Shown here: positions 1-64,000 of the stretch, piece after piece
Layout: each line of letters begins with the position of its first letter
Position numbering within the stretch: position 1 is the first letter of the stretch
NCBI RefSeq assembly: GCF_013407145.1
Contig: NZ_CP026993.1
Location: 186,001-250,000 of the forward strand
DNA from: Nitrosopumilus cobalaminigenes
Lineage (GTDB): Archaea > Thermoproteota > Nitrososphaeria > Nitrososphaerales > Nitrosopumilaceae
Reading direction: 5' to 3'
Length of the DNA: 64,000 nt
Translations under genes and position numbers: made by a program
The notes under the pieces: generated by a model
The model's database searches: none
The model's input: only the letters and a program-made list of their open reading frames with translations
What the model was told of the DNA's origin: nothing

Positions 1-309
1 TCTCTCAATATTTTGAAATTTTTCTCTAATGTATTTTACAATTTTAATCATATATTCAGAATCTAGATTTAATGCGTCACCATCTGCAAGAAAAACACGT
101 TTTGTATCTGGTAAATAACCTGCCATCATATCAATTTCATCTTTAACATCTTCCCATGGTCTTTCAGAATATTCTTTTGATCTATACATGTCGCAAAATG
201 AACATTCGTTAAATGAACAACCTAAAGTTACTTGAAAAATTAATGATCTAGCTTCTGATGGCGGTCTGTATAATGGTGCATCATAATTTAACATCATTTT
301 CTTCTTCAT
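1..309 (-). CDS. Radical SAM protein, N-terminal part (runs off the window)
   Basis: Reading the reverse strand from ATG at 309 gives 103 codons open to the window edge. Around residues 28-36 is a Cys cluster, GCSFNECSFCDMY, with spacing C-x4-C-x2-C. This matches the 'GCSxNxCxFCxMY' type of radical SAM protein that binds a 4Fe-4S cluster and S-adenosylmethionine, and differs from the canonical C-x3-C-x2-C. Downstream, 'VFLADGDALNL' fits the second strand of the radical SAM barrel. The substrate cannot be told from the visible part. It is transcribed away from the regulator at 395. Confidence 0.8.
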   Translation of the reverse strand, partial: MKKKMMLNYDAPLYRPPSEARSLIFQVTLGCSFNECSFCDMYRSKEYSERPWEDVKDEIDMMAGYLPDTKRVFLADGDALNLDSEYMIKIVKYIREKFQNIER

Positions 310-394
310 TCAAATTTATCTGATTTGTTTTTTATACTTTCTACTTTGTCCCAGAATACCTTTTAGTAGTAAATGGGAAGGAATTTCATAACTT

Positions 395-697
395 ATGGCT
401 AATGATCCAGATGCAAAGAGACTCTTGTGGTTTGTATTTGCAGGTTCACGTGGGGGACTAAATCGCTTAAAAATAATTTCAAAATTAAAGGAAAATCCGT
501 TTAACACAAATCAATTAGCAAAAGAATTTGGACTTGATTACAAGGCAATTCAACATCATATACGAGTATTAGAAAAAAATAACATGATCAGTAAAGTTGG
601 AGAAAAATACAATGTGAACTACTTTATCTCGACTTTTCTAGAAGTCAATATGGAGACATTTGAAGAAATTGAACGAAAATTGGATAAAAGTAAATAA
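395..697 (+). CDS. Winged helix-turn-helix transcriptional regulator
   Basis: A 100-residue protein with a winged HTH fold. Residues about 20-75 contain 'RLKIISKLKENPFNTNQLAKEFGLDYKAIQHHIRVLEKN' in pieces typical of ArsR-like archaeal regulators: helix, turn, recognition helix, then a wing ending near 'ISKVGEKYNVNYF'. No metal-binding Cys pair is visible, so metal sensing is not indicated. It lies 25 bases upstream of a small membrane protein gene in the same direction. Pairing of a short HTH with a small membrane protein is common in archaea and suggests a local regulatory unit (inference). Confidence 0.8.
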   Translation: MANDPDAKRLLWFVFAGSRGGLNRLKIISKLKENPFNTNQLAKEFGLDYKAIQHHIRVLEKNNMISKVGEKYNVNYFISTFLEVNMETFEEIERKLDKSK

Positions 698-722
698 AAG
701 CTCAGGAGTTGTTTTACTCTAA

Positions 723-1007
723 ATGGAATCTACTTCTCTAGTCTTATCTATTGTTTCAATTGCAAATATGGGCATACTTGGTATTCTAATCTGTATTTTT
801 GGAAAAATGTATGGAAAAACTAGAGCACAGCTTCCACTAGGCATGATAGTTGTAGCCGGAATGTTGTTTTTACATAATGTTATTGGTGCATTAGCATACT
901 TTTCGATGGAAGAGATTTTCTCCCATGAAATTTTCCCATATATGCTGGGAGTAGGAATTGCCGAACTTGCAGGATTAATTATATTTTTGAAAATTACATT
1001 AGACTAA
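723..1007 (+). CDS. Small three-helix membrane protein
   Basis: A 94-residue hydrophobic protein with three predicted membrane spans (about residues 5-27, 37-60 and 72-92) separated by short loops. It has no catalytic motif and I do not recognise the family. It follows the winged-HTH gene closely and is probably co-transcribed with it. The pair may work as a membrane-linked signalling unit, but this rests on position only. Confidence 0.65.
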   Translation: MESTSLVLSIVSIANMGILGILICIFGKMYGKTRAQLPLGMIVVAGMLFLHNVIGALAYFSMEEIFSHEIFPYMLGVGIAELAGLIIFLKITLD

Positions 1008-1042
1008 TCTTAGTTTATTTGTAACAAATGATCTTCTAAGAC

Positions 1043-1486
1043 GTGTTACAAGAATATCTAAAATTAAACAAAAATGTTCTCATTGCATTTACAGCATCAA
1101 TAATTATTTCTGCAATTATTGCTCAAGTTTTATCTGATCAAGCTGATTATCTAAATACAACATATACAACAATTGCAGACTATGCAATTTATTTTTCAGT
1201 TTTTAGCAGTTTATTTTATTTTGATAATAGAAAAAAATATCGATTAGATTCTGGGAAAACTGATACTGCAAAACTAAAACATGATTTAAAAAAATTAATC
1301 ACTTCACTGGGAATTGCTGAAGTTGTATATACTGTTGTTAGATGGGCTATGCAATATTATTTCCTTACAATAAACTATGATCCATATCTAGCATCAATTC
1401 TATCTCAAGGAATATCTACAATTATTTACATGATAGTGCTAAATCTAACTGTGAAAATTACGAGGTTGTATAAAGATGGGAATTAA
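1043..1486 (+). CDS. Integral membrane protein of unknown function
   Basis: A 147-residue protein starting at GTG. Four hydrophobic segments are visible (about 13-31, 43-60, 85-108 and 118-138), with a basic, polar loop between the second and third spans. The C-terminus ends in a charged tail, and the gene overlaps the RNase HI-like gene by 11 bases, so the two are translationally linked. No family is recognised and no enzymatic motif is seen. Confidence 0.6.
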   Translation: MLQEYLKLNKNVLIAFTASIIISAIIAQVLSDQADYLNTTYTTIADYAIYFSVFSSLFYFDNRKKYRLDSGKTDTAKLKHDLKKLITSLGIAEVVYTVVRWAMQYYFLTINYDPYLASILSQGISTIIYMIVLNLTVKITRLYKDGN

Positions 1487-1832
1487 TATTTACGTTGATG
1501 GTTCTGGTGGAACAAATAGTGGATACGGATATTTTGTTAAAGAAACTGGCGAATCATTTTATGAGAAAAAACCTGATTTAACAAACAATCAGGCAGAATA
1601 TCTAGCAATAATTTCAGCTTTAAACAAGTATGTTGAATCAACAGAAGAAATTACAATTCATAGTGATTCTAAAAATACTGTAAACCAACTAAATCATGAA
1701 TTTGCAATAAATAATGAAGAATTAAGAAATTTAGCTAGAGAAGCATGGGGAATAATTGGAAAATTTTCAAATTTATCAATTGTTTGGGTTCCTAGAAAAG
1801 AGAATTTGGCTGGAAAAATGCTGGGAAGCTAA
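1476..1832 (+). CDS. RNase HI-like protein lacking the fourth catalytic Asp
   Basis: A 118-residue RNase H-fold protein. RNase HI enzymes cut the RNA strand of RNA-DNA hybrids using a D-E-D-D metal site. Asp8 (VDGSGG), Glu41 (NNQAEY) and Asp64 (HSDSK) are present. The C-terminal motif reads 'VPRKENLAGKMLGS', with Gly113 where the fourth Asp ('NxxAD') is expected, and the protein stops soon after. Archaeal RNase HI proteins are often short, but this substitution could lower or change activity. The start overlaps the preceding membrane protein gene by 11 bases. Confidence 0.8.
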   Translation: MGINIYVDGSGGTNSGYGYFVKETGESFYEKKPDLTNNQAEYLAIISALNKYVESTEEITIHSDSKNTVNQLNHEFAINNEELRNLAREAWGIIGKFSNLSIVWVPRKENLAGKMLGS

Positions 1833-1864
1833 AAATCAGAGATCAGAAATTTCCGAGAATAACT

Positions 1865-1873
1865 TTATTATAC
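1865..1873 (+). promoter_or_regulatory. TATA box of the 4-hydroxybutyrate-CoA ligase gene
   Basis: The sequence TTATTATAC is centred about 27 bases before the ATG at 1896. This spacing fits an archaeal promoter whose transcript begins at or just before the start codon. No Shine-Dalgarno-like sequence is seen. Confidence 0.5.
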
Positions 1874-1895
1874 AAAATCTTTAGATTCAACATAC

Positions 1896-3992
1896 ATGGC
1901 AGAATCTGTCTTTCTATCACCAAAATCAATTGCAGTAATTGGTGCATCAGATAAGAGAGGAAGTGTTGGTGCAACAATCACATCAAATATCATGAATGGA
2001 TTCAAAGGAATCGTTTATCCAATTAGTCCATCACGAGATACTGTCTTTTACAAAAAAGCATACAAGAGTGTTTTAGATGTTCCAAAATCAATTGACCTTG
2101 CAGTAATTGTTATCAAAAATACATTGGTTGCACCAGTGTTAGAAGAATGTGGAAAGAAAAAAGTCAAAGGCGTTATTATTATCACTGCAGGTTTCAAAGA
2201 AGTTGATGAAGAAGGTGCAAAGCGAGAACAAGAAATAAAAGATATTGCTAAAAAATACAAAATCCAAATCATTGGACCAAATTGTCTTGGTGTCATGAAT
2301 CTTGATCCAAAGACAATGATGAACTCTACTTTTCTAAAAATTACTCCAAAGTCTGGAAAAATTGCACTTGTTTCACAAAGTGGAGCAATCTGTGCTGCAC
2401 TAGTTGAAGATGCAAGTGCTCAAGGAATTGGTTTCTCTGCAGTAGTTAGTCTTGGAAACAAAGCTGCAATGAGTGAAGTTGATGTTCTTAAAATTCTTGC
2501 AAATCACAAACAAACCAAAGTCATTGTAATGTATCTTGAAGACATGGGAGATGGTCAAGAATTCCTCAAAGTTTGTAAAAATATTACTAAAAAACTCAAA
2601 AAACCAGTTCTTGTACTCAAATCAGGACGTAGTCCCGAGGGTGCAAAGGCTGCAATGTCTCATACTGGAGCACTGATGGGCTCAGATGAAATCTATGATG
2701 CATTACTCAAACAATCCGGTGCAATCAGAGTTGATACCATGGAAGAGCTCTTTGATTATGCAACAGCATTTTCAAAACAACCACTTCCAACAGCAGGTGG
2801 TTTAGTTATTGTATCAAATGCAGGTGGTCCTGCAATTATTTCCACTGATGCCTGCTCTAAGGCAGGAATTAGAATGGCTAAAATTGATAGTATTCGTCCA
2901 AAGATAGATGAAGTGATTCCTCCTTGGGGAAGCTCTAGAAATCCTGTTGATATTGTAGGTGATGCTGATTTTAACAGATTCCACAATGTCTTAGATAGAG
3001 TACTAAAACATCCTAAAGTCGGTTCTGTAATTACAATGTGTACTCCTTCTGGAACTTTGAATTATGATAAACTTGCTGAAGTTGTTGTTTCCATGTCAAA
3101 AAAATACAAAAAAACAATGTTAGCAAGTTTGATGGGATTAGATGAAGGTATTACAAATAGAGAAATTTTATCCAAAGGAGATGTTCCTTATTACACATAT
3201 GCTGAAGGAGCAATTCGAACTTTAGCTGCAATGATAAAGTTTGCAATCTGGGTAAATACCAAAGAAGGAAAAATTACCAAATTCAAAGTAAACAAAGCTA
3301 AAGCAAAGAAAATTTTTGACAAGGTCAAAAAAGAGAAAAGACCAAATCTGTTAGAAGAAGAAGGACAAGAAGTTCTCAAAGCATATGGATTACCATTACC
3401 AAAAAGTGCACTTGCCAAAAATGAAACTGAAGCAATAAAAATTGCTAAAAAAATTGGTTATCCTGTAGTGATGAAAATTGCATCACCACAAATTATTCAC
3501 AAGTCTGATGCAGGTGGTGTCAAAGTAAACTTGACAAACGACAATGAAATTAAAGATGCTTTCAAAACAATTATCAAAAATGCCAAAAAATATGACAAAA
3601 AGGCTGAGATCAAAGGTGTTTTGATTGTAGAGATGGTAAAAGGTGGCAAAGAACTAATCATAGGCTCAAAACTAGAGCCTGGATTTGGTCCTGTTATCAT
3701 GCTTGGAATGGGGGGAATTTATGTTGAAGTCCTTAAAGATGTCACATTCAAACTAGCACCAGTAACTGATAAAGAAGCTGATGACATGATTGCATCAATT
3801 AAGACTCAAAAATTACTTCAAGGAGTTAGAGGAGAGAAACCATCTGATATTGTAAAATTATCTGAATGTATTCAGAGATTGTCACAATTAGTTTCTGACT
3901 TTAAAGAGATCAAAGAATTAGATATGAATCCTGTTCTAGTGATGGAAAAAGGAAAAGGCTGTAAAATTCTTGATGTTAGAATAGGCCTCTGA
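1896..3992 (+). CDS. 4-hydroxybutyrate--CoA ligase (ADP-forming)
   Basis: A 698-residue ADP-forming acyl-CoA synthetase. The N-terminal half (about 1-450) holds a CoA-binding Rossmann domain ('PKSIAVIGASDKRGSVG') and the succinyl-CoA-ligase-like domain with the phospho-carrying His256 in 'MSHTGALMGSD'. The C-terminal part (about 475-698) is an ATP-grasp domain ('KKIGYPVVMKIASP', 'HKSDAGGVKV'). The thaumarchaeal enzyme next to 4-hydroxybutyryl-CoA dehydratase is known to activate 4-hydroxybutyrate in the 3-hydroxypropionate/4-hydroxybutyrate cycle. The dehydratase gene begins 73 bases downstream, which supports the same role here. Other acids could also be substrates, since family members differ only subtly. 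Confidence 0.88.
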   Translation: MAESVFLSPKSIAVIGASDKRGSVGATITSNIMNGFKGIVYPISPSRDTVFYKKAYKSVLDVPKSIDLAVIVIKNTLVAPVLEECGKKKVKGVIIITAGFKEVDEEGAKREQEIKDIAKKYKIQIIGPNCLGVMNLDPKTMMNSTFLKITPKSGKIALVSQSGAICAALVEDASAQGIGFSAVVSLGNKAAMSEVDVLKILANHKQTKVIVMYLEDMGDGQEFLKVCKNITKKLKKPVLVLKSGRSPEGAKAAMSHTGALMGSDEIYDALLKQSGAIRVDTMEELFDYATAFSKQPLPTAGGLVIVSNAGGPAIISTDACSKAGIRMAKIDSIRPKIDEVIPPWGSSRNPVDIVGDADFNRFHNVLDRVLKHPKVGSVITMCTPSGTLNYDKLAEVVVSMSKKYKKTMLASLMGLDEGITNREILSKGDVPYYTYAEGAIRTLAAMIKFAIWVNTKEGKITKFKVNKAKAKKIFDKVKKEKRPNLLEEEGQEVLKAYGLPLPKSALAKNETEAIKIAKKIGYPVVMKIASPQIIHKSDAGGVKVNLTNDNEIKDAFKTIIKNAKKYDKKAEIKGVLIVEMVKGGKELIIGSKLEPGFGPVIMLGMGGIYVEVLKDVTFKLAPVTDKEADDMIASIKTQKLLQGVRGEKPSDIVKLSECIQRLSQLVSDFKEIKELDMNPVLVMEKGKGCKILDVRIGL

Positions 3993-4035
3993 TCGCAATC
4001 TATTCGTAAAATTTCTCTTTTGCCAATTTAGAATA

Positions 4036-4042
4036 TTTATAC
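4036..4042 (+). promoter_or_regulatory. TATA box of the 4-hydroxybutyryl-CoA dehydratase gene
   Basis: TTTATAC is centred 27 bases before the ATG at 4066. The dehydratase therefore seems to have its own leaderless promoter rather than depending only on readthrough from the ligase gene. Confidence 0.5.
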
Positions 4043-4065
4043 AACATCAAGATGAATAATATTAC

Positions 4066-5592
4066 ATGGCTAATGTCTTAAAGACAATTAGAACAGGTGA
4101 TGACTACATTGAAAGTCTTAGAGGGCGCGATCTCAAAATTTACCTTTTTGGCGAATTAGTAGAAAATTATGTTGATCATCCAATTATTAGACCATCAATT
4201 AATGCTGTTGCAGAAACTTATGATCTTGCAGTACGTGAAGAAGCACTAGCTTCTGCTGATTCATCACTTTCTGGATTGAAAGTAAATCGATTTTTACATA
4301 TTGCTGAAAGTGCAGAAGATTTAGTTTTACAAAATAAAATGCAGAGAAAACTTGGACAAAACACAGGAACATGTTTCCAGAGATGTGTTGGAATGGATGC
4401 ACTGAACTCTTTGCATTCTACTACGTTTGAAATTGACGAAAAACATGGAACTGATTATCATAAACGATTCTTAGAATTTGTAAAGATGGTTCAAAAAGAA
4501 AATTTTGTAATTGGCGGTGCTATGACTGATCCTAAGGGTGATAGAAGCAAAGGTCCTGCAGAACAAGATGACCCTGACTTGTTTACAAGAATTGTAAAGA
4601 CTGATGAAAATGGTGTCTATGTTTCAGGTGCAAAAGCACATCAAACTGGTTGTATTAACTCTCACTGGATCATCTTAATGCCAACAATCCGACTAACTGA
4701 AACCGATAAGGATTGGGCAATTGTTGGAGCAATTCCAGCAGATGCAAAAGGAGTCACTTACATTTACGGTAGACAATCTTGTGATACCAGAAGTATGGAG
4801 GAAGGTGACATTGATGATGGTAATGCAAAGTTTGGAGGACAAGAAGCTTTGATAATTTTAGATAATGTGTTTATTCCTTGGGATAAAATATTCATGAATG
4901 GTGAATATGAATTTGCATCTATGCTTGTAGAGCGATTTACGTGTTATCATAGACGTAGTTATGTATGCAAAACAGGTCTAGGTGATGTATTAATTGGAGC
5001 AGCAGCTACAATTGCAGATTACAACGGTGTTCCTAAAGTTTCTCACATTAAAGATAAAATTATTGAGATGACTCATCTAAATGAAACAATATTTGCTGCA
5101 GGTATTGCATCATCCCATCAAGGACAGAAGATGAAGTCTGGTGTATTCCTAAATGATGATATGCTTGCTCAAGTTTGTAAACATAACGTTACACGATTTC
5201 CATATGAAATTAGTAGACTAGCACAAGATATTGCAGGTGGATTAGTAGTTACATTACCATCTGAGAAGGACTTTAGACATCCTGAAGCTGGACCACTACT
5301 CAAAAAATATCTTGCTGGAAGAAAAGGTGTTGATGTTGAAAACAGAATGAGAATTTTAAGATTAATTGAAAACATGACTTTGGGTAGAAATGCCGTTGGC
5401 TATTTAACAGAATCAATGCATGGTGCAGGCTCACCACAAGCTCAAAGAATCCAAATTCAAAGACAAATGCAAGTAGGTTACAAAAAGAATTTAGCCAAAA
5501 ATCTTGCTGGTATTACAAACGATATTCAAGAACCAAAAGAACCATCTGATTACTTTAAACGAGTATTCAAAACAAAAGATTCTGTTCTTTAA
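4066..5592 (+). CDS. abfD: 4-hydroxybutyryl-CoA dehydratase
   Basis: A 508-residue FAD and 4Fe-4S enzyme that converts 4-hydroxybutyryl-CoA to crotonyl-CoA, the key step in regenerating acetyl-CoA in thaumarchaeal carbon fixation. Cluster ligands seen are Cys103 and Cys107 ('GTCFQRCVGMDALN') and His295 with Cys301 ('YHRRSYVCKTG'). Glu449 in 'TESMHGAGSPQAQR' matches the catalytic Glu region of the Clostridium enzyme. Length is normal for the family, and all expected motifs are present. The His-to-Cys spacing is six residues, against seven in the clostridial numbering (His292, Cys299). The gene follows the 4-hydroxybutyrate-CoA ligase. Confidence 0.95.
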   Translation: MANVLKTIRTGDDYIESLRGRDLKIYLFGELVENYVDHPIIRPSINAVAETYDLAVREEALASADSSLSGLKVNRFLHIAESAEDLVLQNKMQRKLGQNTGTCFQRCVGMDALNSLHSTTFEIDEKHGTDYHKRFLEFVKMVQKENFVIGGAMTDPKGDRSKGPAEQDDPDLFTRIVKTDENGVYVSGAKAHQTGCINSHWIILMPTIRLTETDKDWAIVGAIPADAKGVTYIYGRQSCDTRSMEEGDIDDGNAKFGGQEALIILDNVFIPWDKIFMNGEYEFASMLVERFTCYHRRSYVCKTGLGDVLIGAAATIADYNGVPKVSHIKDKIIEMTHLNETIFAAGIASSHQGQKMKSGVFLNDDMLAQVCKHNVTRFPYEISRLAQDIAGGLVVTLPSEKDFRHPEAGPLLKKYLAGRKGVDVENRMRILRLIENMTLGRNAVGYLTESMHGAGSPQAQRIQIQRQMQVGYKKNLAKNLAGITNDIQEPKEPSDYFKRVFKTKDSVL

Positions 5593-5718
5593 ACAAAGAA
5601 ATTATTTAATTTCTATATGATAGGTTTTTATGAAAATCATTTTTTCATATATTTTAAAACAGCTTGTTATTTTTCTTACTGACAGGACTTTATCTACTAA
5701 ACATTCTTGTCTTGATCA

Positions 5719-6690
5719 ATGACTTTTTCAAAAACAAACTTTCGAAAACCACTTTTAATACTTCCAGTATTACTTGCAATTGGATTCATGTTTGCAACAC
5801 CCATGATTTTGGATGTTGCAGCAGCTCCAGGCGGTAATGGTAATGGTAATGGTAATGGTAATGGTAACAACAATGGTGGAAATGATGTTACATCAGTCCC
5901 TGATGACGCACTTCTTCCAGATGTGACGCCTGGTGTTCCAAAACATCTTGCAATTCATAATCAACAACAAAATGAATTTTTGAGATTTACTAATGTATGG
6001 GCTAATCTTGGTCCTGGAACTCTAGAATTTGAACCATTATTCCCAGATCCTGATGCTGATGAAGGTACAACCCAAGACGCTTTCCAAAATCTATATGATG
6101 ATGAAGGCAACTTTGGTTTAACTGATCAAAAAATTTGGCATGACACTGTAAGCCAATTCATCTTCCATGAAACTCACAACCATTGGCACATTAATGATGT
6201 TGGAGAATTTGCAATTAGAGCATATGATCCAAATAACCCAGATGTTCCAGGTGAAATAGTTGACGAAGCAGCATCTATCAAAGTTGGATTTTGTATTACA
6301 AATGTTTTCAAATACGATGGTAGTGAATCCCCAACATCTCAGAGAATCTATTGGGATTGTGAGGTAGGATTACAAGGAATTCAACCAGGTTGGGTTGATC
6401 AATACCACCAATCAGTTGAAGGTAATGAAATAGACATTACCAATCTTTCAAATGGAATCTATTTCCTAACACACACATGGAATCCTGCAAATTCATTTGT
6501 TGATGCTGATGTATCAAATGATGTAGCTTGGATGAAATTTGAACTCACTGATGAAAACGATGGTAATGGAAATGGTAATGGAAACAATACCGGTAATAGA
6601 AAGATAATTGAGATTGAAGGATTTGCTCCTGAATGTCAACCTGATGATTCCACACCTGGAATCTGTGGGGACATCAACAAGAACTCTTAG
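5719..6690 (+). CDS. Secreted lysyl-oxidase-like copper protein
   Basis: A 323-residue protein with an N-terminal signal segment (about 10-36) ending near 'DVAAAPGG', followed by an Asn-Gly repeat encoded by a GGTAAT hexamer run. The core matches the lysyl oxidase family. 'FHETHNHWHIND' corresponds to the copper-binding His motif, followed by 'KVGFCITNVFKYDG', 'YWDCEVGLQGIQPGWVDQYH', 'EIDITNLSNGIYFL' and 'NPANSF'. Lysyl oxidases oxidise the amino group of peptidyl lysine using copper and a quinone cofactor, and prokaryotic members are known. It may modify or cross-link surface proteins (inference). A second Asn-Gly run and a Cys pair lie near the C-terminus. It ends convergently with the next gene, overlapping by 4 bases. 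Confidence 0.82.
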   Translation: MTFSKTNFRKPLLILPVLLAIGFMFATPMILDVAAAPGGNGNGNGNGNGNNNGGNDVTSVPDDALLPDVTPGVPKHLAIHNQQQNEFLRFTNVWANLGPGTLEFEPLFPDPDADEGTTQDAFQNLYDDEGNFGLTDQKIWHDTVSQFIFHETHNHWHINDVGEFAIRAYDPNNPDVPGEIVDEAASIKVGFCITNVFKYDGSESPTSQRIYWDCEVGLQGIQPGWVDQYHQSVEGNEIDITNLSNGIYFLTHTWNPANSFVDADVSNDVAWMKFELTDENDGNGNGNGNNTGNRKIIEIEGFAPECQPDDSTPGICGDINKNS

Positions 6691-7520
6691 TTCTTTTTTC
6701 TTTTATTTTTTATTTGATAAACTAACATAATTGGAGCTGCTACATACATTCCTAGATTCATCAAAACAACTCCAATTCCATATCCTAACACTTCAGATTC
6801 TGATTCTGCATATGACATTAGAGACAATGTTGATAGTAATGGTGTAATTCCAATTTTTACTATCTCTTTGAATATTGGACTCTCTCTTTCCATATCTGCA
6901 ATATGTGGTGAGAATGAATAGTACAATGAATTGAATCCTGTCATAAATGAGATGCCTGATTCTGTATTCATCAATTGATTATCTCTAATTTCTCTTAACA
7001 ATTGAACCTGTGGTGCCATCTCTGAGCCATATGTTGCAGTAGCAATAAGACAACCTCCACCTTCAGAATTATCAATTGTTTCTTCTATTGTTGGAAATTC
7101 TTTCTCAATAATATTAGATTCAACTTTAGATTCTTCTAGTTCTTTTTGCTGTTGTTGAATTTCTTGTGGAATTTCATTAATGTTTACTGCTTTTGTATCA
7201 ATTTTACCTTCTTTTGCTTCATTAGCACTTTCTTGAATTTCTAAACCATAATACATTCTACTTTGTTCAATTAATTTTTGATATCTATCTGATCCTGAAT
7301 ACATCCACAAATCATCATTATACAAATTCCCGCATAATCTTGATTCAATTGAATGATGATGATGTTCAAAGAAATCATTTCCAATAAAATTATACAATTG
7401 ATAGTTTTCTTCACACCACTCAATACCATTTTGTGTTAGGCCTGCAGTATCACGAAATGGAGATTGTGCATATGCCGAACCTACTAATAATAAAATTGAA
7501 AAAACAAGCAAATATTTCAA
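6687..7520 (-). CDS. Secreted surface protein with CFI-box-type C-terminal domain
   Basis: A 277-residue protein with a signal peptide (1-18, 'LLLVGSAYAQ'). The N-terminal module contains 'WCEENYQLYNF', 'HHHHSIESRLC' and 'LYNDDLWMYSGSDRY', which resembles a segment of the protein at 31698-32366. A low-complexity Glu/Gln/Lys linker follows. The C-terminal domain begins 'NSEGGGCLIATATYGS' and resembles the domain named CFI-box-CTERM. It contains two hydrophobic segments and ends in a basic tail 'QIKNKRKKN', as expected for membrane anchoring. The C-terminal domain is encoded by DNA identical to part of the gene at 25810-27432. Function unknown. Confidence 0.75.
   Translation of the reverse strand: MKYLLVFSILLLVGSAYAQSPFRDTAGLTQNGIEWCEENYQLYNFIGNDFFEHHHHSIESRLCGNLYNDDLWMYSGSDRYQKLIEQSRMYYGLEIQESANEAKEGKIDTKAVNINEIPQEIQQQQKELEESKVESNIIEKEFPTIEETIDNSEGGGCLIATATYGSEMAPQVQLLREIRDNQLMNTESGISFMTGFNSLYYSFSPHIADMERESPIFKEIVKIGITPLLSTLSLMSYAESESEVLGYGIGVVLMNLGMYVAAPIMLVYQIKNKRKKN
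6732..7075. repeat. 344-bp perfect duplication, copy 1
   Basis: Every base from 6732 to 7075 matches 25852-26195 in the same orientation when read line by line. Identity stops abruptly at both ends. It encodes the C-terminal CFI-box-type domain of two otherwise different secreted proteins. Such perfect identity, with no silent differences, points to very recent duplication or ongoing gene conversion. Confidence 0.95.
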
Positions 7521-7683
7521 TTAGGAAATTTCCTTTTTGCTAGTTGATAAGTGATTCTACTCTTGAAACTAATAATTTCTCAGGATCCTTTTTTAGTAAT
7601 TTTGACATAATTATACTACCAAGCAAGCAGGACGATCTATTGCTTTTGTATATGGGCATATGTGAACCTGTTTGCCTGAAAAA

Positions 7684-8457
7684 TTAGTATTCTTTATCTT
7701 TCTTCTTTAGATCTTCTTTTTCTTTGGATTCTACATCATCAATAGAATCCTCTATTCCTTCAAACGTTTCATCAATTTCTTCTGTTTTTGTTTGATTTTC
7801 AGGTTCATCTGTGTCATCTAATTCCTCAACGTCTCCAGTTTTTTCTACATGTTCTGAATATTCTGAATCTTTTTCAATCTTATCAATATCAGATAACTCT
7901 TCAATTGTATCGGGATTTACTGAATCTAATGGATCTGTAAATGACAATTCTTTTTCATTCTTTTTCTTCACGAATTGTTTCACAATCATTATTCCTACCA
8001 CTACTGCAATAATGACATAGTTGATTGGAGGTTTTAGTAATTGAGTAATGTATCCTACTTGAGGAAGCGTATATGCTACTTTTCCAATATACTCTTCTTG
8101 TGTAATTGGAAAATCAGTTCCTGGAATTGAGGCTGGATTTGCATCTCCTTTAGTTCTAATTGTTTTGGGATCTTCTTCCATAATAGAGGCAACTCTATGT
8201 ACAATTACCCTGTCATGATCTGATGGCCGATTAAATACAATAATATCACCTACCTCAATATCTTCAAAAGGCTCGTGACCTGAAACTATCAATACATCAT
8301 ATACTTCTAGAACTGGAATCATACTTCCACTTGCTACAACATAAAATGGATTTTGTGTTCCAAATGCAACTTGCAAGCCAATCCAAATGACTAAAACCCC
8401 TACTGCGACAATTATGATGTCTTTAACTACTCCTTTAGGGATTGATCTTTTTGCCAA
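7684..8457 (-). CDS. Archaeal signal peptidase I (Sec11-like)
   Basis: A 257-residue membrane protease that removes signal peptides from secreted proteins. A membrane anchor (about 12-32) precedes the nucleophile Ser45 in 'VASGSMIPVL'. His87 in 'VIVHRV' replaces the bacterial Lys, as in archaeal and ER signal peptidases, and 'TKGDANP' follows. A second membrane span (about 146-165) is followed by a long acidic tail rich in Glu and Asp (about 175-257). That tail is unusual in length and probably cytoplasmic. Many secreted proteins nearby would be substrates. Confidence 0.9.
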   Translation of the reverse strand: MAKRSIPKGVVKDIIIVAVGVLVIWIGLQVAFGTQNPFYVVASGSMIPVLEVYDVLIVSGHEPFEDIEVGDIIVFNRPSDHDRVIVHRVASIMEEDPKTIRTKGDANPASIPGTDFPITQEEYIGKVAYTLPQVGYITQLLKPPINYVIIAVVVGIMIVKQFVKKKNEKELSFTDPLDSVNPDTIEELSDIDKIEKDSEYSEHVEKTGDVEELDDTDEPENQTKTEEIDETFEGIEDSIDDVESKEKEDLKKKDKEY

Positions 8458-8500
8458 TTACATTCTCGCCTATAGTATCATTGATTAAATTTACTAGCTA

Positions 8501-9238
8501 TCAGATTTTATTTCCACATTCTTCGCAGAATTTGGAACCTTCTTTGTTTACAAATCCACAACTAGAACATTTTCCTGGTTGAGGAGCAGCTTCTGGACTT
8601 CCTAAAAGAACAACTTCTCCAATTTTTTTGATGCTATTCCATGGAATACTTCCTTCGGTACCATCTTCTTTAGTAATTACTAAAACCATAGATTGGGTTG
8701 AATCAATTCCAACTTGCTTTGCAGTTCCAATTTTATTTGCATTCTCGTCAAATACCATTTTTCCTTCAATTGATGTAACTGATGTTGCAGGACCTGGCTG
8801 TGTTACAGTTTCTGGTGTTGCTGCAACTTCTGAAACTTGTTGTGGTGCAACTTCTGGCTGTGGTGCATTTTGAACTTGTGGTTCTAATGGTTTTGCACTT
8901 CCAACTTCGCCTGCTTCATCTTCTTTTTTGAAGTCTCTGTATTCTGCAATTGAAGCATTACATGAATTACAAATGTATTGACCTCGTTCTGCAAGAATTA
9001 GATTTTCTGCAACTTCTTCGTTTGGATTTTCAAATTCAATCTTTGGAGGACCTTCAAATTCTTTCTCACAAGTATTGCAAAAATGTTTAGTAATTTTATC
9101 AGCATCAAGTCTTCCAATTGGTGCCAAAAATAGATCAGGACCGCCCAAGTTACCTTTCATTTGTTGTTCGTCAGTGACAGTAGCCATCACATAACCTCCG
9201 GATCCTCGTAATTTTTTAAGTCTAAGTTCTGAACTCAT
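8501..9238 (-). CDS. Zinc-ribbon and PRC-barrel protein
   Basis: A 245-residue protein. Domains in order are: an N-terminal CxxC pair with a matching pair about 35 residues on ('CNTCEKEF', 'YICNSCNASI'); a Pro/Glu/Val/Thr-rich linker; a PRC-barrel-like segment ('GKMVFDENANKIGTAKQVG' through 'GSIPWNSIKKIGEVVLL'); and a C-terminal zinc ribbon ('CSSCGFVN', 'FCEECGNKI'). PRC barrels occur in RNA-processing and regulatory proteins. The exact role is unknown. It is transcribed divergently from thioredoxin. The ATG at 9238 is the first in frame, and Met18 is an alternative start. Confidence 0.72.
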   Translation of the reverse strand: MSSELRLKKLRGSGGYVMATVTDEQQMKGNLGGPDLFLAPIGRLDADKITKHFCNTCEKEFEGPPKIEFENPNEEVAENLILAERGQYICNSCNASIAEYRDFKKEDEAGEVGSAKPLEPQVQNAPQPEVAPQQVSEVAATPETVTQPGPATSVTSIEGKMVFDENANKIGTAKQVGIDSTQSMVLVITKEDGTEGSIPWNSIKKIGEVVLLGSPEAAPQPGKCSSCGFVNKEGSKFCEECGNKI

Positions 9239-9353
9239 ATTTCAGATTTACCAAAACGTCATTTAAGTATATATCAAAATTAATTTTCCAACAAAAAATA
9301 TGGTGTTAATTCTGGTGAACGTTTTTAGGTACGTGTAATAAAATAATGATAGA

Positions 9354-9680
9354 ATGGCTGTAACACAAATTTCAGATGCAAAATCATGGGAAGTAGATGT
9401 CATCAATTCTGACATTCCTGTATTTGTAGACTTTTGGGCCGAATGGTGTGGTCCATGTAGAATGGTAGGTCCAGTAGTTGAAGAACTGGCAGCTGACTAT
9501 GATGGCAAAGTAAAATTTGTCAAGGTTAACGTTGATGAAGCCAATGAATTGGCATCAAAATACAATGTCTTTAGTATTCCAACTTTAATCCTATTAAACA
9601 AAGGTGAAATAGTTAGCCAGCAAGTGGGTGCTGCATCTAAAGAATCATACCAAGGTATGATTGATAGAGCACTCGCATAA
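9354..9680 (+). CDS. trxA: Thioredoxin
   Basis: A 108-residue thioredoxin of standard length. The active site is WCGPC with Cys32 and Cys35, preceded by 'VFVDFWAE' and followed by the cis-Pro loop 'FSIPTLIL'. It reduces protein disulfides in the cytoplasm with electrons from thioredoxin reductase, which is not in this window. It sits between genes for zinc-ribbon proteins, whose Cys clusters could be redox targets (inference only). Confidence 0.95.
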   Translation: MAVTQISDAKSWEVDVINSDIPVFVDFWAEWCGPCRMVGPVVEELAADYDGKVKFVKVNVDEANELASKYNVFSIPTLILLNKGEIVSQQVGAASKESYQGMIDRALA

Positions 9681-9747
9681 ATTCAAACACACGTTTTCCT
9701 CTTTTTTGATCCTAAAGTAATTAATATTCCAAAAATTGAGTCACAAT

Positions 9748-10287
9748 ATGTCATTTGGTGAAGTTGATACACTAAACATGCTCTTTGACAAACTTCAGAG
9801 TCTGTTTGATGAATCTCAAGGATACTATGAATCATTTCTAGATACAAACAACATGTACAAGAAAGGCCAAATCAGTGACAAAGAATTCTTCCAAAAATTA
9901 GGTGATTACACAGTTGCATATTCTGCTTTAGAATTTCTAGCTATCAAAGTAATTTTTGAATTAAAAAAATCTGTAGGCTCTGGTTCTGGTAATACACAAT
10001 CTCCAGGTTTGATGCCCGGAATGGGTCAACCAGGAATGATGGCTGGCGGAATGGGTCAACCACCAAGAGCAGGAACTGCAGATAATCCAGTAGGTGGCAG
10101 TCCACCCGGAATTGTTTCTGCACAAGAAGCATTTGGAGATGTTGGAACTTTACCATCACCGGATCCATCTTTAATGCCAAGACAAACGGTACCACCACAA
10201 CAACAAGGTGGAAATGGATGTTCTTCTTGTGGAGCAGCACTTAGAGCTGGTGCAAAATTTTGCACCAAGTGTGGCGCTAAAGCATAA
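9748..10287 (+). CDS. Zinc-ribbon protein with helical N-terminus and Gly/Met/Pro linker
   Basis: About 179 residues from ATG at 9748; a TTG four codons upstream is less likely. The N-terminal 70 residues are helical ('LNMLFDKLQSLFDESQGYYESF'). A linker rich in Gly, Met, Pro and Gln ('PGMGQPGMMAGGMGQP') leads to a C-terminal zinc ribbon 'CSSCGAALRAGAKFCTKCGAKA'. Proteins of this build are common in thaumarchaea, but no function is known to me. It follows thioredoxin and faces another zinc-ribbon gene across a 26-base gap. Confidence 0.7.
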   Translation: MSFGEVDTLNMLFDKLQSLFDESQGYYESFLDTNNMYKKGQISDKEFFQKLGDYTVAYSALEFLAIKVIFELKKSVGSGSGNTQSPGLMPGMGQPGMMAGGMGQPPRAGTADNPVGGSPPGIVSAQEAFGDVGTLPSPDPSLMPRQTVPPQQQGGNGCSSCGAALRAGAKFCTKCGAKA

Positions 10288-10313
10288 AATCAAAATTTAA
10301 AAATAATTTTTAA

Positions 10314-10688
10314 TTATTGAGTTGTTCCGCATTCAGGACAGAATTTTGCAGTTGCTGAAAGACTTGTACCACATTCAGAACAAAACTTTCCATCTGGAAT
10401 TTGCTCATTGAATGCATTTCCAACTAGTGCTGAACTTTTTACTGCACCTGACGGAACATATGTCTCATCATCAATTAAAACAGGTTCAAAGTCTTGTTCT
10501 ACCAAATATGTCATCATTCTTGGAATTCCCTTTCCATCCTTTTTTGGATCTGGAACCGAATCTCCTAACCAAAATGCAAATCTCATTAGAGTTAATTCTG
10601 GAGTAGAGAATGCTAGAGTATGCTTTGACATGTAATCTTGTGCAGCTTTTTTGCCGTCAAAACCTTCCATGAAGATGGTATTTTCCAT
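10314..10688 (-). CDS. Small protein with C-terminal zinc ribbon
   Basis: A 124-residue protein. The N-terminal part (1-90) is a compact mixed domain with 'FAFWLGDSVPDPKKDGKGIPRMMTYL' in segments and no known motif. The C-terminus carries a four-Cys ribbon, 'FCSECGTSL' and 'FCPECGTTQ'. It resembles the two zinc-ribbon proteins on either side of thioredoxin only in this ribbon. Function unknown. Confidence 0.7.
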   Translation of the reverse strand: MENTIFMEGFDGKKAAQDYMSKHTLAFSTPELTLMRFAFWLGDSVPDPKKDGKGIPRMMTYLVEQDFEPVLIDDETYVPSGAVKSSALVGNAFNEQIPDGKFCSECGTSLSATAKFCPECGTTQ

Positions 10689-10713
10689 TTATGTATAATA
10701 GTTTCTGGAAAAG

Positions 10714-10785
10714 TGGACCGGGAGGGAATCGCACCCTCGACATCCTCGTTGCGAACGAGGCATTATACTCCTAAACCACCGGCCC
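10714..10785 (-). tRNA. tRNA-Ala (anticodon CGC)
   Basis: A full cloverleaf reads on the reverse strand. The acceptor stem GGGCCGG pairs with CCGGTCC and includes the G3:U70 pair that marks alanine tRNAs. The anticodon stem CCTCG/CGAGG encloses TTCGCAA with anticodon CGC. The T loop is GTGCGAT-like. The discriminator is A and CCA is not encoded. No intron is visible. Confidence 0.93.
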
Positions 10786-10861
10786 TCAGAATATTCATTT
10801 TCAGTTGTTCTTTTATTCATTTTCTCAACGCATAATAGCCTGAATTGAATAAAATTTGTAG

Positions 10862-12265
10862 ATGACGTATGATACTGTAATTGTCGATTCACACGTTATT
10901 CTTCCTCAAGGGATGGTGGAGAAAAATATCCTAATCGATGAGGGAAAAATCGTTGGATTTACAACTGATACGCCTGCATGTGATCATAAAATCAATGGCA
11001 CAGGACTAGTTTCAATTCCTGGACCAATTGACACACATGTTCACTATGGAGTCTATTCTCCAATTAATCAAGCTGCAAAAACTGAATCTCATGCTGCAGC
11101 AATTGGTGGAATTACAACCATGATGCGAATGCTAAGATTAGGTGATCCTTTTTCAAATTCTTTACAATCTCAACTTGATTCAGCATCTGAAAATCATTAT
11201 GTAGATTATACAATCCATGCTTCAATTTTTACTCCACAACAAATTAACGAGATGAATTTTTGTGTTGAAAAAGGAATTACATCTTTTAAAATTTACATGA
11301 ATCTTGGAGGTGAAGTCGGTCATGTCTATATGGATATGCCTCCAAACTCTCCAAATCTTGTTGCAGCTGAAGTAAATGTTACTGATGAAATAGTTGAACA
11401 AACTGTTAAAGCTGCAGCTGAGCTTGGTTGTCCAGTACTAGTACATGCAGAAGACTATGAATCATGTGGATGTGGAATTAAGATTGCAAAAGAAAAACAT
11501 CAGGATGGATTATCAGCTTGGTCTTCTAGTCGTTCTCCTGAGTATGAAGCTAAAGCAATCAAAACAGTATCAAAATTTGGTAGAGATTATGATTGTGTAA
11601 TTTACTTTGTACATATTGGATCAGAGCGTGCACTAAAACAAATTGAAGAAGAAAAAAAACTTGGAACTAAAATTTTTGTCGAGACCTGTCCTCACTATTT
11701 GACACTTTCATATGAAAAACAATCAGGATATCTTGCAAAGGTAATGCCTCCAATAAGAACAGAGAATGATCGTAAAGCTGTTTGGAATGCATTATCAAAT
11801 AACCAAATTGATACAATAGGTACTGATCACGTTGCAAATCAACTCAAACTCAAATTGGGTGGAGATGATGTCTGGGGTGCCCTTGCAGGATTCCCTGGAA
11901 TAGGCACAGTAATTCCTATTTTACTTAATGATGGAGTAAATCAAAAGAAAATTTCACTTGAGCAGTTTGTACGATTTACTAGCCAAAACGCTGCTCAAAT
12001 ATTTGGAATGTATCCTCAAAAAGGAACCCTTGAGAAAAATTCTGATGCTGATGTTGTAATGATAGATTTGAAGAAAGAAAAAACTGTAACTTCTGATTTG
12101 TTTGGTGGATTCTCTGATTATATTGTATATGAGGGACGAAATCTAACAGGATGGCCTGTTAAAACAATTGTTCGCGGTGAATTAATTGCTGAGGATTTTG
12201 AAGTGATAGGTAAACTAGGTCATGGTAAACTAGTTGATAGAAAAATTAACTTGTTTTCTAAATAA
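10862..12265 (+). CDS. Cyclic amidohydrolase (dihydroorotase/hydantoinase family)
   Basis: A 467-residue metal-dependent hydrolase. The binuclear metal site is complete: His59 and His61 (DTHVHYG), the lysine expected to be carbamylated, Lys143 (SFKIYM), His195 (VHAEDYE), His251 (VHIGS) and Asp322 (GTDHVAN). The pattern 'ETCPHYLTLS' and the length fit the hydantoinase/dihydropyrimidinase/allantoinase branch as well as class I dihydroorotase. In a genome of this type it could serve pyrimidine synthesis as dihydroorotase, but neighbouring genes give no pyrimidine context. The substrate is therefore open. Confidence 0.78.
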   Translation: MTYDTVIVDSHVILPQGMVEKNILIDEGKIVGFTTDTPACDHKINGTGLVSIPGPIDTHVHYGVYSPINQAAKTESHAAAIGGITTMMRMLRLGDPFSNSLQSQLDSASENHYVDYTIHASIFTPQQINEMNFCVEKGITSFKIYMNLGGEVGHVYMDMPPNSPNLVAAEVNVTDEIVEQTVKAAAELGCPVLVHAEDYESCGCGIKIAKEKHQDGLSAWSSSRSPEYEAKAIKTVSKFGRDYDCVIYFVHIGSERALKQIEEEKKLGTKIFVETCPHYLTLSYEKQSGYLAKVMPPIRTENDRKAVWNALSNNQIDTIGTDHVANQLKLKLGGDDVWGALAGFPGIGTVIPILLNDGVNQKKISLEQFVRFTSQNAAQIFGMYPQKGTLEKNSDADVVMIDLKKEKTVTSDLFGGFSDYIVYEGRNLTGWPVKTIVRGELIAEDFEVIGKLGHGKLVDRKINLFSK

Positions 12266-12326
12266 TTAATTTGCAAATTTGGTTTTCTACGATTGCTTTT
12301 TAAGAGAAAAACATCAATTGTTCCCA

Positions 12327-13370
12327 TTGAATTCTCAATTTGTATTTCTTTTTGCCATGATTCTAAGCATTGCTATTAGTCCTTCTTTCTTTGAGAATTC
12401 ATTTGCTCAACAAATGACTCCTCATCAACAGTGGAAGAAATTTGCAGATACTGATATGATGACTTGTAAATCTGGTCATTTGTTGTTACAAAAAAGTAAT
12501 GGTAATCCTGCATGTGTAATGCCATCTACATATTTGAAATTAATTGATAGAGGATATGGTAATCACAATCAATCATTGATGGATAAAAATCCTGATATGA
12601 TGACTCATTTGATGAATAGCATGGCATCAAATGAAAAAGTTATGCATCATTGGCATGAAATGTTACAAAAAAATTCTACGATGATGATGCAAACTATGGA
12701 TAGATGGGTTTTACAAATTAAAGATAATCCTGAATTACTCAAAAATATGTTAGCCCCAATGACCACGGATCCTGAATTACGTGAAAAAATGATTCATACC
12801 ATGAAAAATCACCCACAAATGGAAAATCATCTTAAATCTCATTCAGCATGGATGGATTCTGTTCATCAGCCAATGACTACTGGAATGGGCCATGGCTCTG
12901 ATTCAATGATGATGGATGGTGGAATGTGTGGTGGAAAAAGTGATGGAATGAAAAACCATACAAAATCAATGAGCTGTAGTATGGATCATAATGACTCTAA
13001 GATGGGTTGTCCAATGTGTGAAAAAATACATGAACAAAGATTAGCAAATTGTCCTTGGTGTCCTGATTACAAACATCATTCAATGAGTTCACATTCAATG
13101 AATTCCCATTCTATGACCATGTCAAGTTCTAATAAAATGATGGACATGATTCATCATGTATGGATAAATTCTGAAATGACAAAAGATATGCATGCTATGA
13201 TGATTGAAGATCCTTCTCATATGGCAATGATGTCTGATCAAATGATGGAACCTATGCTTAATGCAGTAATGGATGATGCTGATTTGAGAGAACAAATGAT
13301 AGAATTAATGTTAGAACACAAAGACTTCATGAATTCAATCAGACATGACAATCCTGAAACTGAACATTGA
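12327..13370 (+). CDS. Secreted Met/His-rich protein, possible copper binder
   Basis: About 347 residues. The TTG at 12327 gives a clean signal peptide (FVFLFAMILSIAIS...NSFAQQ) and has a TATA-like TTTTTAAG 25 bases before it. The ATG at 12357 is an alternative. After the signal comes a Cys-framed module, 'MTCKSGHLLLQKSNGNPACVMPSTYLKLIDRGYG', seen also at the C-terminus of the protein at 35117. The rest is very rich in Met and His, with Cys clusters 'CPMCEKIH' and 'CPWCPDYKHH' and repeated 'SHSM' units. Such composition is typical of periplasmic copper-binding proteins, which suits copper-dependent ammonia oxidisers (inference). Confidence 0.7.
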   Translation: MNSQFVFLFAMILSIAISPSFFENSFAQQMTPHQQWKKFADTDMMTCKSGHLLLQKSNGNPACVMPSTYLKLIDRGYGNHNQSLMDKNPDMMTHLMNSMASNEKVMHHWHEMLQKNSTMMMQTMDRWVLQIKDNPELLKNMLAPMTTDPELREKMIHTMKNHPQMENHLKSHSAWMDSVHQPMTTGMGHGSDSMMMDGGMCGGKSDGMKNHTKSMSCSMDHNDSKMGCPMCEKIHEQRLANCPWCPDYKHHSMSSHSMNSHSMTMSSSNKMMDMIHHVWINSEMTKDMHAMMIEDPSHMAMMSDQMMEPMLNAVMDDADLREQMIELMLEHKDFMNSIRHDNPETEH

Positions 13371-13395
13371 TCTTTAAAATCGTAAAGTGTTTTGT

Positions 13396-14055
13396 TTGAC
13401 AGTTATTGAAAAAAAATATCAAACTGCATTAAATGATTTAATTGCTTATCTAAAAAATTCTAAATTTTTAACTGATAAATATGTAGAAGATGCATTAAGA
13501 AAAATTCCAAGACATGAATTTGTTCCAGAATCTGAATTAGATAATGCGTATTACAATGAACCTCTTCAAATCATGAAAAATCAAACAATTTCTCAACCTG
13601 GTGTTGTTACAAGAATGACTGAATGGTTAGATGTTAAAGATGGACAAAAAATTCTTGAGATTGGTACAGGTTCTGGTTGGCAAAGTGCAATCCTTTCTTA
13701 CTTGGTAGGAAAAGGAGATGTTTATTCTGTTGAGCGTCATCCAGAATTAGTAAAATTTGCACAAGAAAATCTAAAAAAATTGAAAATAGATAACGTCCAT
13801 GTAATTTTATGTGATGGTAGTCTTGGGTATCCTCAAGCATCACCTTATGATAGAATAATAATTACTGCTGCTTGTACTGAAATTCCTTTACCATTACTTG
13901 AACAACTACGTGAAAATGGGCTCATTATTGCACCTGTAGGGGATTCTTCTCAGTCATTGGTTTTGTTACAAAAAACCTCTAAAGGAATGCTTGAAATTAA
14001 AAGACAATCAAAGTATGTTTTTGTTCCTTTAGTAGGAAAATTTACTGAAAAATAA
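13396..14055 (+). CDS. pcm: Protein-L-isoaspartate O-methyltransferase
   Basis: About 219 residues, which methylates isoaspartyl residues in damaged proteins using S-adenosylmethionine. Motifs: 'IPRHEFVPESELDNAYYNEPLQI' region, 'NQTISQPGVVTRMTEWL', SAM-binding 'ILEIGTGSGWQSAIL', 'VYSVERHPELV' and 'YDRIIITAAC'. The start is uncertain: GTG at 13387 and TTG at 13396 are in frame, and a TATA-like CTTTAAAAT lies at about 13372-13380. Length fits the family. Confidence 0.9.
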   Translation: MTVIEKKYQTALNDLIAYLKNSKFLTDKYVEDALRKIPRHEFVPESELDNAYYNEPLQIMKNQTISQPGVVTRMTEWLDVKDGQKILEIGTGSGWQSAILSYLVGKGDVYSVERHPELVKFAQENLKKLKIDNVHVILCDGSLGYPQASPYDRIIITAACTEIPLPLLEQLRENGLIIAPVGDSSQSLVLLQKTSKGMLEIKRQSKYVFVPLVGKFTEK

Positions 14056-14059
14056 GATT

Positions 14060-14734
14060 TTAAAGAATATCAAATTTGCCGTTTTCTTTGGCCTTGTAAA
14101 TTACATCTGGTTTTCTAAGAAATATTCCTGATTCTAAAACTCCAGTGGTTTGTTTAATTTTTTGAGTAAGAATTTTTGGATTTTTTATTGTTCCAAAATC
14201 ACAATCCAAAATTATATTCCCATTCTCAGTAAAGAATGGATATCCTCTATCAAGTGAACGAATTTCTGCTTCTCCCCCTAGTTTTTTTATTGATTTAGTA
14301 ACTGAATTTCTAGCAAGTGGATGGATCTCAACTGGAACTGTTCTGTTGAAATTTTTTACAAACTTTGTTTTGTCTGCCATCACTACAACTTTTTTTGCAA
14401 GACTAAACAAAATATTTTCTCTTAGTAATGCACCTCCTCCACCTTTGATTATATATTTTTGTGAATCAATTTGATCTGCTCCGTCATACACAACATCAAT
14501 GTATTCCACTTGATCTGCTTCTACAAGAGGTATGCCTACTTTTTCTGCAATTAATTTAATTTGTAATGATGTAGGTACTCCTCGTATGTTATACTCCTTT
14601 AGTTTGATTAATTTTGCAAGTGATTTTACAAGTGCAGTAGCTGCTCGTCCACTACCTAAACCAATTACATAATCATCTTTTACAAATTTTAGTGCATCAC
14701 TTGATAATGCCTTAATGGCATCATCGTAGGACAA
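14060..14734 (-). CDS. rpiA: Ribose-5-phosphate isomerase A
   Basis: A 224-residue enzyme interconverting ribose 5-phosphate and ribulose 5-phosphate. Family motifs are clear: 'GLGSGRAATALV', 'GVPTSLQIKLIAEK', 'VDVVYDGADQID', 'IIKGGGGALLRENIL' and 'VEIHPLARNSV'. It starts at TTG immediately after the stop of the upstream coiled-coil gene, so it is the last gene of an LSm-L37e-coiled-coil-RpiA operon. Confidence 0.95.
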   Translation of the reverse strand: MSYDDAIKALSSDALKFVKDDYVIGLGSGRAATALVKSLAKLIKLKEYNIRGVPTSLQIKLIAEKVGIPLVEADQVEYIDVVYDGADQIDSQKYIIKGGGGALLRENILFSLAKKVVVMADKTKFVKNFNRTVPVEIHPLARNSVTKSIKKLGGEAEIRSLDRGYPFFTENGNIILDCDFGTIKNPKILTQKIKQTTGVLESGIFLRKPDVIYKAKENGKFDIL

Positions 14735-15688
14735 TTACTCTACCTCTGCTTGATCCAGTTTTGATAATACTTTCATGATGTCGCCTTTGATTTTATCTAA
14801 ATCATCTGCATCATCATCAAAGTCATCATCTAATGTAACTGGTTTTTCTTTGATTGGTTCTGGAAGTGCTTTGTGTTCGGTTATTTTTGCAACTTCTTTG
14901 TTAATGTCAGGCTTAACCTCAACTTTGATTTCAGGTTTTGGTGTTACTGATTGAATAATCTCAATTTTGTCTTCAACTTTTGGTTTTGGTTGAATGATTT
15001 CTTGCACAATTTCCTCTTTTGGTTTGATTACTTCTGTAGGAATTACTCTTGGTTGAGGCATTGATTTTGTAACTTTCTTTTCTTCTTCAAATAATGGGAA
15101 TTTTGGTTCCTTCCTTGAAATATTTGTAAGTGTTGTTAATTCAAATGATTGTCTTGATTTAGTTGGGGGAATCTCAATTGGTTCCATTTTACTTTCTTTT
15201 GGTTTATCAAAGTTGAATACATTTGAAATCTTTTGTTTTGTTTCTTGTTTTACTTCTGGAACTTTTACCTTTGATGTCTCAACTTTGGCACTTGTCATCT
15301 TTGATGATAATTCATACAATCTATCATCTAGTTTCGATAATTTTTGATCCATCAATGTGATCAATCCGTCACCAACTGGACCCAAGTCTGGATGGTTACT
15401 TGCTTGTTCAAGTTTTTCTAGTTTAGCTAATACAATTCCTAATTGGTGTTGATACTTTAGTAACAATTTGTCTTTTTGAATTTTAGAAAATTCAGATTCT
15501 GCTTGATATAATCTTGAAATAGTTTTAGTTAGAATATCTTTTTCAATTTTTAATGAACTTATTTGACTTTTAATGTGTGAACTGGCACCAAGACTGAGTA
15601 ATTGATTTTTGTCTCTTGGCATTTTACGTACAGCGGCTGCTGTTGCAACACCTGCTAATGAACTAAGAATTAGAACAATCTCTTGCAT
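14735..15688 (-). CDS. Membrane-anchored coiled-coil protein of unknown function
   Basis: A 317-residue protein with a short N-terminal hydrophobic segment (2-20) and a long helical region (about 35-135) rich in Lys, Leu and Glu that should form a coiled coil. A Lys/Pro/Glu/Ile-rich low-complexity stretch follows (about 135-290), then a short acidic C-terminus ending with 'DDDADDLDKIKGDIMKVLSKL'. No known domain is recognised. The gene starts one base after the L37e stop and ends next to rpiA, which implies one transcript. Confidence 0.65.
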   Translation of the reverse strand: MQEIVLILSSLAGVATAAAVRKMPRDKNQLLSLGASSHIKSQISSLKIEKDILTKTISRLYQAESEFSKIQKDKLLLKYQHQLGIVLAKLEKLEQASNHPDLGPVGDGLITLMDQKLSKLDDRLYELSSKMTSAKVETSKVKVPEVKQETKQKISNVFNFDKPKESKMEPIEIPPTKSRQSFELTTLTNISRKEPKFPLFEEEKKVTKSMPQPRVIPTEVIKPKEEIVQEIIQPKPKVEDKIEIIQSVTPKPEIKVEVKPDINKEVAKITEHKALPEPIKEKPVTLDDDFDDDADDLDKIKGDIMKVLSKLDQAEVE

Positions 15689-15856
15689 CTATGTATACCA
15701 TTTAATCCAGGAATACTTTCTGCGTTTTGCCTCTGGGAATCCACAACTTGCACATTGGTGGTGACGTTTGTGAAGTGAGTTTTTACCACATCTTCTGCAT
15801 CTAATGTGAACTTTCTTTTTTGTAAATCCACCCATAGAAGTTGTACCTTTAGTCAT
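15689..15856 (-). CDS. rpl37e: 50S ribosomal protein L37e
   Basis: A 55-residue gene read directly from the reverse strand (ATG at 15856, TAG at 15689-15691). The protein is short and basic with a zinc ribbon, '[23 protein letters not shown]', split here as '[15 protein letters not shown]' and '[16 protein letters not shown]'. This matches archaeal and eukaryotic L37e. It lies 10 bases after the LSm gene, a pairing widely conserved in archaea. It is short and easily overlooked. Confidence 0.95.
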
Positions 15857-15866
15857 TGCAAATCAC

Positions 15867-16106
15867 CTAATTTTGTGCTGGTGGAGGAGATATCATTACG
15901 ACATTGTCTCCTCTAACTACAATGCTTCCGAGGCTCTTAGAATCGCCTTCAGCAGGAATTTCCTCTGAAGAATCGAGTAGCAGGTTCATGTGTTGGTCAA
16001 AACCGAGTAAATTACCTCTTATGGTTTTGTTTCCTTTGAGTTTTATCAATACAACTTGATTGATACTCTCATCCAATACTTTTACTGCCATATCAACGGA
16101 CATCAT
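15867..16106 (-). CDS. Sm-like (LSm) RNA-binding protein
   Basis: A 79-residue archaeal Sm protein that assembles into a ring binding U-rich RNA. Sm1 motif: '[30 protein letters not shown]'-type sequence, with the Asp-His-Met-Asn-Leu core. Sm2 motif: '[16 protein letters not shown]'. It is the first gene of a run with L37e, a coiled-coil protein and RpiA. Confidence 0.95.
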
Positions 16107-16161
16107 TAATCACTTATTGACATGGATATCGAGGCGTTATATTAAATTTCCATTGGTGAAA

Positions 16162-16884
16162 CTATGAGCTATGCCCAGTAAGGCAAGATTGACACCTTTT
16201 TCCAAGATTTTTGATGATTTCATCTAAAATCACTTGTCCATCTTTCTTTGTTGCTTTTCTAGGATCCCCCCAAATTCCATTTTTGGTTGCTTTAGGAAAG
16301 GACTGATTTGCAAGTTTTCCAATCTTTGTAATTTCTTGTTTTGTCATTCCTTCTGTAATGAGACCTTTTTTTGCTAAATTCATTTTGACATTTTTTGAGA
16401 TTGCAAGCATAAGTGAAGTTTCTACAAACCCTGCATGATCAAACTCTCTTTCCATAAAATGCCAGTATGACAATGGAAATACTTTGAGTTTATTTTTTGA
16501 TATTTTTTTGAGTTTTACATCTAGATTTTTGATAGGTTTTAGATTTCCATGATGACCATTAATTATGAAAACTGTTTTGATGTTATTAGATAAGAGTGAC
16601 ATACACAAATCAGTTAGAACTGTTTTTAGTGTTGATTCCCTAACACTCAGATTAAAAAATGGAGCATGCTCAAATGATACACCATAGCTTAGTGTGGGAA
16701 GTAAAAGACATCCTAATTTCTCTGATATTTTTTTTGCAACTTCTGTAACAATATCTGAATCAGTTGATATTGGTAAATGAGGTCCATGCTGCTCAATTGA
16801 GCCTACGGGAATTATGGCAATTTGTTTTTTCTTTGATAATGTTTTTCTAAGAATAGGATCAAATTGGGTTTTGATTTCTGTCAT
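16162..16884 (-). CDS. Creatininase-family amidohydrolase
   Basis: A 240-residue protein with the metal-binding pattern of the creatininase fold: 'PVGSIEQHGPHLPISTDSDIV' in pieces (Glu, His, Asp), 'FFIINGHHGN'-like 'VFIINGHHGN', and 'FDHAGFVETSLML'. In archaea this family includes ArfB, the formylamide hydrolase of riboflavin and F420 synthesis, so that is one candidate function. Other members act on creatinine or mycofactocin precursors. It lies 9 bases downstream of purU on the same strand and is probably co-transcribed. Confidence 0.75.
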   Translation of the reverse strand: MTEIKTQFDPILRKTLSKKKQIAIIPVGSIEQHGPHLPISTDSDIVTEVAKKISEKLGCLLLPTLSYGVSFEHAPFFNLSVRESTLKTVLTDLCMSLLSNNIKTVFIINGHHGNLKPIKNLDVKLKKISKNKLKVFPLSYWHFMEREFDHAGFVETSLMLAISKNVKMNLAKKGLITEGMTKQEITKIGKLANQSFPKATKNGIWGDPRKATKKDGQVILDEIIKNLGKRCQSCLTGHSS

Positions 16885-16893
16885 TTAATTCAC

Positions 16894-17757
16894 TTATTTG
16901 ATGTGAACTTTTCTCCAGCGAACTTCTAGTTTATTTTCAAGATGCATCTTCATTGCTTTAAGCAATGTGTCTGCTTCTAACTTTTGTCCTTTTGCTTTCA
17001 TTTTTTCTAACGTGTCATTTGGATCAACTTTGAAAGAGTCTTGGAAAATAATTGGTCCTTGATCCAAGTTTTCCGTTACGTAATGAGATGTTACACCAAC
17101 AATCTTTGTACCTCTCTCAAATGCTTGTGCATATGCAGAAGCTCCTGGAAATGCTGGAAGTAATGATGGATGAATATTAATAATTCTATTTGGATATCTC
17201 CAAACAAAATTTGGACTAAGGATTCTCATATATCTTGCAAGTGAGATTAAATCAATGTTGTATTGTTTACAAACTTGAATAATTTTCTCCTCTGCCTTAT
17301 CTTGAACCTTGTCTTCAATTGCAACAAAAGGGATTTTTGCTTTTTTTGCAAGTGGTTCTAAAGTTTTTTCGGTACCTATAATTACTGAAATTTTTCCTTT
17401 GAGTGATTTTGCATTTGCAAGAATTGTTTCAAGACATAGTGGCTCTTTAGTAACTAATACTGCAATATTCTTCTGTGAATTTGTTTCATGATGTGTACTG
17501 ACATCCATTTTTTCTTTTTTAGATAGACTTTGAATATCTGAATCAAACTTTTTTACATCAACTGCTTTTGAAAAAGAAACTTCTAGATACATGCCGAAAA
17601 GACCTTTGATTACATTTTGATTTACCTTCTCAATGTTTCCACCTTTAGAGAATGCAAAATTCGTAAACGTAGCTACAATTCCTTCTCTGTCTTTACCTAC
17701 AACTGTGATTCCTACTACTGTCTTTTTCATGACTTTGTTTGCTGAAGATTTTCTCAT
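16894..17757 (-). CDS. purU: Formyltetrahydrofolate deformylase-like protein
   Basis: A 287-residue protein with an N-terminal ACT domain (about 10-90, 'VVGITVVGKDREGIVATFTNF') and a C-terminal formyltransferase/hydrolase domain. Catalytic residues fit the Asn-His-Asp triad: 'RIINIHPSLLPAFPG' and 'VTENLDQGPII'. PurU releases formate from 10-formyltetrahydrofolate. The first ten residues are basic, and Met10 is a possible alternative start. It is followed closely by the creatininase-family gene. Confidence 0.85.
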   Translation of the reverse strand: MRKSSANKVMKKTVVGITVVGKDREGIVATFTNFAFSKGGNIEKVNQNVIKGLFGMYLEVSFSKAVDVKKFDSDIQSLSKKEKMDVSTHHETNSQKNIAVLVTKEPLCLETILANAKSLKGKISVIIGTEKTLEPLAKKAKIPFVAIEDKVQDKAEEKIIQVCKQYNIDLISLARYMRILSPNFVWRYPNRIINIHPSLLPAFPGASAYAQAFERGTKIVGVTSHYVTENLDQGPIIFQDSFKVDPNDTLEKMKAKGQKLEADTLLKAMKMHLENKLEVRWRKVHIK

Positions 17758-17785
17758 TATTAATCATTCACAGAAATCAAAATGG

Positions 17786-17870
17786 TGCGGGAGGTGGGAT
17801 TTGAACCCACGAAATCCTAAGATATAGGGTCCTAAGCCCTACGCCTTTGACCAGGCTGGGCGACTCCCGC
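17786..17870 (-). tRNA. tRNA-Leu (anticodon UAG)
   Basis: A class II tRNA reads on the reverse strand. Acceptor GCGGGAG pairs with CTCCCGC, the anticodon stem TAGGG/CCCTA encloses CTTAGGA with anticodon TAG, and a long variable arm follows (ATCTTAGGAT). The T arm is GTGGG-TTCAAAT-CCCAC and the discriminator is A. CCA is not encoded. No intron is seen. Confidence 0.93.
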
Positions 17871-17917
17871 AACGGATTTGCCATTAAACACAAATTTATC
17901 TATTATTGCACAGTATT

Positions 17918-19267
17918 GTGGCGAAATTTTTCGGAACAAATGGAATTCGTGGAGTCTTCGATGAAGATTTTACATTAGAATTTGTTCATGATATGACCCT
18001 TGCAATTGGAACATACTTTGGAAAAGGACCTGTATTGATAGGATATGATGGCAGAGAATCAAGTCCTATAATCTGTAAAGTTGTTAGTTCTGCTTTGAAT
18101 TCTATAGGAATTGATTGTAATGTTGCAGGACTTGTACCCACTCCTTGTCTAGAATATGCAGTAAAGAGTTTGGGATATTCTGGTGGATTGATGATAACTG
18201 CATCTCATAATCCTCCACAATACAATGGAATCAAACCTTGTGCAAAAGATGGAGTGGAAATCTCACGTGAAGATGAATTAATCATTGAGGATATCTATTT
18301 ACAAAAAAATTGGCTCAAGAAATCTGATTCATGGGGAATAACTAGGACTGAAAATACAGCAATTGAGACATATCTGAAAGGAATTATTTCACATGTTGAT
18401 TCTACACTAATAGAATCAAAACATTTCAAAGTTGTTTTAGATTTAGGTAACGGTGCACAAGCAGTATCTGCCCCTAACTTTTGTGAATTACTTGGATGTG
18501 AAACATTCCTTGTAAATCCAAACATTGATGGTACATTTCCAGGACGTGGATCTGAACCTACACCGCAAAACCTTTCTGAACTTTCAAAAACTGTTAAGGA
18601 ACACAATGCAGATGTGGGAATTGCATTTGATGGTGATGGAGATAGAAGTATTTTTTGTGATAACAATGGAGACATATTGACTGGAGACAAGTCTGCACTA
18701 GTACTTACACAACATATTTTGAAAAAAAATCCAAATTCGCTTGTTGTAACTTGTTTGAATTCTGGTTCAAACATTGAAGTTTTAGCTAAACAATTTGAAT
18801 CAAAAGTAATTAGAACTAAAGTTGGAAGTGTTGAAGTTTCACGAAAAATGGTTCCAACTAATGCACTAATTGGATTTGAAGAAAATGGTGGCTACATGTA
18901 TGGAAAACATAATCAAGTAAGGGATGGTTGTATGACATTGGCTTTGATGCTTGACTTGCTTGCCACATCTGAAAAACCACTTGCTAATTCAATTAACAGT
19001 CTACCTCCTTCATTTACAACTAAAGATAAGATTTCATGTCCTCCAGAAAAAATCCCAAAATTGATCTCTTTACTAAAAGAGGAATATCCAAATTCTGATA
19101 CTTCTGATGGTATCAAGATTTCAATAGATCTCAAAAATTGGGTAATGATTAGACCTAGTGGAACAGAACCAATTGTCAGAGTATATGCAGAAGCTGAAAG
19201 TCAGGAGAAATTAGATACTTTGATGTCTGAATATCTTGAAAAAGTAAGCTCAATAATTTCCAGATAA
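17918..19267 (+). CDS. glmM: Phosphoglucosamine mutase / phosphomannomutase
   Basis: About 450 residues of the alpha-D-phosphohexomutase family. The GTG at 17918 gives the usual start 'AKFFGTNGIRGVF'; the TTG at 17906 is four codons earlier. Phosphoserine loop 'MITASHNPPQYNG', metal loop 'AFDGDGDRSIF', sugar loop 'GFEENGGYMYG' and phosphate-binding 'RPSGTEPIVRVYAE' are all present. It makes glucosamine 1-phosphate or mannose 1-phosphate for nucleotide sugars used in surface glycans. Substrate preference cannot be set from sequence. Confidence 0.9.
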   Translation: MAKFFGTNGIRGVFDEDFTLEFVHDMTLAIGTYFGKGPVLIGYDGRESSPIICKVVSSALNSIGIDCNVAGLVPTPCLEYAVKSLGYSGGLMITASHNPPQYNGIKPCAKDGVEISREDELIIEDIYLQKNWLKKSDSWGITRTENTAIETYLKGIISHVDSTLIESKHFKVVLDLGNGAQAVSAPNFCELLGCETFLVNPNIDGTFPGRGSEPTPQNLSELSKTVKEHNADVGIAFDGDGDRSIFCDNNGDILTGDKSALVLTQHILKKNPNSLVVTCLNSGSNIEVLAKQFESKVIRTKVGSVEVSRKMVPTNALIGFEENGGYMYGKHNQVRDGCMTLALMLDLLATSEKPLANSINSLPPSFTTKDKISCPPEKIPKLISLLKEEYPNSDTSDGIKISIDLKNWVMIRPSGTEPIVRVYAEAESQEKLDTLMSEYLEKVSSIISR

Positions 19268-19316
19268 CACTTTTAAAACCAAACCCAGCGATGGATAGAA
19301 TGGAGAATGAACCCCT

Positions 19317-19323
19317 AGGGTGA
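19317..19323 (+). promoter_or_regulatory. Shine-Dalgarno sequence before L7Ae
   Basis: AGGGTGA lies shortly before the ATG at 19330. A TATA-like CTTTTAAAACC at about 19269-19279 would start the transcript near 19300. The ribosomal operon thus has a short leader with a ribosome binding site, unlike the leaderless genes elsewhere in the window. Confidence 0.5.
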
Positions 19324-19329
19324 CGAAGT

Positions 19330-19716
19330 ATGGGAAAAGCATATTATGTTAAATTTGAGACGCCAGAGGACCTCGTAAATCCTATCTTAGAGGCCGTAAG
19401 AGTATCATCTACAAGCGGTAAAGTCAAGAAAGGAACCAACGAAGCAACCAAGGCAATTGAACGTGGTACTAGTAAATTAATTGTAATCGCTGAAGATGTT
19501 GAACCACCAGAGGTAGTAGCCCATCTTCCAATTCTATGTGAAGAGCAAGGTGCAGCATATGCATTTGTTCCAAGCAAAGAGGAGTTAGGCAAATCATTAG
19601 GTATTGATATTACTTCAGCCGCTGCAGCAATTTTGGATGCAGGTGATGCACAACACATTGTAGACCAAGTTGTATCATCCATCGCTAAAATTAAAGGCGG
19701 TAAGACCGAAGAATGA
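19330..19716 (+). CDS. rpl7ae: 50S ribosomal protein L7Ae
   Basis: A 128-residue kink-turn-binding protein. It is part of the large ribosomal subunit and, in archaea, also of box C/D and H/ACA RNPs and RNase P. Motifs: '[40 protein letters not shown]' in segments, and '[17 protein letters not shown]'. It starts a tight operon with S28e (4-base overlap), L24e, Ndk and IF-2. Confidence 0.97.
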
Positions 19717-19925
19717 GTCAAAACGCTGAAGAAGTAGTTCAATCTGAAATTATTCAAATTGTTGGTAGAACCGGCATTGCTGGTGAAGTAATTCAAGTTA
19801 GAGTTAAAGTTCTTACTGGTAAGGATAAAGGTAGAATTCTTACAAGAAATGTCAAAGGTTCTGTTAGAATGGGAGAAATTCTTATGCTAAGAGAAACAGA
19901 GAGAGAAGCAAAGAAAATCAAATAG
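19713..19925 (+). CDS. rps28e: 30S ribosomal protein S28e
   Basis: A 70-residue protein of the small subunit. The typical sequence '[19 protein letters not shown]' and the C-terminal '[21 protein letters not shown]' are seen in shorter form. Its ATG overlaps the L7Ae stop by 4 bases. Confidence 0.96.
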
Positions 19926-19933
19926 GTGTTTAG

Positions 19934-20134
19934 ATGAGTCTTTTAGTTAAACCATGTAATTTCTGTGACAGACCCGTAGCAAAAGGATCTGGTACTATGC
20001 TTGCAAAAAATGATGGAACCGTGCTATGGTTCTGTTCTGCAAAATGTAAAAAGAATGCACTAGTCTTGAAACGTGATCCAAGAAAATTGAAATGGACTAA
20101 AAAATACGTTAAAGGCGGAATTAGAAAGAAATAG
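19934..20134 (+). CDS. rpl24e: 50S ribosomal protein L24e
   Basis: A 66-residue zinc-ribbon protein of the large subunit. Zinc ligands are 'CNFCDRPVAKGSG' and 'WFCSAKCKKNAL', followed by the basic 'RDPRKLKWTKKYVK'. The start lies 8 bases after S28e and the next gene begins 2 bases after it. Confidence 0.96.
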   Translation: MSLLVKPCNFCDRPVAKGSGTMLAKNDGTVLWFCSAKCKKNALVLKRDPRKLKWTKKYVKGGIRKK

Positions 20135-20136
20135 AA

Positions 20137-20538
20137 TTGACTGAACAATCTTTATTCATTGTAAAACCTGATGCCGTAGCTAGAAATCTAGTTGGTGAAG
20201 TTGTATCCAGATTTGAAAGAAAAGGATTCAAACTTTTAAAATTAAAGATGTTTACATTTACTCAAGCACAAGCAGAGAATTTTTACGGAGTTCACAAAGA
20301 CAAACCTTTCTTTGGAGAACTAACATCCTTTATCACATCAGGACCTGTTGTTGCTGCGATCATTGAAGGAAATAATGCAATTGCAACTACACGAATAATG
20401 ATTGGTGCAACAAAATCATTTGAAGCAGATCCTGGCTCCATTAGAGGAGACTTTGGATTGGGATTTAGTGAAAATATTATTCATGCATCAGATTCACAAG
20501 AAAGTTTTGATCACGAATCGAGGGTAGCATTTGAGTGA
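20137..20538 (+). CDS. ndk: Nucleoside diphosphate kinase
   Basis: A 133-residue enzyme that transfers phosphate from ATP to other nucleoside diphosphates. It starts at TTG ('TEQSLFIVKPDAVAR'). The usual active site 'NIIHASDS' is present, containing the phosphohistidine, with 'RGDFG' before it. It sits between ribosomal protein and initiation factor genes, an order conserved in archaea. Confidence 0.96.
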   Translation: MTEQSLFIVKPDAVARNLVGEVVSRFERKGFKLLKLKMFTFTQAQAENFYGVHKDKPFFGELTSFITSGPVVAAIIEGNNAIATTRIMIGATKSFEADPGSIRGDFGLGFSENIIHASDSQESFDHESRVAFE

Positions 20539-20544
20539 TCTGAT

Positions 20545-22326
20545 TTGCAAATTCGTCAGCCCATAGTGGCAGTTCTTGGTCACGTAGACTCTGGAAAAAC
20601 ATCTCTTTTAGATAGAATTCGTGGAACAGGTGTTCAAGGTAGAGAAGCAGGTGGAATTACCCAACATATTGGTGCAAGTTTTCTTCCAACTGAAACTATC
20701 AAAGAAATGTGTGGTCCACTATACAAAAAACTAGAACAATCAGAAAATAAGGTTCCTGGAATTTTAGTAATTGATACACCCGGACACGAAGTTTTTACAA
20801 ATCTACGTTCTCGAGGTGGTTCCGCAGCTGATATTGCAATTTTAGTAGTTGATGTGAATCGTGGATTTCAACCGCAAACAAATGAGAGTTTGAAAATCTT
20901 ACAAAGCAGAAAAGTTCCCTTTGTTGTTGCACTAAACAAATGTGATCAAATCTCTGGATGGAGAAAATCTGAAACACCTTTCATTACACAGGCAATCAAA
21001 GAACAAGATGCATCAATCCAAACAGATTTGGACCAAAAAATCTATGATGTTGTAGGAACTCTATCTATACTCGGATACAAGTCTGAGGCATTTTATCGTG
21101 TAGAGGATTTCAAATCTGAAATTGCTATTGTTCCAATTTCTGCACGTTCTGGAGTGGGAGTACCTGAATTACTTAGTGTCTTGGTAGGATTAACACAGCA
21201 ATATCTGCAGAAAAGACTAGATCAGGACGAGAAAGAACCTCGTGGAATAGTTTTAGAAGTTAAAGATGAAGTTGGATTGGGACAAACAGCTAACGTTATT
21301 CTCATTGATGGTTCAATCAAAAAAGAAAATAGTATTGTTGTTGCAAAACGTGATGCTGTAATCGTTACAAAACCCAAGGCATTGCTCTTACCCAAACCTC
21401 TTGATGAGATGCGTGATCCACGTGACAAGTTCAAACCGGTTCCACAAATAGATGCAGCAGCTGGATTCAAAATTGCATCCCCTGAACTTGAAGGTGTTCT
21501 TCCAGGAAGTACTCTTTATGTTGCAAAAAATACTGAGGAGATTGCAAAATATACTAAATTAATTGAATCTGAAATGAAATCTGTTTTTGTTGATACTGAA
21601 ACCAATGGAGTTGTCTTGAAATGCGATACTATTGGTTCACTTGAGGCAATAGTTGAGATGCTTAAACGCTCACAAGTCCCTGTTGCCAAAGCAGACATTG
21701 GTCCTGTAACTAGACATGATGTAATTGAGGCTAAAGCCATTAAGGAAAATGATAGACATCTCGGAATTGTTTTGGCATTTAATGTCAAGATATTACCTGA
21801 TGCAAAAGAAGAATCAGAAACAAGTCACATCAAACTCTTTGAAGACAAAGTAATCTATAGTTTAATTGACAACTATAATGCTTGGGTTGAAGAAGATTCT
21901 GCTAATGAAGAAGATGCAATGTTTGCAGAACTTACACCAATTTCAAAATTCTCATTCATGAAAGGAATGGTATTTCGAAATAATAATCCTGCAGTATTTG
22001 GAGTACGTGTAGATGTTGGAAATCTAAAACACAAAATTCCTTTTATGAATATGAAAGGACGCAAGGTTGGATACATACACCAACTTCAACTAGACAAAAA
22101 GACGGTATCAACTGCAAAAACAGGTGATGAGGTTGCATGTTCTGTTAAAGATGTCACAATTGGAAGACAAATTTTTGAAGAAGAAGTATACTATACTTTT
22201 CCACCATCACATGAAGCAAAACAAATTCTCAAGAAATTCATGCATAAACTTTCTCCTGAAGAACAAGAAGTGTTTAATGATATAATTAGAATTCAACGAG
22301 AAATAGAACCAATATACGGTTACTAG
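20545..22326 (+). CDS. infB: Translation initiation factor IF-2 (aIF5B)
   Basis: A 593-residue GTPase that joins ribosomal subunits during initiation. It starts at TTG. G1 'GHVDSGKTSLL', G3 'DTPGHE', G4 'NKCD' and G5 'SARSG' are present, followed by the beta-barrel and C-terminal helical domains ('GLGQTANVILIDG', 'SDSIGSLEA'-like 'CDTIGSLEAIVEML'). No intein interrupts it. It ends the operon, with its stop overlapping the convergent thioredoxin gene by 4 bases. Confidence 0.96.
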   Translation: MQIRQPIVAVLGHVDSGKTSLLDRIRGTGVQGREAGGITQHIGASFLPTETIKEMCGPLYKKLEQSENKVPGILVIDTPGHEVFTNLRSRGGSAADIAILVVDVNRGFQPQTNESLKILQSRKVPFVVALNKCDQISGWRKSETPFITQAIKEQDASIQTDLDQKIYDVVGTLSILGYKSEAFYRVEDFKSEIAIVPISARSGVGVPELLSVLVGLTQQYLQKRLDQDEKEPRGIVLEVKDEVGLGQTANVILIDGSIKKENSIVVAKRDAVIVTKPKALLLPKPLDEMRDPRDKFKPVPQIDAAAGFKIASPELEGVLPGSTLYVAKNTEEIAKYTKLIESEMKSVFVDTETNGVVLKCDTIGSLEAIVEMLKRSQVPVAKADIGPVTRHDVIEAKAIKENDRHLGIVLAFNVKILPDAKEESETSHIKLFEDKVIYSLIDNYNAWVEEDSANEEDAMFAELTPISKFSFMKGMVFRNNNPAVFGVRVDVGNLKHKIPFMNMKGRKVGYIHQLQLDKKTVSTAKTGDEVACSVKDVTIGRQIFEEEVYYTFPPSHEAKQILKKFMHKLSPEEQEVFNDIIRIQREIEPIYGY

Positions 22327-22784
22327 CTTGAATGCTTTTTACAAATCATATGAATTCCAGGTGCTCCTACTGCTCCCATCATTTTATCTACAATTTGGCC
22401 TGATTTGAACATGATAAATGTTGGAATTGATTGTACTGCAAATTTCATAGAGATATTTTGATTTTGATCAACATTTACTCTTGCGAATTTTACATTAGGA
22501 TATTTTTTTGAGAGGCTTTCAAATATTGGATGCATTGATTTGCATGGTCCACACCATTCTGCCCAAAAATCTACCAATGTTGGATTCTCAGCAGAAACTA
22601 TCTGATCAAAGTTTGAATCATTCAAATCTATAATTCCAGGCTCAATTGTAGGCTCTGGTTTTGGTTTGAGCATTTCATCCATTTTCCTCTGCATAATTTT
22701 TGCAATTTCTGGGTCTTCCGACAATGCTCTTAGGGGTTCAATTCTACTAAAAAATCTATGTTGATGACTGTGTCTGCTGTTCAT
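22323..22784 (-). CDS. Thioredoxin with N-terminal extension
   Basis: About 153 residues from ATG at 22784. Residues about 52-150 are a thioredoxin domain with WCGPC (Cys78, Cys81), 'FVDFWAE'-like 'LVDFWAEW' and cis-Pro 'QSIPTFIMF'. The N-terminal 50 residues are His/Arg-rich, then helical with a Pro/Glu linker, unlike the 108-residue thioredoxin at 9354. The start overlaps the zinc-ribbon gene upstream by 29 bases, so a shorter start inside the extension is possible. Probably a disulfide reductase with distinct partners. Confidence 0.85.
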   Translation of the reverse strand: MNSRHSHQHRFFSRIEPLRALSEDPEIAKIMQRKMDEMLKPKPEPTIEPGIIDLNDSNFDQIVSAENPTLVDFWAEWCGPCKSMHPIFESLSKKYPNVKFARVNVDQNQNISMKFAVQSIPTFIMFKSGQIVDKMMGAVGAPGIHMICKKHSS

Positions 22785-22923
22785 CAAGTGATTTTACTGG
22801 AATTGCTTCAAATCTTCTTGATTTACAAATTGGGCATTGATCTATGTATCTTGTGAAACTAACAGAAGTATATGCAATTCCACATTCACCACAAATTCTG
22901 AGGTTTCTGCCTAGTTTGCCCAT
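22756..22923 (-). CDS. Small zinc-ribbon protein
   Basis: A 55-residue reading frame found on the reverse strand (ATG at 22923, TAG at 22756-22758). Two CxxC pairs, 'RICGECGIAYTSVS' and 'DQCPICKSRRFEA', make a rubredoxin-like or ribbon zinc site. It overlaps the start of the thioredoxin gene, and the two are likely co-translated. The function is unknown; a redox or RNA-related partner role is only a guess. Confidence 0.65.
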   Translation of the reverse strand: MGKLGRNLRICGECGIAYTSVSFTRYIDQCPICKSRRFEAIPVKSLDEQQTQSST

Positions 22924-22972
22924 TGTTATTTATGAAAAAGTATTGTGATTAAAACTTAGCTTTCAAAATTAT

Positions 22973-25714
22973 TTACCAAAACTGCCACCATGGCTTTACA
23001 GCTGGTTTTTCAACAATTGTACATACTCCATCAATTAATTTCGTTCCAGGACCGCAGATCCCAAATTTCTTTTCTTCAACTTTTGGCTCTTCTAATCCAA
23101 CTGCTTGGTAAATAGAATCATACTCTGCAAAATTATCGTCAAACCATTTCTTGTAGCTTGCCTCATTGTTGTATCTGTCAACATAACTTTGCGGATCTTT
23201 AGTTTCATCCACAAATGATGCTGGAATAAGTAATGGCTCTTCTAATCCAACTGCTTGGTAAATAGAATCATACTCTGCAAAATTATCGTCAAACCATTTC
23301 TTGTAGCTTGCCTCATTGTTGTATCTGTCAACATAACTTTGCGGATCTTTAGTTTCATCCACAAATGATGCTAGTCCTAATTCTTTAGGCTGTGGTTCTG
23401 GTTCTGGTTGTTGTGAAGTCATAACATCATTTACTATAATTGTTACTGTTTCACGATCTGTCAATCCATCTTTTTTAGCAACCACATCTAGTGAGTATGT
23501 TTTTCCACCATCAGTACTTGTTGGAGTCCATGAGAATACTCCAGTATTTGATATGATTTTTGCCCCTGCTGGAGGGTTTTTATCTAGACTAAACACTACA
23601 TCTTTGACTGAATTATCTAGTAACTTGACTGTAAATAGCAATAATTTACCCTCATCTATGTTCAATTTACCTAATGGACTAATCTGTACATTGGTAGATT
23701 TTGGTGTGGCAGAAAATTCATTTGATGGATCACTTGTTCCTACTACGTTAATTGCTGAAACTTTGTACGTGTACTTTGAATTTGTTATGAGATTTGTATG
23801 AGAATATGTTCTTACAGTACTTTCTGTATCTGCAACTAATGTTGTGTATGAATTATCATCTCTTTTCACTTCAATTTTGTAACCTGTAATTGCTGAATTT
23901 CCGTCTTCTACAGGTGGACTCCATGCTAGGTTAATTTGAGATGATGAAACCACTGATGCAGTTAATTTTATTGGCGGAGATGACTTTGTTATCTGAATCG
24001 CAGTTGATGTTATTGGATCATCTACCACATTTACAGAATCCTCTCTAGGTGTAGCTGATGCTGTTGGGGATTCACCTGTAGAACCATATCCAATATTTGC
24101 ACTAATTGCATATGTGTATGTTTTATCAGTTTGTAAATTTGTAACAATGAATGTTGTAGTTCCTGCATTTGTATTCCCTACAGAATCATCATATACTCCT
24201 TCATTAATTTCTCGTAAAATATTGTAACCTGTAATTGATTGTCCAAAAGTTTCAGATGGTGGTAACCAAGAAAGTTTAATTTGACTTGGTGCAATTGCCG
24301 TTGCAGTTAATGCAGTTGGTGTTGTAGTATGTTTTGGTTTTTCTGATGTACTAGAATATGAAGCACTTGTTCCTTCTGAATTAATTGAATAAACACGGTA
24401 TGAATAAGTTTCATCAGAATCTAAACCTTGATGGATAAATGATGTGGTTTTGCTTCCAGTGTTTTGAGTAACTGGAATATAATCATCTGATCCAACTCTA
24501 TATTCTATTTTATAACCTGTAATCTCTGGTACGTTTTCTGCCATGGTGGGTTCAACCCAAGAAAGAATAATTGATGTTGGAGAAACTGGTGATGCTTTTA
24601 GATTATCTGGTTTGTCAGGAAGTAAAACTGCAGGCTCAGAATTAAGATTAAACACTTGAATTCTATCATTATCTGAATCTGCTATCCATAACAAATCATT
24701 AGTCATATCTAGTGCAATTCCCATTGGTTGGTCAAATTGTCCATCTCCTGTTCCTGATGTTCCAAACTCTTCAACAAAACATACTCCATCAACCACTTCA
24801 TCAGTTCCACTAGGACAAGTATTTCCATCAACTATCTCAAACACTTGAATTCTATCATTATCTGTATCTGAAACATAAAGCAGATCATTTACAGAATCAT
24901 ATGCTAATCCTCTTGGTTCATCAAATTCACCGTCATCGTTTCCTGATGTTCCAAACTCTTCAACAAAACATACTCCATCAACCACTTCATCAGTTCCACT
25001 AGGACAAGTATTTCCTGAAACTAATTCAAAGATAACAATTCTATCATTTCCTGTATCTGAAACATATAGTATTTCATTTGAATTATCAATTATCATGTTT
25101 GTTGGATTTTGAAAATCATCATTCCCATCAAAAGAATCAAATTCAAATAGAAAATCCCCAGTAGAGTCAAAAACTGAAATTGAATCTCTTTCAATATTTG
25201 AAACTAGAATTTCTCTTGATGATTCTTGAATAACTATTCCTTTAGCATTTCCTAGATATTCATCTAATCCGCTATCTGATGAACCAAATTTTGATTGAAA
25301 TTCCCCATCATCATCAAAAACTTGAACTCGTTCATTACCTGAGTCAACTACAAAAAATTCCCCTAATGCATCTCTTGCAATACTTAGTGGCTCATTAAAT
25401 TGTCCATCTCCATCATCATCTGCACCGTCTGCATTATCATTACAATCTTGAATTGCTGCTATATCACAAAAAGTCCCATACTTGAAATCATAATCCCCAT
25501 CATCTTCAAAAACACTAATTCTATCATTATTGCTATCTACAACATAGATATTTTTTCCATTTTTATCTAAAATCACATCTGTTGGGTTGTCAAATTCGTC
25601 ATTTCCTGATCCTGTTGTACCAAATTCAAAGGAAAATTCAGGTTCAGCATATGCAAATTGAATAGATACTAGACAAAGTGTGAATAAAACACTAAAAATC
25701 ACTTTATTTTTCAT
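22973..25714 (-). CDS. Large secreted NHL-repeat and fibronectin type III protein
   Basis: About 913 residues from ATG at 25714; an ATG six codons upstream also exists. A signal peptide ends near 'SIQFAYAEP'. Domains in order: NHL-type beta-propeller repeats (about 25-365, 'DGQFDQPMGIALD...DRIQVF' pattern); three fibronectin type III domains (about 370-690, 'PTSIILSWVEP', 'ITGYKIE'); a cadherin-like Ig domain ('GVFSWTPTSTDGGKTYSLDVVA'); two 50-residue 'YVDRYNNEASYKKWF' repeats; a Cys module 'GICGPGTKLIDGVCTIV'; and an aromatic end 'WWQFW'. It probably displays binding modules at the cell surface. Paralogous in its C-terminal half to the next upstream gene. Confidence 0.8.
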   Translation of the reverse strand: MKNKVIFSVLFTLCLVSIQFAYAEPEFSFEFGTTGSGNDEFDNPTDVILDKNGKNIYVVDSNNDRISVFEDDGDYDFKYGTFCDIAAIQDCNDNADGADDDGDGQFNEPLSIARDALGEFFVVDSGNERVQVFDDDGEFQSKFGSSDSGLDEYLGNAKGIVIQESSREILVSNIERDSISVFDSTGDFLFEFDSFDGNDDFQNPTNMIIDNSNEILYVSDTGNDRIVIFELVSGNTCPSGTDEVVDGVCFVEEFGTSGNDDGEFDEPRGLAYDSVNDLLYVSDTDNDRIQVFEIVDGNTCPSGTDEVVDGVCFVEEFGTSGTGDGQFDQPMGIALDMTNDLLWIADSDNDRIQVFNLNSEPAVLLPDKPDNLKASPVSPTSIILSWVEPTMAENVPEITGYKIEYRVGSDDYIPVTQNTGSKTTSFIHQGLDSDETYSYRVYSINSEGTSASYSSTSEKPKHTTTPTALTATAIAPSQIKLSWLPPSETFGQSITGYNILREINEGVYDDSVGNTNAGTTTFIVTNLQTDKTYTYAISANIGYGSTGESPTASATPREDSVNVVDDPITSTAIQITKSSPPIKLTASVVSSSQINLAWSPPVEDGNSAITGYKIEVKRDDNSYTTLVADTESTVRTYSHTNLITNSKYTYKVSAINVVGTSDPSNEFSATPKSTNVQISPLGKLNIDEGKLLLFTVKLLDNSVKDVVFSLDKNPPAGAKIISNTGVFSWTPTSTDGGKTYSLDVVAKKDGLTDRETVTIIVNDVMTSQQPEPEPQPKELGLASFVDETKDPQSYVDRYNNEASYKKWFDDNFAEYDSIYQAVGLEEPLLIPASFVDETKDPQSYVDRYNNEASYKKWFDDNFAEYDSIYQAVGLEEPKVEEKKFGICGPGTKLIDGVCTIVEKPAVKPWWQFW
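23085..23372. repeat. Two tandem 150-bp repeats (50-residue modules)
   Basis: Units begin at 23085 and 23235 with period 150. They are identical over about 138 bases and are joined by a short linker encoding 'LLIP'. They encode 'SFVDETKDPQSYVDRY' followed by 'NNEASYKKWFDDNF' and 'YQAVGLEEP'. The same pair occurs at 26411-26698 with a few substitutions. Confidence 0.95.
24751..25015. repeat. 76-bp perfect direct repeat within the NHL region
   Basis: Bases 24751-24826 and 24940-25015 are identical, a period of 189 bases (63 codons). Each encodes 'NTCPSGTDEVVDGVCFVEEF', a Cys-bounded insert between propeller blades. It suggests recent blade duplication. Confidence 0.9.
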
Positions 25715-25809
25715 TGTATTTCTATTCTGCATGTTTACAATTAAAAAATCAGATAATAAATTTCACTACCTATTAGATCAATTGAGATTTACTATATCTG
25801 AAGATTTTT

Positions 25810-27432
25810 TTAGATTTTGATATATTTTTTAGTCTTGAAAATTATTATTGCTGGAGCTGCTACATACATTCCTAGATTCATCAAAACAACTCCAATTCCA
25901 TATCCTAACACTTCAGATTCTGATTCTGCATATGACATTAGAGACAATGTTGATAGTAATGGTGTAATTCCAATTTTTACTATCTCTTTGAATATTGGAC
26001 TCTCTCTTTCCATATCTGCAATATGTGGTGAGAATGAATAGTACAATGAATTGAATCCTGTCATAAATGAGATGCCTGATTCTGTATTCATCAATTGATT
26101 ATCTCTAATTTCTCTTAACAATTGAACCTGTGGTGCCATCTCTGAGCCATATGTTGCAGTAGCAATAAGACAACCTCCACCTTCAGAATTATCAACAATC
26201 ACACACATTCCATCAACAAGATCGGTTCCTTCACCACATTCTCCAAATTCTTGTTCTATGGTTTCTGGTTCTTCCAATCCAACTGCTTCGTAAATTGTAA
26301 TGTCAGGATATGTTTCATCAAACCAATCTTTGTATGTGGTTTCCTTGTTGTATCTATCAATATAGTATTGCGGATCTAGATTTGGATCAACAAATGGTGC
26401 TAATACTTTTGGCTCTTCTAATCCAACTGCTTGGTAAATAGAATCATACTCTGCAAAATTATCGTCAAACCATTTCTTGTAGCTTGCCTCATTGTTGTAT
26501 CTGTCAACATAACTTTGTGGATCTTTAGTTTCATCCACAAATGATGCTGGAATAAGTAATGGTTCTTCCAATCCAACTGCTTGGTAAATAGAATCATACT
26601 CTGCAAAATTATCGTCAAACCATTTCTTGTAGCTTGCCTCATTGTTGTATCTGTCAACATAACTTTGTGGATCTTTAGTTTCATCCACAAATGATGCTAG
26701 TCCTAATTCTTTAGGCTGTGGTTCTGGTTCTGGCTCTGGCTCAGGTTCTGGAGTTGTTTGAACAGGTGGTGTTGTAGTAACCGGTTTATCAATAACTGTA
26801 ACTGTGATAGTTTCTCTATCTTCAAGTGGACCTGCATTAACAACAATATCAAAAATATATCCTCCTGCTTGAGTGTCAGTTGGAGTCCAAGAAAATACTC
26901 CAGTATCTTTATTGATAGTTGCACCACTTGGATGTTTGTCTAATGAATATTCTTCATCTATAATTTGAGAATCTGTAATACTTGCAGTAAAAGATAATTT
27001 TTCATTTTCATCTACTTGTTTATTTCCAATTTCTTTTAGAATTAATTCAAAGTCTGGTAATGTTGATGCAATTCCATTATTATATTCAATTTTAATTACA
27101 GTGCCGTTTACAGGTTGTTGATATTCCGTAAAGACTGTAATAATATAGGTTCCTTCACCTCCATTAAACAAATCGTCTGCATTAACTGGAGTAAAAGTAA
27201 ATTCCCCACCAGTTGAAAATGCGTTTCTAAATAATGTATCACCATTTGGTTTTTTCATTGGGGCTGCTATCATTACACCTCCTTCATCATCCACAGTTCC
27301 TGAAATTGTAAATTTATCATCAATTGAAAATGATTCTTTGTCAATAGTTACAGAGGTTACATCTGCATAGACTGGAATTATCATTAAAAGAATTAGTGAA
27401 AATACTGAAAATAGTCCTAGATTTGTTCTCAT
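25810..27432 (-). CDS. Secreted multimodular surface protein with CFI-box-type C-terminus
   Basis: About 540 residues from ATG at 27432; longer starts exist but lack a signal-like beginning. After the signal peptide (ending 'IIPVYAD') come a beta-rich domain (about 20-125) and a cadherin-like Ig domain (about 125-220, 'GVFSWTPTDTQAGGYIFDIVV'). A Pro-Glu linker, two near-identical 50-residue 'YVDRYNNEASYKKWF' repeats and a third diverged one ('YIDRYNKETTYKDWF') follow. A Cys module 'GECGEGTDLVDGMCVIV' precedes the 'SEGGGCLIATATYGS' C-terminal domain with two hydrophobic segments. It lies 95 bases upstream of the related NHL/fibronectin gene. Probably a surface-anchored protein. Confidence 0.78.
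   Translation of the reverse strand: MRTNLGLFSVFSLILLMIIPVYADVTSVTIDKESFSIDDKFTISGTVDDEGGVMIAAPMKKPNGDTLFRNAFSTGGEFTFTPVNADDLFNGGEGTYIITVFTEYQQPVNGTVIKIEYNNGIASTLPDFELILKEIGNKQVDENEKLSFTASITDSQIIDEEYSLDKHPSGATINKDTGVFSWTPTDTQAGGYIFDIVVNAGPLEDRETITVTVIDKPVTTTPPVQTTPEPEPEPEPEPQPKELGLASFVDETKDPQSYVDRYNNEASYKKWFDDNFAEYDSIYQAVGLEEPLLIPASFVDETKDPQSYVDRYNNEASYKKWFDDNFAEYDSIYQAVGLEEPKVLAPFVDPNLDPQYYIDRYNKETTYKDWFDETYPDITIYEAVGLEEPETIEQEFGECGEGTDLVDGMCVIVDNSEGGGCLIATATYGSEMAPQVQLLREIRDNQLMNTESGISFMTGFNSLYYSFSPHIADMERESPIFKEIVKIGITPLLSTLSLMSYAESESEVLGYGIGVVLMNLGMYVAAPAIIIFKTKKYIKI
25852..26195. repeat. 344-bp perfect duplication, copy 2
   Basis: Identical to 6732-7075 in the same orientation. It encodes the C-terminal domain of the surface protein here. 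Outside the block the two genes are unrelated, except that both are secreted. Confidence 0.95.
26267..26698. repeat. Three 50-residue repeat modules, two near-identical and one diverged
   Basis: Units start at 26411 and 26561 (period 150, nearly identical to each other) and a diverged unit spans 26267-26401. Both units here read 'CTTTGTGGATC' where both units of the neighbouring gene read 'CTTTGCGGATC'. Copies are therefore more alike within a gene than between genes. Confidence 0.9.
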
Positions 27433-27511
27433 AATAGTAATTTTGTGGTCAAGTCTTTTAAAAAACACGTATAATTTGTTCTAGGGAATTGCAAAGAATT
27501 ATTCACACAAT

Positions 27512-27928
27512 TCAAAGATCAAGCAAAAATCTCATGTAAACTTCATTGTCTTGTCTAATTTCCATGTCATAAAATGTGGGAGCCTTGATTTCCACTTTGA
27601 AATTGTGTTTTTTCACATCTAATGGTTCCCCATATGCAATAGCATTAATTTCGTATCCGTTTTTTTCTTTGATATCAAATTCAATTCTTTTTATTGCGAA
27701 CCCTTCAGTAATTAGGACAAATGGAATTTCTTCTAACCAACTAAATAAAAGATAACGAAGATCTTTTCCATTAGCAGAAAACTGTTTCTGGTCTTTTTCC
27801 TCCACTTTATCCTGATCTAATGTAAGATTGATTTCTGCATCAGCAGCTACTTTGAACGCTTCTTTGAGATCTTTTGCAGTAACTTCTATTATTGCATCTG
27901 TTGCATGATCTAAAAACTTGTAACTCAA
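27512..27928 (-). CDS. Archease
   Basis: A 138-residue protein of the archease family, which promotes guanylylation and turnover of the RNA ligase RtcB in tRNA splicing and RNA repair. The family start 'YKFLDHATDAIIEVTAKDLKEAF', the middle 'LRYLLFSWLEEIPFVLITEGF' and the end 'KAPTFYDMEIRQDN' are seen in parts. RtcB itself is not in this window. Confidence 0.88.
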   Translation of the reverse strand: MSYKFLDHATDAIIEVTAKDLKEAFKVAADAEINLTLDQDKVEEKDQKQFSANGKDLRYLLFSWLEEIPFVLITEGFAIKRIEFDIKEKNGYEINAIAYGEPLDVKKHNFKVEIKAPTFYDMEIRQDNEVYMRFLLDL

Positions 27929-27969
27929 TTGAAAATTTGTAATCTTGCTAATTATTAATTTAGATGGTC

Positions 27970-28335
27970 TTACTCGGCTTTCTCATCCATTTCTATTATG
28001 CCAAACATATTACCTTCAGTGTCTGTACATTGAGCAAACCATCCAACTTTTACAATTGCCATTTTGGGTATTAGCAAATGTCCTCCATTTTCAGTAATTT
28101 TTTTAGCATATTCATCTACTGATGGAACTGTAATTGTATTTGTCATTCCCATCTGTCCTGGCATTCTTTTTGACATACCACCATCAATTCCTGGTTCCTC
28201 TGTTCCAGTTTTTGCCATCCAATAATCCATTGGACCATCCCATTTCTCAAATTTCCAATCAAACACATCGCCATAGAACTTTTGAGCTCTATCTGGATTA
28301 TCCACTGGAACATCAAACCATGAGATTCTTGGCAT
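27970..28335 (-). CDS. VOC (glyoxalase/bleomycin resistance) family protein
   Basis: A 121-residue protein with one vicinal-oxygen-chelate fold: 'ISWFDVPVDNPDRAQKFYGDVFDWKFEKW', then 'GMTNTITVPSVDEYAKKITENGGHLL' and the end 'GWFAQCTDTEGNMFGIIE'. Family members bind metal and act on small molecules, but the substrate is not predictable. It is divergent from the alcohol dehydrogenase gene. Confidence 0.85.
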   Translation of the reverse strand: MPRISWFDVPVDNPDRAQKFYGDVFDWKFEKWDGPMDYWMAKTGTEEPGIDGGMSKRMPGQMGMTNTITVPSVDEYAKKITENGGHLLIPKMAIVKVGWFAQCTDTEGNMFGIIEMDEKAE

Positions 28336-28427
28336 GATTGTATAATTTTTTTACAATATTTAAAAATGAGCTTTTTTCATTTGTAAATTTCACTATTTTA
28401 AAATTAGAAAACAACATCATTTGTTAC

Positions 28428-29378
28428 ATGAAAGCAACAAGTTTTGATGGAAAAACCATGAACTATGATAATGATTACCCTGATCCTAAATCTGGCGAAG
28501 TATTGGTTAGAGTCAATTTAGCTGGAATTTGTGGAACTGATTTAGAAATCTTAGATGGCTACATGGCATATGATGGAATTTTAGGTCATGAGTTTGTTGG
28601 AACTGTAGAAAAAGCTGAAAACTCTAATTTAATTGGGAAACGTGTTGTAGGTGAAATTAATGCTGGATGTGGTTCATGTGAGTCTTGCAAAAAAGGGATG
28701 GATAGACATTGTCCAAATAGAACTGTTCTTGGAATTTTAAAAAGAAATGGTGCATTTGCTGAATTTCTTTCATTACCAGAAAAAAATCTACATGTAATTC
28801 CTGATTCAATTACTGATGAACAAGCTGTATTTGTTGAACCATTAGCTGCTGCTTTTGAAATAAAAGAACAAGTGACATTACAACCACAATGGAGTGTTGC
28901 AGTAGTTGGTGATGGGAGACTAGCACAACTAATAATTCAAGTTTTAAAATTAACCTGTCCAAATTTAACATGTTTTGGCAGACATGCTAGTAAGCTTGAA
29001 AGTCTAGTAAATAGTGGAATAAAGATAAAAATTGGAATTGAACCCTCTGATGAACAATCCTTTGATTTGGTAGTAGAAGCTACTGGAAGTAATTCTGGAT
29101 TTGCTGATACTATGAAATTAATTAAACCCCGAGGAACTGTCATTTTAAAATCCACAATTGCATCACGAGAAAATCTTGATCTGACTCCTACGGTAGTTAA
29201 TGAAATTACTTTGATTGGATCTCGTTGTGGATTATTCAAACCCGCAATTGATGCTTTGGCATCTGGAATTATTTCAGTTGATTCAATGATAGACTCTACT
29301 TTTCCTTTAGAAAAATTCTCAGAAGCTATCAAACATGCTAAAAAACCTGATACTTTGAAGGTATTTCTAAAACCTTAA
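28428..29378 (+). CDS. Zinc-dependent alcohol dehydrogenase (MDR family)
   Basis: About 316 residues from ATG at 28428; an upstream in-frame start would add 30 non-conserved residues. Catalytic-zinc motif 'GICGTDLEILDG' and 'GHEFVGTV', and structural-zinc Cys group 'CGSCESCKKGMDRHC'. The NAD(P) domain reads 'WSVAVVGDGRLAQL', a variant of GxGxxG. The substrate is unknown; sugars or alcohols are typical. Confidence 0.82.
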   Translation: MKATSFDGKTMNYDNDYPDPKSGEVLVRVNLAGICGTDLEILDGYMAYDGILGHEFVGTVEKAENSNLIGKRVVGEINAGCGSCESCKKGMDRHCPNRTVLGILKRNGAFAEFLSLPEKNLHVIPDSITDEQAVFVEPLAAAFEIKEQVTLQPQWSVAVVGDGRLAQLIIQVLKLTCPNLTCFGRHASKLESLVNSGIKIKIGIEPSDEQSFDLVVEATGSNSGFADTMKLIKPRGTVILKSTIASRENLDLTPTVVNEITLIGSRCGLFKPAIDALASGIISVDSMIDSTFPLEKFSEAIKHAKKPDTLKVFLKP

Positions 29379-29403
29379 AAAATTACTTTTTTAGTTTTTG
29401 GAA

Positions 29404-29943
29404 TTATTGAGTTGATAATTCTGCACTACCAAACAAAACACCAAATGCTTTACACCATACTAATACTTTGTTGTATTTGTTTAGATCACTATTCTCTGGA
29501 ATCTCATAATTTTGATTTCCATTATTTGCTTTGAGTTCTCCTAAATTGATAAATTCTGATGCATTATCATCTGTAGCCAAGTAAACATACAAGTCTGGCC
29601 CATTTGTTGATTTGAAATTTTCTAATCTAAGTATATTTGAATTATCTTCTAATGGAATAGTAAATACATTTCCTTGAGCATCATGAATTCCATCTCCTAC
29701 TCCTACAAATGTACCTGCATAAGAAACTGGAATTACTTCTTCCATCATCATAGCTTCTTCTTCCATCACAGATTCTTTATCATGCGAAACAATCATGTCA
29801 TTATTTTTTATTTCTGATTGAATTATTGCACCAGTTGGAATTGATTCATCAATAGTTGATTCTGTAAAATATGGCGATACTGCATACACTGAAACTCCCC
29901 CAACAATGATTGCCAAAATTGCAATTCCTACTAATTTATTCAT
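29404..29943 (-). CDS. Membrane-anchored DM13-domain protein
   Basis: A 179-residue protein. An N-terminal hydrophobic segment (5-22) anchors it outside the membrane. After an acidic linker (about 50-75) comes a DM13 domain (about 75-176): 'YAGTFVGVGDGIHDAQGNVF', 'NILRLENFKSTNGPDLYVYLA', 'NLGELKANNGNQNYEIP' and 'VLVWCKAFGVLFGSAEL'. DM13 domains are proposed to take part in redox or electron transfer through a conserved Cys, here Cys167 region. The partner is unknown. Confidence 0.8.
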   Translation of the reverse strand: MNKLVGIAILAIIVGGVSVYAVSPYFTESTIDESIPTGAIIQSEIKNNDMIVSHDKESVMEEEAMMMEEVIPVSYAGTFVGVGDGIHDAQGNVFTIPLEDNSNILRLENFKSTNGPDLYVYLATDDNASEFINLGELKANNGNQNYEIPENSDLNKYNKVLVWCKAFGVLFGSAELSTQ

Positions 29944-30069
29944 GATTCAATCATAAGATTTTGGTATATAGGAAATATTCCAAATCTTGTCCATATTATT
30001 AGGCACAAAAACTTGGAAGGAATCTATTTCTAGTAAGGTAATTTAGTAAGATTTCATTCCCAGAAACAA

Positions 30070-30618
30070 ATGGAACCTTTTGATTCTTTTCTGATTTGGA
30101 TTGCCGATTTTTTAGGAGATCATCTTTATGAAGGGATTTTCTTAGCTGCCCTTCTTGAAACTATAGTTCCACCAATTCCCACTTTAGCAATATTCCCAAC
30201 TGCTGGATTTCTTGCATCACAACAAGGTATTACGTTATTTGGATTAATTCCGATGATTATTCTTGGAGCTATTGGTGCAACCATTGGAACATCTGCTATC
30301 TATCTAATTGCATTAAAACTCGGTCGTGTGGTTTTACTTCGATATTTGAAATATGTAAAAGTAAATGAAAATAAATTAGAACGAGTTGAAATTTGGTTTG
30401 AAAAATATGGTGACAAGGCAGTATTTTTGGGAAGAATGGTTCCAGTAATGAGAGAAATGATTTCTATTCCCGCTGGATTACTTAAAATGAAAATTCCTAA
30501 ATTTGTAACATATACGTTTGCAGGTTCTCTAGTTTGGTCTTCTGGAACTATTTTGTCTGGATATTATTTTGGTGAAGCAATAGGTCTTAGCACTAGTGGA
30601 ATAACACCATTGCCTTAA
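30070..30618 (+). CDS. DedA family membrane protein
   Basis: A 182-residue integral membrane protein of the DedA/SNARE-associated family. It has the re-entrant loop 'LETIVPPIPTLAIFPTAGFLA' and the Arg-containing motif 'FLGRMVPVMREMISIPAGLLKM', then C-terminal spans. DedA proteins have been linked to phospholipid scrambling and polyprenyl-phosphate transport. The closing segment ends slightly short of bacterial homologues. Confidence 0.85.
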   Translation: MEPFDSFLIWIADFLGDHLYEGIFLAALLETIVPPIPTLAIFPTAGFLASQQGITLFGLIPMIILGAIGATIGTSAIYLIALKLGRVVLLRYLKYVKVNENKLERVEIWFEKYGDKAVFLGRMVPVMREMISIPAGLLKMKIPKFVTYTFAGSLVWSSGTILSGYYFGEAIGLSTSGITPLP

Positions 30619-30668
30619 ATATCAAAAACACCCTATTTACTGTAACATCCTAATTGTTTGGCTGGATG

Positions 30669-30719
30669 ATAGCAGGAATTCTTCAATACTCCCCTAGTAG
30701 TTGAAGAATTTCTGTTTTT
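30669..30719 (+). terminator. Long hairpin followed by T tract downstream of dedA
   Basis: The arm CAGGAATTCTTCAA (30673-30686) pairs with TTGAAGAATTTCTG (30701-30714), allowing one G-T pair. The loop can extend the stem through TACT/AGTA, leaving CCCCT. TTTTTA follows directly. This could terminate the dedA transcript or be a small structured RNA. It lies just 3' of the convergent DUF72 gene end. Confidence 0.5.
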
Positions 30720-30728
30720 AAAAATTAC

Positions 30729-31508
30729 CTAATGTTTTTTGTTTTTTTCTTCCCAAATTAATTCTCTCATTCCAAATTTCATTCTTAAAGAGTTTGCAGT
30801 TGCTGGACCAAACCCTTCAAAGTGATTATTTGCCATTACCATTGCTAATGGAATATCATTAATTTCTTGGAGTTTTTTTGCCCAATTTGAAATAAGATTC
30901 TCTTTATTTTTGGAAACTTTACCAAATTCTGAATCTGGAATTGAACGATCTCCAATTAATCTCACATAGATGTAATCTGAAGTTATTGGCATGGGGTTGT
31001 TTACTCCTGCAACATCATTCCAAACTAGACAGTGCTTATTTTGTTTAAGGTATATTATAGCTTCTTCAGAAAACCATGATTCATGTCTTCCTTCAATAGG
31101 GTACAAGAAATTATCTGGAAGTAAATCAAAAAGTTCACCTAGTCTAGGTTTTGCTTCTTCAAAGGATAATGATGGAGGAAGTTGAAGTATTAGTGCCGAA
31201 ATTTTCTCATGAATCGGAGTTAAAGATGATAAAAATGAAAAAACCTCTGAATTTACCCTATCTAGTTTTTTTTCGTGAGTAATAATTGAAGGAAATTTTG
31301 CAGTAAATCTGAAATGTCTAGGCGTGTCAGTATTCCATCGTTTGACAATCTCTTGTGCAGGAATTCTGTAAAATGTTGAATTGATTTCTGTAATCTCAAA
31401 TATTTGAGAATAATATTTTAGCCATTCTGAATTCTTTAGATTTTTGGGATAAAATGCTCCAGACCATCCTTGATAGCTCCAACCAGTACAGCCGACTTTA
31501 ATATTCAT
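30729..31508 (-). CDS. DUF72 family protein
   Basis: About 259 residues from ATG at 31508; the frame extends 25 codons further but without conservation. The family features are 'KVGCTGWSYQGWSGAFYP', 'YSQIFEITEINSTFYRIP', 'RHFRFTAKFP' and 'LLPDNFLYPIEGRHESWF' with 'CLVWNDV'. It forms a TIM-barrel-like fold of unknown activity. It converges with dedA. Confidence 0.85.
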   Translation of the reverse strand: MNIKVGCTGWSYQGWSGAFYPKNLKNSEWLKYYSQIFEITEINSTFYRIPAQEIVKRWNTDTPRHFRFTAKFPSIITHEKKLDRVNSEVFSFLSSLTPIHEKISALILQLPPSLSFEEAKPRLGELFDLLPDNFLYPIEGRHESWFSEEAIIYLKQNKHCLVWNDVAGVNNPMPITSDYIYVRLIGDRSIPDSEFGKVSKNKENLISNWAKKLQEINDIPLAMVMANNHFEGFGPATANSLRMKFGMRELIWEEKNKKH

Positions 31509-31697
31509 GGTATATGCTTCATTGTTTTTGCTTTTACAATTAAGGTTAATGATTATAGAAATATTGGAACTTAAGACCAACAACGGTTAGTTGTTTGGTG
31601 AGAGCTCCAACTGAATATGATAATGTGAATTTTGTATTTAGAGAATACTGATAACTTCTACGTGCTGGTTATATGCAAAGTTTATTCTGATCTTTTA

Positions 31698-32366
31698 ATG
31701 AGAAAACTATCGATTTTGATGATGTTCTTATTTGCAGTATCTACAATACCCGTTTATGCTCAAAATGTTCATTTTGATGAAGATGAAGAAAAAATTAGAG
31801 CAGAAATTCTTGAATGTGAGGATAAAATTATGGCAAATGACTCTTTGACTGATGCATCAAAGACTGTTGAAAAAAGAGAATGCTCATCTGAAATTAGGAA
31901 AAAATATGCAGAAACTGCGTTAACTTTTGAGCTTCAAGATGAGATGAAAATTAGATTACAAAATCTTCAAAAATGTGAAGATTGGCATTCCCAATACCAA
32001 TTCTTAGATGAAGTAAACTTTAAGATTCAAAAAAATGTTCAGATGGTGGAAAGTTGTATCTCTTTGTATAATGATCCTTTGTGGACTTATGCAGGAGAAG
32101 ATAGAATTGAAATATTATCTGATAAACTAGAAACAATTCTTGTAGAAGTTCCAATTAAGACCAATCCTTCAGATGACTTTTTAAAAAATTCTCAATATGA
32201 GGTAGATAGAATTTATTCTTTGGAGAAAAAAATTGCAGAATTGGAAGATGAATTACACAACAAAAATCTAATTATTCGTGAACAAATGAATGTAATATCA
32301 AATCTTGCAAATACATTAAGAAATGCAATATTTGATGGATTTCAATCAGTATATCCATTTGTTTAG
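31698..32366 (+). CDS. Secreted helical protein with LYNDPLWTYAG module
   Basis: About 222 residues from ATG at 31698, giving a clear signal peptide ('LSILMMFLFAVSTIPVYAQ'). It is helical and acidic, with four Cys in the first half (for example 'ILECEDKIM', 'KRECSSEI', 'QKCEDWHSQY', 'VESCISLY'). The module 'LYNDPLWTYAGEDRIEIL' resembles 'LYNDDLWMYSGSDRYQKL' of the protein at 6687-7520. A coiled coil (about 175-205) follows. I do not recognise a family or function. Confidence 0.68.
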   Translation: MRKLSILMMFLFAVSTIPVYAQNVHFDEDEEKIRAEILECEDKIMANDSLTDASKTVEKRECSSEIRKKYAETALTFELQDEMKIRLQNLQKCEDWHSQYQFLDEVNFKIQKNVQMVESCISLYNDPLWTYAGEDRIEILSDKLETILVEVPIKTNPSDDFLKNSQYEVDRIYSLEKKIAELEDELHNKNLIIREQMNVISNLANTLRNAIFDGFQSVYPFV

Positions 32367-32752
32367 AATTTCAACGAAATAGGAAACGAGGTATAATGGA
32401 AGACCTTCTGAATTCTGGATACTTGTACCCTTTTCATGTCTTCCTTTTTCCTATCTGCTCACTTCCTCAAAGTTTACTCTCTGAATTTCAGCAAGTATGA
32501 CAGTCCTCGTCAATCATAGTTAGATAAAATAAAATTTAAAGAGTTCTAGATAAATTCTTAAAATTTATTTGAAAATTAGACAAATTATATACAAATTTAC
32601 AAGATCCTGTTGATCTGCTTTATTATTCATTATGACCAATAATTGTTGAAGACAGAACTTTGAATATCCAGACGCAATATCCTATTGTCGTTTTGCATGT
32701 CAATGCATACTGCTTGGCTTGTAAAGGATAACCCGCAGAAAACTTCTGTCTT
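32367..32752. other. 386-base gap with inverted repeats, no clear protein gene
   Basis: No convincing reading frame lies here. Two structures are visible. The first is a hairpin with outer arms 32379-32386 and 32447-32454 (ATAGGAAA/TTTCCTAT) and inner arms 32398-32404 and 32438-32444 (GGAAGAC/GTCTTCC). The second is an inverted repeat, GAAGACAGAA (32648-32657) with TTCTGTCTTC (32744-32753), enclosing the mini-hairpin TGCAT-GTCA-ATGCA. A TATA-like TTATATAC lies near 32585. It may encode a structured RNA, but no known RNA family was recognised. Confidence 0.4.
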
Positions 32753-33427
32753 CTATTTTGTTAGTTTTTTTGCTTTTGCAAATACTGCAGACCATTGAGT
32801 CCAGCTAAGTCTACCTGTCTGTGTATTTTGCTTTGATGGATGGTATGATGTTAGAATTTTGAATCCATCATATGTGAAGAGTTTGTTGTGACCAAATTTT
32901 TCTGGTTTCACTCCATACAATTTACATGCTGCATCATAACCAATTTTACCAAGACACAGAATTACTGTAACATTTTTTAAAATTTCTTTTTCTTGCTGCA
33001 AAAAATTAAAACATGTATTCATTTCTTCACGAGTTGGTTTGTTTTGAGGTGGCGCACATCTTACTGCAGCTGTAATGTATGCATTGTGTAAAATTAATCC
33101 ATCATCAATGGTTTGACTAGTTGGAATAGATGCAAATCCCTGTTTATGCATCACTTTGGCTAGCCAATCTCCTGAGGAATCCCCTGTAAACATCCTGCCG
33201 GTTCTAGTTCCTCCGTGGGCTGCTGGAGCCAATCCGACAATTAGCAATTGTGCATTAATATCCCCAAATCCTGATAATGGCCTTCCATAATATTTCTGAT
33301 CTTTGAATCGTCTAACTTTATTTTTTGCAACCTCTTTAATGTATACTGATAATCTAGGACATTTTTTACAACCAGCAATTTTTTTGTTTAAAGATACAAT
33401 TGATTTTAAACTAGATTTATTTGTCAT
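32753..33427 (-). CDS. Uracil-DNA glycosylase, family 5 (UDGb) type
   Basis: A 224-residue Fe-S glycosylase removing uracil and other deaminated bases from DNA. Motif A, 'GLAPAAHGGTRTGRMFTGD', has Ala where family 4 has a polar residue, as in family 5. Motif B is 'SYHPSKQNTQTGRL'. Likely 4Fe-4S ligands are Cys20, Cys23, Cys124 and Cys139. It ends at the base of an inverted repeat in the gap downstream and is preceded by a PH-like gene 3 bases away. Confidence 0.9.
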   Translation of the reverse strand: MTNKSSLKSIVSLNKKIAGCKKCPRLSVYIKEVAKNKVRRFKDQKYYGRPLSGFGDINAQLLIVGLAPAAHGGTRTGRMFTGDSSGDWLAKVMHKQGFASIPTSQTIDDGLILHNAYITAAVRCAPPQNKPTREEMNTCFNFLQQEKEILKNVTVILCLGKIGYDAACKLYGVKPEKFGHNKLFTYDGFKILTSYHPSKQNTQTGRLSWTQWSAVFAKAKKLTK

Positions 33428-33430
33428 GAA

Positions 33431-33754
33431 TCAAACAAGTTTTTTTAGAATATTAAAAGCAGCAACATGTCTTTCCGGGGTAATCCATAATCTTTTGTAT
33501 ATCTTGTAATCAGTTTCTAAAACAATTGCTTTATTTTTTGTAGGTCGTGAAGCATCAAAATGAAACCAGTCTCTAAAATTATTTGATCCTGAAATTCTGA
33601 ATCTTCCTGAAAACAATCCCATCTTTTTTTCTGAAACTTTTCTGATATGACTGATCATCACATCTTTTTTGCCCCAGGGTAAAACCCATGATTTGAAGCG
33701 GATTTTATCCTCAAAAATTGACAAATGCTTGTCCGTATAGAGAGTTTTAGTCAT
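33431..33754 (-). CDS. PH-like domain protein of unknown function
   Basis: A 107-residue protein, mostly beta strand with a C-terminal helix ('ITPERHVAAFNILKKL'). Strand pattern 'LSIFEDKIRFKSWVLPWGKKDVMISHIRKV' and 'FRISGSNNFRDWFHFD' in pieces suggests a prokaryotic PH-like domain. It lies 3 bases upstream of the UDG gene and is likely co-transcribed. No function is assigned. Confidence 0.6.
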   Translation of the reverse strand: MTKTLYTDKHLSIFEDKIRFKSWVLPWGKKDVMISHIRKVSEKKMGLFSGRFRISGSNNFRDWFHFDASRPTKNKAIVLETDYKIYKRLWITPERHVAAFNILKKLV

Positions 33755-33780
33755 GTTTTAGTAATATCCTCTATAGGCTT

Positions 33781-34386
33781 TTATGAAAATCTATCATTAA
33801 ATACTACTTTGTCAAGTGGCAGTTGTCCTCCACGTGGCATTGCAGATTTGGTCTGTTTTCCTACTACCATTAGCATCGATATTACGTAGTTTTCTGGTAG
33901 TTTGATAATCTCTGCGACTTTATCAGGATCAAAACCTATCATTGGATTTGAGTCATATCCCATTGCCTTTGCTGTAAGCATTATGGTCTGAGCTGCAATT
34001 CCACAAGATCTCATGGCCTCATCTCTTTGCAATTGTTCTTTTCCTTCATAAAATGGCCCCATTGCTGATACTAGGAAATCTTGAGTCTCTTTAGGAGCAT
34101 TTATCCAGTATTGTAAAGGATTATCTTTCCATGCTTTCAAATCTGCGCAAATGACAATAAGCAATGATGAATCAGTAACTTGAGCTTGATCCCATGCTGC
34201 TGCTCTGATTTGTTTTTTAACTTCTGAATCTTTTACAACAACAAATCTCCAGTTTTGCATGTTAAATGAAGTGGGAGATAGTACAGCTAGTGACATTAAT
34301 TGATTTATTTCATCGTCTGTTAGTTTGTGATTAGGATCATAATGTTTTACAGAACGGCGTTCTTTAATGGCATCAAATGTATCCAT
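33781..34386 (-). CDS. Nitroreductase family protein
   Basis: A 201-residue flavoprotein of the nitroreductase/FMN-dependent family. FMN-binding 'ERRSVKHYDPNHKL' with RRSV, 'LSPTSFNMQNWRFVVV', 'SCGIAAQTIMLTAKAMGYDSNPM' in parts, and 'VISMLMVVGKQTKS'. It uses NAD(P)H to reduce small electron acceptors. The natural substrate is unknown. Confidence 0.88.
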   Translation of the reverse strand: MDTFDAIKERRSVKHYDPNHKLTDDEINQLMSLAVLSPTSFNMQNWRFVVVKDSEVKKQIRAAAWDQAQVTDSSLLIVICADLKAWKDNPLQYWINAPKETQDFLVSAMGPFYEGKEQLQRDEAMRSCGIAAQTIMLTAKAMGYDSNPMIGFDPDKVAEIIKLPENYVISMLMVVGKQTKSAMPRGGQLPLDKVVFNDRFS

Positions 34387-34436
34387 ACAACTTGATAATT
34401 CATTCTACGTAAGTACTTTATGCATGCTTTGAATTT

Positions 34437-34538
34437 TTATGAATTATGTTCAATAAAATGTGACTCTATGTTGCCACAATTATTTTCATAGTGAATCACA
34501 ATTCCATGCTCAAGTTTTGTTGTTCCGATATATTTCAT
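34437..34538 (-). CDS. Possible 33-residue protein
   Basis: A short frame starting 'MKYIGTTKLEHGIVIHY' and ending 'ESHFIEHNS' (ATG at 34538, stop 34437-34439). Composition is protein-like and it fills much of an otherwise empty 294-base gap. No motif, no known relative, and the promoter is unclear. It may be spurious. Confidence 0.3.
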   Translation of the reverse strand: MKYIGTTKLEHGIVIHYENNCGNIESHFIEHNS

Positions 34539-34609
34539 ATTATATCTTACAATTTTTCTACTTAACAAAATGTGTGTTCAAAAATTACAACTCTAAAAAA
34601 ATTTGGGAA

Positions 34610-34670
34610 CAGAGTACTAAAAAATAAAATACAAAACATAGTACTCTGAATTTAGTTTCCACTAGGAAAC
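34610..34670. repeat. Inverted repeat and hairpin downstream of a small membrane protein gene
   Basis: CAGAGTACTA (34610-34619) and TAGTACTCTG (34639-34648) are perfect inverted repeats separated by 19 A-rich bases. A second hairpin, GTTTCC-ACTA-GGAAAC, lies at 34655-34670, just 3' of the stop of the gene at 34681-34965. It could serve as a transcript end or a binding site. Confidence 0.5.
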
Positions 34671-34680
34671 AATCGAGTAC

Positions 34681-34965
34681 TTAGAGAATTTGTTTCCGAA
34701 TTACTTCGTCAAAGGCGTGTAGATATGCAAACTCTGAATAAATTGTTTCAGTCTGCATTGTATCTGCTGTGTTTAGATCTGGTGCTGTATCATTTGGAAT
34801 TGATAAAATTTCAGCCTCTACACCTTCTAAAAGCTCTCCAAACTCGTGAACTAGTGAACCTGCTTGATCTTCTGATACCAAATCAGTAAATCCTAGTGCA
34901 ATAGCTAATAGCATTGCCATCACTATTGTCAGACCAACAGGTTTCTTGTTGACTTGTCTAGTCAC
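34681..34965 (-). CDS. Small membrane-anchored protein of unknown function
   Basis: A 94-residue protein. An N-terminal basic start is followed by a membrane segment ('VGLTIVMAMLLAIALGFTDL', residues about 11-30). The outside part is acidic, with 'SLVHEFGELLEGVEAEIL' and a C-terminal helix. No family is recognised. It is transcribed divergently from the acidic secreted protein at 35117, with 151 bases between. Confidence 0.6.
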   Translation of the reverse strand: MTRQVNKKPVGLTIVMAMLLAIALGFTDLVSEDQAGSLVHEFGELLEGVEAEILSIPNDTAPDLNTADTMQTETIYSEFAYLHAFDEVIRKQIL

Positions 34966-35116
34966 AAGAAAAATTTCAAATTATTCTATTTAAGAGAAAA
35001 GTAGAAAAGATTCATGACTGTCAGGCGTGAAATTGGATAAAAATGTCTTATTTGTAATAAAAGATCCTCCACTATACTACGATACGCTTTATATTCAAAA
35101 AACTCGTAAAATCACA

Positions 35117-36736
35117 ATGAAAAGTACACAACTTCTAAGCGTTGTTTTTTCACTGATTATGTTTACTGGCGTTACTGCTGGAAACACAGCATTTGCTGAA
35201 TCAGATGATCTCGATGATATTTTAGAAGACTTTTGTGAAATGACACTTGATGAACGTAGCGATACCATATCAAAGTACGATCTAGATGATTATGCAGAAA
35301 AACTTGTAATCATCTGTGAAATAGAAGACGATGATGAACGTGAAGAATCATTATGGGATGTCATGGATGCAATTGATCCAGAAATTAGAGATGAACTAGA
35401 AGATGAATTAGACGACATTATTGAAGATTTTGAAGACTGTGTTGAAGCTGGATATCCAATTATGGAATCATACCCAGAACAATGCATGACCGATGACGGT
35501 ACAGTCTTTACAAATACAGACGATGATGACGATGATTACGACGACGATGACAGATACGAAAATGATTTTGATCTTGATGACTTACTAGATGATTATTGTA
35601 AACTAAATGACGAAGAAAAACGTCAATTACTTGCAGATCATCCAAGACTTGCACCATTTACAGACAGACTAGCAAATTATTGTGAAATGTCTGAGGATGA
35701 ACAAGATGCAATCGATGATTTAATCGAAGAGCATGGAGACAAAATCAGAGCTGAACTCAGAGATTATTCTAAAGATTATCGCATGGATTACAAAAAAGAC
35801 ATGAGAGAACATCTAGAGAAATACTGTGAAATGTCCGATGAGGATAGAAGAGCATATGTCGCAGAACATGACAAAGCAGAAGATCACATAGATAAAATGA
35901 ACAGATATTGTTCACTAGATGAAGATGATAGAATGGATTTCATTGAGGAGCACAGAGATGAATACAAAGCACACATGCAAGATAAGATGCATGATAAAAT
36001 GTCTGATAAAATGCATGACAAGATGACTGACAAAAAACACATGGACTATGATAGACTATGTGCAATGGCAGAATCTGACCGTGCAGCAGAAATCACTGAT
36101 GTTGCTAAACTTGATAGAATTTCTAAATGGTGTAAAATGACACCTGAAGAAAGAGAAGACTACAAGAAAGAGCACCATGGTGAAATGAAAGACAAAATGC
36201 ATGACAAAATCATGGACAAAAAACATGCAATGAAATTATCTGAAAAATCTGACCGAATCAAGGCAATGATCATGGACAAACGTGACATTTCTGATGAGAA
36301 ACGAGAAGAAATCAAGATGAAATTCATTGAAAAACATGGTGATTTGACTGACGAGAAAAAGTCAGAACTCAAAATGAAGTTCAAAAATCATATGAAACAC
36401 ATGAAACACAATATCTCTGATGAACGTAAATCTGAAATTCATGATAGACTAGCTGAGATGAAAGCCTACAAGGCAGAACTCCGCGCAAACTCATCTGATT
36501 TGACTGACGAAGAAAAGCAAGAACTTAGAGAAGAATTCATTGAAAAGGCAAAAGACCTGCAATTAGCATGGATTACTCCACGTACACAAATTGCTGCCGG
36601 CATTGATGCTGCAGAAGTTGAATGTCGTGAAGGATTTAGCCTAGTAATGAAAGCATCAAACGGTGTTCCAATGTGTCTTAAAGCAGATACAGCACTTAAG
36701 ATGATAGATAGAGGAATAGTAGTTCCTGCTAACTAA
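35117..36736 (+). CDS. Secreted acidic Cys-repeat protein
   Basis: About 539 residues from ATG at 35117, where the signal peptide begins ('LLSVVFSLIMFTGVTAGNTAFAE'). About eight half-repeats follow, each with an aromatic-Cys motif then acidic residues ('FCEMTLDERS', 'YCKLNDEEKR', 'YCEMSEDEQD', 'YCEMSDEDRR', 'YCSLDEDDRM', 'WCKMTPEERE'). An insert reads 'CVEAGYPIMESYPEQC', a motif shared with many hypothetical proteins. The middle has 'DKMHDKMSDKMHDKM' repeats and a charged helical region. The C-terminus is the Cys module 'VECREGFSLVMKASNGVPMC'. Possibly metal binding or structural; function unknown. Confidence 0.7.
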   Translation: MKSTQLLSVVFSLIMFTGVTAGNTAFAESDDLDDILEDFCEMTLDERSDTISKYDLDDYAEKLVIICEIEDDDEREESLWDVMDAIDPEIRDELEDELDDIIEDFEDCVEAGYPIMESYPEQCMTDDGTVFTNTDDDDDDYDDDDRYENDFDLDDLLDDYCKLNDEEKRQLLADHPRLAPFTDRLANYCEMSEDEQDAIDDLIEEHGDKIRAELRDYSKDYRMDYKKDMREHLEKYCEMSDEDRRAYVAEHDKAEDHIDKMNRYCSLDEDDRMDFIEEHRDEYKAHMQDKMHDKMSDKMHDKMTDKKHMDYDRLCAMAESDRAAEITDVAKLDRISKWCKMTPEEREDYKKEHHGEMKDKMHDKIMDKKHAMKLSEKSDRIKAMIMDKRDISDEKREEIKMKFIEKHGDLTDEKKSELKMKFKNHMKHMKHNISDERKSEIHDRLAEMKAYKAELRANSSDLTDEEKQELREEFIEKAKDLQLAWITPRTQIAAGIDAAEVECREGFSLVMKASNGVPMCLKADTALKMIDRGIVVPAN

Positions 36737-36762
36737 CTTTTTTCTTTTTTATTTTAAATGAA

Positions 36763-36900
36763 TTAATTTTCATATTCTGTATGGTCGCATTTAGGACAAT
36801 AGTATTCATCTGGAATATTCTTCATATCATTTCCTCGTCTTTTCACTTTCAAAGACATCACATCCATCTCAACATCACATTTTTTACAAATTCTAGTCAC
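36763..36900 (-). CDS. Small zinc-ribbon protein
   Basis: A 45-residue frame on the reverse strand from GTG at 36900 (an in-frame stop lies upstream, so this is the only usable start) to TAA at 36763-36765. Two pairs, 'RICKKCDVEMD' and 'YYCPKCDHTEYEN', form a four-Cys ribbon. Function unknown. Confidence 0.55.
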   Translation of the reverse strand: MTRICKKCDVEMDVMSLKVKRRGNDMKNIPDEYYCPKCDHTEYEN

Positions 36901-36924
36901 AAATTCTTTATGTGAATAACGAAC

Positions 36925-37170
36925 TTAAGCATTAGCTTTTAGTTTTTCAAAAATCTCTTTGTATTCATTAAATTCTATAGCTTCTTCAAATTTCATTATT
37001 TGTAATAGATTCCTGACTTCCTCTTTTAATTTTGCAAGCCTTCTAACCGATTGATCATATTCTCTATCTTCCTTGTTTTCCAATAACCCTAATCTTTCTT
37101 TAAAAAATTCTATGCGACCAAGCTTGTAATCTATTTCACTTTTCAGAATATCAATTGATTCTGATTTCAT
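36925..37170 (-). CDS. Short coiled-coil protein
   Basis: An 81-residue, highly charged, almost entirely helical protein ('EIDYKLGRIEFFKERLGLLENKED', 'VRRLAKLKEEVRNLLQIM' in pieces). It has no Cys and no membrane segment. Likely forms a helical hairpin or dimer. No family recognised. Confidence 0.6.
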   Translation of the reverse strand: MKSESIDILKSEIDYKLGRIEFFKERLGLLENKEDREYDQSVRRLAKLKEEVRNLLQIMKFEEAIEFNEYKEIFEKLKANA

Positions 37171-37308
37171 TATTTTTTCCTTAAATAATTACCAAATAAA
37201 CTACATCCCTAATTTTCAGAGAAGAAACTATCCCTGAATTTAATGTTAGAAAAATCAACATTTCTACTATTAATTTTTTATTAATCTATTAAGACTTAAT
37301 TTCAGAAT

Positions 37309-37962
37309 TTAGTTTTGAGGTTCAAGAATTTCTATTAATTCATACTTTAATGATGAGCCATCTGCTGGAGGATTTTCTATTTGGGATATCATCACATGCA
37401 ATTTGTATTGTATACCTTCTTGATAATCAAATCCATGTATATTATCGTAAAACATTTCCCACTCTGCATCTTGATTTTCTTTAATCAACATGCATTGTTG
37501 AGGGCTAACTCCCACACAATCTTCTAATTTAGAATTAACATACAAAATTTTTGTTTCAGATGATGAATTACATTCTCCAAAATGTTCAACTTCTATTCCA
37601 TGACATGCTGCATCTTCAACACCACAACTGTAAGTGATTCCATCTTGGCCACAAACAGGATCATAAATAAGACATTGAATTGAACAAGTTTCTGATTCTT
37701 GGGGTTTGATGGGTGGATTCAATCTTTGTTCTTCATCAATACGATCATAGCAATCTTGTAGTCCTTCATGTTGACCCATGTATTGTTCTCTACATTCTTG
37801 TTCAAGGTACGTTTTTTGTAATAATTGCCATGCAATCTTTTCCCGTTCTTCCTCATCAATGTCTTGATGATTTTGTTGTTCCATTGATGGAATTAAAAAA
37901 ACTGTAAATGCAATTCCTACAACAATTGAAATTATTATTGCAATAATTATTAGAGTTTTCAT
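37309..37962 (-). CDS. Membrane-anchored Kazal-domain protein
   Basis: A 217-residue protein with an N-terminal hydrophobic anchor (3-24). A helical segment with Cys ('EQECREQYMGQHEGLQDCYDRI' in parts) precedes a Kazal-type domain: 'CSIQCLIYDPVCGQDGITYSC' split here, then 'EDAACHGIEVEHFGEC'. Kazal domains inhibit serine proteases, and the six-Cys pattern is near complete. The C-terminal 80 residues hold one Cys pair and are beta-rich. Start overlaps the upstream coiled-coil peptide by 3 bases (ATGA). Possibly an extracellular protease inhibitor. Confidence 0.78.
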   Translation of the reverse strand: MKTLIIIAIIISIVVGIAFTVFLIPSMEQQNHQDIDEEEREKIAWQLLQKTYLEQECREQYMGQHEGLQDCYDRIDEEQRLNPPIKPQESETCSIQCLIYDPVCGQDGITYSCGVEDAACHGIEVEHFGECNSSSETKILYVNSKLEDCVGVSPQQCMLIKENQDAEWEMFYDNIHGFDYQEGIQYKLHVMISQIENPPADGSSLKYELIEILEPQN

Positions 37963-38072
37963 TTATTCAACTCTTCAATTTTTGTTTCAAGTTCTTTGAT
38001 CTTCTTCCTTAATTCAATATTCTCATCTCTTAGAGAATCCCTTTCTCTTGTGAGTATTTCATTAAGATCCAT
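37959..38072 (-). CDS. 37-residue coiled-coil peptide
   Basis: A short reverse-strand frame (ATG at 38072, TGA at 37959-37961) encodes an uninterrupted charged heptad helix, 'RDSLRDENIELRKKIKELE' with Leu/Ile at a/d positions. Its stop overlaps the start of the Kazal-domain gene in an ATGA arrangement, which is good evidence of translation. The role is unknown; it could be a dimerisation or adaptor peptide. Confidence 0.55.
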   Translation of the reverse strand: MDLNEILTRERDSLRDENIELRKKIKELETKIEELNK

Positions 38073-38176
38073 AAAATATACTGCAAAAAATCCAAACTTA
38101 AGCCTATTGTAGACATAATATTCAATATTGAAAATTAAATGACGGTTTTTATCAATAGCCTTCTAATGAATCAAGC

Positions 38177-38530
38177 ATGTCTGATGAATCCCTGAATCGA
38201 AAATGTGAATTACTTTCAAAAGAACCTGAAATTCGTTTTGCAGGGTTTTTAGACATGATGGGAAACCTTGTTGTAGGTTCATTTTCAGATGGGATTAAAC
38301 CTCTAAAAAATGAAGATGAACGTAAAAAAATGTTCATTGAAGCAGTATTAAGAATTAGAACTAGGCAAGATTTTGATGACAATCTAGGACCTGTAGAATA
38401 TGCAGCTGCTAGACGAAAGAATGTGGTAACTTTTACTTTTCTATATGATGATAAAGTTCTCTTTATTTCAGCAGAACCCAATGTGGATATTGATAAGACT
38501 GCTCAAAAGATCATGAATTTATGTTCATAA
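38177..38530 (+). CDS. Conserved small cytoplasmic protein, thaumarchaeal type
   Basis: A 117-residue soluble alpha/beta protein: 'EIRFAGFLDMMGNLVVGSF', 'FIEAVLRIRTRQDFDDNLGPVEYAAARRKNVVTF' in pieces and 'KVLFISAEPNVDIDKTAQKI'. The arrangement resembles a roadblock/profilin-like fold and proteins I associate with DUF6659 in thaumarchaea. That link is from memory and not certain. No catalytic motif is visible. Confidence 0.6.
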   Translation: MSDESLNRKCELLSKEPEIRFAGFLDMMGNLVVGSFSDGIKPLKNEDERKKMFIEAVLRIRTRQDFDDNLGPVEYAAARRKNVVTFTFLYDDKVLFISAEPNVDIDKTAQKIMNLCS

Positions 38531-38577
38531 TCTAGACGGTATAACCCAACGGTACTTCAATCTAAATTAATCTTAAA

Positions 38578-39324
38578 TTATTCACAACCAATTCCATCTT
38601 TATCTCCATCAAATCTATGAGGATCTGGTTGTAATACTGTGAATCTTTTTTGAGAAATATCTCCACAATCTAAATCTGGAGGGATTACTGGGATACAAAA
38701 GTCTGGATAAGATGAATCACAATCAGAAATTTCTGAAACTGGTTCTGATTCTATTTCACATCCATATCTCTGAGCCCATGATTTGTCAGCAAACTCACTG
38801 GTAATACAAAATTCTGTAGAAATTTCTGCTAGTCCGTTATAGAGTAATGCTGAATTTAGTGATTTCCCTTCACAGAAAACATGTGCAATTAATCTATCAT
38901 ACTGATCATATGGTTGTAAATCATCTTGATCAATTGTAATATGACTTCCTACAGGACACATTTGAGCCGTAAATTCTGTTGCTTTTTCAAATCCAGGTTC
39001 ATCTTTCTCTGGAGTATCAACTAGAGATAATCTGATTTTGTAGTTTGAGGTATGAATTGTATCGCCATCCACAATTTTAGTAATTAGTTGTGAAATGCAT
39101 TTAGCTTCTCCTGAACATTTATGAGAATCAAAATCTTGTTTTGATACGACTATTTCATTTTTTAAAATACTTTCAAATTCTTTTTCTCCAACTTCATTTG
39201 CTGCAAGACCTGTTTTCTCCCCTGTAACAATGTCTGTTCCAGTTTGTGATTGATACACCAAACCTGCTGCAATAAACAATACAAATGGTACAACAACTAA
39301 TGCTGCAATAGATATGGGCTTCAC
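38578..39324 (-). CDS. Secreted thermonuclease with excalibur domain
   Basis: A 248-residue protein with an N-terminal anchor or signal (5-25). The staphylococcal-nuclease-like domain (about 75-175) has 'KIVDGDTIHTSNYKIRLSLVDTPEKDEPG' in parts, with catalytic Arg and Asp/Glu, and 'YDQYDRLIAHVF'. The C-terminus has an excalibur calcium-binding motif, 'DCGDISQKRF' and 'DPHRFDGDKDGIGCE'. Such enzymes degrade extracellular DNA or RNA in a Ca-dependent way. Confidence 0.88.
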   Translation of the reverse strand: MKPISIAALVVVPFVLFIAAGLVYQSQTGTDIVTGEKTGLAANEVGEKEFESILKNEIVVSKQDFDSHKCSGEAKCISQLITKIVDGDTIHTSNYKIRLSLVDTPEKDEPGFEKATEFTAQMCPVGSHITIDQDDLQPYDQYDRLIAHVFCEGKSLNSALLYNGLAEISTEFCITSEFADKSWAQRYGCEIESEPVSEISDCDSSYPDFCIPVIPPDLDCGDISQKRFTVLQPDPHRFDGDKDGIGCE

Positions 39325-39369
39325 ATTAATTTATCAAGATTTTTGAACTTAAACATTTGTTGTTACAAT

Positions 39370-39534
39370 CTAACAAACATTTTTCAAATCTGAGTCTTCG
39401 TATTTTTCCCAAATATTCATTTTTAACCAACAATCATTACACATGGTTGGTATGTCTTTCATTTCATCAATGGATATAGAATAATTCTGATGACATTTTT
39501 TACAAGTAAAATATTCTGTAATTAACTCTGACAT
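39370..39534 (-). CDS. Small zinc-finger protein
   Basis: A 54-residue reverse-strand frame (ATG at 39534, TAG at 39370-39372). 'YFTCKKCHQNYSI' and 'TMCNDCWLKMNIW' form a CxxC-x17-CxxC site. It resembles the zinc-finger peptides nearby in size and layout. Function unknown. Confidence 0.6.
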   Translation of the reverse strand: MSELITEYFTCKKCHQNYSISIDEMKDIPTMCNDCWLKMNIWEKYEDSDLKNVC

Positions 39535-39582
39535 GAACAAAATCTGAAATCATTCCCTAAAAGCATCACTACACAATGTGAA

Positions 39583-39768
39583 CTATACTCCAAATGATTG
39601 GGATTTTCTTTCACATTTTGGACAATTCAATCCTCTGGTTTCAAGACCACACTTTTTACAATAAACGTCAATCCCTGCTACCTCGCGGGGACTGGTTCTT
39701 GAAATTTTGACAATCAAAATAATTACCAGTAAAATACCGATAGCAATTCCAATATATGCTAGTACCAT
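39583..39768 (-). CDS. Membrane-anchored zinc-ribbon protein
   Basis: A 61-residue protein with one membrane helix (3-23) and a C-terminal zinc ribbon, 'VYCKKCGLETRGLNCPKCERK'. It is followed and preceded by other tiny genes on the same strand. The ribbon would face the cytoplasm if the basic segment after the helix stays inside. Function unknown. Confidence 0.6.
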   Translation of the reverse strand: MVLAYIGIAIGILLVIILIVKISRTSPREVAGIDVYCKKCGLETRGLNCPKCERKSQSFGV

Positions 39769-39803
39769 ACATTTAGTATCACTTTATTCAATAAAAGTCT
39801 CTT

Positions 39804-40022
39804 TTACACAGTTAACACGTACTGATTTGCCAAAATTTTCTTGATATCATCAATGTATTGTCGCTTTGTACTGCCTACAAATCTCCAACGTAGTTCCATT
39901 TCGTCTTCCAATATTTCATATACCAAATCAATATCTTCACCTGCATCAATTTCTCTTTTAGCAATTACCATTAGTTCTTGTAATCTTAGTTTTTTTCTCC
40001 ACGTGTGGGCACAATCAACCAT
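39804..40022 (-). CDS. Small helical protein of unknown function
   Basis: A 72-residue soluble protein, helical and charged: 'WRKKLRLQELMVIAKREIDAGEDIDLVYEILEDEMELRW' in pieces, then 'KRQYIDDIKKILANQ'. There are no Cys clusters or membrane spans. Such short proteins are conserved among thaumarchaea in my recollection, without assigned role. Confidence 0.55.
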   Translation of the reverse strand: MVDCAHTWRKKLRLQELMVIAKREIDAGEDIDLVYEILEDEMELRWRFVGSTKRQYIDDIKKILANQYVLTV

Positions 40023-40078
40023 AATTTTTCTTTGAATTATTGCCTAAAAGGATCACTATCTATTGGAACTATTTTTGA

Positions 40079-40798
40079 TTAAACAGAAATATCTTTTTCT
40101 GGAACTAATTTACTGCTTTTTGGAACATCATGAATTTCCAATTTATCTAACTGTTCTAACTGATTTGAAATTAAACTTGAATCTCCAAATGATATCAAAA
40201 TTCTATCATTATGTATTATTTCATATAGATTAATGTTTGAAAATGATTTTCCATTTATCAAAACCGTCATAGAATTTTTTGAATCAATACAGTTTTGATT
40301 TAGATCTGTTTGACCTCTTAACACAATACATTCTGATGTTATCTCTAATCCAAATGATGAAAACAGCATATCTAATGGAACATCAGTTGCATGCTTGTGA
40401 ATCAAATATGGATTGTTATTTTCAAAATGAATATACTTACTTTGAAGTTGAAATCGTGGATGTGAAAAATCTATCTGGTCCCCATTAACAAAGACTAACA
40501 ATGCTGCATGTGCATGATCACTTCCAAATTGCCCTACTCTGTAATGTTCCACCATTCTTTCCTCTAATGTCTTAAATGCAGAATTATCCAAAATTTCAGA
40601 ATCTATTTCACTTTGATTTAGAAAATAATATGCAAAAATCCCCGTAGATACTAAAACAAAGGCTATTCCAAATATTACAAGTGATTTACTCTTTGATTTT
40701 GATTCTATTTCCGGTACAAAATATGCAGAATTACTCTCATCCATTCGTCCTGGAAGACTAAAATCAGAATCTTCTTTTGGTAAAACCTTCTCAGTCAA
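40079..40798 (-). CDS. Membrane-anchored extracytoplasmic protein with His motif
   Basis: A 239-residue protein with a polar N-terminus, one membrane helix (about 38-58) and an outside domain. The domain contains 'GSDHAHAALLVFVNGDQIDFSHPRFQLQ', 'YIHFENNNPYLIHKHATDVPLDMLFSSFG' and 'CIVLRGQ...NCID' (segments). Several His residues (HAHA, HKHA) could bind a metal. The family is familiar from thaumarchaeal genomes but unnamed to me. Confidence 0.65.
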   Translation of the reverse strand: MTEKVLPKEDSDFSLPGRMDESNSAYFVPEIESKSKSKSLVIFGIAFVLVSTGIFAYYFLNQSEIDSEILDNSAFKTLEERMVEHYRVGQFGSDHAHAALLVFVNGDQIDFSHPRFQLQSKYIHFENNNPYLIHKHATDVPLDMLFSSFGLEITSECIVLRGQTDLNQNCIDSKNSMTVLINGKSFSNINLYEIIHNDRILISFGDSSLISNQLEQLDKLEIHDVPKSSKLVPEKDISV

Positions 40799-40845
40799 AC
40801 AACATCCAAAGTAGTTTTATCGTATAAATTTCCATGTCTGAATTT

Positions 40846-41832
40846 CTATCTATACTCCTCACCACAATCACCAATGACCTCAAACAAATCATTGGCTTTT
40901 GCAGAAATACTACTAATTAATGAGATATCTTGTTGGTCTAGCTTTACATTAAAGACTTTGGCGTTATCATCTCTATGTTCAGCAATTCCAAGTCTTGCTC
41001 CAATTATTACTCCTGCCACTTGTGGTTTATCTAAAACAAATCTAGTTGCAACATTTGCAATACTGCAATTGTGTTTTTTTGCTATTTCATTTAATGCAGA
41101 CAATAATTCTTGAAATAACTGCCACCCCCCCCATACATCTATCATGTTTTTGTATTTTTGAAGACTAGATGTAACCAAATCCCCTCTGTGTGGCTCATCT
41201 ACTTCTAGATATTTCTCAGAGAAGAATCCTCCAAGTAAAGTTCCATAGGATAAAATTTTGATTCCATGTTTTGCAAATAATGATGCCATCAAGTTATCTG
41301 GTCTCTGATCTAAAATTGAATACTGAACCTGGTTTGATACAATTTCATATCCTTGTTCTTTCATAATTTTAACGCGTTCTGTATCAAAATTCGTTAATCC
41401 AACATGTTTGATTTTATTTTCACTTTGTAATTTTGATAGAACATTTAGTGCATCAAGATAACTTGTATCATTATAATCCCACCAATGAAACTGGAGTAAA
41501 TCAATACAATCAGTATCCATTTTTTGTAATGATTGCTCAATATAGTGTGTAACAATACTGTTTGACATTGGACCTGGATTTGGAACAAACTTGGTTAATG
41601 CCTGGAATTTCTCATGACCTATTTTTCTTTTAAATTCTCCAATTAGTGACTCAGCTGGTCCGTAAATGTCTGCTAGGTCCCAAGTTGTAAATCCCCCACT
41701 TTGATATTTTTCCATGTCTGCTATTGCAGAATCCGTTTCAATCTGACCGTGACCACCAGCAACTTGCCACATTCCATTAAGAATTCTACAAATTTCAAGG
41801 TCATCTGCAAGAACAGTTTTCTCAATTGACAT
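40846..41832 (-). CDS. Aldo/keto reductase
   Basis: About 328 residues from ATG at 41832; a start 4 codons earlier also exists. The TIM-barrel family motifs are 'TTWDLADIYGPAESLIGEF' (catalytic Asp and Tyr), 'TDCIDLLQFHWWDYND' (His) and 'KHVGLTNFDTERV'. NADPH-dependent reduction of carbonyls is likely, with substrate unknown. A run of eight Cs near 41125 is in frame and encodes part of 'WGGW'. Confidence 0.85.
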   Translation of the reverse strand: MSIEKTVLADDLEICRILNGMWQVAGGHGQIETDSAIADMEKYQSGGFTTWDLADIYGPAESLIGEFKRKIGHEKFQALTKFVPNPGPMSNSIVTHYIEQSLQKMDTDCIDLLQFHWWDYNDTSYLDALNVLSKLQSENKIKHVGLTNFDTERVKIMKEQGYEIVSNQVQYSILDQRPDNLMASLFAKHGIKILSYGTLLGGFFSEKYLEVDEPHRGDLVTSSLQKYKNMIDVWGGWQLFQELLSALNEIAKKHNCSIANVATRFVLDKPQVAGVIIGARLGIAEHRDDNAKVFNVKLDQQDISLISSISAKANDLFEVIGDCGEEYR

Positions 41833-41913
41833 GTTACAATGCAACTTTCTTCGAAATTATAGTTTACTTGGCTAATATTGAAGAAAACAATCCCCTAATT
41901 GTAGAATATTATT

Positions 41914-42471
41914 TTGGATCTAGTAAAAAGTGCTGAATTATTTGCAAAGAATAAACATGCAGGCCAATTTAGAGCAGATGGAATCACACCATATTCAAAA
42001 CATCTAGATGATGTAGTCAATAGACTCAAAAGTTTGGGTGTAATTGATGAACAAATTCTTTGTGCTGGATGGTTACATGACACAATAGAAAACACTAAAA
42101 CAACTTTTGACGATTTGTATGAACAATTTGAAAGTGAAATTACAGTTCTAGTATCATCATTATCTAAAGACCTGAAATTGACTAGAAAAAAAAGAGAACA
42201 AGCATATGTTATACAACTCAAGGAAGCATCTTTTAGTGCAAAATTAATCAAATTATGTGATATTTCTGCAAACTTGAGTGATTTGAAAAACTATGAAGCA
42301 TCAAAATCAAAAAAACTCAGACAAGTTAAACAAAAAAGACATTATCTAAGCATAATCAAAAATGATCTAATGGAAAATCCTCATTATCCATATGTACAAT
42401 CTCTTTTAGAAAGTGCAAATTTAATTTTCATCAAATATGGTCAAAGACCAATATCCATTAAAGCAAAGTAA
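41914..42471 (+). CDS. HD-domain hydrolase resembling small (p)ppGpp hydrolases
   Basis: A 185-residue protein starting at TTG. It has the small-hydrolase pattern: 'AELFAKNKHAGQFRADGITPYSKH', with metal ligands His30, His55-Asp56 ('GWLHDTIEN') and Asp116 ('KLCDISANLSDLK'). This layout resembles the MESH1/RelA-SpoT hydrolase domain, which degrades (p)ppGpp or NADPH. No synthetase domain is attached and none is in this window. Specificity is unknown. Confidence 0.75.
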   Translation: MDLVKSAELFAKNKHAGQFRADGITPYSKHLDDVVNRLKSLGVIDEQILCAGWLHDTIENTKTTFDDLYEQFESEITVLVSSLSKDLKLTRKKREQAYVIQLKEASFSAKLIKLCDISANLSDLKNYEASKSKKLRQVKQKRHYLSIIKNDLMENPHYPYVQSLLESANLIFIKYGQRPISIKAK

Positions 42472-42526
42472 AATTAGCCTCAATTTTTTTCAATATTCTT
42501 AAATTCATTAATTTTTTAGAAGAAAC

Positions 42527-42940
42527 ATGACTGCAAATAAAAATTCAGAAGAATTTCACTTATTAGATCAACTAAACAAAAAATATTTTACAGAACTTGA
42601 ACATTCAGTTCCTCATATACAACAAACTCTATTTGATTTACAAAATGAATGTTACAAGACCTGGAGAAATGCAGTAACTGCAAATACTTCACTTTACAAA
42701 GAATTTCTAAGCACTTCTGGATACAATTTCATGTCTTCAAAAGATGCTAAAGATATTTTTGAAAATATGAGTGAGGAGGGGTTAAAATTTCGATCGTTAT
42801 GGAACAAGTTTACAATTTCAAACATTGAATCTGTGAAAAACAATGCAAAAACTTGGAATGATAATGCAGATGCCTTTGTAGAGTTGAATAGGAAAATTAT
42901 GCATTATTGGTTATCAGCATTTAATCAAACAAGAAACTAG
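42527..42940 (+). CDS. Helical protein of unknown function
   Basis: A 137-residue, almost all-helical soluble protein with many aromatic residues: 'YFTELEHSVPHIQQTLFDLQNECYKTWRNAVTAN' in pieces and a C-terminal 'AFVELNRKIMHYWLSAFNQT'. The build recalls phasin-like or coiled-coil proteins, but I do not claim that family. Its stop codon overlaps a small convergent gene in the palindrome CTAG. Confidence 0.55.
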   Translation: MTANKNSEEFHLLDQLNKKYFTELEHSVPHIQQTLFDLQNECYKTWRNAVTANTSLYKEFLSTSGYNFMSSKDAKDIFENMSEEGLKFRSLWNKFTISNIESVKNNAKTWNDNADAFVELNRKIMHYWLSAFNQTRN

Positions 42941-43041
42941 TCTAAAATTACTACAGCAATAATTACAACAAGACTTCCAATTATTGCCATAATTGACATT
43001 TTACTTTTTTCACTCCATCCATCTTTTATGGTAATTCTCAT
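42937..43041 (-). CDS. 34-residue single-span membrane peptide
   Basis: A reverse-strand frame (ATG at 43041, TAG at 42937-42939): 'MRITIKDGWSEKSKMS', then a membrane helix 'IMAIIGSLVVIIAVVIL'. Its stop and that of the gene at 42527-42940 share the bases CTAG. A basic soluble head with a hydrophobic tail fits a small membrane protein, but no homologue is known to me. Confidence 0.45.
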   Translation of the reverse strand: MRITIKDGWSEKSKMSIMAIIGSLVVIIAVVILD

Positions 43042-43133
43042 GATGACGTTCTACAAATTTTCTGTCTTCACTTAAGCCTATTGCCAGTAATCACAGAAAT
43101 ATCTAAATCACAATCAATTGAGAACTAATTATC

Positions 43134-44417
43134 TTGGAACTACCACGAGGAATGAAAGATTTTGAGAGTGAAGAAAATGCAAATATTGAACACATTAGAT
43201 CACATTTCAAGAAATTATCAAATTTGTATGGGTTTTCGTTTATGGATCCATCTCCAATTGAATTATTATCTACACTAGAGACGAAATCTGGTCCTGGAAT
43301 TCGTGATGAGATTTACTATTTCAAAGATAAAGGAGATAGAGAGGTTGCATTACGTTTTGACTTTACCATGGGGCTCACAAGATATGCTGCTTCTCAAAAA
43401 TCAATGAAACTTCCAGCAAAAATCTCGGCATTTGGTGGAGTGTTTCGATATGATGAACCACAAAAGGGACGATATCGATATTTTCACCAGTGGGATATCG
43501 AAGTTTATGGCAAAGCTAGTCTCGAATCAGAAGCCGAAATTATAGAAATAACATCCCGATTATTTGATTCTCTATTACTCAAAGACATCACAATTGATAT
43601 CAATCATCGTAATCTTGTAGAATCTTATATCAACAAGGTTTTTGATTCTAAAGAACCAGAATTAGTTGCAGATATTTTACGTGCAGTAGATAAAATTACA
43701 AAAAAATCACAAGAACAAATTGTAAAAGAATTTCAAGAGAAAGGATATGACACAGAAAAACTAGAAAAAATTCTTGAATTTTCTCAAATCAAAGGAACAA
43801 TTTCAGAAGTAGAAAATGTGTTTGATACAACACAACTAGAATCATGGGATGAACTCAAAGCATTAATTGATTCATTAGAAAACAGAGGAGTTTCAAATGT
43901 TAGAATTAATTTTGGAATCGTTAGAGGATTAGATTACTATTCCGGAATTGTCTTTGAAGTATTTGATAAAAATTCAACACTTGGTGCACTAGCTGGTGGA
44001 GGTAGATACGACACATTAACCAAAGCGTTCAATAGAGAAGACATTGGTGCAACTGGAGTTGCTGGGGGTGTTGAAAGAATAATGTTAACCATGCAAGAAC
44101 AAAAAATAATCCCTGAATCAAATCAAAATAGAGTTGCAGTATTATACATCAATGAAGAAATGCAAAAAGTAGCTCACTCTATTACATCATTACTTAGACT
44201 AAATAATATTCCAACTGACATTGATTTGGCAGGACGTAACATGAAAAAACAAATGGATATTGCAACAAATGCAAAACTTGCAATCATAGTTGGACCCCAA
44301 GAATTAGAAAATGGAAATGTTGTTCTCAAAGATATGGTAACTGGAACTGAAGGGACTATTTCACTAGAAAAACTAACAGAAGATCCAAAATCTATTCTTA
44401 ATTTAGAAAAGCTCTAG
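43134..44417 (+). CDS. hisS: Histidyl-tRNA synthetase
   Basis: A 427-residue class II synthetase charging tRNA-His. It starts at TTG with 'LPRGMKDFESEEN'. Motif 2 'AFGGVFRYDEPQKGRYRYFHQWDIE', His-specific 'GIVRGLDYYSGIVFEVF' and motif 3 'ATGVAGGVERIML' are present in segments. The C-terminal anticodon-binding domain ends at 427. Its 3' end overlaps the convergent aIF6 gene by 20 bases. Confidence 0.96.
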   Translation: MELPRGMKDFESEENANIEHIRSHFKKLSNLYGFSFMDPSPIELLSTLETKSGPGIRDEIYYFKDKGDREVALRFDFTMGLTRYAASQKSMKLPAKISAFGGVFRYDEPQKGRYRYFHQWDIEVYGKASLESEAEIIEITSRLFDSLLLKDITIDINHRNLVESYINKVFDSKEPELVADILRAVDKITKKSQEQIVKEFQEKGYDTEKLEKILEFSQIKGTISEVENVFDTTQLESWDELKALIDSLENRGVSNVRINFGIVRGLDYYSGIVFEVFDKNSTLGALAGGGRYDTLTKAFNREDIGATGVAGGVERIMLTMQEQKIIPESNQNRVAVLYINEEMQKVAHSITSLLRLNNIPTDIDLAGRNMKKQMDIATNAKLAIIVGPQELENGNVVLKDMVTGTEGTISLEKLTEDPKSILNLEKL

Positions 44418-45063
44418 TTAACATCATAATCTCGGGACCACTAGTCAATGAACCTACCACAACACAATGATTGTTTACCAATATGCCTGATGATACGTAC
44501 GGAATTCCGTTATTAATCGAACTCTGTTCAATATTTGTGCCTAAAACATTGGCTATTACTTTCATGTCTTCCTCATCAGCTTCCGGATGAATGGCTGCAC
44601 CTGAATCATTTGCAACAAGAACCACTCCTGTTTGGTTGAATCCAGCTATTTTTTTCTGAATAACTTCAACTCCTAACACATCTGAAATAGTTTGACAATC
44701 TTGTTTTGATAACCATGGAGATACAATTGCGCCTTTATCATTTGCACAGATTACATTTCCAAGTGCGTTAAATTTAGTATCTAAAACTCCAACTTCTAAA
44801 TCAGTTTCAGCTTTCAAATAGTCATATTCATTTTGATAAGCTGTAGTTGGAAGTAAAACTCCTTTGTTATTCATAACAGACAATGCCCCAATTAATCTTG
44901 TATTTGCAATTGCAGTATGATGAATTTCAATATCTAGATATTTTGCAAGCTTGTCAGCTTTGGTCTGAGCAAATCCCATTGGAACTAATCCAATACTATC
45001 ATTTACACTAATGTAAACTCCTAGATTTGGACCCCTATACACATCATACTTGATAATATCCAT
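44398..45063 (-). CDS. Translation initiation factor 6 (aIF6)
   Basis: A 221-residue protein built of pseudo-fivefold repeats ('NDSIGLVPMGF', 'NNKGVLLPTTA', 'NDKGAIVSPWLS', 'NDSGAAIHPEA', 'NNHCVVVGSLTSGPEI'). It binds the large ribosomal subunit and prevents early subunit joining. Convergent 20-base overlap with hisS; divergent from the first ferredoxin gene. Confidence 0.96.
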   Translation of the reverse strand: MDIIKYDVYRGPNLGVYISVNDSIGLVPMGFAQTKADKLAKYLDIEIHHTAIANTRLIGALSVMNNKGVLLPTTAYQNEYDYLKAETDLEVGVLDTKFNALGNVICANDKGAIVSPWLSKQDCQTISDVLGVEVIQKKIAGFNQTGVVLVANDSGAAIHPEADEEDMKVIANVLGTNIEQSSINNGIPYVSSGILVNNHCVVVGSLTSGPEIMMLTRAFLN

Positions 45064-45162
45064 ATCCAGAGAATTGATCCTTGATCGTTATGAACGTAAG
45101 GAAATCTTTCGTTCCTAATTGATCGATAATTTACTTGTCTGTTCATTACACAGCTATCTAGC

Positions 45163-45170
45163 TTTAAATA
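45163..45170 (+). promoter_or_regulatory. TATA box of first ferredoxin gene
   Basis: TTTAAATA is centred 27 bases before the ATG at 45193, predicting a leaderless transcript. Confidence 0.5.
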
Positions 45171-45180
45171 ATAACTCTAA

Positions 45181-45702
<522 letters not shown>

Positions 45703-45777
45703 ATCTGTAATTTAGAACCTAGAAATTTTTAATTTTTATATTATTTTTAAATTTAGTCTCCACTAATTTTATCTAGA

Positions 45778-45785
45778 TTTAAATA
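45778..45785 (+). promoter_or_regulatory. TATA box of second ferredoxin gene
   Basis: TTTAAATA is centred 26 bases before the ATG at 45808, so the second ferredoxin likely has its own leaderless transcript. Confidence 0.5.
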
Positions 45786-45807
45786 TTATTTCAAAACATT
45801 ATTTTTC

Positions 45808-46356
45808 ATGGTAGATCTACAAATACCTGAAGACTTTTGTCACAACGATGTTAAACCAAAAGGACAAACTAACCATTCCGATGGTGAAAATTTCCACTAT
45901 ATTTGGGGTGACGGAAGAACTGATGGTGCAGCATTCTCAAACGAAGATGTAAAAGCAGCCTATGCAGACCGAGGAGAAGAACAAGTTCCTCTTGGAATTC
46001 ATGGTACTACTGTTGCAGTCGATTGGGATTCATGCGTTGCAGCTGGTTCATGCATGAGTGTATGTCCAGTTCAGACATTCCAATGGTACAGAACCGAAAA
46101 GGATATTCCTGCAGACAAAGTTATGGGGGAAACTTTTGATGGTACTGGCTTGACAGAACAAGACGAAAGATTAGATTATACAGACAAATCACAACCAATC
46201 AGAGAACACGATTGTACAGTTTGTATGGCTTGTCAAGAAATCTGTCCTGAAGGAGCTATTCGAATTGAATCAGCTAACCAAGAATGGCACGAGAAAGCAG
46301 CCGGAACATATGTAATTATGAAATCTGGTTCTGAAAACCCACACGCACACGATTAA
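45808..46356 (+). CDS. Zinc-type 7Fe ferredoxin, paralogue 2
   Basis: A 182-residue paralogue of the preceding ferredoxin. Cys groups are 'CVAAGSCMSVCP' and 'CTVCMACQEICP'. The segment between ('[15 protein letters not shown]') is nearly the same as in paralogue 1. Here the N-terminus differs ('CHNDVKPKGQTNHSDGENFHYIWGDG'), with extra Cys and His, and the C-terminus ends in 'NPHAHD'. Different redox potentials or partners are plausible. T-rich sequence after 46356 could end transcription. Confidence 0.9.
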   Translation: MVDLQIPEDFCHNDVKPKGQTNHSDGENFHYIWGDGRTDGAAFSNEDVKAAYADRGEEQVPLGIHGTTVAVDWDSCVAAGSCMSVCPVQTFQWYRTEKDIPADKVMGETFDGTGLTEQDERLDYTDKSQPIREHDCTVCMACQEICPEGAIRIESANQEWHEKAAGTYVIMKSGSENPHAHD

Positions 46357-46430
46357 AAAGAATTTTTTCTTTTTTCTTATTTTTCTATTTTACCTCAACA
46401 GATTTTAACCGCTATTATACAAGATTTTTT

Positions 46431-46514
46431 GCAGAGGTCGCCTAGCTCGGTAGGGCGCGGGCCTTGAGAGCCTGTGTGCGCAAGCATACGGGGGTTCAAA
46501 TCCCTCTCTCTGCG
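46431..46514 (+). tRNA. tRNA-Ser (anticodon UGA)
   Basis: A class II tRNA: acceptor GCAGAGG, D arm GCCTAGCTCGGTAGGGC, anticodon stem CGGGC/GCCTG around CTTGAGA (anticodon TGA), long variable arm TGTGCGCAAGCATAC, T arm GGGGG-TTCAAAT-CCCTC, then TCTCTGC and discriminator G. CCA is not encoded. The RFC gene ends 3 bases downstream on the other strand. Confidence 0.93.
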
Positions 46515-46517
46515 TTT

Positions 46518-47468
46518 TTAATTTTCTATTTTTGCTAGTTCTGCTAACATTGCAGATAATTGAATTTCAGAATTTGCTCCTACTAGAACTCTATAATCAT
46601 ATTTTGCAATTACCTCTAGGATATCAGATAATTTATCATGTTTTGATTTGAACACTGCAGAGTTTAGATATTTTAGAAAATCTGATTCTGACATTCCATA
46701 AACTTTGATTAACTCAATCATTTTCTCTCTAGCTTCTGGAACTTTTCCAGAAAGTGCAATTTTTAGAACTTCATCAACATCACTAGTCTTTGTCAATCCA
46801 GCTGATGATTTCACATTCTCTTCGGTAATTCCACCAAGACTTGCAGTTGCTTGCAATAAATTAATTGCATGCCTCAAATCCCCTTCTGAATAATCATAAA
46901 TTGCTTTGAGGCCTTTTTTGTCTGACTTTACCTTTTCTTTTTTGGCAATTTCTTCGAGTCTACCAATTACATCCTCTTCAGGAACTGAAGTGAATTTGAA
47001 TGTGGCACATCTACTCTGAATTGGATCAATGATTTTTGAAATATTATTTGCTATGAAAATAAACCTACAAATTTTTGCAGTATCTTCTATAATTCTTCTT
47101 AATGCAGTTTGTGCATCATTTGTCATTTCATCAGCTTCATCTAATATGATAATCTTGAATGGTACTTCGGCCATTCCAGCAAACCTTGAGAATTTCTTTA
47201 CTTTCTCTCTGACCATGCCTATTCCTCTTTCGTCTGATGCATTTAGCTCTAATGTGTAGTCTTTAGCGTAATCTCCTAAAATTTGTCTTGCAATACATAA
47301 TGCGACTGTTGTTTTTCCTACTCCTGCAGAACCTGAAAACATCAAGTGTGGCATATCTGTTGGATCTTTGATTAAAGCCTCTAAACTACCAATAATTTCA
47401 GTTTGGTTTACAACTTCAGAAAGTTTCATTGGTCGATATTTTTCTACCCACATACCTGTTGCAGACAT
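46518..47468 (-). CDS. rfcS: Replication factor C small subunit
   Basis: About 316 residues from the ATG at 47468 ('MSATGMWVEKYRP'); a start 3 codons earlier exists. It is an AAA+ clamp-loader subunit: Walker A 'GSAGVGKTTVALCIARQ', Walker B 'IILDEADEM', Arg finger box 'IQSRCATFKF' and sensor 2 'GDLRHAINLLQ'. With RFC large subunit it loads PCNA on DNA. It is divergent from the GINS-MCM operon across 183 bases. Confidence 0.95.
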   Translation of the reverse strand: MSATGMWVEKYRPMKLSEVVNQTEIIGSLEALIKDPTDMPHLMFSGSAGVGKTTVALCIARQILGDYAKDYTLELNASDERGIGMVREKVKKFSRFAGMAEVPFKIIILDEADEMTNDAQTALRRIIEDTAKICRFIFIANNISKIIDPIQSRCATFKFTSVPEEDVIGRLEEIAKKEKVKSDKKGLKAIYDYSEGDLRHAINLLQATASLGGITEENVKSSAGLTKTSDVDEVLKIALSGKVPEAREKMIELIKVYGMSESDFLKYLNSAVFKSKHDKLSDILEVIAKYDYRVLVGANSEIQLSAMLAELAKIEN

Positions 47469-47541
47469 GAGTATCAAGGGCTAATTCCCATTAATAAATC
47501 CGAATTGGTTATTGTGTAATGCTATATGTTAAAATCAAAAT

Positions 47542-47656
47542 CGTGCATAAACTATGCGCGATCAGCCTGTGATTAATTAGGATCAATTGATCTCACTAAA
47601 TTGTTAACAGAATTGATCGATCCGGTACTTGAGGGTCCAAATCAGATTAAGTGATC
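47542..47656. promoter_or_regulatory. GATC-rich region with palindromes between rfcS and GINS-mcm
   Basis: Six GATC sites occur at 47560, 47581, 47589, 47615, 47619 and 47653. They include the perfect 12-base palindrome GATCAATTGATC (47581-47592) and AATTGATCGATC at 47611. A hairpin CGTGCATA-AAC-TATGCGCG lies at 47542-47560. This region holds the promoters of both divergent replication gene sets. A regulator or initiator site is possible; no orc1/cdc6 gene is nearby to support an origin. Confidence 0.4.
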
Positions 47657-47660
47657 TCAA

Positions 47661-48191
47661 ATGGAAATAGACAAAATAGAAAAAGTACATTCAATAGGAT
47701 ATCGCCTAAAGGATGCTAAGATTACAATAAATCAAGATTTCAAATATAATGTTGCTGGAATGAAAATTGAAGGCACACAAGGTGATACCAATAACATGCC
47801 TCAGTGGGTAGGGAAGATTCTCTCTGAAAACAACATAGGAACACTCAATTCCCCCGATATGATCACCCAACTAAAACAAGCATTATCAAAAGAAAAAATG
47901 GTTGGTGAATATCAGATTTCCACACTTGATCCTCATTTTTACATCCGATTAAAAGAGTCTATGAAGGAATTAAACAATGACGATTTTGATAAAGTTGAAA
48001 GTATGATGTTAGAACTATTTAGAATGAGAAGAGGCAAACTAGTAAAGATTGCAGATTCTATCAAACTAAATTCTGAATTATACAATAAATTAACTGTCGA
48101 GGAAAGCATCTTCTATAAAACAATCCATGAAAACAGTGTAGAATTTGAAAAACAGATAAGAGGAGAAAGAAACGAAAATGGCACAAGCTAG
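47661..48191 (+). CDS. GINS complex subunit
   Basis: A 176-residue protein with a helical region holding 'FYIRLKESMKELNNDDFDKVESMMLELFRMRRGKLVKIADS' in pieces, the A-domain signature of archaeal GINS proteins. The N-terminal part is beta-rich. GINS joins MCM and Cdc45/GAN to form the replicative helicase. It overlaps the start of mcm by 14 bases, a pairing conserved in archaea. Whether it is of Gins51 or Gins23 type is not settled. Confidence 0.82.
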   Translation: MEIDKIEKVHSIGYRLKDAKITINQDFKYNVAGMKIEGTQGDTNNMPQWVGKILSENNIGTLNSPDMITQLKQALSKEKMVGEYQISTLDPHFYIRLKESMKELNNDDFDKVESMMLELFRMRRGKLVKIADSIKLNSELYNKLTVEESIFYKTIHENSVEFEKQIRGERNENGTS

Positions 48192-50259
48192 TACATTTAC
48201 AGATTCAGCATTATCTGATAAGGTAAAGGAATTCTTAACAAGATTCAAGGATAGAGATGGCAATTACAAGTATGTAGATGCAATAGATGAGATGATGCCA
48301 AAGAATGCAAAATACATCATTGTAGATTACAATGACTTGGTAATTGAACCACAAATTGAAATTATGTTTTCACAAAATCCTGATAGGATATTTGATGCAT
48401 TTGCTAGAGCAATCAAAGAAGCATTACAAACAAGATTCCCTGAATATGCTGAAAAAATCAAAGATGAAGTACGTGTAAGATTAATCAATTTCCCACTAGA
48501 GCGTAGTCTAAGACAAATTAATGCTGAAACAATTGGAAAAATTACCAGTGTTTCAGGAATGGTAGTTCGTGCATCTGAAGTAAAACCACTTGCCAAAGAA
48601 CTAGTCTTCGTATGTCCTGATGAACATCCAACCAAAGTAATCCAACTAAAAGGAATGGATGTCAAGATTCCTATAGTTTGTGATAATCCATCTTGTAAAC
48701 ATAGAGATTTTGAGCTAAAACCTGAAGCAAGCAAATTTATCGATTTTCAAATTCTAAGATTACAGGAACTTCCTGAAGATTTACCTCCTGGACAATTGCC
48801 TCACTATATTGATGTCACAACTAGGCAGGATTTAGTAGATAATTCCAGACCTGGAGACAGAATTATCCTTACTGGTGTAGTGCGAGTGGAACAAGAATCA
48901 GTTGCAGGAGTTCAAAGAGGACACAGTGGATTATACCGATTAAGAATTGAAGGAAACAATATCGAATTTTTGAGTGGTAGAGGTTCTAAAACTGATAGAA
49001 AAATAGGCAGAGAAGAAATTTCCCCTGAAGAAGAGAAATTAATCAAATCCCTTGCTCAAAGTTCTGATGTATATCAAAGATTGATAGATTCGTTTGCTCC
49101 ACACATTCAAGGTCAATCATTAATCAAAGAAGCTATTTTATTACTTATTGTAGGTTCCAACCAAAGATTACTTGGTGATGGAAGTAAAATTAGAGGAGAC
49201 ATCAACGTATTTCTTGTAGGAGATCCTGGTACTGCAAAATCTGAAATGCTAAAGTTTTGTGCAAGAATTGCACCAAGAGGTTTGTATACTTCTGGTAGAG
49301 GTTCAACAGCTGCTGGTCTTACAGCTGCAGTTGTTAGAGACAAGACAGGAATTATGATGTTAGAAGCTGGTGCAGTTGTACTAGGCGATCAGGGTCTTGT
49401 AAGTATAGACGAATTTGATAAAATGAAACCAGAGGACAGAAGTGCATTACACGAAGTTATGGAACAACAATCTGCAAGTATTGCAAAAGGTGGTATTGTT
49501 GCTACACTAAATGCAAGAACATCAATTTTAGCTGCAGCAAACCCAATGTATGGAAAATATGACCCTTTCAAAAATATTACAGAAAATGTTAATTTGCCAA
49601 TCCCATTACTTACAAGATTTGACTTGATCTTTGTTGTAAGAGATATTCCAACTAAAGAAAGAGATATGCAAATTGCAAAACACATCATTAGAAGAAACAC
49701 TTCGCAAGGTACAGACAAAAAATCTGTTATTGAAGTTGATTTACTAACAAAATATCTTTCATATGCAAAACGTGGAACCCCTGAATTAACTAAAGAGGCT
49801 GAAGCCAAAATACTCGATTATTATCTACAAATGAGAAATGTAGAATCTGAAGAAATGATTACAGTTACTCCTAGACAATTAGAAGGAATTGTTAGACTTT
49901 CAACTGCTAGAGCAAGATTACTCATGAAAGACAAGGTAGAAGAAGAAGATGCCGAACGTGCAATTTTCCTAATTCAGAGTATGTTGCAAGATGCTGGTGT
50001 TGATGTCAATACCGGCAAAGTCGATCTTGGTGTATTACAAGGAAAACCAAGAAGTGAAGTTTCAAAAATGCAATTGTTTATGGATATACTCAAAGGTCTT
50101 GAGGGTGATAACAAAGTTCCAGTTGAAGAGAAAACATTTGTCAAAGAACTCGAAAAGAGTGAGAAATTCACAGAAGAAGAGGCAAGAAACTATATCCGAA
50201 GAATGCTCAGAGAAGCATCTATTTATGAATCAAAACCCGGTCACTATAACCGAGTATGA
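48178..50259 (+). CDS. mcm: MCM replicative DNA helicase
   Basis: A 693-residue helicase. The N-terminal domain has a zinc site ('FVCPDEHP', 'VCDNPSCKHRDF'), followed by an AAA+ core: Walker A 'GDPGTAKSEMLKF' near residue 348, Walker B 'VSIDEFDKM', sensor 1 'ARTSILAAANP', Arg finger 'LLTRFDLIF', and a C-terminal winged helix. There is no intein. It is translationally coupled to the GINS gene upstream and to hel308 downstream (ATGA overlap of 4 bases). Confidence 0.97.
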   Translation: MAQASTFTDSALSDKVKEFLTRFKDRDGNYKYVDAIDEMMPKNAKYIIVDYNDLVIEPQIEIMFSQNPDRIFDAFARAIKEALQTRFPEYAEKIKDEVRVRLINFPLERSLRQINAETIGKITSVSGMVVRASEVKPLAKELVFVCPDEHPTKVIQLKGMDVKIPIVCDNPSCKHRDFELKPEASKFIDFQILRLQELPEDLPPGQLPHYIDVTTRQDLVDNSRPGDRIILTGVVRVEQESVAGVQRGHSGLYRLRIEGNNIEFLSGRGSKTDRKIGREEISPEEEKLIKSLAQSSDVYQRLIDSFAPHIQGQSLIKEAILLLIVGSNQRLLGDGSKIRGDINVFLVGDPGTAKSEMLKFCARIAPRGLYTSGRGSTAAGLTAAVVRDKTGIMMLEAGAVVLGDQGLVSIDEFDKMKPEDRSALHEVMEQQSASIAKGGIVATLNARTSILAAANPMYGKYDPFKNITENVNLPIPLLTRFDLIFVVRDIPTKERDMQIAKHIIRRNTSQGTDKKSVIEVDLLTKYLSYAKRGTPELTKEAEAKILDYYLQMRNVESEEMITVTPRQLEGIVRLSTARARLLMKDKVEEEDAERAIFLIQSMLQDAGVDVNTGKVDLGVLQGKPRSEVSKMQLFMDILKGLEGDNKVPVEEKTFVKELEKSEKFTEEEARNYIRRMLREASIYESKPGHYNRV

Positions 50260-52382
50260 ATATAGATAAACTAAAACTTCCTGAATCTGCAATTGAATTT
50301 CTAAAATCACAAGGTTTTACAAAATTATATCCCCCACAAGCAGATAGCATAAAGTCCGGACTGTTAGATGGAAAAAGCATACTAGTTTCAGCTCCTACTG
50401 CAAGTGGAAAAACTTTGATTGCCATGCTTGCAATGCTTAGTTTTCTATCAAAAAACAAGGGTAAGGTAATTTATCTCAGTCCACTAAGAGCATTAGCTGC
50501 TGAAAAGTTTACAGAATTTAAAAAATTAGAAAAAATTGCCATAGGAAATAAAATAAAGGTTGCAATATCTACTGGTGATTTTGAAAACATTGAAAAAAAT
50601 CTAGAGAAAAGTAACGTGTTAATTTTAACAAATGAAAAAATGGATTCCATAATTAGACATGGATCTGAATGGGTTGATGAGATTGGTCTAGTAATTTCTG
50701 ATGAAGTCCATTTGATTGGTGATGAAAGTAGGGGTCCAACACTTGAGATGATTCTTACACAACTCAAACTCTTAGAAACAAAACCTCAGATTGTAGGTCT
50801 TAGTGCAACAATTACAAATTCTGATGAGATTGCAGATTGGCTTGAATGCAAACTGGTAAAAAATGACTGGAGACCAGTCCCACTATCTGAAGGAGTATGT
50901 GATGAAGGGCAAGTTACAATGAGTGATGGTAAAACCTTTGAAGTTGAGCGTAGTTTGATGGGCACGCCGATAGATTTAGGCGTACAATCCGTAAGAGAAG
51001 GAGGTCAATCCCTGGTATTTGCAGAGACTAGAACCCGTTCAAAATCTCTTGCAACAAAAGCATCTGATACAATATCTAAAATTTTAGAAAAAAAAGAAAT
51101 TACCGAACTAGAAAAAACATCAAAAAAACTTCTATCTGAAAATGAACATACTGAACTAGTCAAGACATTGGCATCACTGGTAAAAAAAGGAGTTGCGTTT
51201 CATCATGCAGGACTAAATCAAAAATGTAGAGAAACAATCGAAACTGAATTTCGTAAAGGAACAATTAAACTATTATCATCAACTCCTACTCTAGCTGCTG
51301 GTGTCAATCTTCCTGCAAGACGAGTAGTAATTTCTAATATCAATAGATATAATGCAAAAGTTGGAGCAAATAGACCAATTAGTATTCTAGAATACAAACA
51401 ACTTTGTGGAAGAGCTGGAAGGCCCCAATACGATGATTTTGGAGAATCAATTATTGTTGGAAATGGAAATACTGAAGATCTTATAGAATATTACATTAAT
51501 GGAGAACCTGAACCAATTGAATCAAAAATTACAGATGACAAATCTTTGCGTACTCATATTCTAAGTGTCATAGTTACACATCCTGGAATCAAAAAAGAAG
51601 AAATTTTAGAATTCTTTTTACAAACATTAGGTGGACTACAATCAAGAAAGCCTACAATAAAATTTGCTATTGATATATCATTACGTTTTCTTTCAAGTAA
51701 ATTTCTTATAATTAAAAAAGGTGAACGATATGCAGCAACTGAATTTGGTAAAAAGACTTCAATGTTGTATATTGATCCGTTAACTGCAACATACTTTAGC
51801 GATTCAATTGAGAATGTCTCTGAAGAAAGAAAACATACGTTTGGATATTTACATCTGATTACAAATTGTGAAGAATTTTTCCCAAAATTTTCACTACGAC
51901 AAAAAGACTATGAAACTGCAAGTTTAATGATTGAAAACAATTCATCACAGCTATTAGAACCAATTTCAGAGTATGATTGTTCAAGAAGTCTTTTAGCTTT
52001 ACAGTCATGGATTACTGAATCTACTGAATTATCTCTATCTGACAGCCTTGGAATTGAGTCTGGTGACATGCATAGAATGACTGAGAATGCAAACTGGCTA
52101 TCTTATTGCCTCAGAGAGATTTCCAAGCACGTAGAGAGAGCAGATTTACTTGAAGAATTAGGTGATTTGAGAAATAGAGTGGTTTATGGAATTAGAGAGG
52201 AATTACTTGATTTGGTAAGAGTAAAAGGAATTGGAAGGGTTAGGGCTCGAATTCTCTTTAAACATGGAATTAAGAATCTAGATGATTTGAGGAAAATTCC
52301 AGTGAATAAATTAGCAGAAATTGATAAAATTGGTTCAACCATTGCGGATAACATAAAGGCAGAGTTACGAAAGGTTAGATAA
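50256..52382 (+). CDS. hel308: Hel308-type DNA helicase
   Basis: A 708-residue superfamily 2 helicase of the Ski2-like Hel308 group. It acts in restart of stalled replication forks. Motif I 'SAPTASGKTLIAML', motif II 'ISDEVHLIGDESRG', motif III 'GLSATI', motif IVa 'VFAETRTRSK' and motif VI 'LCGRAGRPQYD'. The C-terminal domain ends with a helix-hairpin-helix segment ('VKGIGRVRARILFKHGI', 'IDKIGSTIADNIK'). Its start overlaps the mcm stop by 4 bases, so both belong to one operon. Confidence 0.93.
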   Translation: MNIDKLKLPESAIEFLKSQGFTKLYPPQADSIKSGLLDGKSILVSAPTASGKTLIAMLAMLSFLSKNKGKVIYLSPLRALAAEKFTEFKKLEKIAIGNKIKVAISTGDFENIEKNLEKSNVLILTNEKMDSIIRHGSEWVDEIGLVISDEVHLIGDESRGPTLEMILTQLKLLETKPQIVGLSATITNSDEIADWLECKLVKNDWRPVPLSEGVCDEGQVTMSDGKTFEVERSLMGTPIDLGVQSVREGGQSLVFAETRTRSKSLATKASDTISKILEKKEITELEKTSKKLLSENEHTELVKTLASLVKKGVAFHHAGLNQKCRETIETEFRKGTIKLLSSTPTLAAGVNLPARRVVISNINRYNAKVGANRPISILEYKQLCGRAGRPQYDDFGESIIVGNGNTEDLIEYYINGEPEPIESKITDDKSLRTHILSVIVTHPGIKKEEILEFFLQTLGGLQSRKPTIKFAIDISLRFLSSKFLIIKKGERYAATEFGKKTSMLYIDPLTATYFSDSIENVSEERKHTFGYLHLITNCEEFFPKFSLRQKDYETASLMIENNSSQLLEPISEYDCSRSLLALQSWITESTELSLSDSLGIESGDMHRMTENANWLSYCLREISKHVERADLLEELGDLRNRVVYGIREELLDLVRVKGIGRVRARILFKHGIKNLDDLRKIPVNKLAEIDKIGSTIADNIKAELRKVR

Positions 52383-53375
52383 TTGATTGATTTACTAATT
52401 CCTGCAATATTTTCGTGCATTGTAGCATTTGTTGTAGTGTTTGTAATGATTCCACCATTAATCAAAATTTTAGAAAAAAGAAATTTTGCAGTTAAAGACA
52501 TGAACAAAAAAGAAGATGTTATGGTAGTTAGGCCTGGAGGCCCTGCAATTATTGCAGGGATTATTGCATCAGAAATTGCTCTCTATGCATTTTTACAGAT
52601 GAATGAAATTCTTGCTATACTCATTACAACCACGGCTGCATTTCTAATTGGATATGTTGATGATAGAAAAGTCATGGGAGGATGGTTCAAACCTGTCGCA
52701 CTTGCAATAGCTGCAATTCCTATTATTGCACTTGGAACGTATGATAGTAATCTTGCTTTTCCATTATTTGGAACTGTACAAATTCCTGCATTATATCTGG
52801 CATTAATTATTTTCATGATTCCAATCACTGGAAATACCATTAATTCTATTGATGTCCTAAATGGTGTTGCCAGTGGGTTTATGGTGATTGCTAGTTTTTC
52901 ATTATCGATTTGTCTCTTTATTGTACAAAACTATGAGATTGCAATAGTTAGCTTGCCTCTTGGATTTGTATCATTGGCATTTTACAAATATCATAAAATT
53001 CCCAGTAGGATTTTCCCTGGAGATTCCGGCGCTCTTACTTTAGGTGCAATGTATGGTGCAATTGCAATTGTTGGTGGTGTGGAAATTATTGCAGCAGTTG
53101 CGCTATTACCTGCAGTAATCAACTCATTTTTGTTCCTATCAAGCGTAAAACGGGTTGTAGAACATAGACAAATCAAAGGAAAACCTGTAGATCATACAGA
53201 AGATTTCAGATTAAAGGCAACTAATGACAAGAAAGCTCCTGTTACGCTGGTAAGATTAATTCTTGCAGGCGGACCAATGTCTGAAAAACAAGTTGGTTTT
53301 GCAATTTTCAAATTAGCAATTTTTTCAGGAGTTTTAGCAGTAATTACTGCATTTATGATGGGAGTGTCACTTTGA
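52383..53375 (+). CDS. Polyprenyl-phosphate GlcNAc-1-phosphate transferase family (GT4)
   Basis: A 330-residue membrane protein with about ten spans, starting at TTG right after the hel308 stop. The family motifs are 'DMNKKEDVMVVRPGG' (substrate loop), 'GYVDDRKVMGGWFKP' (Asp-rich), 'NSIDVLNGVASG' and 'FPGDSGALTLG'. It resembles archaeal AglH and eukaryotic DPAGT1, transferring a sugar phosphate to a polyprenol phosphate to begin N-glycan assembly. It may act with the nucleotide-sugar genes at 53.6-55.3 kb. Confidence 0.85.
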   Translation: MIDLLIPAIFSCIVAFVVVFVMIPPLIKILEKRNFAVKDMNKKEDVMVVRPGGPAIIAGIIASEIALYAFLQMNEILAILITTTAAFLIGYVDDRKVMGGWFKPVALAIAAIPIIALGTYDSNLAFPLFGTVQIPALYLALIIFMIPITGNTINSIDVLNGVASGFMVIASFSLSICLFIVQNYEIAIVSLPLGFVSLAFYKYHKIPSRIFPGDSGALTLGAMYGAIAIVGGVEIIAAVALLPAVINSFLFLSSVKRVVEHRQIKGKPVDHTEDFRLKATNDKKAPVTLVRLILAGGPMSEKQVGFAIFKLAIFSGVLAVITAFMMGVSL

Positions 53376-53602
53376 AATCTGATCTCTTTGGATTTTTGTT
53401 TGCAATGTGGGGATTAATTATTGTTGGAGGTGGAATTGTAGTGACACTTCTTGGACCGATTTCAATTTCTGGATTTGGTGAATTTAATTGGTTTATTGCA
53501 TCTATGATTAAAGCAGTAATTGCACTAATTCTAGTTGTAGTTTGGATTTTGATTTTATCAAAATTAAAGAATTGGATTTTCAAAAAAGAAATTAAACTCT
53601 AA
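53372..53602 (+). CDS. Small two-span membrane protein
   Basis: A 76-residue membrane protein with helices at about 5-28 and 42-64, Gly-rich in the first, and a basic C-terminal tail ('[13 protein letters not shown]'). The start overlaps the glycosyltransferase stop by 4 bases (ATG within GTGTCACTTTGA context), so it is coupled to it. The 3' end overlaps the convergent acetyltransferase gene by 4 bases. Function unknown. Confidence 0.62.
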
Positions 53603-54075
53603 CTTTCTTTCCACTGTCTTTGTTTCTTGTCATATTCTTCTCTGGTGTATCTGATAGAAGCTGGTGATCCCATCACAACAGAATTTTCAGGAACATCTCT
53701 CGTTACAATCGCACCCATTGCCACTACACTATTTTTTCCAACTGTGACTCCTGCTTTGATTACTGCACGTGCACCAATTATTGCATTGTCTTCAATAGTT
53801 ACTCCTATCATTTTGTTACACATTGGATAAGGATCATTTGTTAACACTGCAGCTGGACCAATGAAAGCATTCTTTCCAATTCTTGAAAGTGGGGGAATGT
53901 ATGCTTGACCTTCAATCTTTGTATTTTCTCCAATCTTTACATCATAATCAATATGAACAAGTGAGCCAATCTTGACATTATTTCCAATCTCTACGTTATC
54001 TCCAACATATGAAAAATGCCAAATCTGAACATTTTTTCCAATCTTTGCTTTTTCTGAAATAAAATTAGTGACCAT
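53599..54075 (-). CDS. Left-handed beta-helix N-acetyltransferase (WbpD-like)
   Basis: A 158-residue hexapeptide-repeat acyltransferase: '[27 protein letters not shown]', '[26 protein letters not shown]' and '[22 protein letters not shown]' in segments. The pattern resembles WlbB/WbpD, which acetylates an amino-sugar nucleotide made by a Gfo/Idh dehydrogenase and an aminotransferase. The Gfo/Idh gene lies two genes upstream. Sugar nucleotide is the likely substrate (inference). Confidence 0.85.
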
Positions 54076-54079
54076 TATC

Positions 54080-54349
54080 TTACAAATGCCATGGGTTTGC
54101 CATTGTAATAATTTTTTCAGGTAATTGATCCTTGAATTTTTTCAGAAATTCTATCTCTTGTTTTTTATCTCGTAATTCGTCAGGTAGCATTATTGGAATT
54201 TCTTCAATTATTGGGTAGAATCTAGAACATTTTGGGCAAAAAATTACTCCCTCAGATATCACACTGTTTTTTTCCTTAATCTCAAATAATTCTAAAGGAT
54301 TATTTTTGTCAATTGGACATGCCAATATATCCATCATTGTTTTGTTCAT
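54080..54349 (-). CDS. Trm112-like zinc protein
   Basis: An 89-residue protein: '[17 protein letters not shown]', '[29 protein letters not shown]' in pieces, matching the Trm112/UPF0434 fold that activates methyltransferases by forming heterodimers. One Cys near the start and one pair follow. It overlaps the Gfo/Idh gene end by 4 bases, which is unusual company for such a partner protein. Confidence 0.8.
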
Positions 54350-55281
54350 TTTAGATCCAGATAGATAGGAATTCCTTTTTGACTAGATAAAAGTGCAGCT
54401 TCAGCAATCTTAGTTACGTTGACTGCTTCTTGTGATTTGACTACTTGTTCATTATTCCCTTCAATAGCTCCTAGAAAGCTTTGAATTTCAAGTAACAATG
54501 GTTCTTGTTTTTCATTTTGAACTGTTTCTGACTCTTCATCTTTTTCTATAATTATCTCTTGGCTAATAAAATCAGATGAAATAATTGCATCAGTACATAC
54601 TGCGTTGAATTTTCTTAATTTTTTCGGTGTTATCCAATTTGATGAAATTATCGCAACTTTGTCATTTTTGTATCCTAGCATAATACTTGCAAAATCTTCA
54701 TGTTCATGTTTAATTTTCCCAGCTCTTGCAAATACAACTTGTGGCATATCATCAAACAACCAATTTGCAGTATCTATATCATGAACTGATGTATCATAGA
54801 TTATTCCTACATCTTTGATATGAAGAGGCATTCTGTTTTCTCTGTGAAATTCAAGCATTACCAATTCGCCATATTTTTTATCTTTGACCATTTTTTTCAC
54901 TACATCAACTGCAGGATTAAATCTCTCAATATATCCACAAGTTAGAATCACTTTGTTTTTGTCTGCTAGTTTTGCAAGATTTTGACCCTCTTCAGATTCG
55001 TAGGTCATTGGTTTTTCTACAAATACATGTTTTTTTGCTTCTAACAGTTTTCTTGCAATTGTAGAGTGAGTTGATGTGGGAGTTACAACAAAAGCTCCAT
55101 CAAAATCTTCTCTGTTTAGTAATTCATCTAGTGATTCATAATGATTAACTGAATACTTTTCTCCATATTCTTTACTTTTTTGAGAATCTGCATCACATAC
55201 TGCTACTAGCACTCCTAATTGAGATAGAATTCTGGTATGATTTTTCCCCCATCCGCCGGTTCCAATTTGAACAATTTTCAT
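54346..55281 (-). CDS. Gfo/Idh/MocA-family oxidoreductase
   Basis: A 311-residue NAD(P)-dependent sugar oxidoreductase. The Rossmann start is 'KIVQIGTGGWGKNHTRIL'. The family Lys is in 'HVFVEKPMTYESEEG', and 'DTSVHDIDTANWLF' holds the catalytic His. WlbA-type members oxidise UDP-linked sugars at C3. With the acetyltransferase downstream it could make an acetamido sugar for surface glycans, but the needed DegT-type aminotransferase is not in this cluster. Confidence 0.87.
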   Translation of the reverse strand: MKIVQIGTGGWGKNHTRILSQLGVLVAVCDADSQKSKEYGEKYSVNHYESLDELLNREDFDGAFVVTPTSTHSTIARKLLEAKKHVFVEKPMTYESEEGQNLAKLADKNKVILTCGYIERFNPAVDVVKKMVKDKKYGELVMLEFHRENRMPLHIKDVGIIYDTSVHDIDTANWLFDDMPQVVFARAGKIKHEHEDFASIMLGYKNDKVAIISSNWITPKKLRKFNAVCTDAIISSDFISQEIIIEKDEESETVQNEKQEPLLLEIQSFLGAIEGNNEQVVKSQEAVNVTKIAEAALLSSQKGIPIYLDLK

Positions 55282-56199
55282 TTAATAAACCTCAGTTAAC
55301 CAATGAGAATAGTCATCGTTTTTGTTCATTACTATCTCAGTATATTCTTGCATCATCTTTTTTGTAATATCTCCTGGTCTTCCATTCCCAATTTTCTTTG
55401 AATCCATTTTGATAATTGGCGTTATCTCAGCTGCAGTACCTGTAAGAAAGATTTCTTCAGAAATGATTAATTCACTTCTAGTAATGTCTCTTTCAATTAC
55501 ATCTAGATCCAAGTCTTTCCCAATTTTGATAATAGCATCACGAGTAATTCCTTCTAGTGCAGATGAAGCAAGTGATGGTGTAACTAACTGACCATTTCTT
55601 ATAATGAAAATATTTTCACCAGGTGCCTCACTGACATTTCCGTTATGATCAAGCAATATGGCTTCATCAAATCCATTTCTTTTTGCCTCTTGAGTTGCAA
55701 TAATTGAATTTAGATAATTTCCACCCATTTTTGCCTGTGGCGGTGTTGACATGTCTGAGAATTTTCTCCAAGATACTACCCCTGCAGTAATTCCATTTTT
55801 GTTGAATAAATCTCCGAATGGAAATGTAAAGATTGCAACATTGGTAGGTGCTTTTTCAGTTACATGTAGATTAATTCCATAATCTCCAACAAAATAAAAT
55901 GGTCTGATGTAACAAGATTTTTTTATTTTATTTTTTTTACAAATACCAATGATTGCATTAGTAATTTCATCATCAGAAAAATTTAGTGAAATATTGTAAA
56001 ATTGCCCCGATCTTCTAAATCGTTTTACATGTTCATCCAATCTAAACACATTGAGATTTTTCCCATTCCAATATGCCCTGATTCCCTCAAAAATTGATGT
56101 ACCATAATGAATTGCATGTGTGGTTATTGGAACTTGTGCTTTTTCTGTAGGTACATACTTTCCATCAAACCATACGTATTTTGAAAGTGGAAGTCCCAT
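55282..56199 (-). CDS. ilvE: Branched-chain amino acid aminotransferase
   Basis: A 305-residue fold type IV PLP enzyme. Key features are 'HYGTSIFEGIRAYW', 'RRSGQFYNISL', the PLP lysine in 'PPQAKMGGNYLNSIIATQEAK', 'EAPGENIFII' and 'FLTGTAAEITPI'. It makes valine, leucine and isoleucine from their oxo acids. Its stop abuts the Gfo/Idh start. Confidence 0.93.
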   Translation of the reverse strand: MGLPLSKYVWFDGKYVPTEKAQVPITTHAIHYGTSIFEGIRAYWNGKNLNVFRLDEHVKRFRRSGQFYNISLNFSDDEITNAIIGICKKNKIKKSCYIRPFYFVGDYGINLHVTEKAPTNVAIFTFPFGDLFNKNGITAGVVSWRKFSDMSTPPQAKMGGNYLNSIIATQEAKRNGFDEAILLDHNGNVSEAPGENIFIIRNGQLVTPSLASSALEGITRDAIIKIGKDLDLDVIERDITRSELIISEEIFLTGTAAEITPIIKMDSKKIGNGRPGDITKKMMQEYTEIVMNKNDDYSHWLTEVY

Positions 56200-56233
56200 G
56201 AAAAAATTCTATCAGATGTGTATTAATCTCTAT

Positions 56234-56836
56234 TTATTTTGAATATCCTTCTTTGGGAAATTTCATTCCTACAATTCTTGTGGTTTGATCTTCTTGATTT
56301 GCAAATTCCTTTACTGTCTTCCACTCTTCTTCAATAATTTTTACTATCTCTTCCGGAACATCTTCTTTCCACGTAGATTTTTTTTTCAGTGCTGCATCAT
56401 ACAGTTTTTCTTTTACTGATGTTGCAGACAATGCTTTTCTTTCTCCAATTTTTGGTCTTAGTCTATACATTTTCAACATGTATCCTTCTGCTTTATCACC
56501 AGTGTAAGAAAAATAATCCCCTTCAACACCATCAAGTATTTGTTTTCTTAATTTCCATGATTTTCTTCTAACTAAAGGGGGGAGATATTTTTTAAATGGT
56601 GCAAGAAATGCATAATCTTCAGTAATTTTGATTGAATCTCCAAAAATGGATTCAAGCATCTTCTTTCTAGTTTCAAAATTAAATGGGAAACTTTTACTGT
56701 TTATTTCTCTACCTTCGTCCTTGAATACTACTGGCATTACCTTGACAACGTCTGCTTGTTTTTTCAATTCCTTAATGATTTCTACATGTGCGTTTGTTAC
56801 TGGGTTTAGATGTGCAAGATAAAGTGCCGTAATCAA
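56234..56836 (-). CDS. Nucleotidyltransferase (NMN adenylyltransferase-like)
   Basis: A 200-residue protein with the HIGH-type motif in 'LYLAHLNPVTNAHVEIIKEL', a conserved basic stretch in the middle ('PLVRRKSWKLRKQIL') and the closing 'ALSATSVKEKL' motif that corresponds to ISxTxxR. It probably transfers AMP or another nucleotide to a phosphorylated small molecule. Substrate not assigned. It is longer than typical archaeal NMNAT (about 170 residues). Confidence 0.65.
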   Translation of the reverse strand: MITALYLAHLNPVTNAHVEIIKELKKQADVVKVMPVVFKDEGREINSKSFPFNFETRKKMLESIFGDSIKITEDYAFLAPFKKYLPPLVRRKSWKLRKQILDGVEGDYFSYTGDKAEGYMLKMYRLRPKIGERKALSATSVKEKLYDAALKKKSTWKEDVPEEIVKIIEEEWKTVKEFANQEDQTTRIVGMKFPKEGYSK

Positions 56837-56887
56837 TTACATCAACTAAATAATTCTCATATTTCAATGATTGATTTTAAAAAAGTT

Positions 56888-57733
56888 CTATCCGTATGAT
56901 TCGTATTTAACTTCAAAGCTTCCATCTTCACGTTTATCGTGTTCTGTAACAAAGCCTTTAGGATTCAAAAAGTCCATTACGCCGTCAATGGTTCCTTGCC
57001 ATCCACAAACATAGAATATTGTATTCTCTTTAGTAATTTTATCACCAATTAATTCCTCTAATGGTGAAAGTCCTCCATCTCTTGGTCTTAGGAATGTTTC
57101 AACTCTTCCTACTTGACCTGCCCATGATCTGTTAAACCATTCTTGTGGTCTACTGATTGCAGCTCTGTATCTAAAATTCCATTGATCTTTGCCTTTTGCA
57201 ATACTCTCGTTTTCAAGATCAGTAAGCAAATCTTTGTAACTTAGTTCATCAACATAACTTGCTCCGTGCAAAACTACGATTTCTCGTTTATCTCCTGAAT
57301 CATGAAGATGTTGTGCAAAGCTTACGAATGGGGCTAAACCTGTTCCTCCACCAATACAAACAATTCGTCTAGTATCTTTTTCACCATTTGTTAATTCCTC
57401 ATTAATTAGTAATGCTCTACCTGTTGGTTTCAACCAAAGAATTTCATCCCCTTCTTTTACATTAAAAATTTGTGTGGTTAATCTTCCAGGAAGTGGTTTT
57501 CTTACCCATCTGATAACTAATTCAATATAATCTCTATTTTCTGGATGTGATGCAATTGAATATGCTCGTCTTACAATTTTTCCATTTTCTACCGGATTTG
57601 GCAATCCCAATGTGATGAATTGACCTGCTTTGTATTCCGGAACAGGACCCTCTTTTGGAACTAATCTAATAATTACAAGATCTTCTTTTAATAATTGAAC
57701 ATAAGTGACAGTTGCTTTGTTATCTACGACCAT
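56888..57733 (-). CDS. Ferredoxin-NADP reductase-like flavoprotein
   Basis: A 281-residue FAD/NAD(P)-binding reductase. FAD-binding 'RRAYSIASHPENRD' has the RxYS motif, 'GRLTTQIF' follows, the pyridine nucleotide motif is 'VCIGGGTGLAPFVSFAQHL' and the C-terminus has 'FYVCGWQGTIDGVMDFL'. It should transfer electrons between ferredoxin or flavodoxin and NADP. The two 7Fe ferredoxins at 45-46 kb are possible partners. Confidence 0.87.
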   Translation of the reverse strand: MVVDNKATVTYVQLLKEDLVIIRLVPKEGPVPEYKAGQFITLGLPNPVENGKIVRRAYSIASHPENRDYIELVIRWVRKPLPGRLTTQIFNVKEGDEILWLKPTGRALLINEELTNGEKDTRRIVCIGGGTGLAPFVSFAQHLHDSGDKREIVVLHGASYVDELSYKDLLTDLENESIAKGKDQWNFRYRAAISRPQEWFNRSWAGQVGRVETFLRPRDGGLSPLEELIGDKITKENTIFYVCGWQGTIDGVMDFLNPKGFVTEHDKREDGSFEVKYESYG

Positions 57734-57841
57734 AACGATTGAATCAGCATTTGCACGGTTAAATATATTGTGTTAATTTCATAACGAGATTATCTTGTAG
57801 ACCTCTAAACGTTAATAACCAAATTTGAAAAAGATATTTCG

Positions 57842-57855
57842 ATCAGAATTCTGAT
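57842..57855. repeat. 14-base perfect palindrome upstream of tRNA-Ala
   Basis: ATCAGAATTCTGAT ends 4 bases before the tRNA-Ala 5' end at 57860. A TATA-like AAAGATATTTC lies near 57828-57838. The palindrome would thus cover the transcription start. Confidence 0.7.
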
Positions 57856-57859
57856 TATT

Positions 57860-57933
57860 GGGCCGGTCGTCTAGTCCGGTAGGATATGTGCATGGCATGC
57901 ATGGGATCGAGGGTTCAAATCCCTTCCGGTCCA
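57860..57933 (+). tRNA. tRNA-Ala (anticodon GGC)
   Basis: Acceptor GGGCCGG pairs with CCGGTCC, again with the alanine identity pair G3:U70. The anticodon stem TGTGC/GCATG encloses ATGGCAT with anticodon GGC. The T arm is GAGGG-TTCAAAT-CCCTT and the discriminator is A. CCA is not encoded. Confidence 0.93.
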
Positions 57934-57934
57934 C

Positions 57935-58588
57935 TTATTTTTTTATTAAAGAAATCATTTTTTCAATTTCATGATCTTTTTCTTTTAAAATATCTCTGAT
58001 TTTTTCATCTGAAATTGAAATTTTTAAATCAATTATTGCTTGCAAAGCACTTTTTTTTACTTCCAAATTAGTATCAGATAACCCTTCAAGGAAAATTTCT
58101 TTTGCTTCTTGAGCTTTTAGATGTCCTAAAGCTCCTAACGCACATGATCTAACCATAGAGCGTTCATCTTTTGCAAGTTTAATTATTTCAGGAATTGCAT
58201 CAGTTTCATTTCTATTTGCTAATACTAGTGATGTAAAGCCTCTAATGTTTTTATTCGCAGCATCCAAACTAGTAATTAAAAAATCTGAAATTTTATTTTT
58301 ATTTAAAATGAGAGAACTAAATGCTTCCCCCCTAACTTCAACATCGTCATCATCTAACTTAGAAATAATTTTTTCTAAAATTTCTGGATTATCGATATTA
58401 TCTAACGTTTCTAAAATTTTGATTTTTTCTTTACTGCTTCCCAATTCTAAAACTTTTGAAATATTTTCCAAGTTCTGACTAATTTCCTTCTTTCTAGTTA
58501 ATAATGGTTCAAATTTTTCAAAAATTTTTAATTTAATTAGAAAATCCCCTTTTAGCTTTAAATTATCGTTAAATACCAAAATCTGCAT
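57935..58588 (-). CDS. HEAT-repeat protein
   Basis: About 217 residues from ATG at 58588; a longer start would extend into the alba gene. It is an all-helical repeat protein with 'LDDDDVEVRGEAFSSLI', 'AANKNIRGFTSLVLAN', 'DERSMVRSCALGALGHL' and 'DTNLEVKKSALQAIIDL'. These are scaffolding repeats; the partner is unknown. Its 3' end is next to tRNA-Ala. The ATG lies in a CATG shared with the alba start codon, so a downstream start is possible. Confidence 0.75.
   Translation of the reverse strand: MQILVFNDNLKLKGDFLIKLKIFEKFEPLLTRKKEISQNLENISKVLELGSSKEKIKILETLDNIDNPEILEKIISKLDDDDVEVRGEAFSSLILNKNKISDFLITSLDAANKNIRGFTSLVLANRNETDAIPEIIKLAKDERSMVRSCALGALGHLKAQEAKEIFLEGLSDTNLEVKKSALQAIIDLKISISDEKIRDILKEKDHEIEKMISLIKK
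58557..58564 (+). promoter_or_regulatory. TATA box of alba
   Basis: TTTAAATT is centred 26 bases before the alba ATG at 58587, predicting a leaderless start. It lies inside the 5' end of the divergent HEAT-repeat gene. Confidence 0.5.
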
Positions 58589-58874
58589 GTCAAATGAAAC
58601 CAGAGACACCGTATTCATTGGTAAGAAACCATTGATGGCATATGTAACATCAACGCTAATTCAATTGGCAAACTTACCTTCCGTCAACATCAAAGCTAGA
58701 GGACTCAGCATTGGACGTGCTGTCGATGTAGCTCAAATCATTGCAAGAAAGACAGAAAATGCAGGCTACTCTATCGGAGAAATAAAAATTGGCTCAGAAT
58801 CATTAGAGTCACAAGACGGTAGAACAAGAAACGTTTCAACTATAGAAATTGAAGTAAAGAGAAATACAAATTAA
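58587..58874 (+). CDS. alba: DNA/RNA-binding protein Alba
   Basis: A 95-residue chromatin protein. The core 'VFIGKKPLMAYVTSTLIQLAN' contains the Lys pair that can be acetylated in crenarchaeal Alba, and 'NIKARGLSIGRAVDVAQIIAR' follows. It dimerises and coats DNA and RNA. Divergent from the HEAT-repeat protein with start codons touching. Confidence 0.96.
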   Translation: MSNETRDTVFIGKKPLMAYVTSTLIQLANLPSVNIKARGLSIGRAVDVAQIIARKTENAGYSIGEIKIGSESLESQDGRTRNVSTIEIEVKRNTN

Positions 58875-58903
58875 CTGTACTTTACTTGAAATTTTTTATT
58901 TTA

Positions 58904-59767
58904 TTATTTCTTAGATTTTTCGTATTTTTTTTCCATCTTTCTAAACTTTGGAAGTTCAACCAAGTCGTTAAACTGATCAAAATTCACCACTTTTTGTTTG
59001 TACTTTGATGTGTTTCCAGTTTTCTTTAATTCTAGTAAAATATTCATTGTTGCAAATGTATTTGCGTATAGAACTGACAATGGATATAGAACAATATTGA
59101 ATCCCATTCCACTTAATATTTCAGCAGAACTCAATGGTGTAGCTCCACCCTCAATCATATTTGCAACAAGTGGTGCATTGATCTCTTTTCCAATTTTTTT
59201 CATTTCATCTATTGATCTTGGAGCTTCAACAAAAACTGCATCAGCACCTGTCTTTTTATTTTGTTTACCCCGTTCAATGGCTTCATCTAATCCTTTAGTT
59301 GCTCTAGCATCTGTTCTTGCAACAATGATGAAATCTTTACTTTCTCTAGCATCAATTGCAGCAGATAGTTTCTCTGTATATTCTTCTTGAGAAACTACGT
59401 CTTTTCCTTGCATGTGTCCACATCGCTTAGGCCATTTTTGATCCTCTAGGAAAATACCTGATGCTCCTGCTGATTCTAATTCTTTTACTAATTTCCATAC
59501 GCTTAATGCATTTCCATATCCTGTATCTGAATCTACAATAACTGGAATTGATGCAGCTCTACAAATCCTTCTAGCATTATCTACAGTTTCAGTTGCTCCG
59601 ATAAATCCATAGTCTGGCATTCCGAATAATGTTGCAGATGTTCCATATCCCGTTTGGAACATTGCATCAAATCCAACTTTTTGAGCAATTTTTGCACCTA
59701 GTGCATCATAAACACCTGGAATTACCAGTGGTTTTTTTGATTTTAACATACTCTTCAACTTTTTCAT
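58904..59767 (-). CDS. Isocitrate lyase/PEP mutase family enzyme
   Basis: A 287-residue TIM-barrel protein. Metal-binding 'VPGVYDALGAKIA' and 'IVDSDTGYGNALSVWKLVKELESAGASGIFLEDQ' in parts, the active-site loop 'KRCGHMQGKDV' with the catalytic Cys, and 'IVARTDA'. This loop fits methylisocitrate lyase or oxaloacetate decarboxylase activity; phosphonate enzymes differ there. In a carbon-fixing archaeon the true substrate is unclear. Confidence 0.82.
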   Translation of the reverse strand: MKKLKSMLKSKKPLVIPGVYDALGAKIAQKVGFDAMFQTGYGTSATLFGMPDYGFIGATETVDNARRICRAASIPVIVDSDTGYGNALSVWKLVKELESAGASGIFLEDQKWPKRCGHMQGKDVVSQEEYTEKLSAAIDARESKDFIIVARTDARATKGLDEAIERGKQNKKTGADAVFVEAPRSIDEMKKIGKEINAPLVANMIEGGATPLSSAEILSGMGFNIVLYPLSVLYANTFATMNILLELKKTGNTSKYKQKVVNFDQFNDLVELPKFRKMEKKYEKSKK

Positions 59768-59836
59768 GATTTTGTACTTTTTACGAATTATTTATGATTT
59801 TAATCAATACGAATTTTAGAATGAAATAATTTTTAA

Positions 59837-60346
59837 TTATTCGATCTTAATTTCTTTGCCTTTCTTCTTTACGTCTTTTTCTTGAACTTTTTTTAGTTCT
59901 GTTTCAAGAAATTGTTTGTATTTCTTTGTCTCTTCTTCAGTCATATTGGCAAAGTTAGAACTAAGAATAGATCCCATAGCAGAAATTTTCTCTAATAGAT
60001 CTATGGCAACAAATCGTCCTACATTTCCTAGTCTGAACAAAACCTCTAATTGCTTCTTAACAATATCATTTACTTTATCAACATCTTCAGCTGTATCTTT
60101 TCCTTTTTTCGTTAACTGATACTTTCCATCTTTAGTTTCTTCAATCAGTCCTTCATCCAGTAATCTTCCTAACAATGGGTAGATTAATCCTGGTGATGGT
60201 TTCCAAATGCCGTTGCTTTGCTCAACTGCATAATCTATGATTTCTTTTCCTGTATGAGGAGTTTTTTTTAATAATTCTAAAATGAAATATCTTGAAAATC
60301 CTCTAGGAACTGAACTTCCTACTCTTTGAAACCATTCAGAAATCAT
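59837..60346 (-). CDS. PadR family transcriptional regulator
   Basis: About 169 residues from ATG at 60346, chosen because the longer GTG frame runs through the operator palindrome. The winged helix 'RYFILELLKKTPHTGKEIIDYAV' and 'PSPGLIYPLLGRLLDEGLIEETKDGKYQLTKKGK' in segments is typical of PadR. A C-terminal helical domain follows (about 100-169). It probably represses its own gene through the double palindrome at its start, which also lies in the region upstream of sdhA. Confidence 0.87.
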   Translation of the reverse strand: MISEWFQRVGSSVPRGFSRYFILELLKKTPHTGKEIIDYAVEQSNGIWKPSPGLIYPLLGRLLDEGLIEETKDGKYQLTKKGKDTAEDVDKVNDIVKKQLEVLFRLGNVGRFVAIDLLEKISAMGSILSSNFANMTEEETKKYKQFLETELKKVQEKDVKKKGKEIKIE

Positions 60347-60368
60347 CACTAGTGATATCACTAGTGAT
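60345..60368. promoter_or_regulatory. Double 12-base palindrome, probable PadR operator
   Basis: ATCACTAGTGAT occurs twice back to back (60345-60356 and 60357-60368), each a perfect palindrome. It covers the padR start codon and lies just downstream of an AT-rich TATA-like sequence (about 60369-60382). Binding there would block transcription initiation of padR. Confidence 0.75.
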
Positions 60369-60406
60369 ATATTTTAATATTTTGGATCATGCCTGGCAAT
60401 TACTAC

Positions 60407-60415
60407 ATATTTATC
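60407..60415 (+). promoter_or_regulatory. TATA box of the succinate dehydrogenase operon
   Basis: ATATTTATC is centred about 31 bases before the sdhA ATG at 60442, so the leader would be only a few bases long. It lies about 39 bases from the palindromic operator. Confidence 0.45.
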
Positions 60416-60441
60416 TCGCCCAAAACAAGTTTGACTGAAAA

Positions 60442-62154
60442 ATGGTAGATTCTCTTGAATTTGATCTGATTATTTGTGGTTCTGGCCTTGCAGGCTTGAG
60501 GGCTGCTATTGCGGCTGCTAAAAAAGGACCTAATCTCAAAATCGGAATTGTTTCTAAAGTCCAAGTGATGCGTTCTCATTCTGTTTCAGCAGAGGGTGGA
60601 ACTGCAGCTGTTCTCTTTGAGGATGAAGGTGATACAATTGAATCCCATGTTTATGATACTGTGAAAGGAAGTGACTTTCTTGCAGACCAAGATGTTGCAG
60701 AAAGATTATGTGTTGAAATGCCACAAGAAATTCATCAATTAGATCATTGGGGAATGCCATGGTCTAGAAGAGATGATGGAAGAATTGATCAAAGAAATTT
60801 TGGTGGTTATAGTTTTCCTAGAGCTACTTATGCATCAGACAAAGTTGGTTTCTTTGAAATGCAAACATTGTATGACACTTGTCAAAAATTTGAAAATATT
60901 GAATATCTTAACGAATGGTTTGTAACATCAATTGTTCATGATGGAAAACGATTCATGGGAGTTACTGCAATTGAATTGGGTTCTGGAACATTTTACACGA
61001 TTAAAGGAAAAGCGCTCATCATTGCAACTGGTGGTGCAGGAAGATTATACAGCTTTTCAACTTATGCCCTTTCTTCAACTCCTGATGGATTGGACATGGG
61101 GTTACGTGCTGGTATGGCACTCAAAGATATGGAATTTGTACAATTTCATCCAACAGGAATTTTACCATCTGGAATTTTAATTACTGAAGGTGCAAGAGGA
61201 GAAGGGGGTTATCTTCTAAACAACAAAGGTGAACGATTTATGAAAACATATGCAGCTGGTAAAATGGAGTTAGCTCCACGTGATATTGTATCGAGATCAA
61301 TAATGACAGAAATTCAAGAAGGTCGTGGATTTAAACATGAAACTGGTGTAGATTGTATGAAACTTGATTTACGACATCTTGGAGATGAAAAAATTAAAGA
61401 AAAATTAGGTGGAATCCGAGAAATCTCAATTAAATTTTCAGGCCAAGATCCTTCCAAGGATTTACTGGATATTAGACCTGTTTGTCATTATATGATGGGA
61501 GGGCTTCATACTGATATTGATGGTGCAACGGAAATTCAAGGTGTTTGGGCAGCTGGAGAGGCTGCATGTAATAGTGTTCATGGCTCTAATCGTTTAGGTG
61601 CAAATTCTACCTCTGAATGTATTGTTTGGGGAAAAATTACAGGGGAATTGGCAATTGATTATATTCAAAAGAATGAATCTACAAATCCTTGGCCTCATCA
61701 TTTGGTGGCAGCTGAAGAGAAGAGAATCTATGATGGAATTTTTAGAGGAAATGGAGATGTTAATCCATATGAAGTTAGACAACAACTTACTGACACAATG
61801 AATGAAAAAGCATATGTCTACAAAAATGAGAAAAATCTTGTTGAAGGTTTAAAGAAAATTCGAGAACTCAAACAACAAACTTGGAAACATGTTGATGATA
61901 AAGCAAAAGAATACAATACAAATTTTGCAAATGTAATGGAACTTGATTCAATGTTTAGAGTAGCAGAAATAGTGTTACTTGGTGCAATTAATAGAAAAGA
62001 ATCAAGAGGTGCACATGCAAGAACTGATTTCCCAAAACGTGATGACGCCAACTTTTTACATCACACTCTTGCTTATTATGATCCAAACGGACCAATTATG
62101 AAAACCCATCCAGTTACAATTACTAAATATCAGCCAGTGGAGAGGAAATACTAG
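60442..62154 (+). CDS. sdhA: Succinate dehydrogenase flavoprotein subunit
   Basis: A 570-residue catalytic subunit of complex II, oxidising succinate to fumarate. FAD-binding 'LIICGSGLAGLRAAIAAA'; the His that binds FAD covalently is in 'MRSHSVSAEGGTAAV'. The active site includes 'QFHPTGILPSGILITEGARGEGG' in parts, and Arg in 'ESRGAHARTDFPKRDD'. It opens an A-C-D-B operon with almost no spacing, feeding electrons to the quinone pool. Confidence 0.96.
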   Translation: MVDSLEFDLIICGSGLAGLRAAIAAAKKGPNLKIGIVSKVQVMRSHSVSAEGGTAAVLFEDEGDTIESHVYDTVKGSDFLADQDVAERLCVEMPQEIHQLDHWGMPWSRRDDGRIDQRNFGGYSFPRATYASDKVGFFEMQTLYDTCQKFENIEYLNEWFVTSIVHDGKRFMGVTAIELGSGTFYTIKGKALIIATGGAGRLYSFSTYALSSTPDGLDMGLRAGMALKDMEFVQFHPTGILPSGILITEGARGEGGYLLNNKGERFMKTYAAGKMELAPRDIVSRSIMTEIQEGRGFKHETGVDCMKLDLRHLGDEKIKEKLGGIREISIKFSGQDPSKDLLDIRPVCHYMMGGLHTDIDGATEIQGVWAAGEAACNSVHGSNRLGANSTSECIVWGKITGELAIDYIQKNESTNPWPHHLVAAEEKRIYDGIFRGNGDVNPYEVRQQLTDTMNEKAYVYKNEKNLVEGLKKIRELKQQTWKHVDDKAKEYNTNFANVMELDSMFRVAEIVLLGAINRKESRGAHARTDFPKRDDANFLHHTLAYYDPNGPIMKTHPVTITKYQPVERKY

Positions 62155-62586
62155 ATGCCTAAAGATGATCATAGAGAAGGTATTGGTGGAATGATTAATC
62201 CACGTAGATATGGAATTGAACGTGTTGCATATTTGTTAATGAGAATAAGTGGATTGGGATTATTAGCATATTTTATTGGTCATATTTATGAAACAAGTAA
62301 TATCCTAAGAGGAAAAGTTGGTTGGAATGAATTTATGGCAATGATATCCACCACTGAAGGACATATCATTATGTCCATTGTAATTGCAATGTGTGTATTT
62401 CATACTGTAAATGGTGTTAGAGTAATGTTGGGACATGGTGGAGTTGGCGTAGGTACACCTGCAAGACCTGATTATCCATATGATCCTGCATCCCAAAATT
62501 ATAGACATAAAATAGGAATTTACTCTGCAATGGTTCTTGCAGCCATTGCAATGATGTATGGTATAGCGGTAATGTTTGGTGAATAA
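62155..62586 (+). CDS. sdhC: Succinate dehydrogenase membrane subunit (SdhC-like)
   Basis: A 143-residue protein with three membrane helices (about 28-45, 63-85 and 115-138). 'AYFIGHIYETSN' and 'MCVFHTVNGVRVMLGHGG' supply His residues that could bind heme b. It begins directly after the sdhA stop. It anchors SdhAB and holds the quinone site. Confidence 0.85.
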   Translation: MPKDDHREGIGGMINPRRYGIERVAYLLMRISGLGLLAYFIGHIYETSNILRGKVGWNEFMAMISTTEGHIIMSIVIAMCVFHTVNGVRVMLGHGGVGVGTPARPDYPYDPASQNYRHKIGIYSAMVLAAIAMMYGIAVMFGE

Positions 62587-62587
62587 A

Positions 62588-62932
62588 ATGAGAGAAAGCA
62601 CAATTATGAAAATTCACTATGGGACTGCTTTAGCAGCTGTGGCTTTAGTTGCAGTTCATATTTTGATGCGTCTTACAATGAACTATGCTGAGTCTCTAGA
62701 ATATGAGAATGTACTTGCTAATTACAAATTTATTCCATATGCTATCATGTTAGAACTAATTCTAATTTTATTATCTGTTCATGGATTTAATGGGCTAAGA
62801 GTAATCTTACTTGAACTAAAACAAGGAAGAATGTATGAAAAAGCAGTCTCTTATGGATGCCTTGCAGGAATGATTGGATTAATAGCCTACGGCTCAAGAA
62901 CAATTATTATGACAAACATGGGGATGGTATAG
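62588..62932 (+). CDS. sdhD: Succinate dehydrogenase membrane subunit (SdhD-like)
   Basis: About 114 residues from ATG at 62588; a TTG upstream overlaps sdhC and is unlikely. Three membrane helices, with 'VAVHILMRL' and 'LSVHGFNGLRVILLEL' matching the 'VFHTVNGVRVML' segment of the first membrane subunit. The two anchors are thus distant paralogues, each offering a His for heme. Confidence 0.83.
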   Translation: MRESTIMKIHYGTALAAVALVAVHILMRLTMNYAESLEYENVLANYKFIPYAIMLELILILLSVHGFNGLRVILLELKQGRMYEKAVSYGCLAGMIGLIAYGSRTIIMTNMGMV

Positions 62933-62934
62933 GA

Positions 62935-63690
62935 ATGGCACAAGTTTCTAGTATTTCAAATGAACAATCTCCCACAGCAAAATCTATCATTCTTAAAATT
63001 TCAAGATTCAATCCAGAACATGATGAGTCAAGTGGATTCATGGAATTTAATATAAAATATGAAAAATGGACAACTGTTCTAGAGGCTATTCTTGATGTGA
63101 AAAAACATTTTGATCATTCTGTTGCAGTTAGATATTCCTGTAGACAAGCTACATGCGGATCTTGTGGAATGATAATAAATGGAAAACCAAAATTAGCATG
63201 TTTTACAAAAATTAGTGAATTAGATTCTAATGTTGTTACAGTTGAACCAATGAATAATTTTCCAGTAATTCGTGATTTGGCTGTTAAATTTGAACAATTA
63301 TTTGATACTCATCAAAAAATTAAACCATATTTGATTCGTGATGATACTGAATTAGTATCTGATGAAAAAGAATTTTTACAATCTCCAGAAGAAGTAGAAC
63401 AATACATCCAATTTGCAAATTGTATCAAATGTGGTCTATGTAATTCTGCATGTCCTACAATGGCAACTGATTCTTCTTTTGTTGGGCCTCAAGCATTAGC
63501 TCAAGCATATCGTTACGTTGCTGATAGTAGAGATAAAGGTAAAGACTCTAGACTAAAAATAATTGATGACTCTCACGGTATTTGGAGATGTCATTTCGCT
63601 GGTTCTTGTAGTCAAGTGTGTCCAAAAGGTGTTGATCCTGCAATGGGAATTCAACTACTTAGAGGCTATATGCTAGGTTTTAGAAGTTAA
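62935..63690 (+). CDS. sdhB: Succinate dehydrogenase iron-sulfur subunit
   Basis: About 251 residues from ATG at 62935, two bases after the sdhD stop; a longer frame inside sdhD is not expected. The 2Fe-2S motif is 'YSCRQATCGSCGMIINGKPKLAC', the 4Fe-4S motif 'CIKCGLCNSACP', and the third cluster uses 'CHFAGSCSQVCPKG'. It carries electrons from FAD to quinone. Overlaps the convergent DUF59 gene by 4 bases. Confidence 0.95.
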   Translation: MAQVSSISNEQSPTAKSIILKISRFNPEHDESSGFMEFNIKYEKWTTVLEAILDVKKHFDHSVAVRYSCRQATCGSCGMIINGKPKLACFTKISELDSNVVTVEPMNNFPVIRDLAVKFEQLFDTHQKIKPYLIRDDTELVSDEKEFLQSPEEVEQYIQFANCIKCGLCNSACPTMATDSSFVGPQALAQAYRYVADSRDKGKDSRLKIIDDSHGIWRCHFAGSCSQVCPKGVDPAMGIQLLRGYMLGFRS

Positions 63691-63989
63691 CCTAATTTTT
63701 TTGGATTAGGACTATTGTTTACTTGGTTGTTGATTTGTTCTGCCATAAAGTGATTTGACACATTCACTTTCACATCTTTCACTCCATCTACTTTCAATAG
63801 ATTATCGTGAACATCTTGACAAATCTTAAAACCAAACACTGCTGGACAGAACGGACTGGTAAGATGTAAATCAACTTTGACATTACTATCGTTGATATCA
63901 ACTTCATCAATTAATTCCAATTCCACGATTGATGTGTTAATTTCTGGATCTACAATCTTTGATAGCTCATCAAATATTTTCACTCTCAT
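63687..63989 (-). CDS. MIP18/DUF59 family Fe-S assembly protein
   Basis: A 100-residue protein: 'FDELSKIVDPEINTSIVELELI', 'VKVDLHLTSPFCPAVFGFKICQDVHDNLLKVDGV' in pieces, with the conserved Cys in 'SPFCPA'. DUF59 proteins help deliver iron-sulfur clusters, for example with ApbC/Nbp35-type carriers. It faces the Fe-S-rich succinate dehydrogenase operon. Confidence 0.85.
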   Translation of the reverse strand: MRVKIFDELSKIVDPEINTSIVELELIDEVDINDSNVKVDLHLTSPFCPAVFGFKICQDVHDNLLKVDGVKDVKVNVSNHFMAEQINNQVNNSPNPKKLG

Positions 63990-64000
63990 CAGTTTGATAT

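Follow-up and report, generated by a model that had tools for sequence, protein, structure and literature searches.

Two candidate structured noncoding RNA genes arranged head to head at nearly fixed spacing in Nitrosopumilus cobalaminigenes

Archaeal intergenic small RNAs are, in general, short RNAs encoded between genes, with a TATA promoter of their own and a T-rich end. As for the guide RNAs of known type, box C/D sRNAs are defined by C and D boxes which form a terminal K-turn, and box H/ACA RNAs by a pocketed hairpin with an ACA box on its 3' side. Other structured archaeal RNAs are RNase P RNA (RF00373) and archaeal SRP RNA (RF01857). We analysed a stretch of 64,000 nucleotides (hereafter "the window"), which is part of one chromosome of 1,563,356 bases. 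It contains a gap of 386 bases (32367-32752) with two elements, E1 and E2, which resemble archaeal intergenic small RNAs in being short and intergenic and in having their own TATA promoter and T-rich end, but which differ from them in their closed and covarying three-way junctions, in their occurrence as a head-to-head pair and in the nearly fixed spacing of this pair. The head-to-head arrangement at nearly fixed spacing is unusual. From conserved sequence and pairing we conclude, with a probability of about 0.92, that the gap is the locus of two structured noncoding RNA genes diverging from one shared promoter region. A first-pass annotation had proposed a candidate noncoding RNA at this place; the proposal is supported, except that there would actually be two RNA genes, one per strand, and that each of them has a conserved promoter to itself.

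The gap separates a gene of 244 amino acids without any Pfam family (31632-32366, plus strand, stop codon at 32364-32366), tail-to-tail with E1, from a gene of the UDG superfamily (PF03167; 32753-33427, minus strand, stop codon at 32753-32755), tail-to-tail with E2. Since both flanking genes end at the gap, a transcript running outwards from it cannot be the 5' leader of either of them, and in the window no sense gene lies downstream of E1 or of E2 on either side. The closest named records of the UDG protein, at 89% identity or less, come from Nitrosopumilus and from related thaumarchaeal MAGs. By DNA search, at least part of the gap is matched in 42 of the 95 genomes of the genus, and the best nine relatives align with most of it or with the whole of it at 77-83% identity.

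E1, approximately 130 nt long, is placed on the minus strand (32383-32512) by covariation, by a covariance model and by the fold of the single sequence. It consists of a closing helix P1, of an arm P2a-P2b-P3 and of an arm P4-P5-P6. The 5' strand of P1 (32505-32510) is paired with its 3' strand (32386-32391), the termini pairing as ACGAGG/CCTCGT; 186 of the 192 cells of this helix are paired among 32 sequences, and double changes are found at 5 of its 6 pairs in distant copies. In helix P4, GGAAGAC (32398-32404) is the partner of GTCTTCC (32438-32444), and pairing on the minus strand holds in 211 of 222 cells. Taken as a single sequence, the minus strand folds with a z of -3.83, which none of 200 shuffles could equal, and into the same helices as those of the comparative structure, whereas the plus strand reaches a z of -1.09. 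In a set of 19 sequences (A4), the paired share of the 691 cells is 96.7%, falling to 40-47% with slid partners, and changes on both sides affect 32 cells, where shuffles give 12.2; the further pair types, 29 in number, are below those of the shuffles (32.1). Among 25 more distant copies, taken from Nitrosopumilus and from other genera, 94.1% of the cells pair and 66 double changes are counted, against 16.9 when shuffled. The G-U pairs indicate the strand: departures from the commonest pair are kept in 74 of 97 cases on the minus strand and in 47 of 97 on the plus strand. The length of E1 varies from 120 to 155 across the genomes of the aligned subset, and the copies of a second genus lack the arm P2b-P3, their core being made up of P1, of P2a and of the arm P4-P5-P6, whose end loop is GGAAGC. 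The covariance model R2 has a single match in the window, E1 (142.9 bits).

The first-pass annotation had described in this region a two-part hairpin (ATAGG...GGAAGAC in 32379-32404 and GTCTTCC...CCTAT in 32438-32454), and its coordinates, as well as those of a 10-base inverted repeat (32648-32657 with 32744-32753) and of TATATA at 32586-32591, are all correct. Its view that these structures exceed chance holds for the 10-base repeat, which is the conserved P1 of E2, and for the inner half of the hairpin, which is P4 of E1. It does not hold for the outer half, ATAGG/CCTAT: among 32 sequences, the full set of five pairs survives in 5 when the plus strand is read and in 2 when the minus strand is read, these bases belonging elsewhere in E1, namely to the 3' tail and to helix P2. 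On the plus strand, on which the hairpin had been read, the region folds no better than shuffles (z of 0.18 and -1.09).

E2, approximately 110 nt long, is placed on the plus strand (32647-32756) by the same three kinds of evidence, covariation, covariance model and fold; it consists of a helix P1, of a hairpin P2 and of a long imperfect arm P3. P1 pairs GAAGACAGAA (32648-32657) with TTCTGTCTTC (32744-32753), and the last base of the second arm, 32753, touches the stop codon of the UDG gene, as had been remarked. In 51 copies, 98.5% of the cells of P1 are paired and double changes are present at 9 of the 9 modelled pairs. For E2 as a whole, 95.4% of the cells pair in 19 close relatives (19 of 32 loci were used), with 11 double changes against 2.5 when shuffled, and 92.7% in the 51 copies, with 213 double changes against 59.5; the covariation score of the 51 copies is 0.508, against 0.188 shuffled and 0.05-0.08 slid. 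Departures are kept in 56 of 81 cases on the plus strand, against 32 of 81 on the minus strand. The plus strand folds with a z of -5.02, and the minus strand also folds well (z of -3.07) because P1 pairs on both strands. Hairpin P2 is poorly kept in place (69.8% of cells paired in the broad set, 45.7% in the distant set), and in the distant set the sequence beside P1 can, by inspection, form an alternative small hairpin; hence the P2 part of the model needs to be redrawn for each subfamily. As the window contains one match of R2 and one significant match of the covariance model R3, namely E2 (93.6 bits), the models are specific. Both E1 and E2 fold into a closed three-way junction whose helices show compensatory changes, above shuffles in the related genomes where the first-pass annotation had suggested looking for covariation, and both have a conserved and covarying structure on one strand, as is expected of free-standing structured noncoding RNAs. 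A lack of conserved pairing among homologues, which would have counted against the proposal of that annotation, is not what is observed.

These counts depend on how the alignments were made. A3 and A4 are sequence alignments, and the structures were drawn while viewing them; A5, A6 and A7 were made by model search and are biased towards their own structure. The shuffled controls ignore relatedness, which the slid control does not, and the E-values of the covariance models are rough. A4 was obtained by cutting set A2 from 31 to 19 sequences in order to avoid misaligned closing stems (L031, L008, L009, L036, L037, L038, L040, L041, L043, L045, L013 and L014 were left out), and L044, which contains N, had been left out of A2. 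One doubtful row of A5 (L009:328-434; 19.3 bits, E 0.31) was kept in the 51-copy counts of E2 and dropped from the survey of promoters and T-rich ends.

Between the two RNAs lies an AT-rich divergent promoter region of 134 bp (32513-32646), in which the TATA box of each RNA is found approximately 25 bp upstream of the first helix. The TATA box of E2, CTTTATTATT (32618-32627, plus strand), has T at -28, -27 and -26 in 99, 91 and 96% of 74 copies, over which TTTATTATT or a similar sequence occupies -28 to -20; a conserved box ACAAATTTACA lies upstream of E2 (32591-32601, plus strand) in the consensus of 15 spacers of equal length. The TATA box of E1, CTTTAAATTT (32532-32541, minus strand), occupies -28 to -19 over 56 copies and is conserved in the 134-bp spacers, and a further conserved box is found upstream of it (32555-32569, minus strand; -57 to -43 over the 56 copies, and spacer consensus). 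These are the conserved boxes, and not the TATA-like site near 32585 which had been pointed out earlier. At the other extremities, a T-rich stretch follows E1 (CTATTTCGTT; 32373-32382, minus strand; T in up to 93% of the 56 copies at single positions), and another follows E2 in the 3' end of the UDG gene, in antisense (32754-32771, plus strand; T in 54-78% of the 74 copies in the first six positions); both may be termination zones. Conserved sequence thus points to a promoter and an end belonging to each RNA. It can be expected that this promoter region, with its two TATA boxes, drives E1 leftward and E2 rightward, and that each RNA would start approximately 25 nt past its TATA box, fold into a three-way junction which P1 closes from end to end, and terminate in its T-rich stretch.

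We surveyed the pairs formed by E1 and E2 after merging the places found by models R1, R2 and R3 at E ≤0.001 in the searches of the genus and of the order, near-identical coordinates being entered once and weaker E2 places (E up to 10) being left out. Among the 36 pairs less than 700 bp apart, which come from two genera, 34 are divergent and 2 are in tandem. The divergent pairs of Nitrosopumilus are separated by exactly 134 bp in 16 of 21 cases and by 133-136 bp in 20 of 21, the last one being at 128 bp. Of the 19 spacers in the aligned subset, 15 measure 134 bp, and the pairwise identity of these 15 goes from 57% to 93%. Because the length holds while the identity drops to 57% and while E1 itself varies between 120 and 155, the spacing is, as judged from these alignments, under constraint. 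This raises the question of how the distance is measured, whether by a regulator, through archaeal chromatin or through basal transcription factor geometry. In the second genus, the other 13 divergent pairs (12 genomes) are 415-536 bp apart, with a third element, E3, between them. From 700 to 6000 bp, all 11 pairs are on the same strand with E2 downstream of E1, and in genome G118, E1 is accompanied by a separate E2 approximately 2.4 kb downstream.

Model R2 finds E1 in 43 of the 95 Nitrosopumilus genomes and, at the level of the order, in 61 of 400 genomes and 4 of 66 genera. For E2, the narrow model R1 gives 29 of the 95 genomes, and the broad model R3 gives 80 of the 400 and again 4 of the 66 genera. 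This means that neither RNA is universal in the genus, and in the sample of 400 genomes and 66 genera no match was found in genera outside the family of the window. E2 is dispersed, the highest number for any one genome being 11 places at E ≤10, of which six reach E ≤0.001 (R1); the genome of the window has one E2 place and no further copy at E up to 10. We noted 11 places (E ≤10) in genome G092 (L128, L135, L143, L146, L148, L150, L152, L154 and others) and 8 (E ≤10) in genome G090 (L130, L138, L144, L147, L149, L151, L153 and L155), in varied intergenic contexts, many of them with a near-identical promoter around GATCTAGTTTATTATTGAATTTAGCATA. The neighbours differ from one dispersed copy to another, and such a variety of intergenic contexts suits a free-standing gene.

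The search of Rfam 15 which had been proposed for the gap yielded no family at the gathering threshold (best sub-threshold E of 0.038), nor did the 19 related loci yield any match at E up to 0.5. The sub-threshold match is to the box C/D sRNA sR55 (RF01307; minus strand, 32474-32514; 18.9 bits, E 0.038, threshold 35). E1 is like sR55 in this weak local match on its own strand; it differs in that it stays below threshold, in that the match is not repeated in relatives and in its long closing helix. The marine RNA IMES-5 (RF02995) overlaps E1 weakly on the minus strand at chance level (13.5 bits, threshold 96.1, E 5.2). RNase P RNA and SRP RNA were rejected as identities, as the genome contains a single match to each of them, at another place (193 and 106 bits, respectively). 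Membership in box C/D was rejected, sR55 being sub-threshold and the termini pairing instead as the P1 helices described above; by eye, no K-turn could be fitted in E1 or E2. Membership in box H/ACA was also rejected, as both RNAs end with P1 and then a T-rich stretch where inspection reveals no ACA box, and as Rfam gives no match.

In the literature searched, which comprised few subscription papers, no description of E1 or E2 was found, including in the accessible parts of PMC5069720 and PMC13248708; the accessible main text of PMC2864571 does not mention crenarch-, thaumarch- or Cenarchaeum, and no regulatory RNA named for marine ammonia-oxidizing archaea was found in the literature searched. 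E1 and E2 appear to be previously uncatalogued and, having no Rfam family at threshold and no description in that literature, would constitute new families of structured noncoding RNA. Marine ammonia-oxidizing archaea are described as belonging to the ocean's most abundant cells, and their RNA biology can be put to the test in culture by means of two well-defined RNA families, for which strand, ends, promoters and covariance models are available.

E1 and E2 could be cis-acting, riboswitch-like leader elements instead of free-standing RNAs. Some copies of E2 do lie close upstream of a DUF72 gene in sense (L006:2003-2108, plus strand; L136; L137, at 32 bases), and a cis role is possible there. 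In the window, on the contrary, neither RNA is the 5' leader of a downstream gene: each converges with a flanking gene and runs into its 3' end. The neighbours of E2 also vary among dispersed copies and the T-rich ends come after P1, which makes the leader explanation improbable. A somewhat less probable alternative again is that E1 and E2 belong to one of the known guide RNA types, box C/D or box H/ACA, and that their boxes have diverged. The weak sR55 match would fit, and so would a pair of motifs in E1, CUGA...UGAGGA, which we take to resemble C/D boxes; but 19 related loci have no Rfam match at E up to 0.5, the arm bearing these motifs is missing from the second-genus copies of E1 and both RNAs have long closing helices.

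The dispersal of E2 to as many as 11 places in one genome would also be expected of elements acting as DNA, such as palindromic protein sites or miniature mobile elements. We regard this as very improbable, as G-U is kept in pairing departures on one strand only and every copy has a TATA box at a fixed distance; neither viral contigs (two exact patterns) nor phage records (one blastn search) gave any match, and a viral or phage origin was rejected on this basis. Finally, short open stretches do exist (15-37 codons in E1, 19-42 in E2), as small protein-coding genes would require, but the longest one varies without pattern among 19 genomes. The length of E1 varies as well, and the pairing of E1 and E2 exceeds the shuffled and the slid controls, so that the probability left to small protein-coding genes, or to a chance structure in AT-rich DNA, is almost nil.

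Under the preferred reading of two free-standing RNA genes, E1 and E2 may have a function in trans, either as small RNAs with a regulatory role or by providing a scaffold to RNA-binding proteins, and the one promoter region would couple their outputs. The lack of a sense gene downstream suggests such an action, and we would give this proposal an even chance. Direct pairing between E1 and E2 was tried and rejected, the gain by cofolding being nil (-0.16 kcal/mol for cognate pairs versus -0.20), with a raw duplex score slightly better for cognate pairs (-44.79 versus -42.38). A bolder and rather unlikely idea is that E1, E2 and E3 form an RNA system at the level of the family Nitrosopumilaceae, within an unknown RNP or regulatory circuit, in which the RNA genes would be co-located, E2 and E3 being dispersed as well, and in which the 134-bp promoter would be one switch setting the E1:E2 ratio in Nitrosopumilus.

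E3 is a third structured RNA, made of GCGUGACCC/GGGUUACGC and UGCAGAAC/GUUCUGCA stems around two hairpins (L167:885-1030, plus strand; also L163:1774-1901). All 13 loci of the second genus have it between E1 and E2, it folds with a z of -6.26 (-6.33 for the other strand) and it has no match in Rfam at E up to 1. A search of 150 genomes gave E3 matches in 83 of them, and frequently two in the same genome; those of the genome studied here are outside the window, at C1:21553-21669 (plus strand) and C1:853554-853653 (minus strand). In another genus, a likely box C/D RNA lies beside E2 (L186:1233-1288, minus strand), with a match to sR41 of 35.7 bits (E 3.6e-05, threshold 54).

The genes next to E1 and E2 were surveyed for 53 hand-picked copies out of all those found. 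A DUF6659 gene is a neighbour at L035, L011, L012, L039, L040, L042, L045, L138 and L153, and a stand-alone gene for an Lrp/AsnC ligand-binding domain (AsnC_trans_reg) at L041, L014, L131, L132, L151 and L156. Within 600 bp, the raw counts for these hand-chosen copies are 10 of 53 for DUF6659 and 6 of 53 for AsnC_trans_reg. Both kinds of neighbour are often found at E1 copies which have no divergent E2, and also next to some of the E2 copies; seven DUF6659 cases seem to represent a single locus that is shared. The window has at 30729-31583 a relative of the DUF72 gene mentioned above, with no E2 copy there, and, at 25810-27468 on the minus strand, it encodes a predicted protein of 552 amino acids with near-identical internal repeats (ASFVDETKDPQSYVDRYNNEASYKKWFDDNFAEYDSIYQAVGLEEP).
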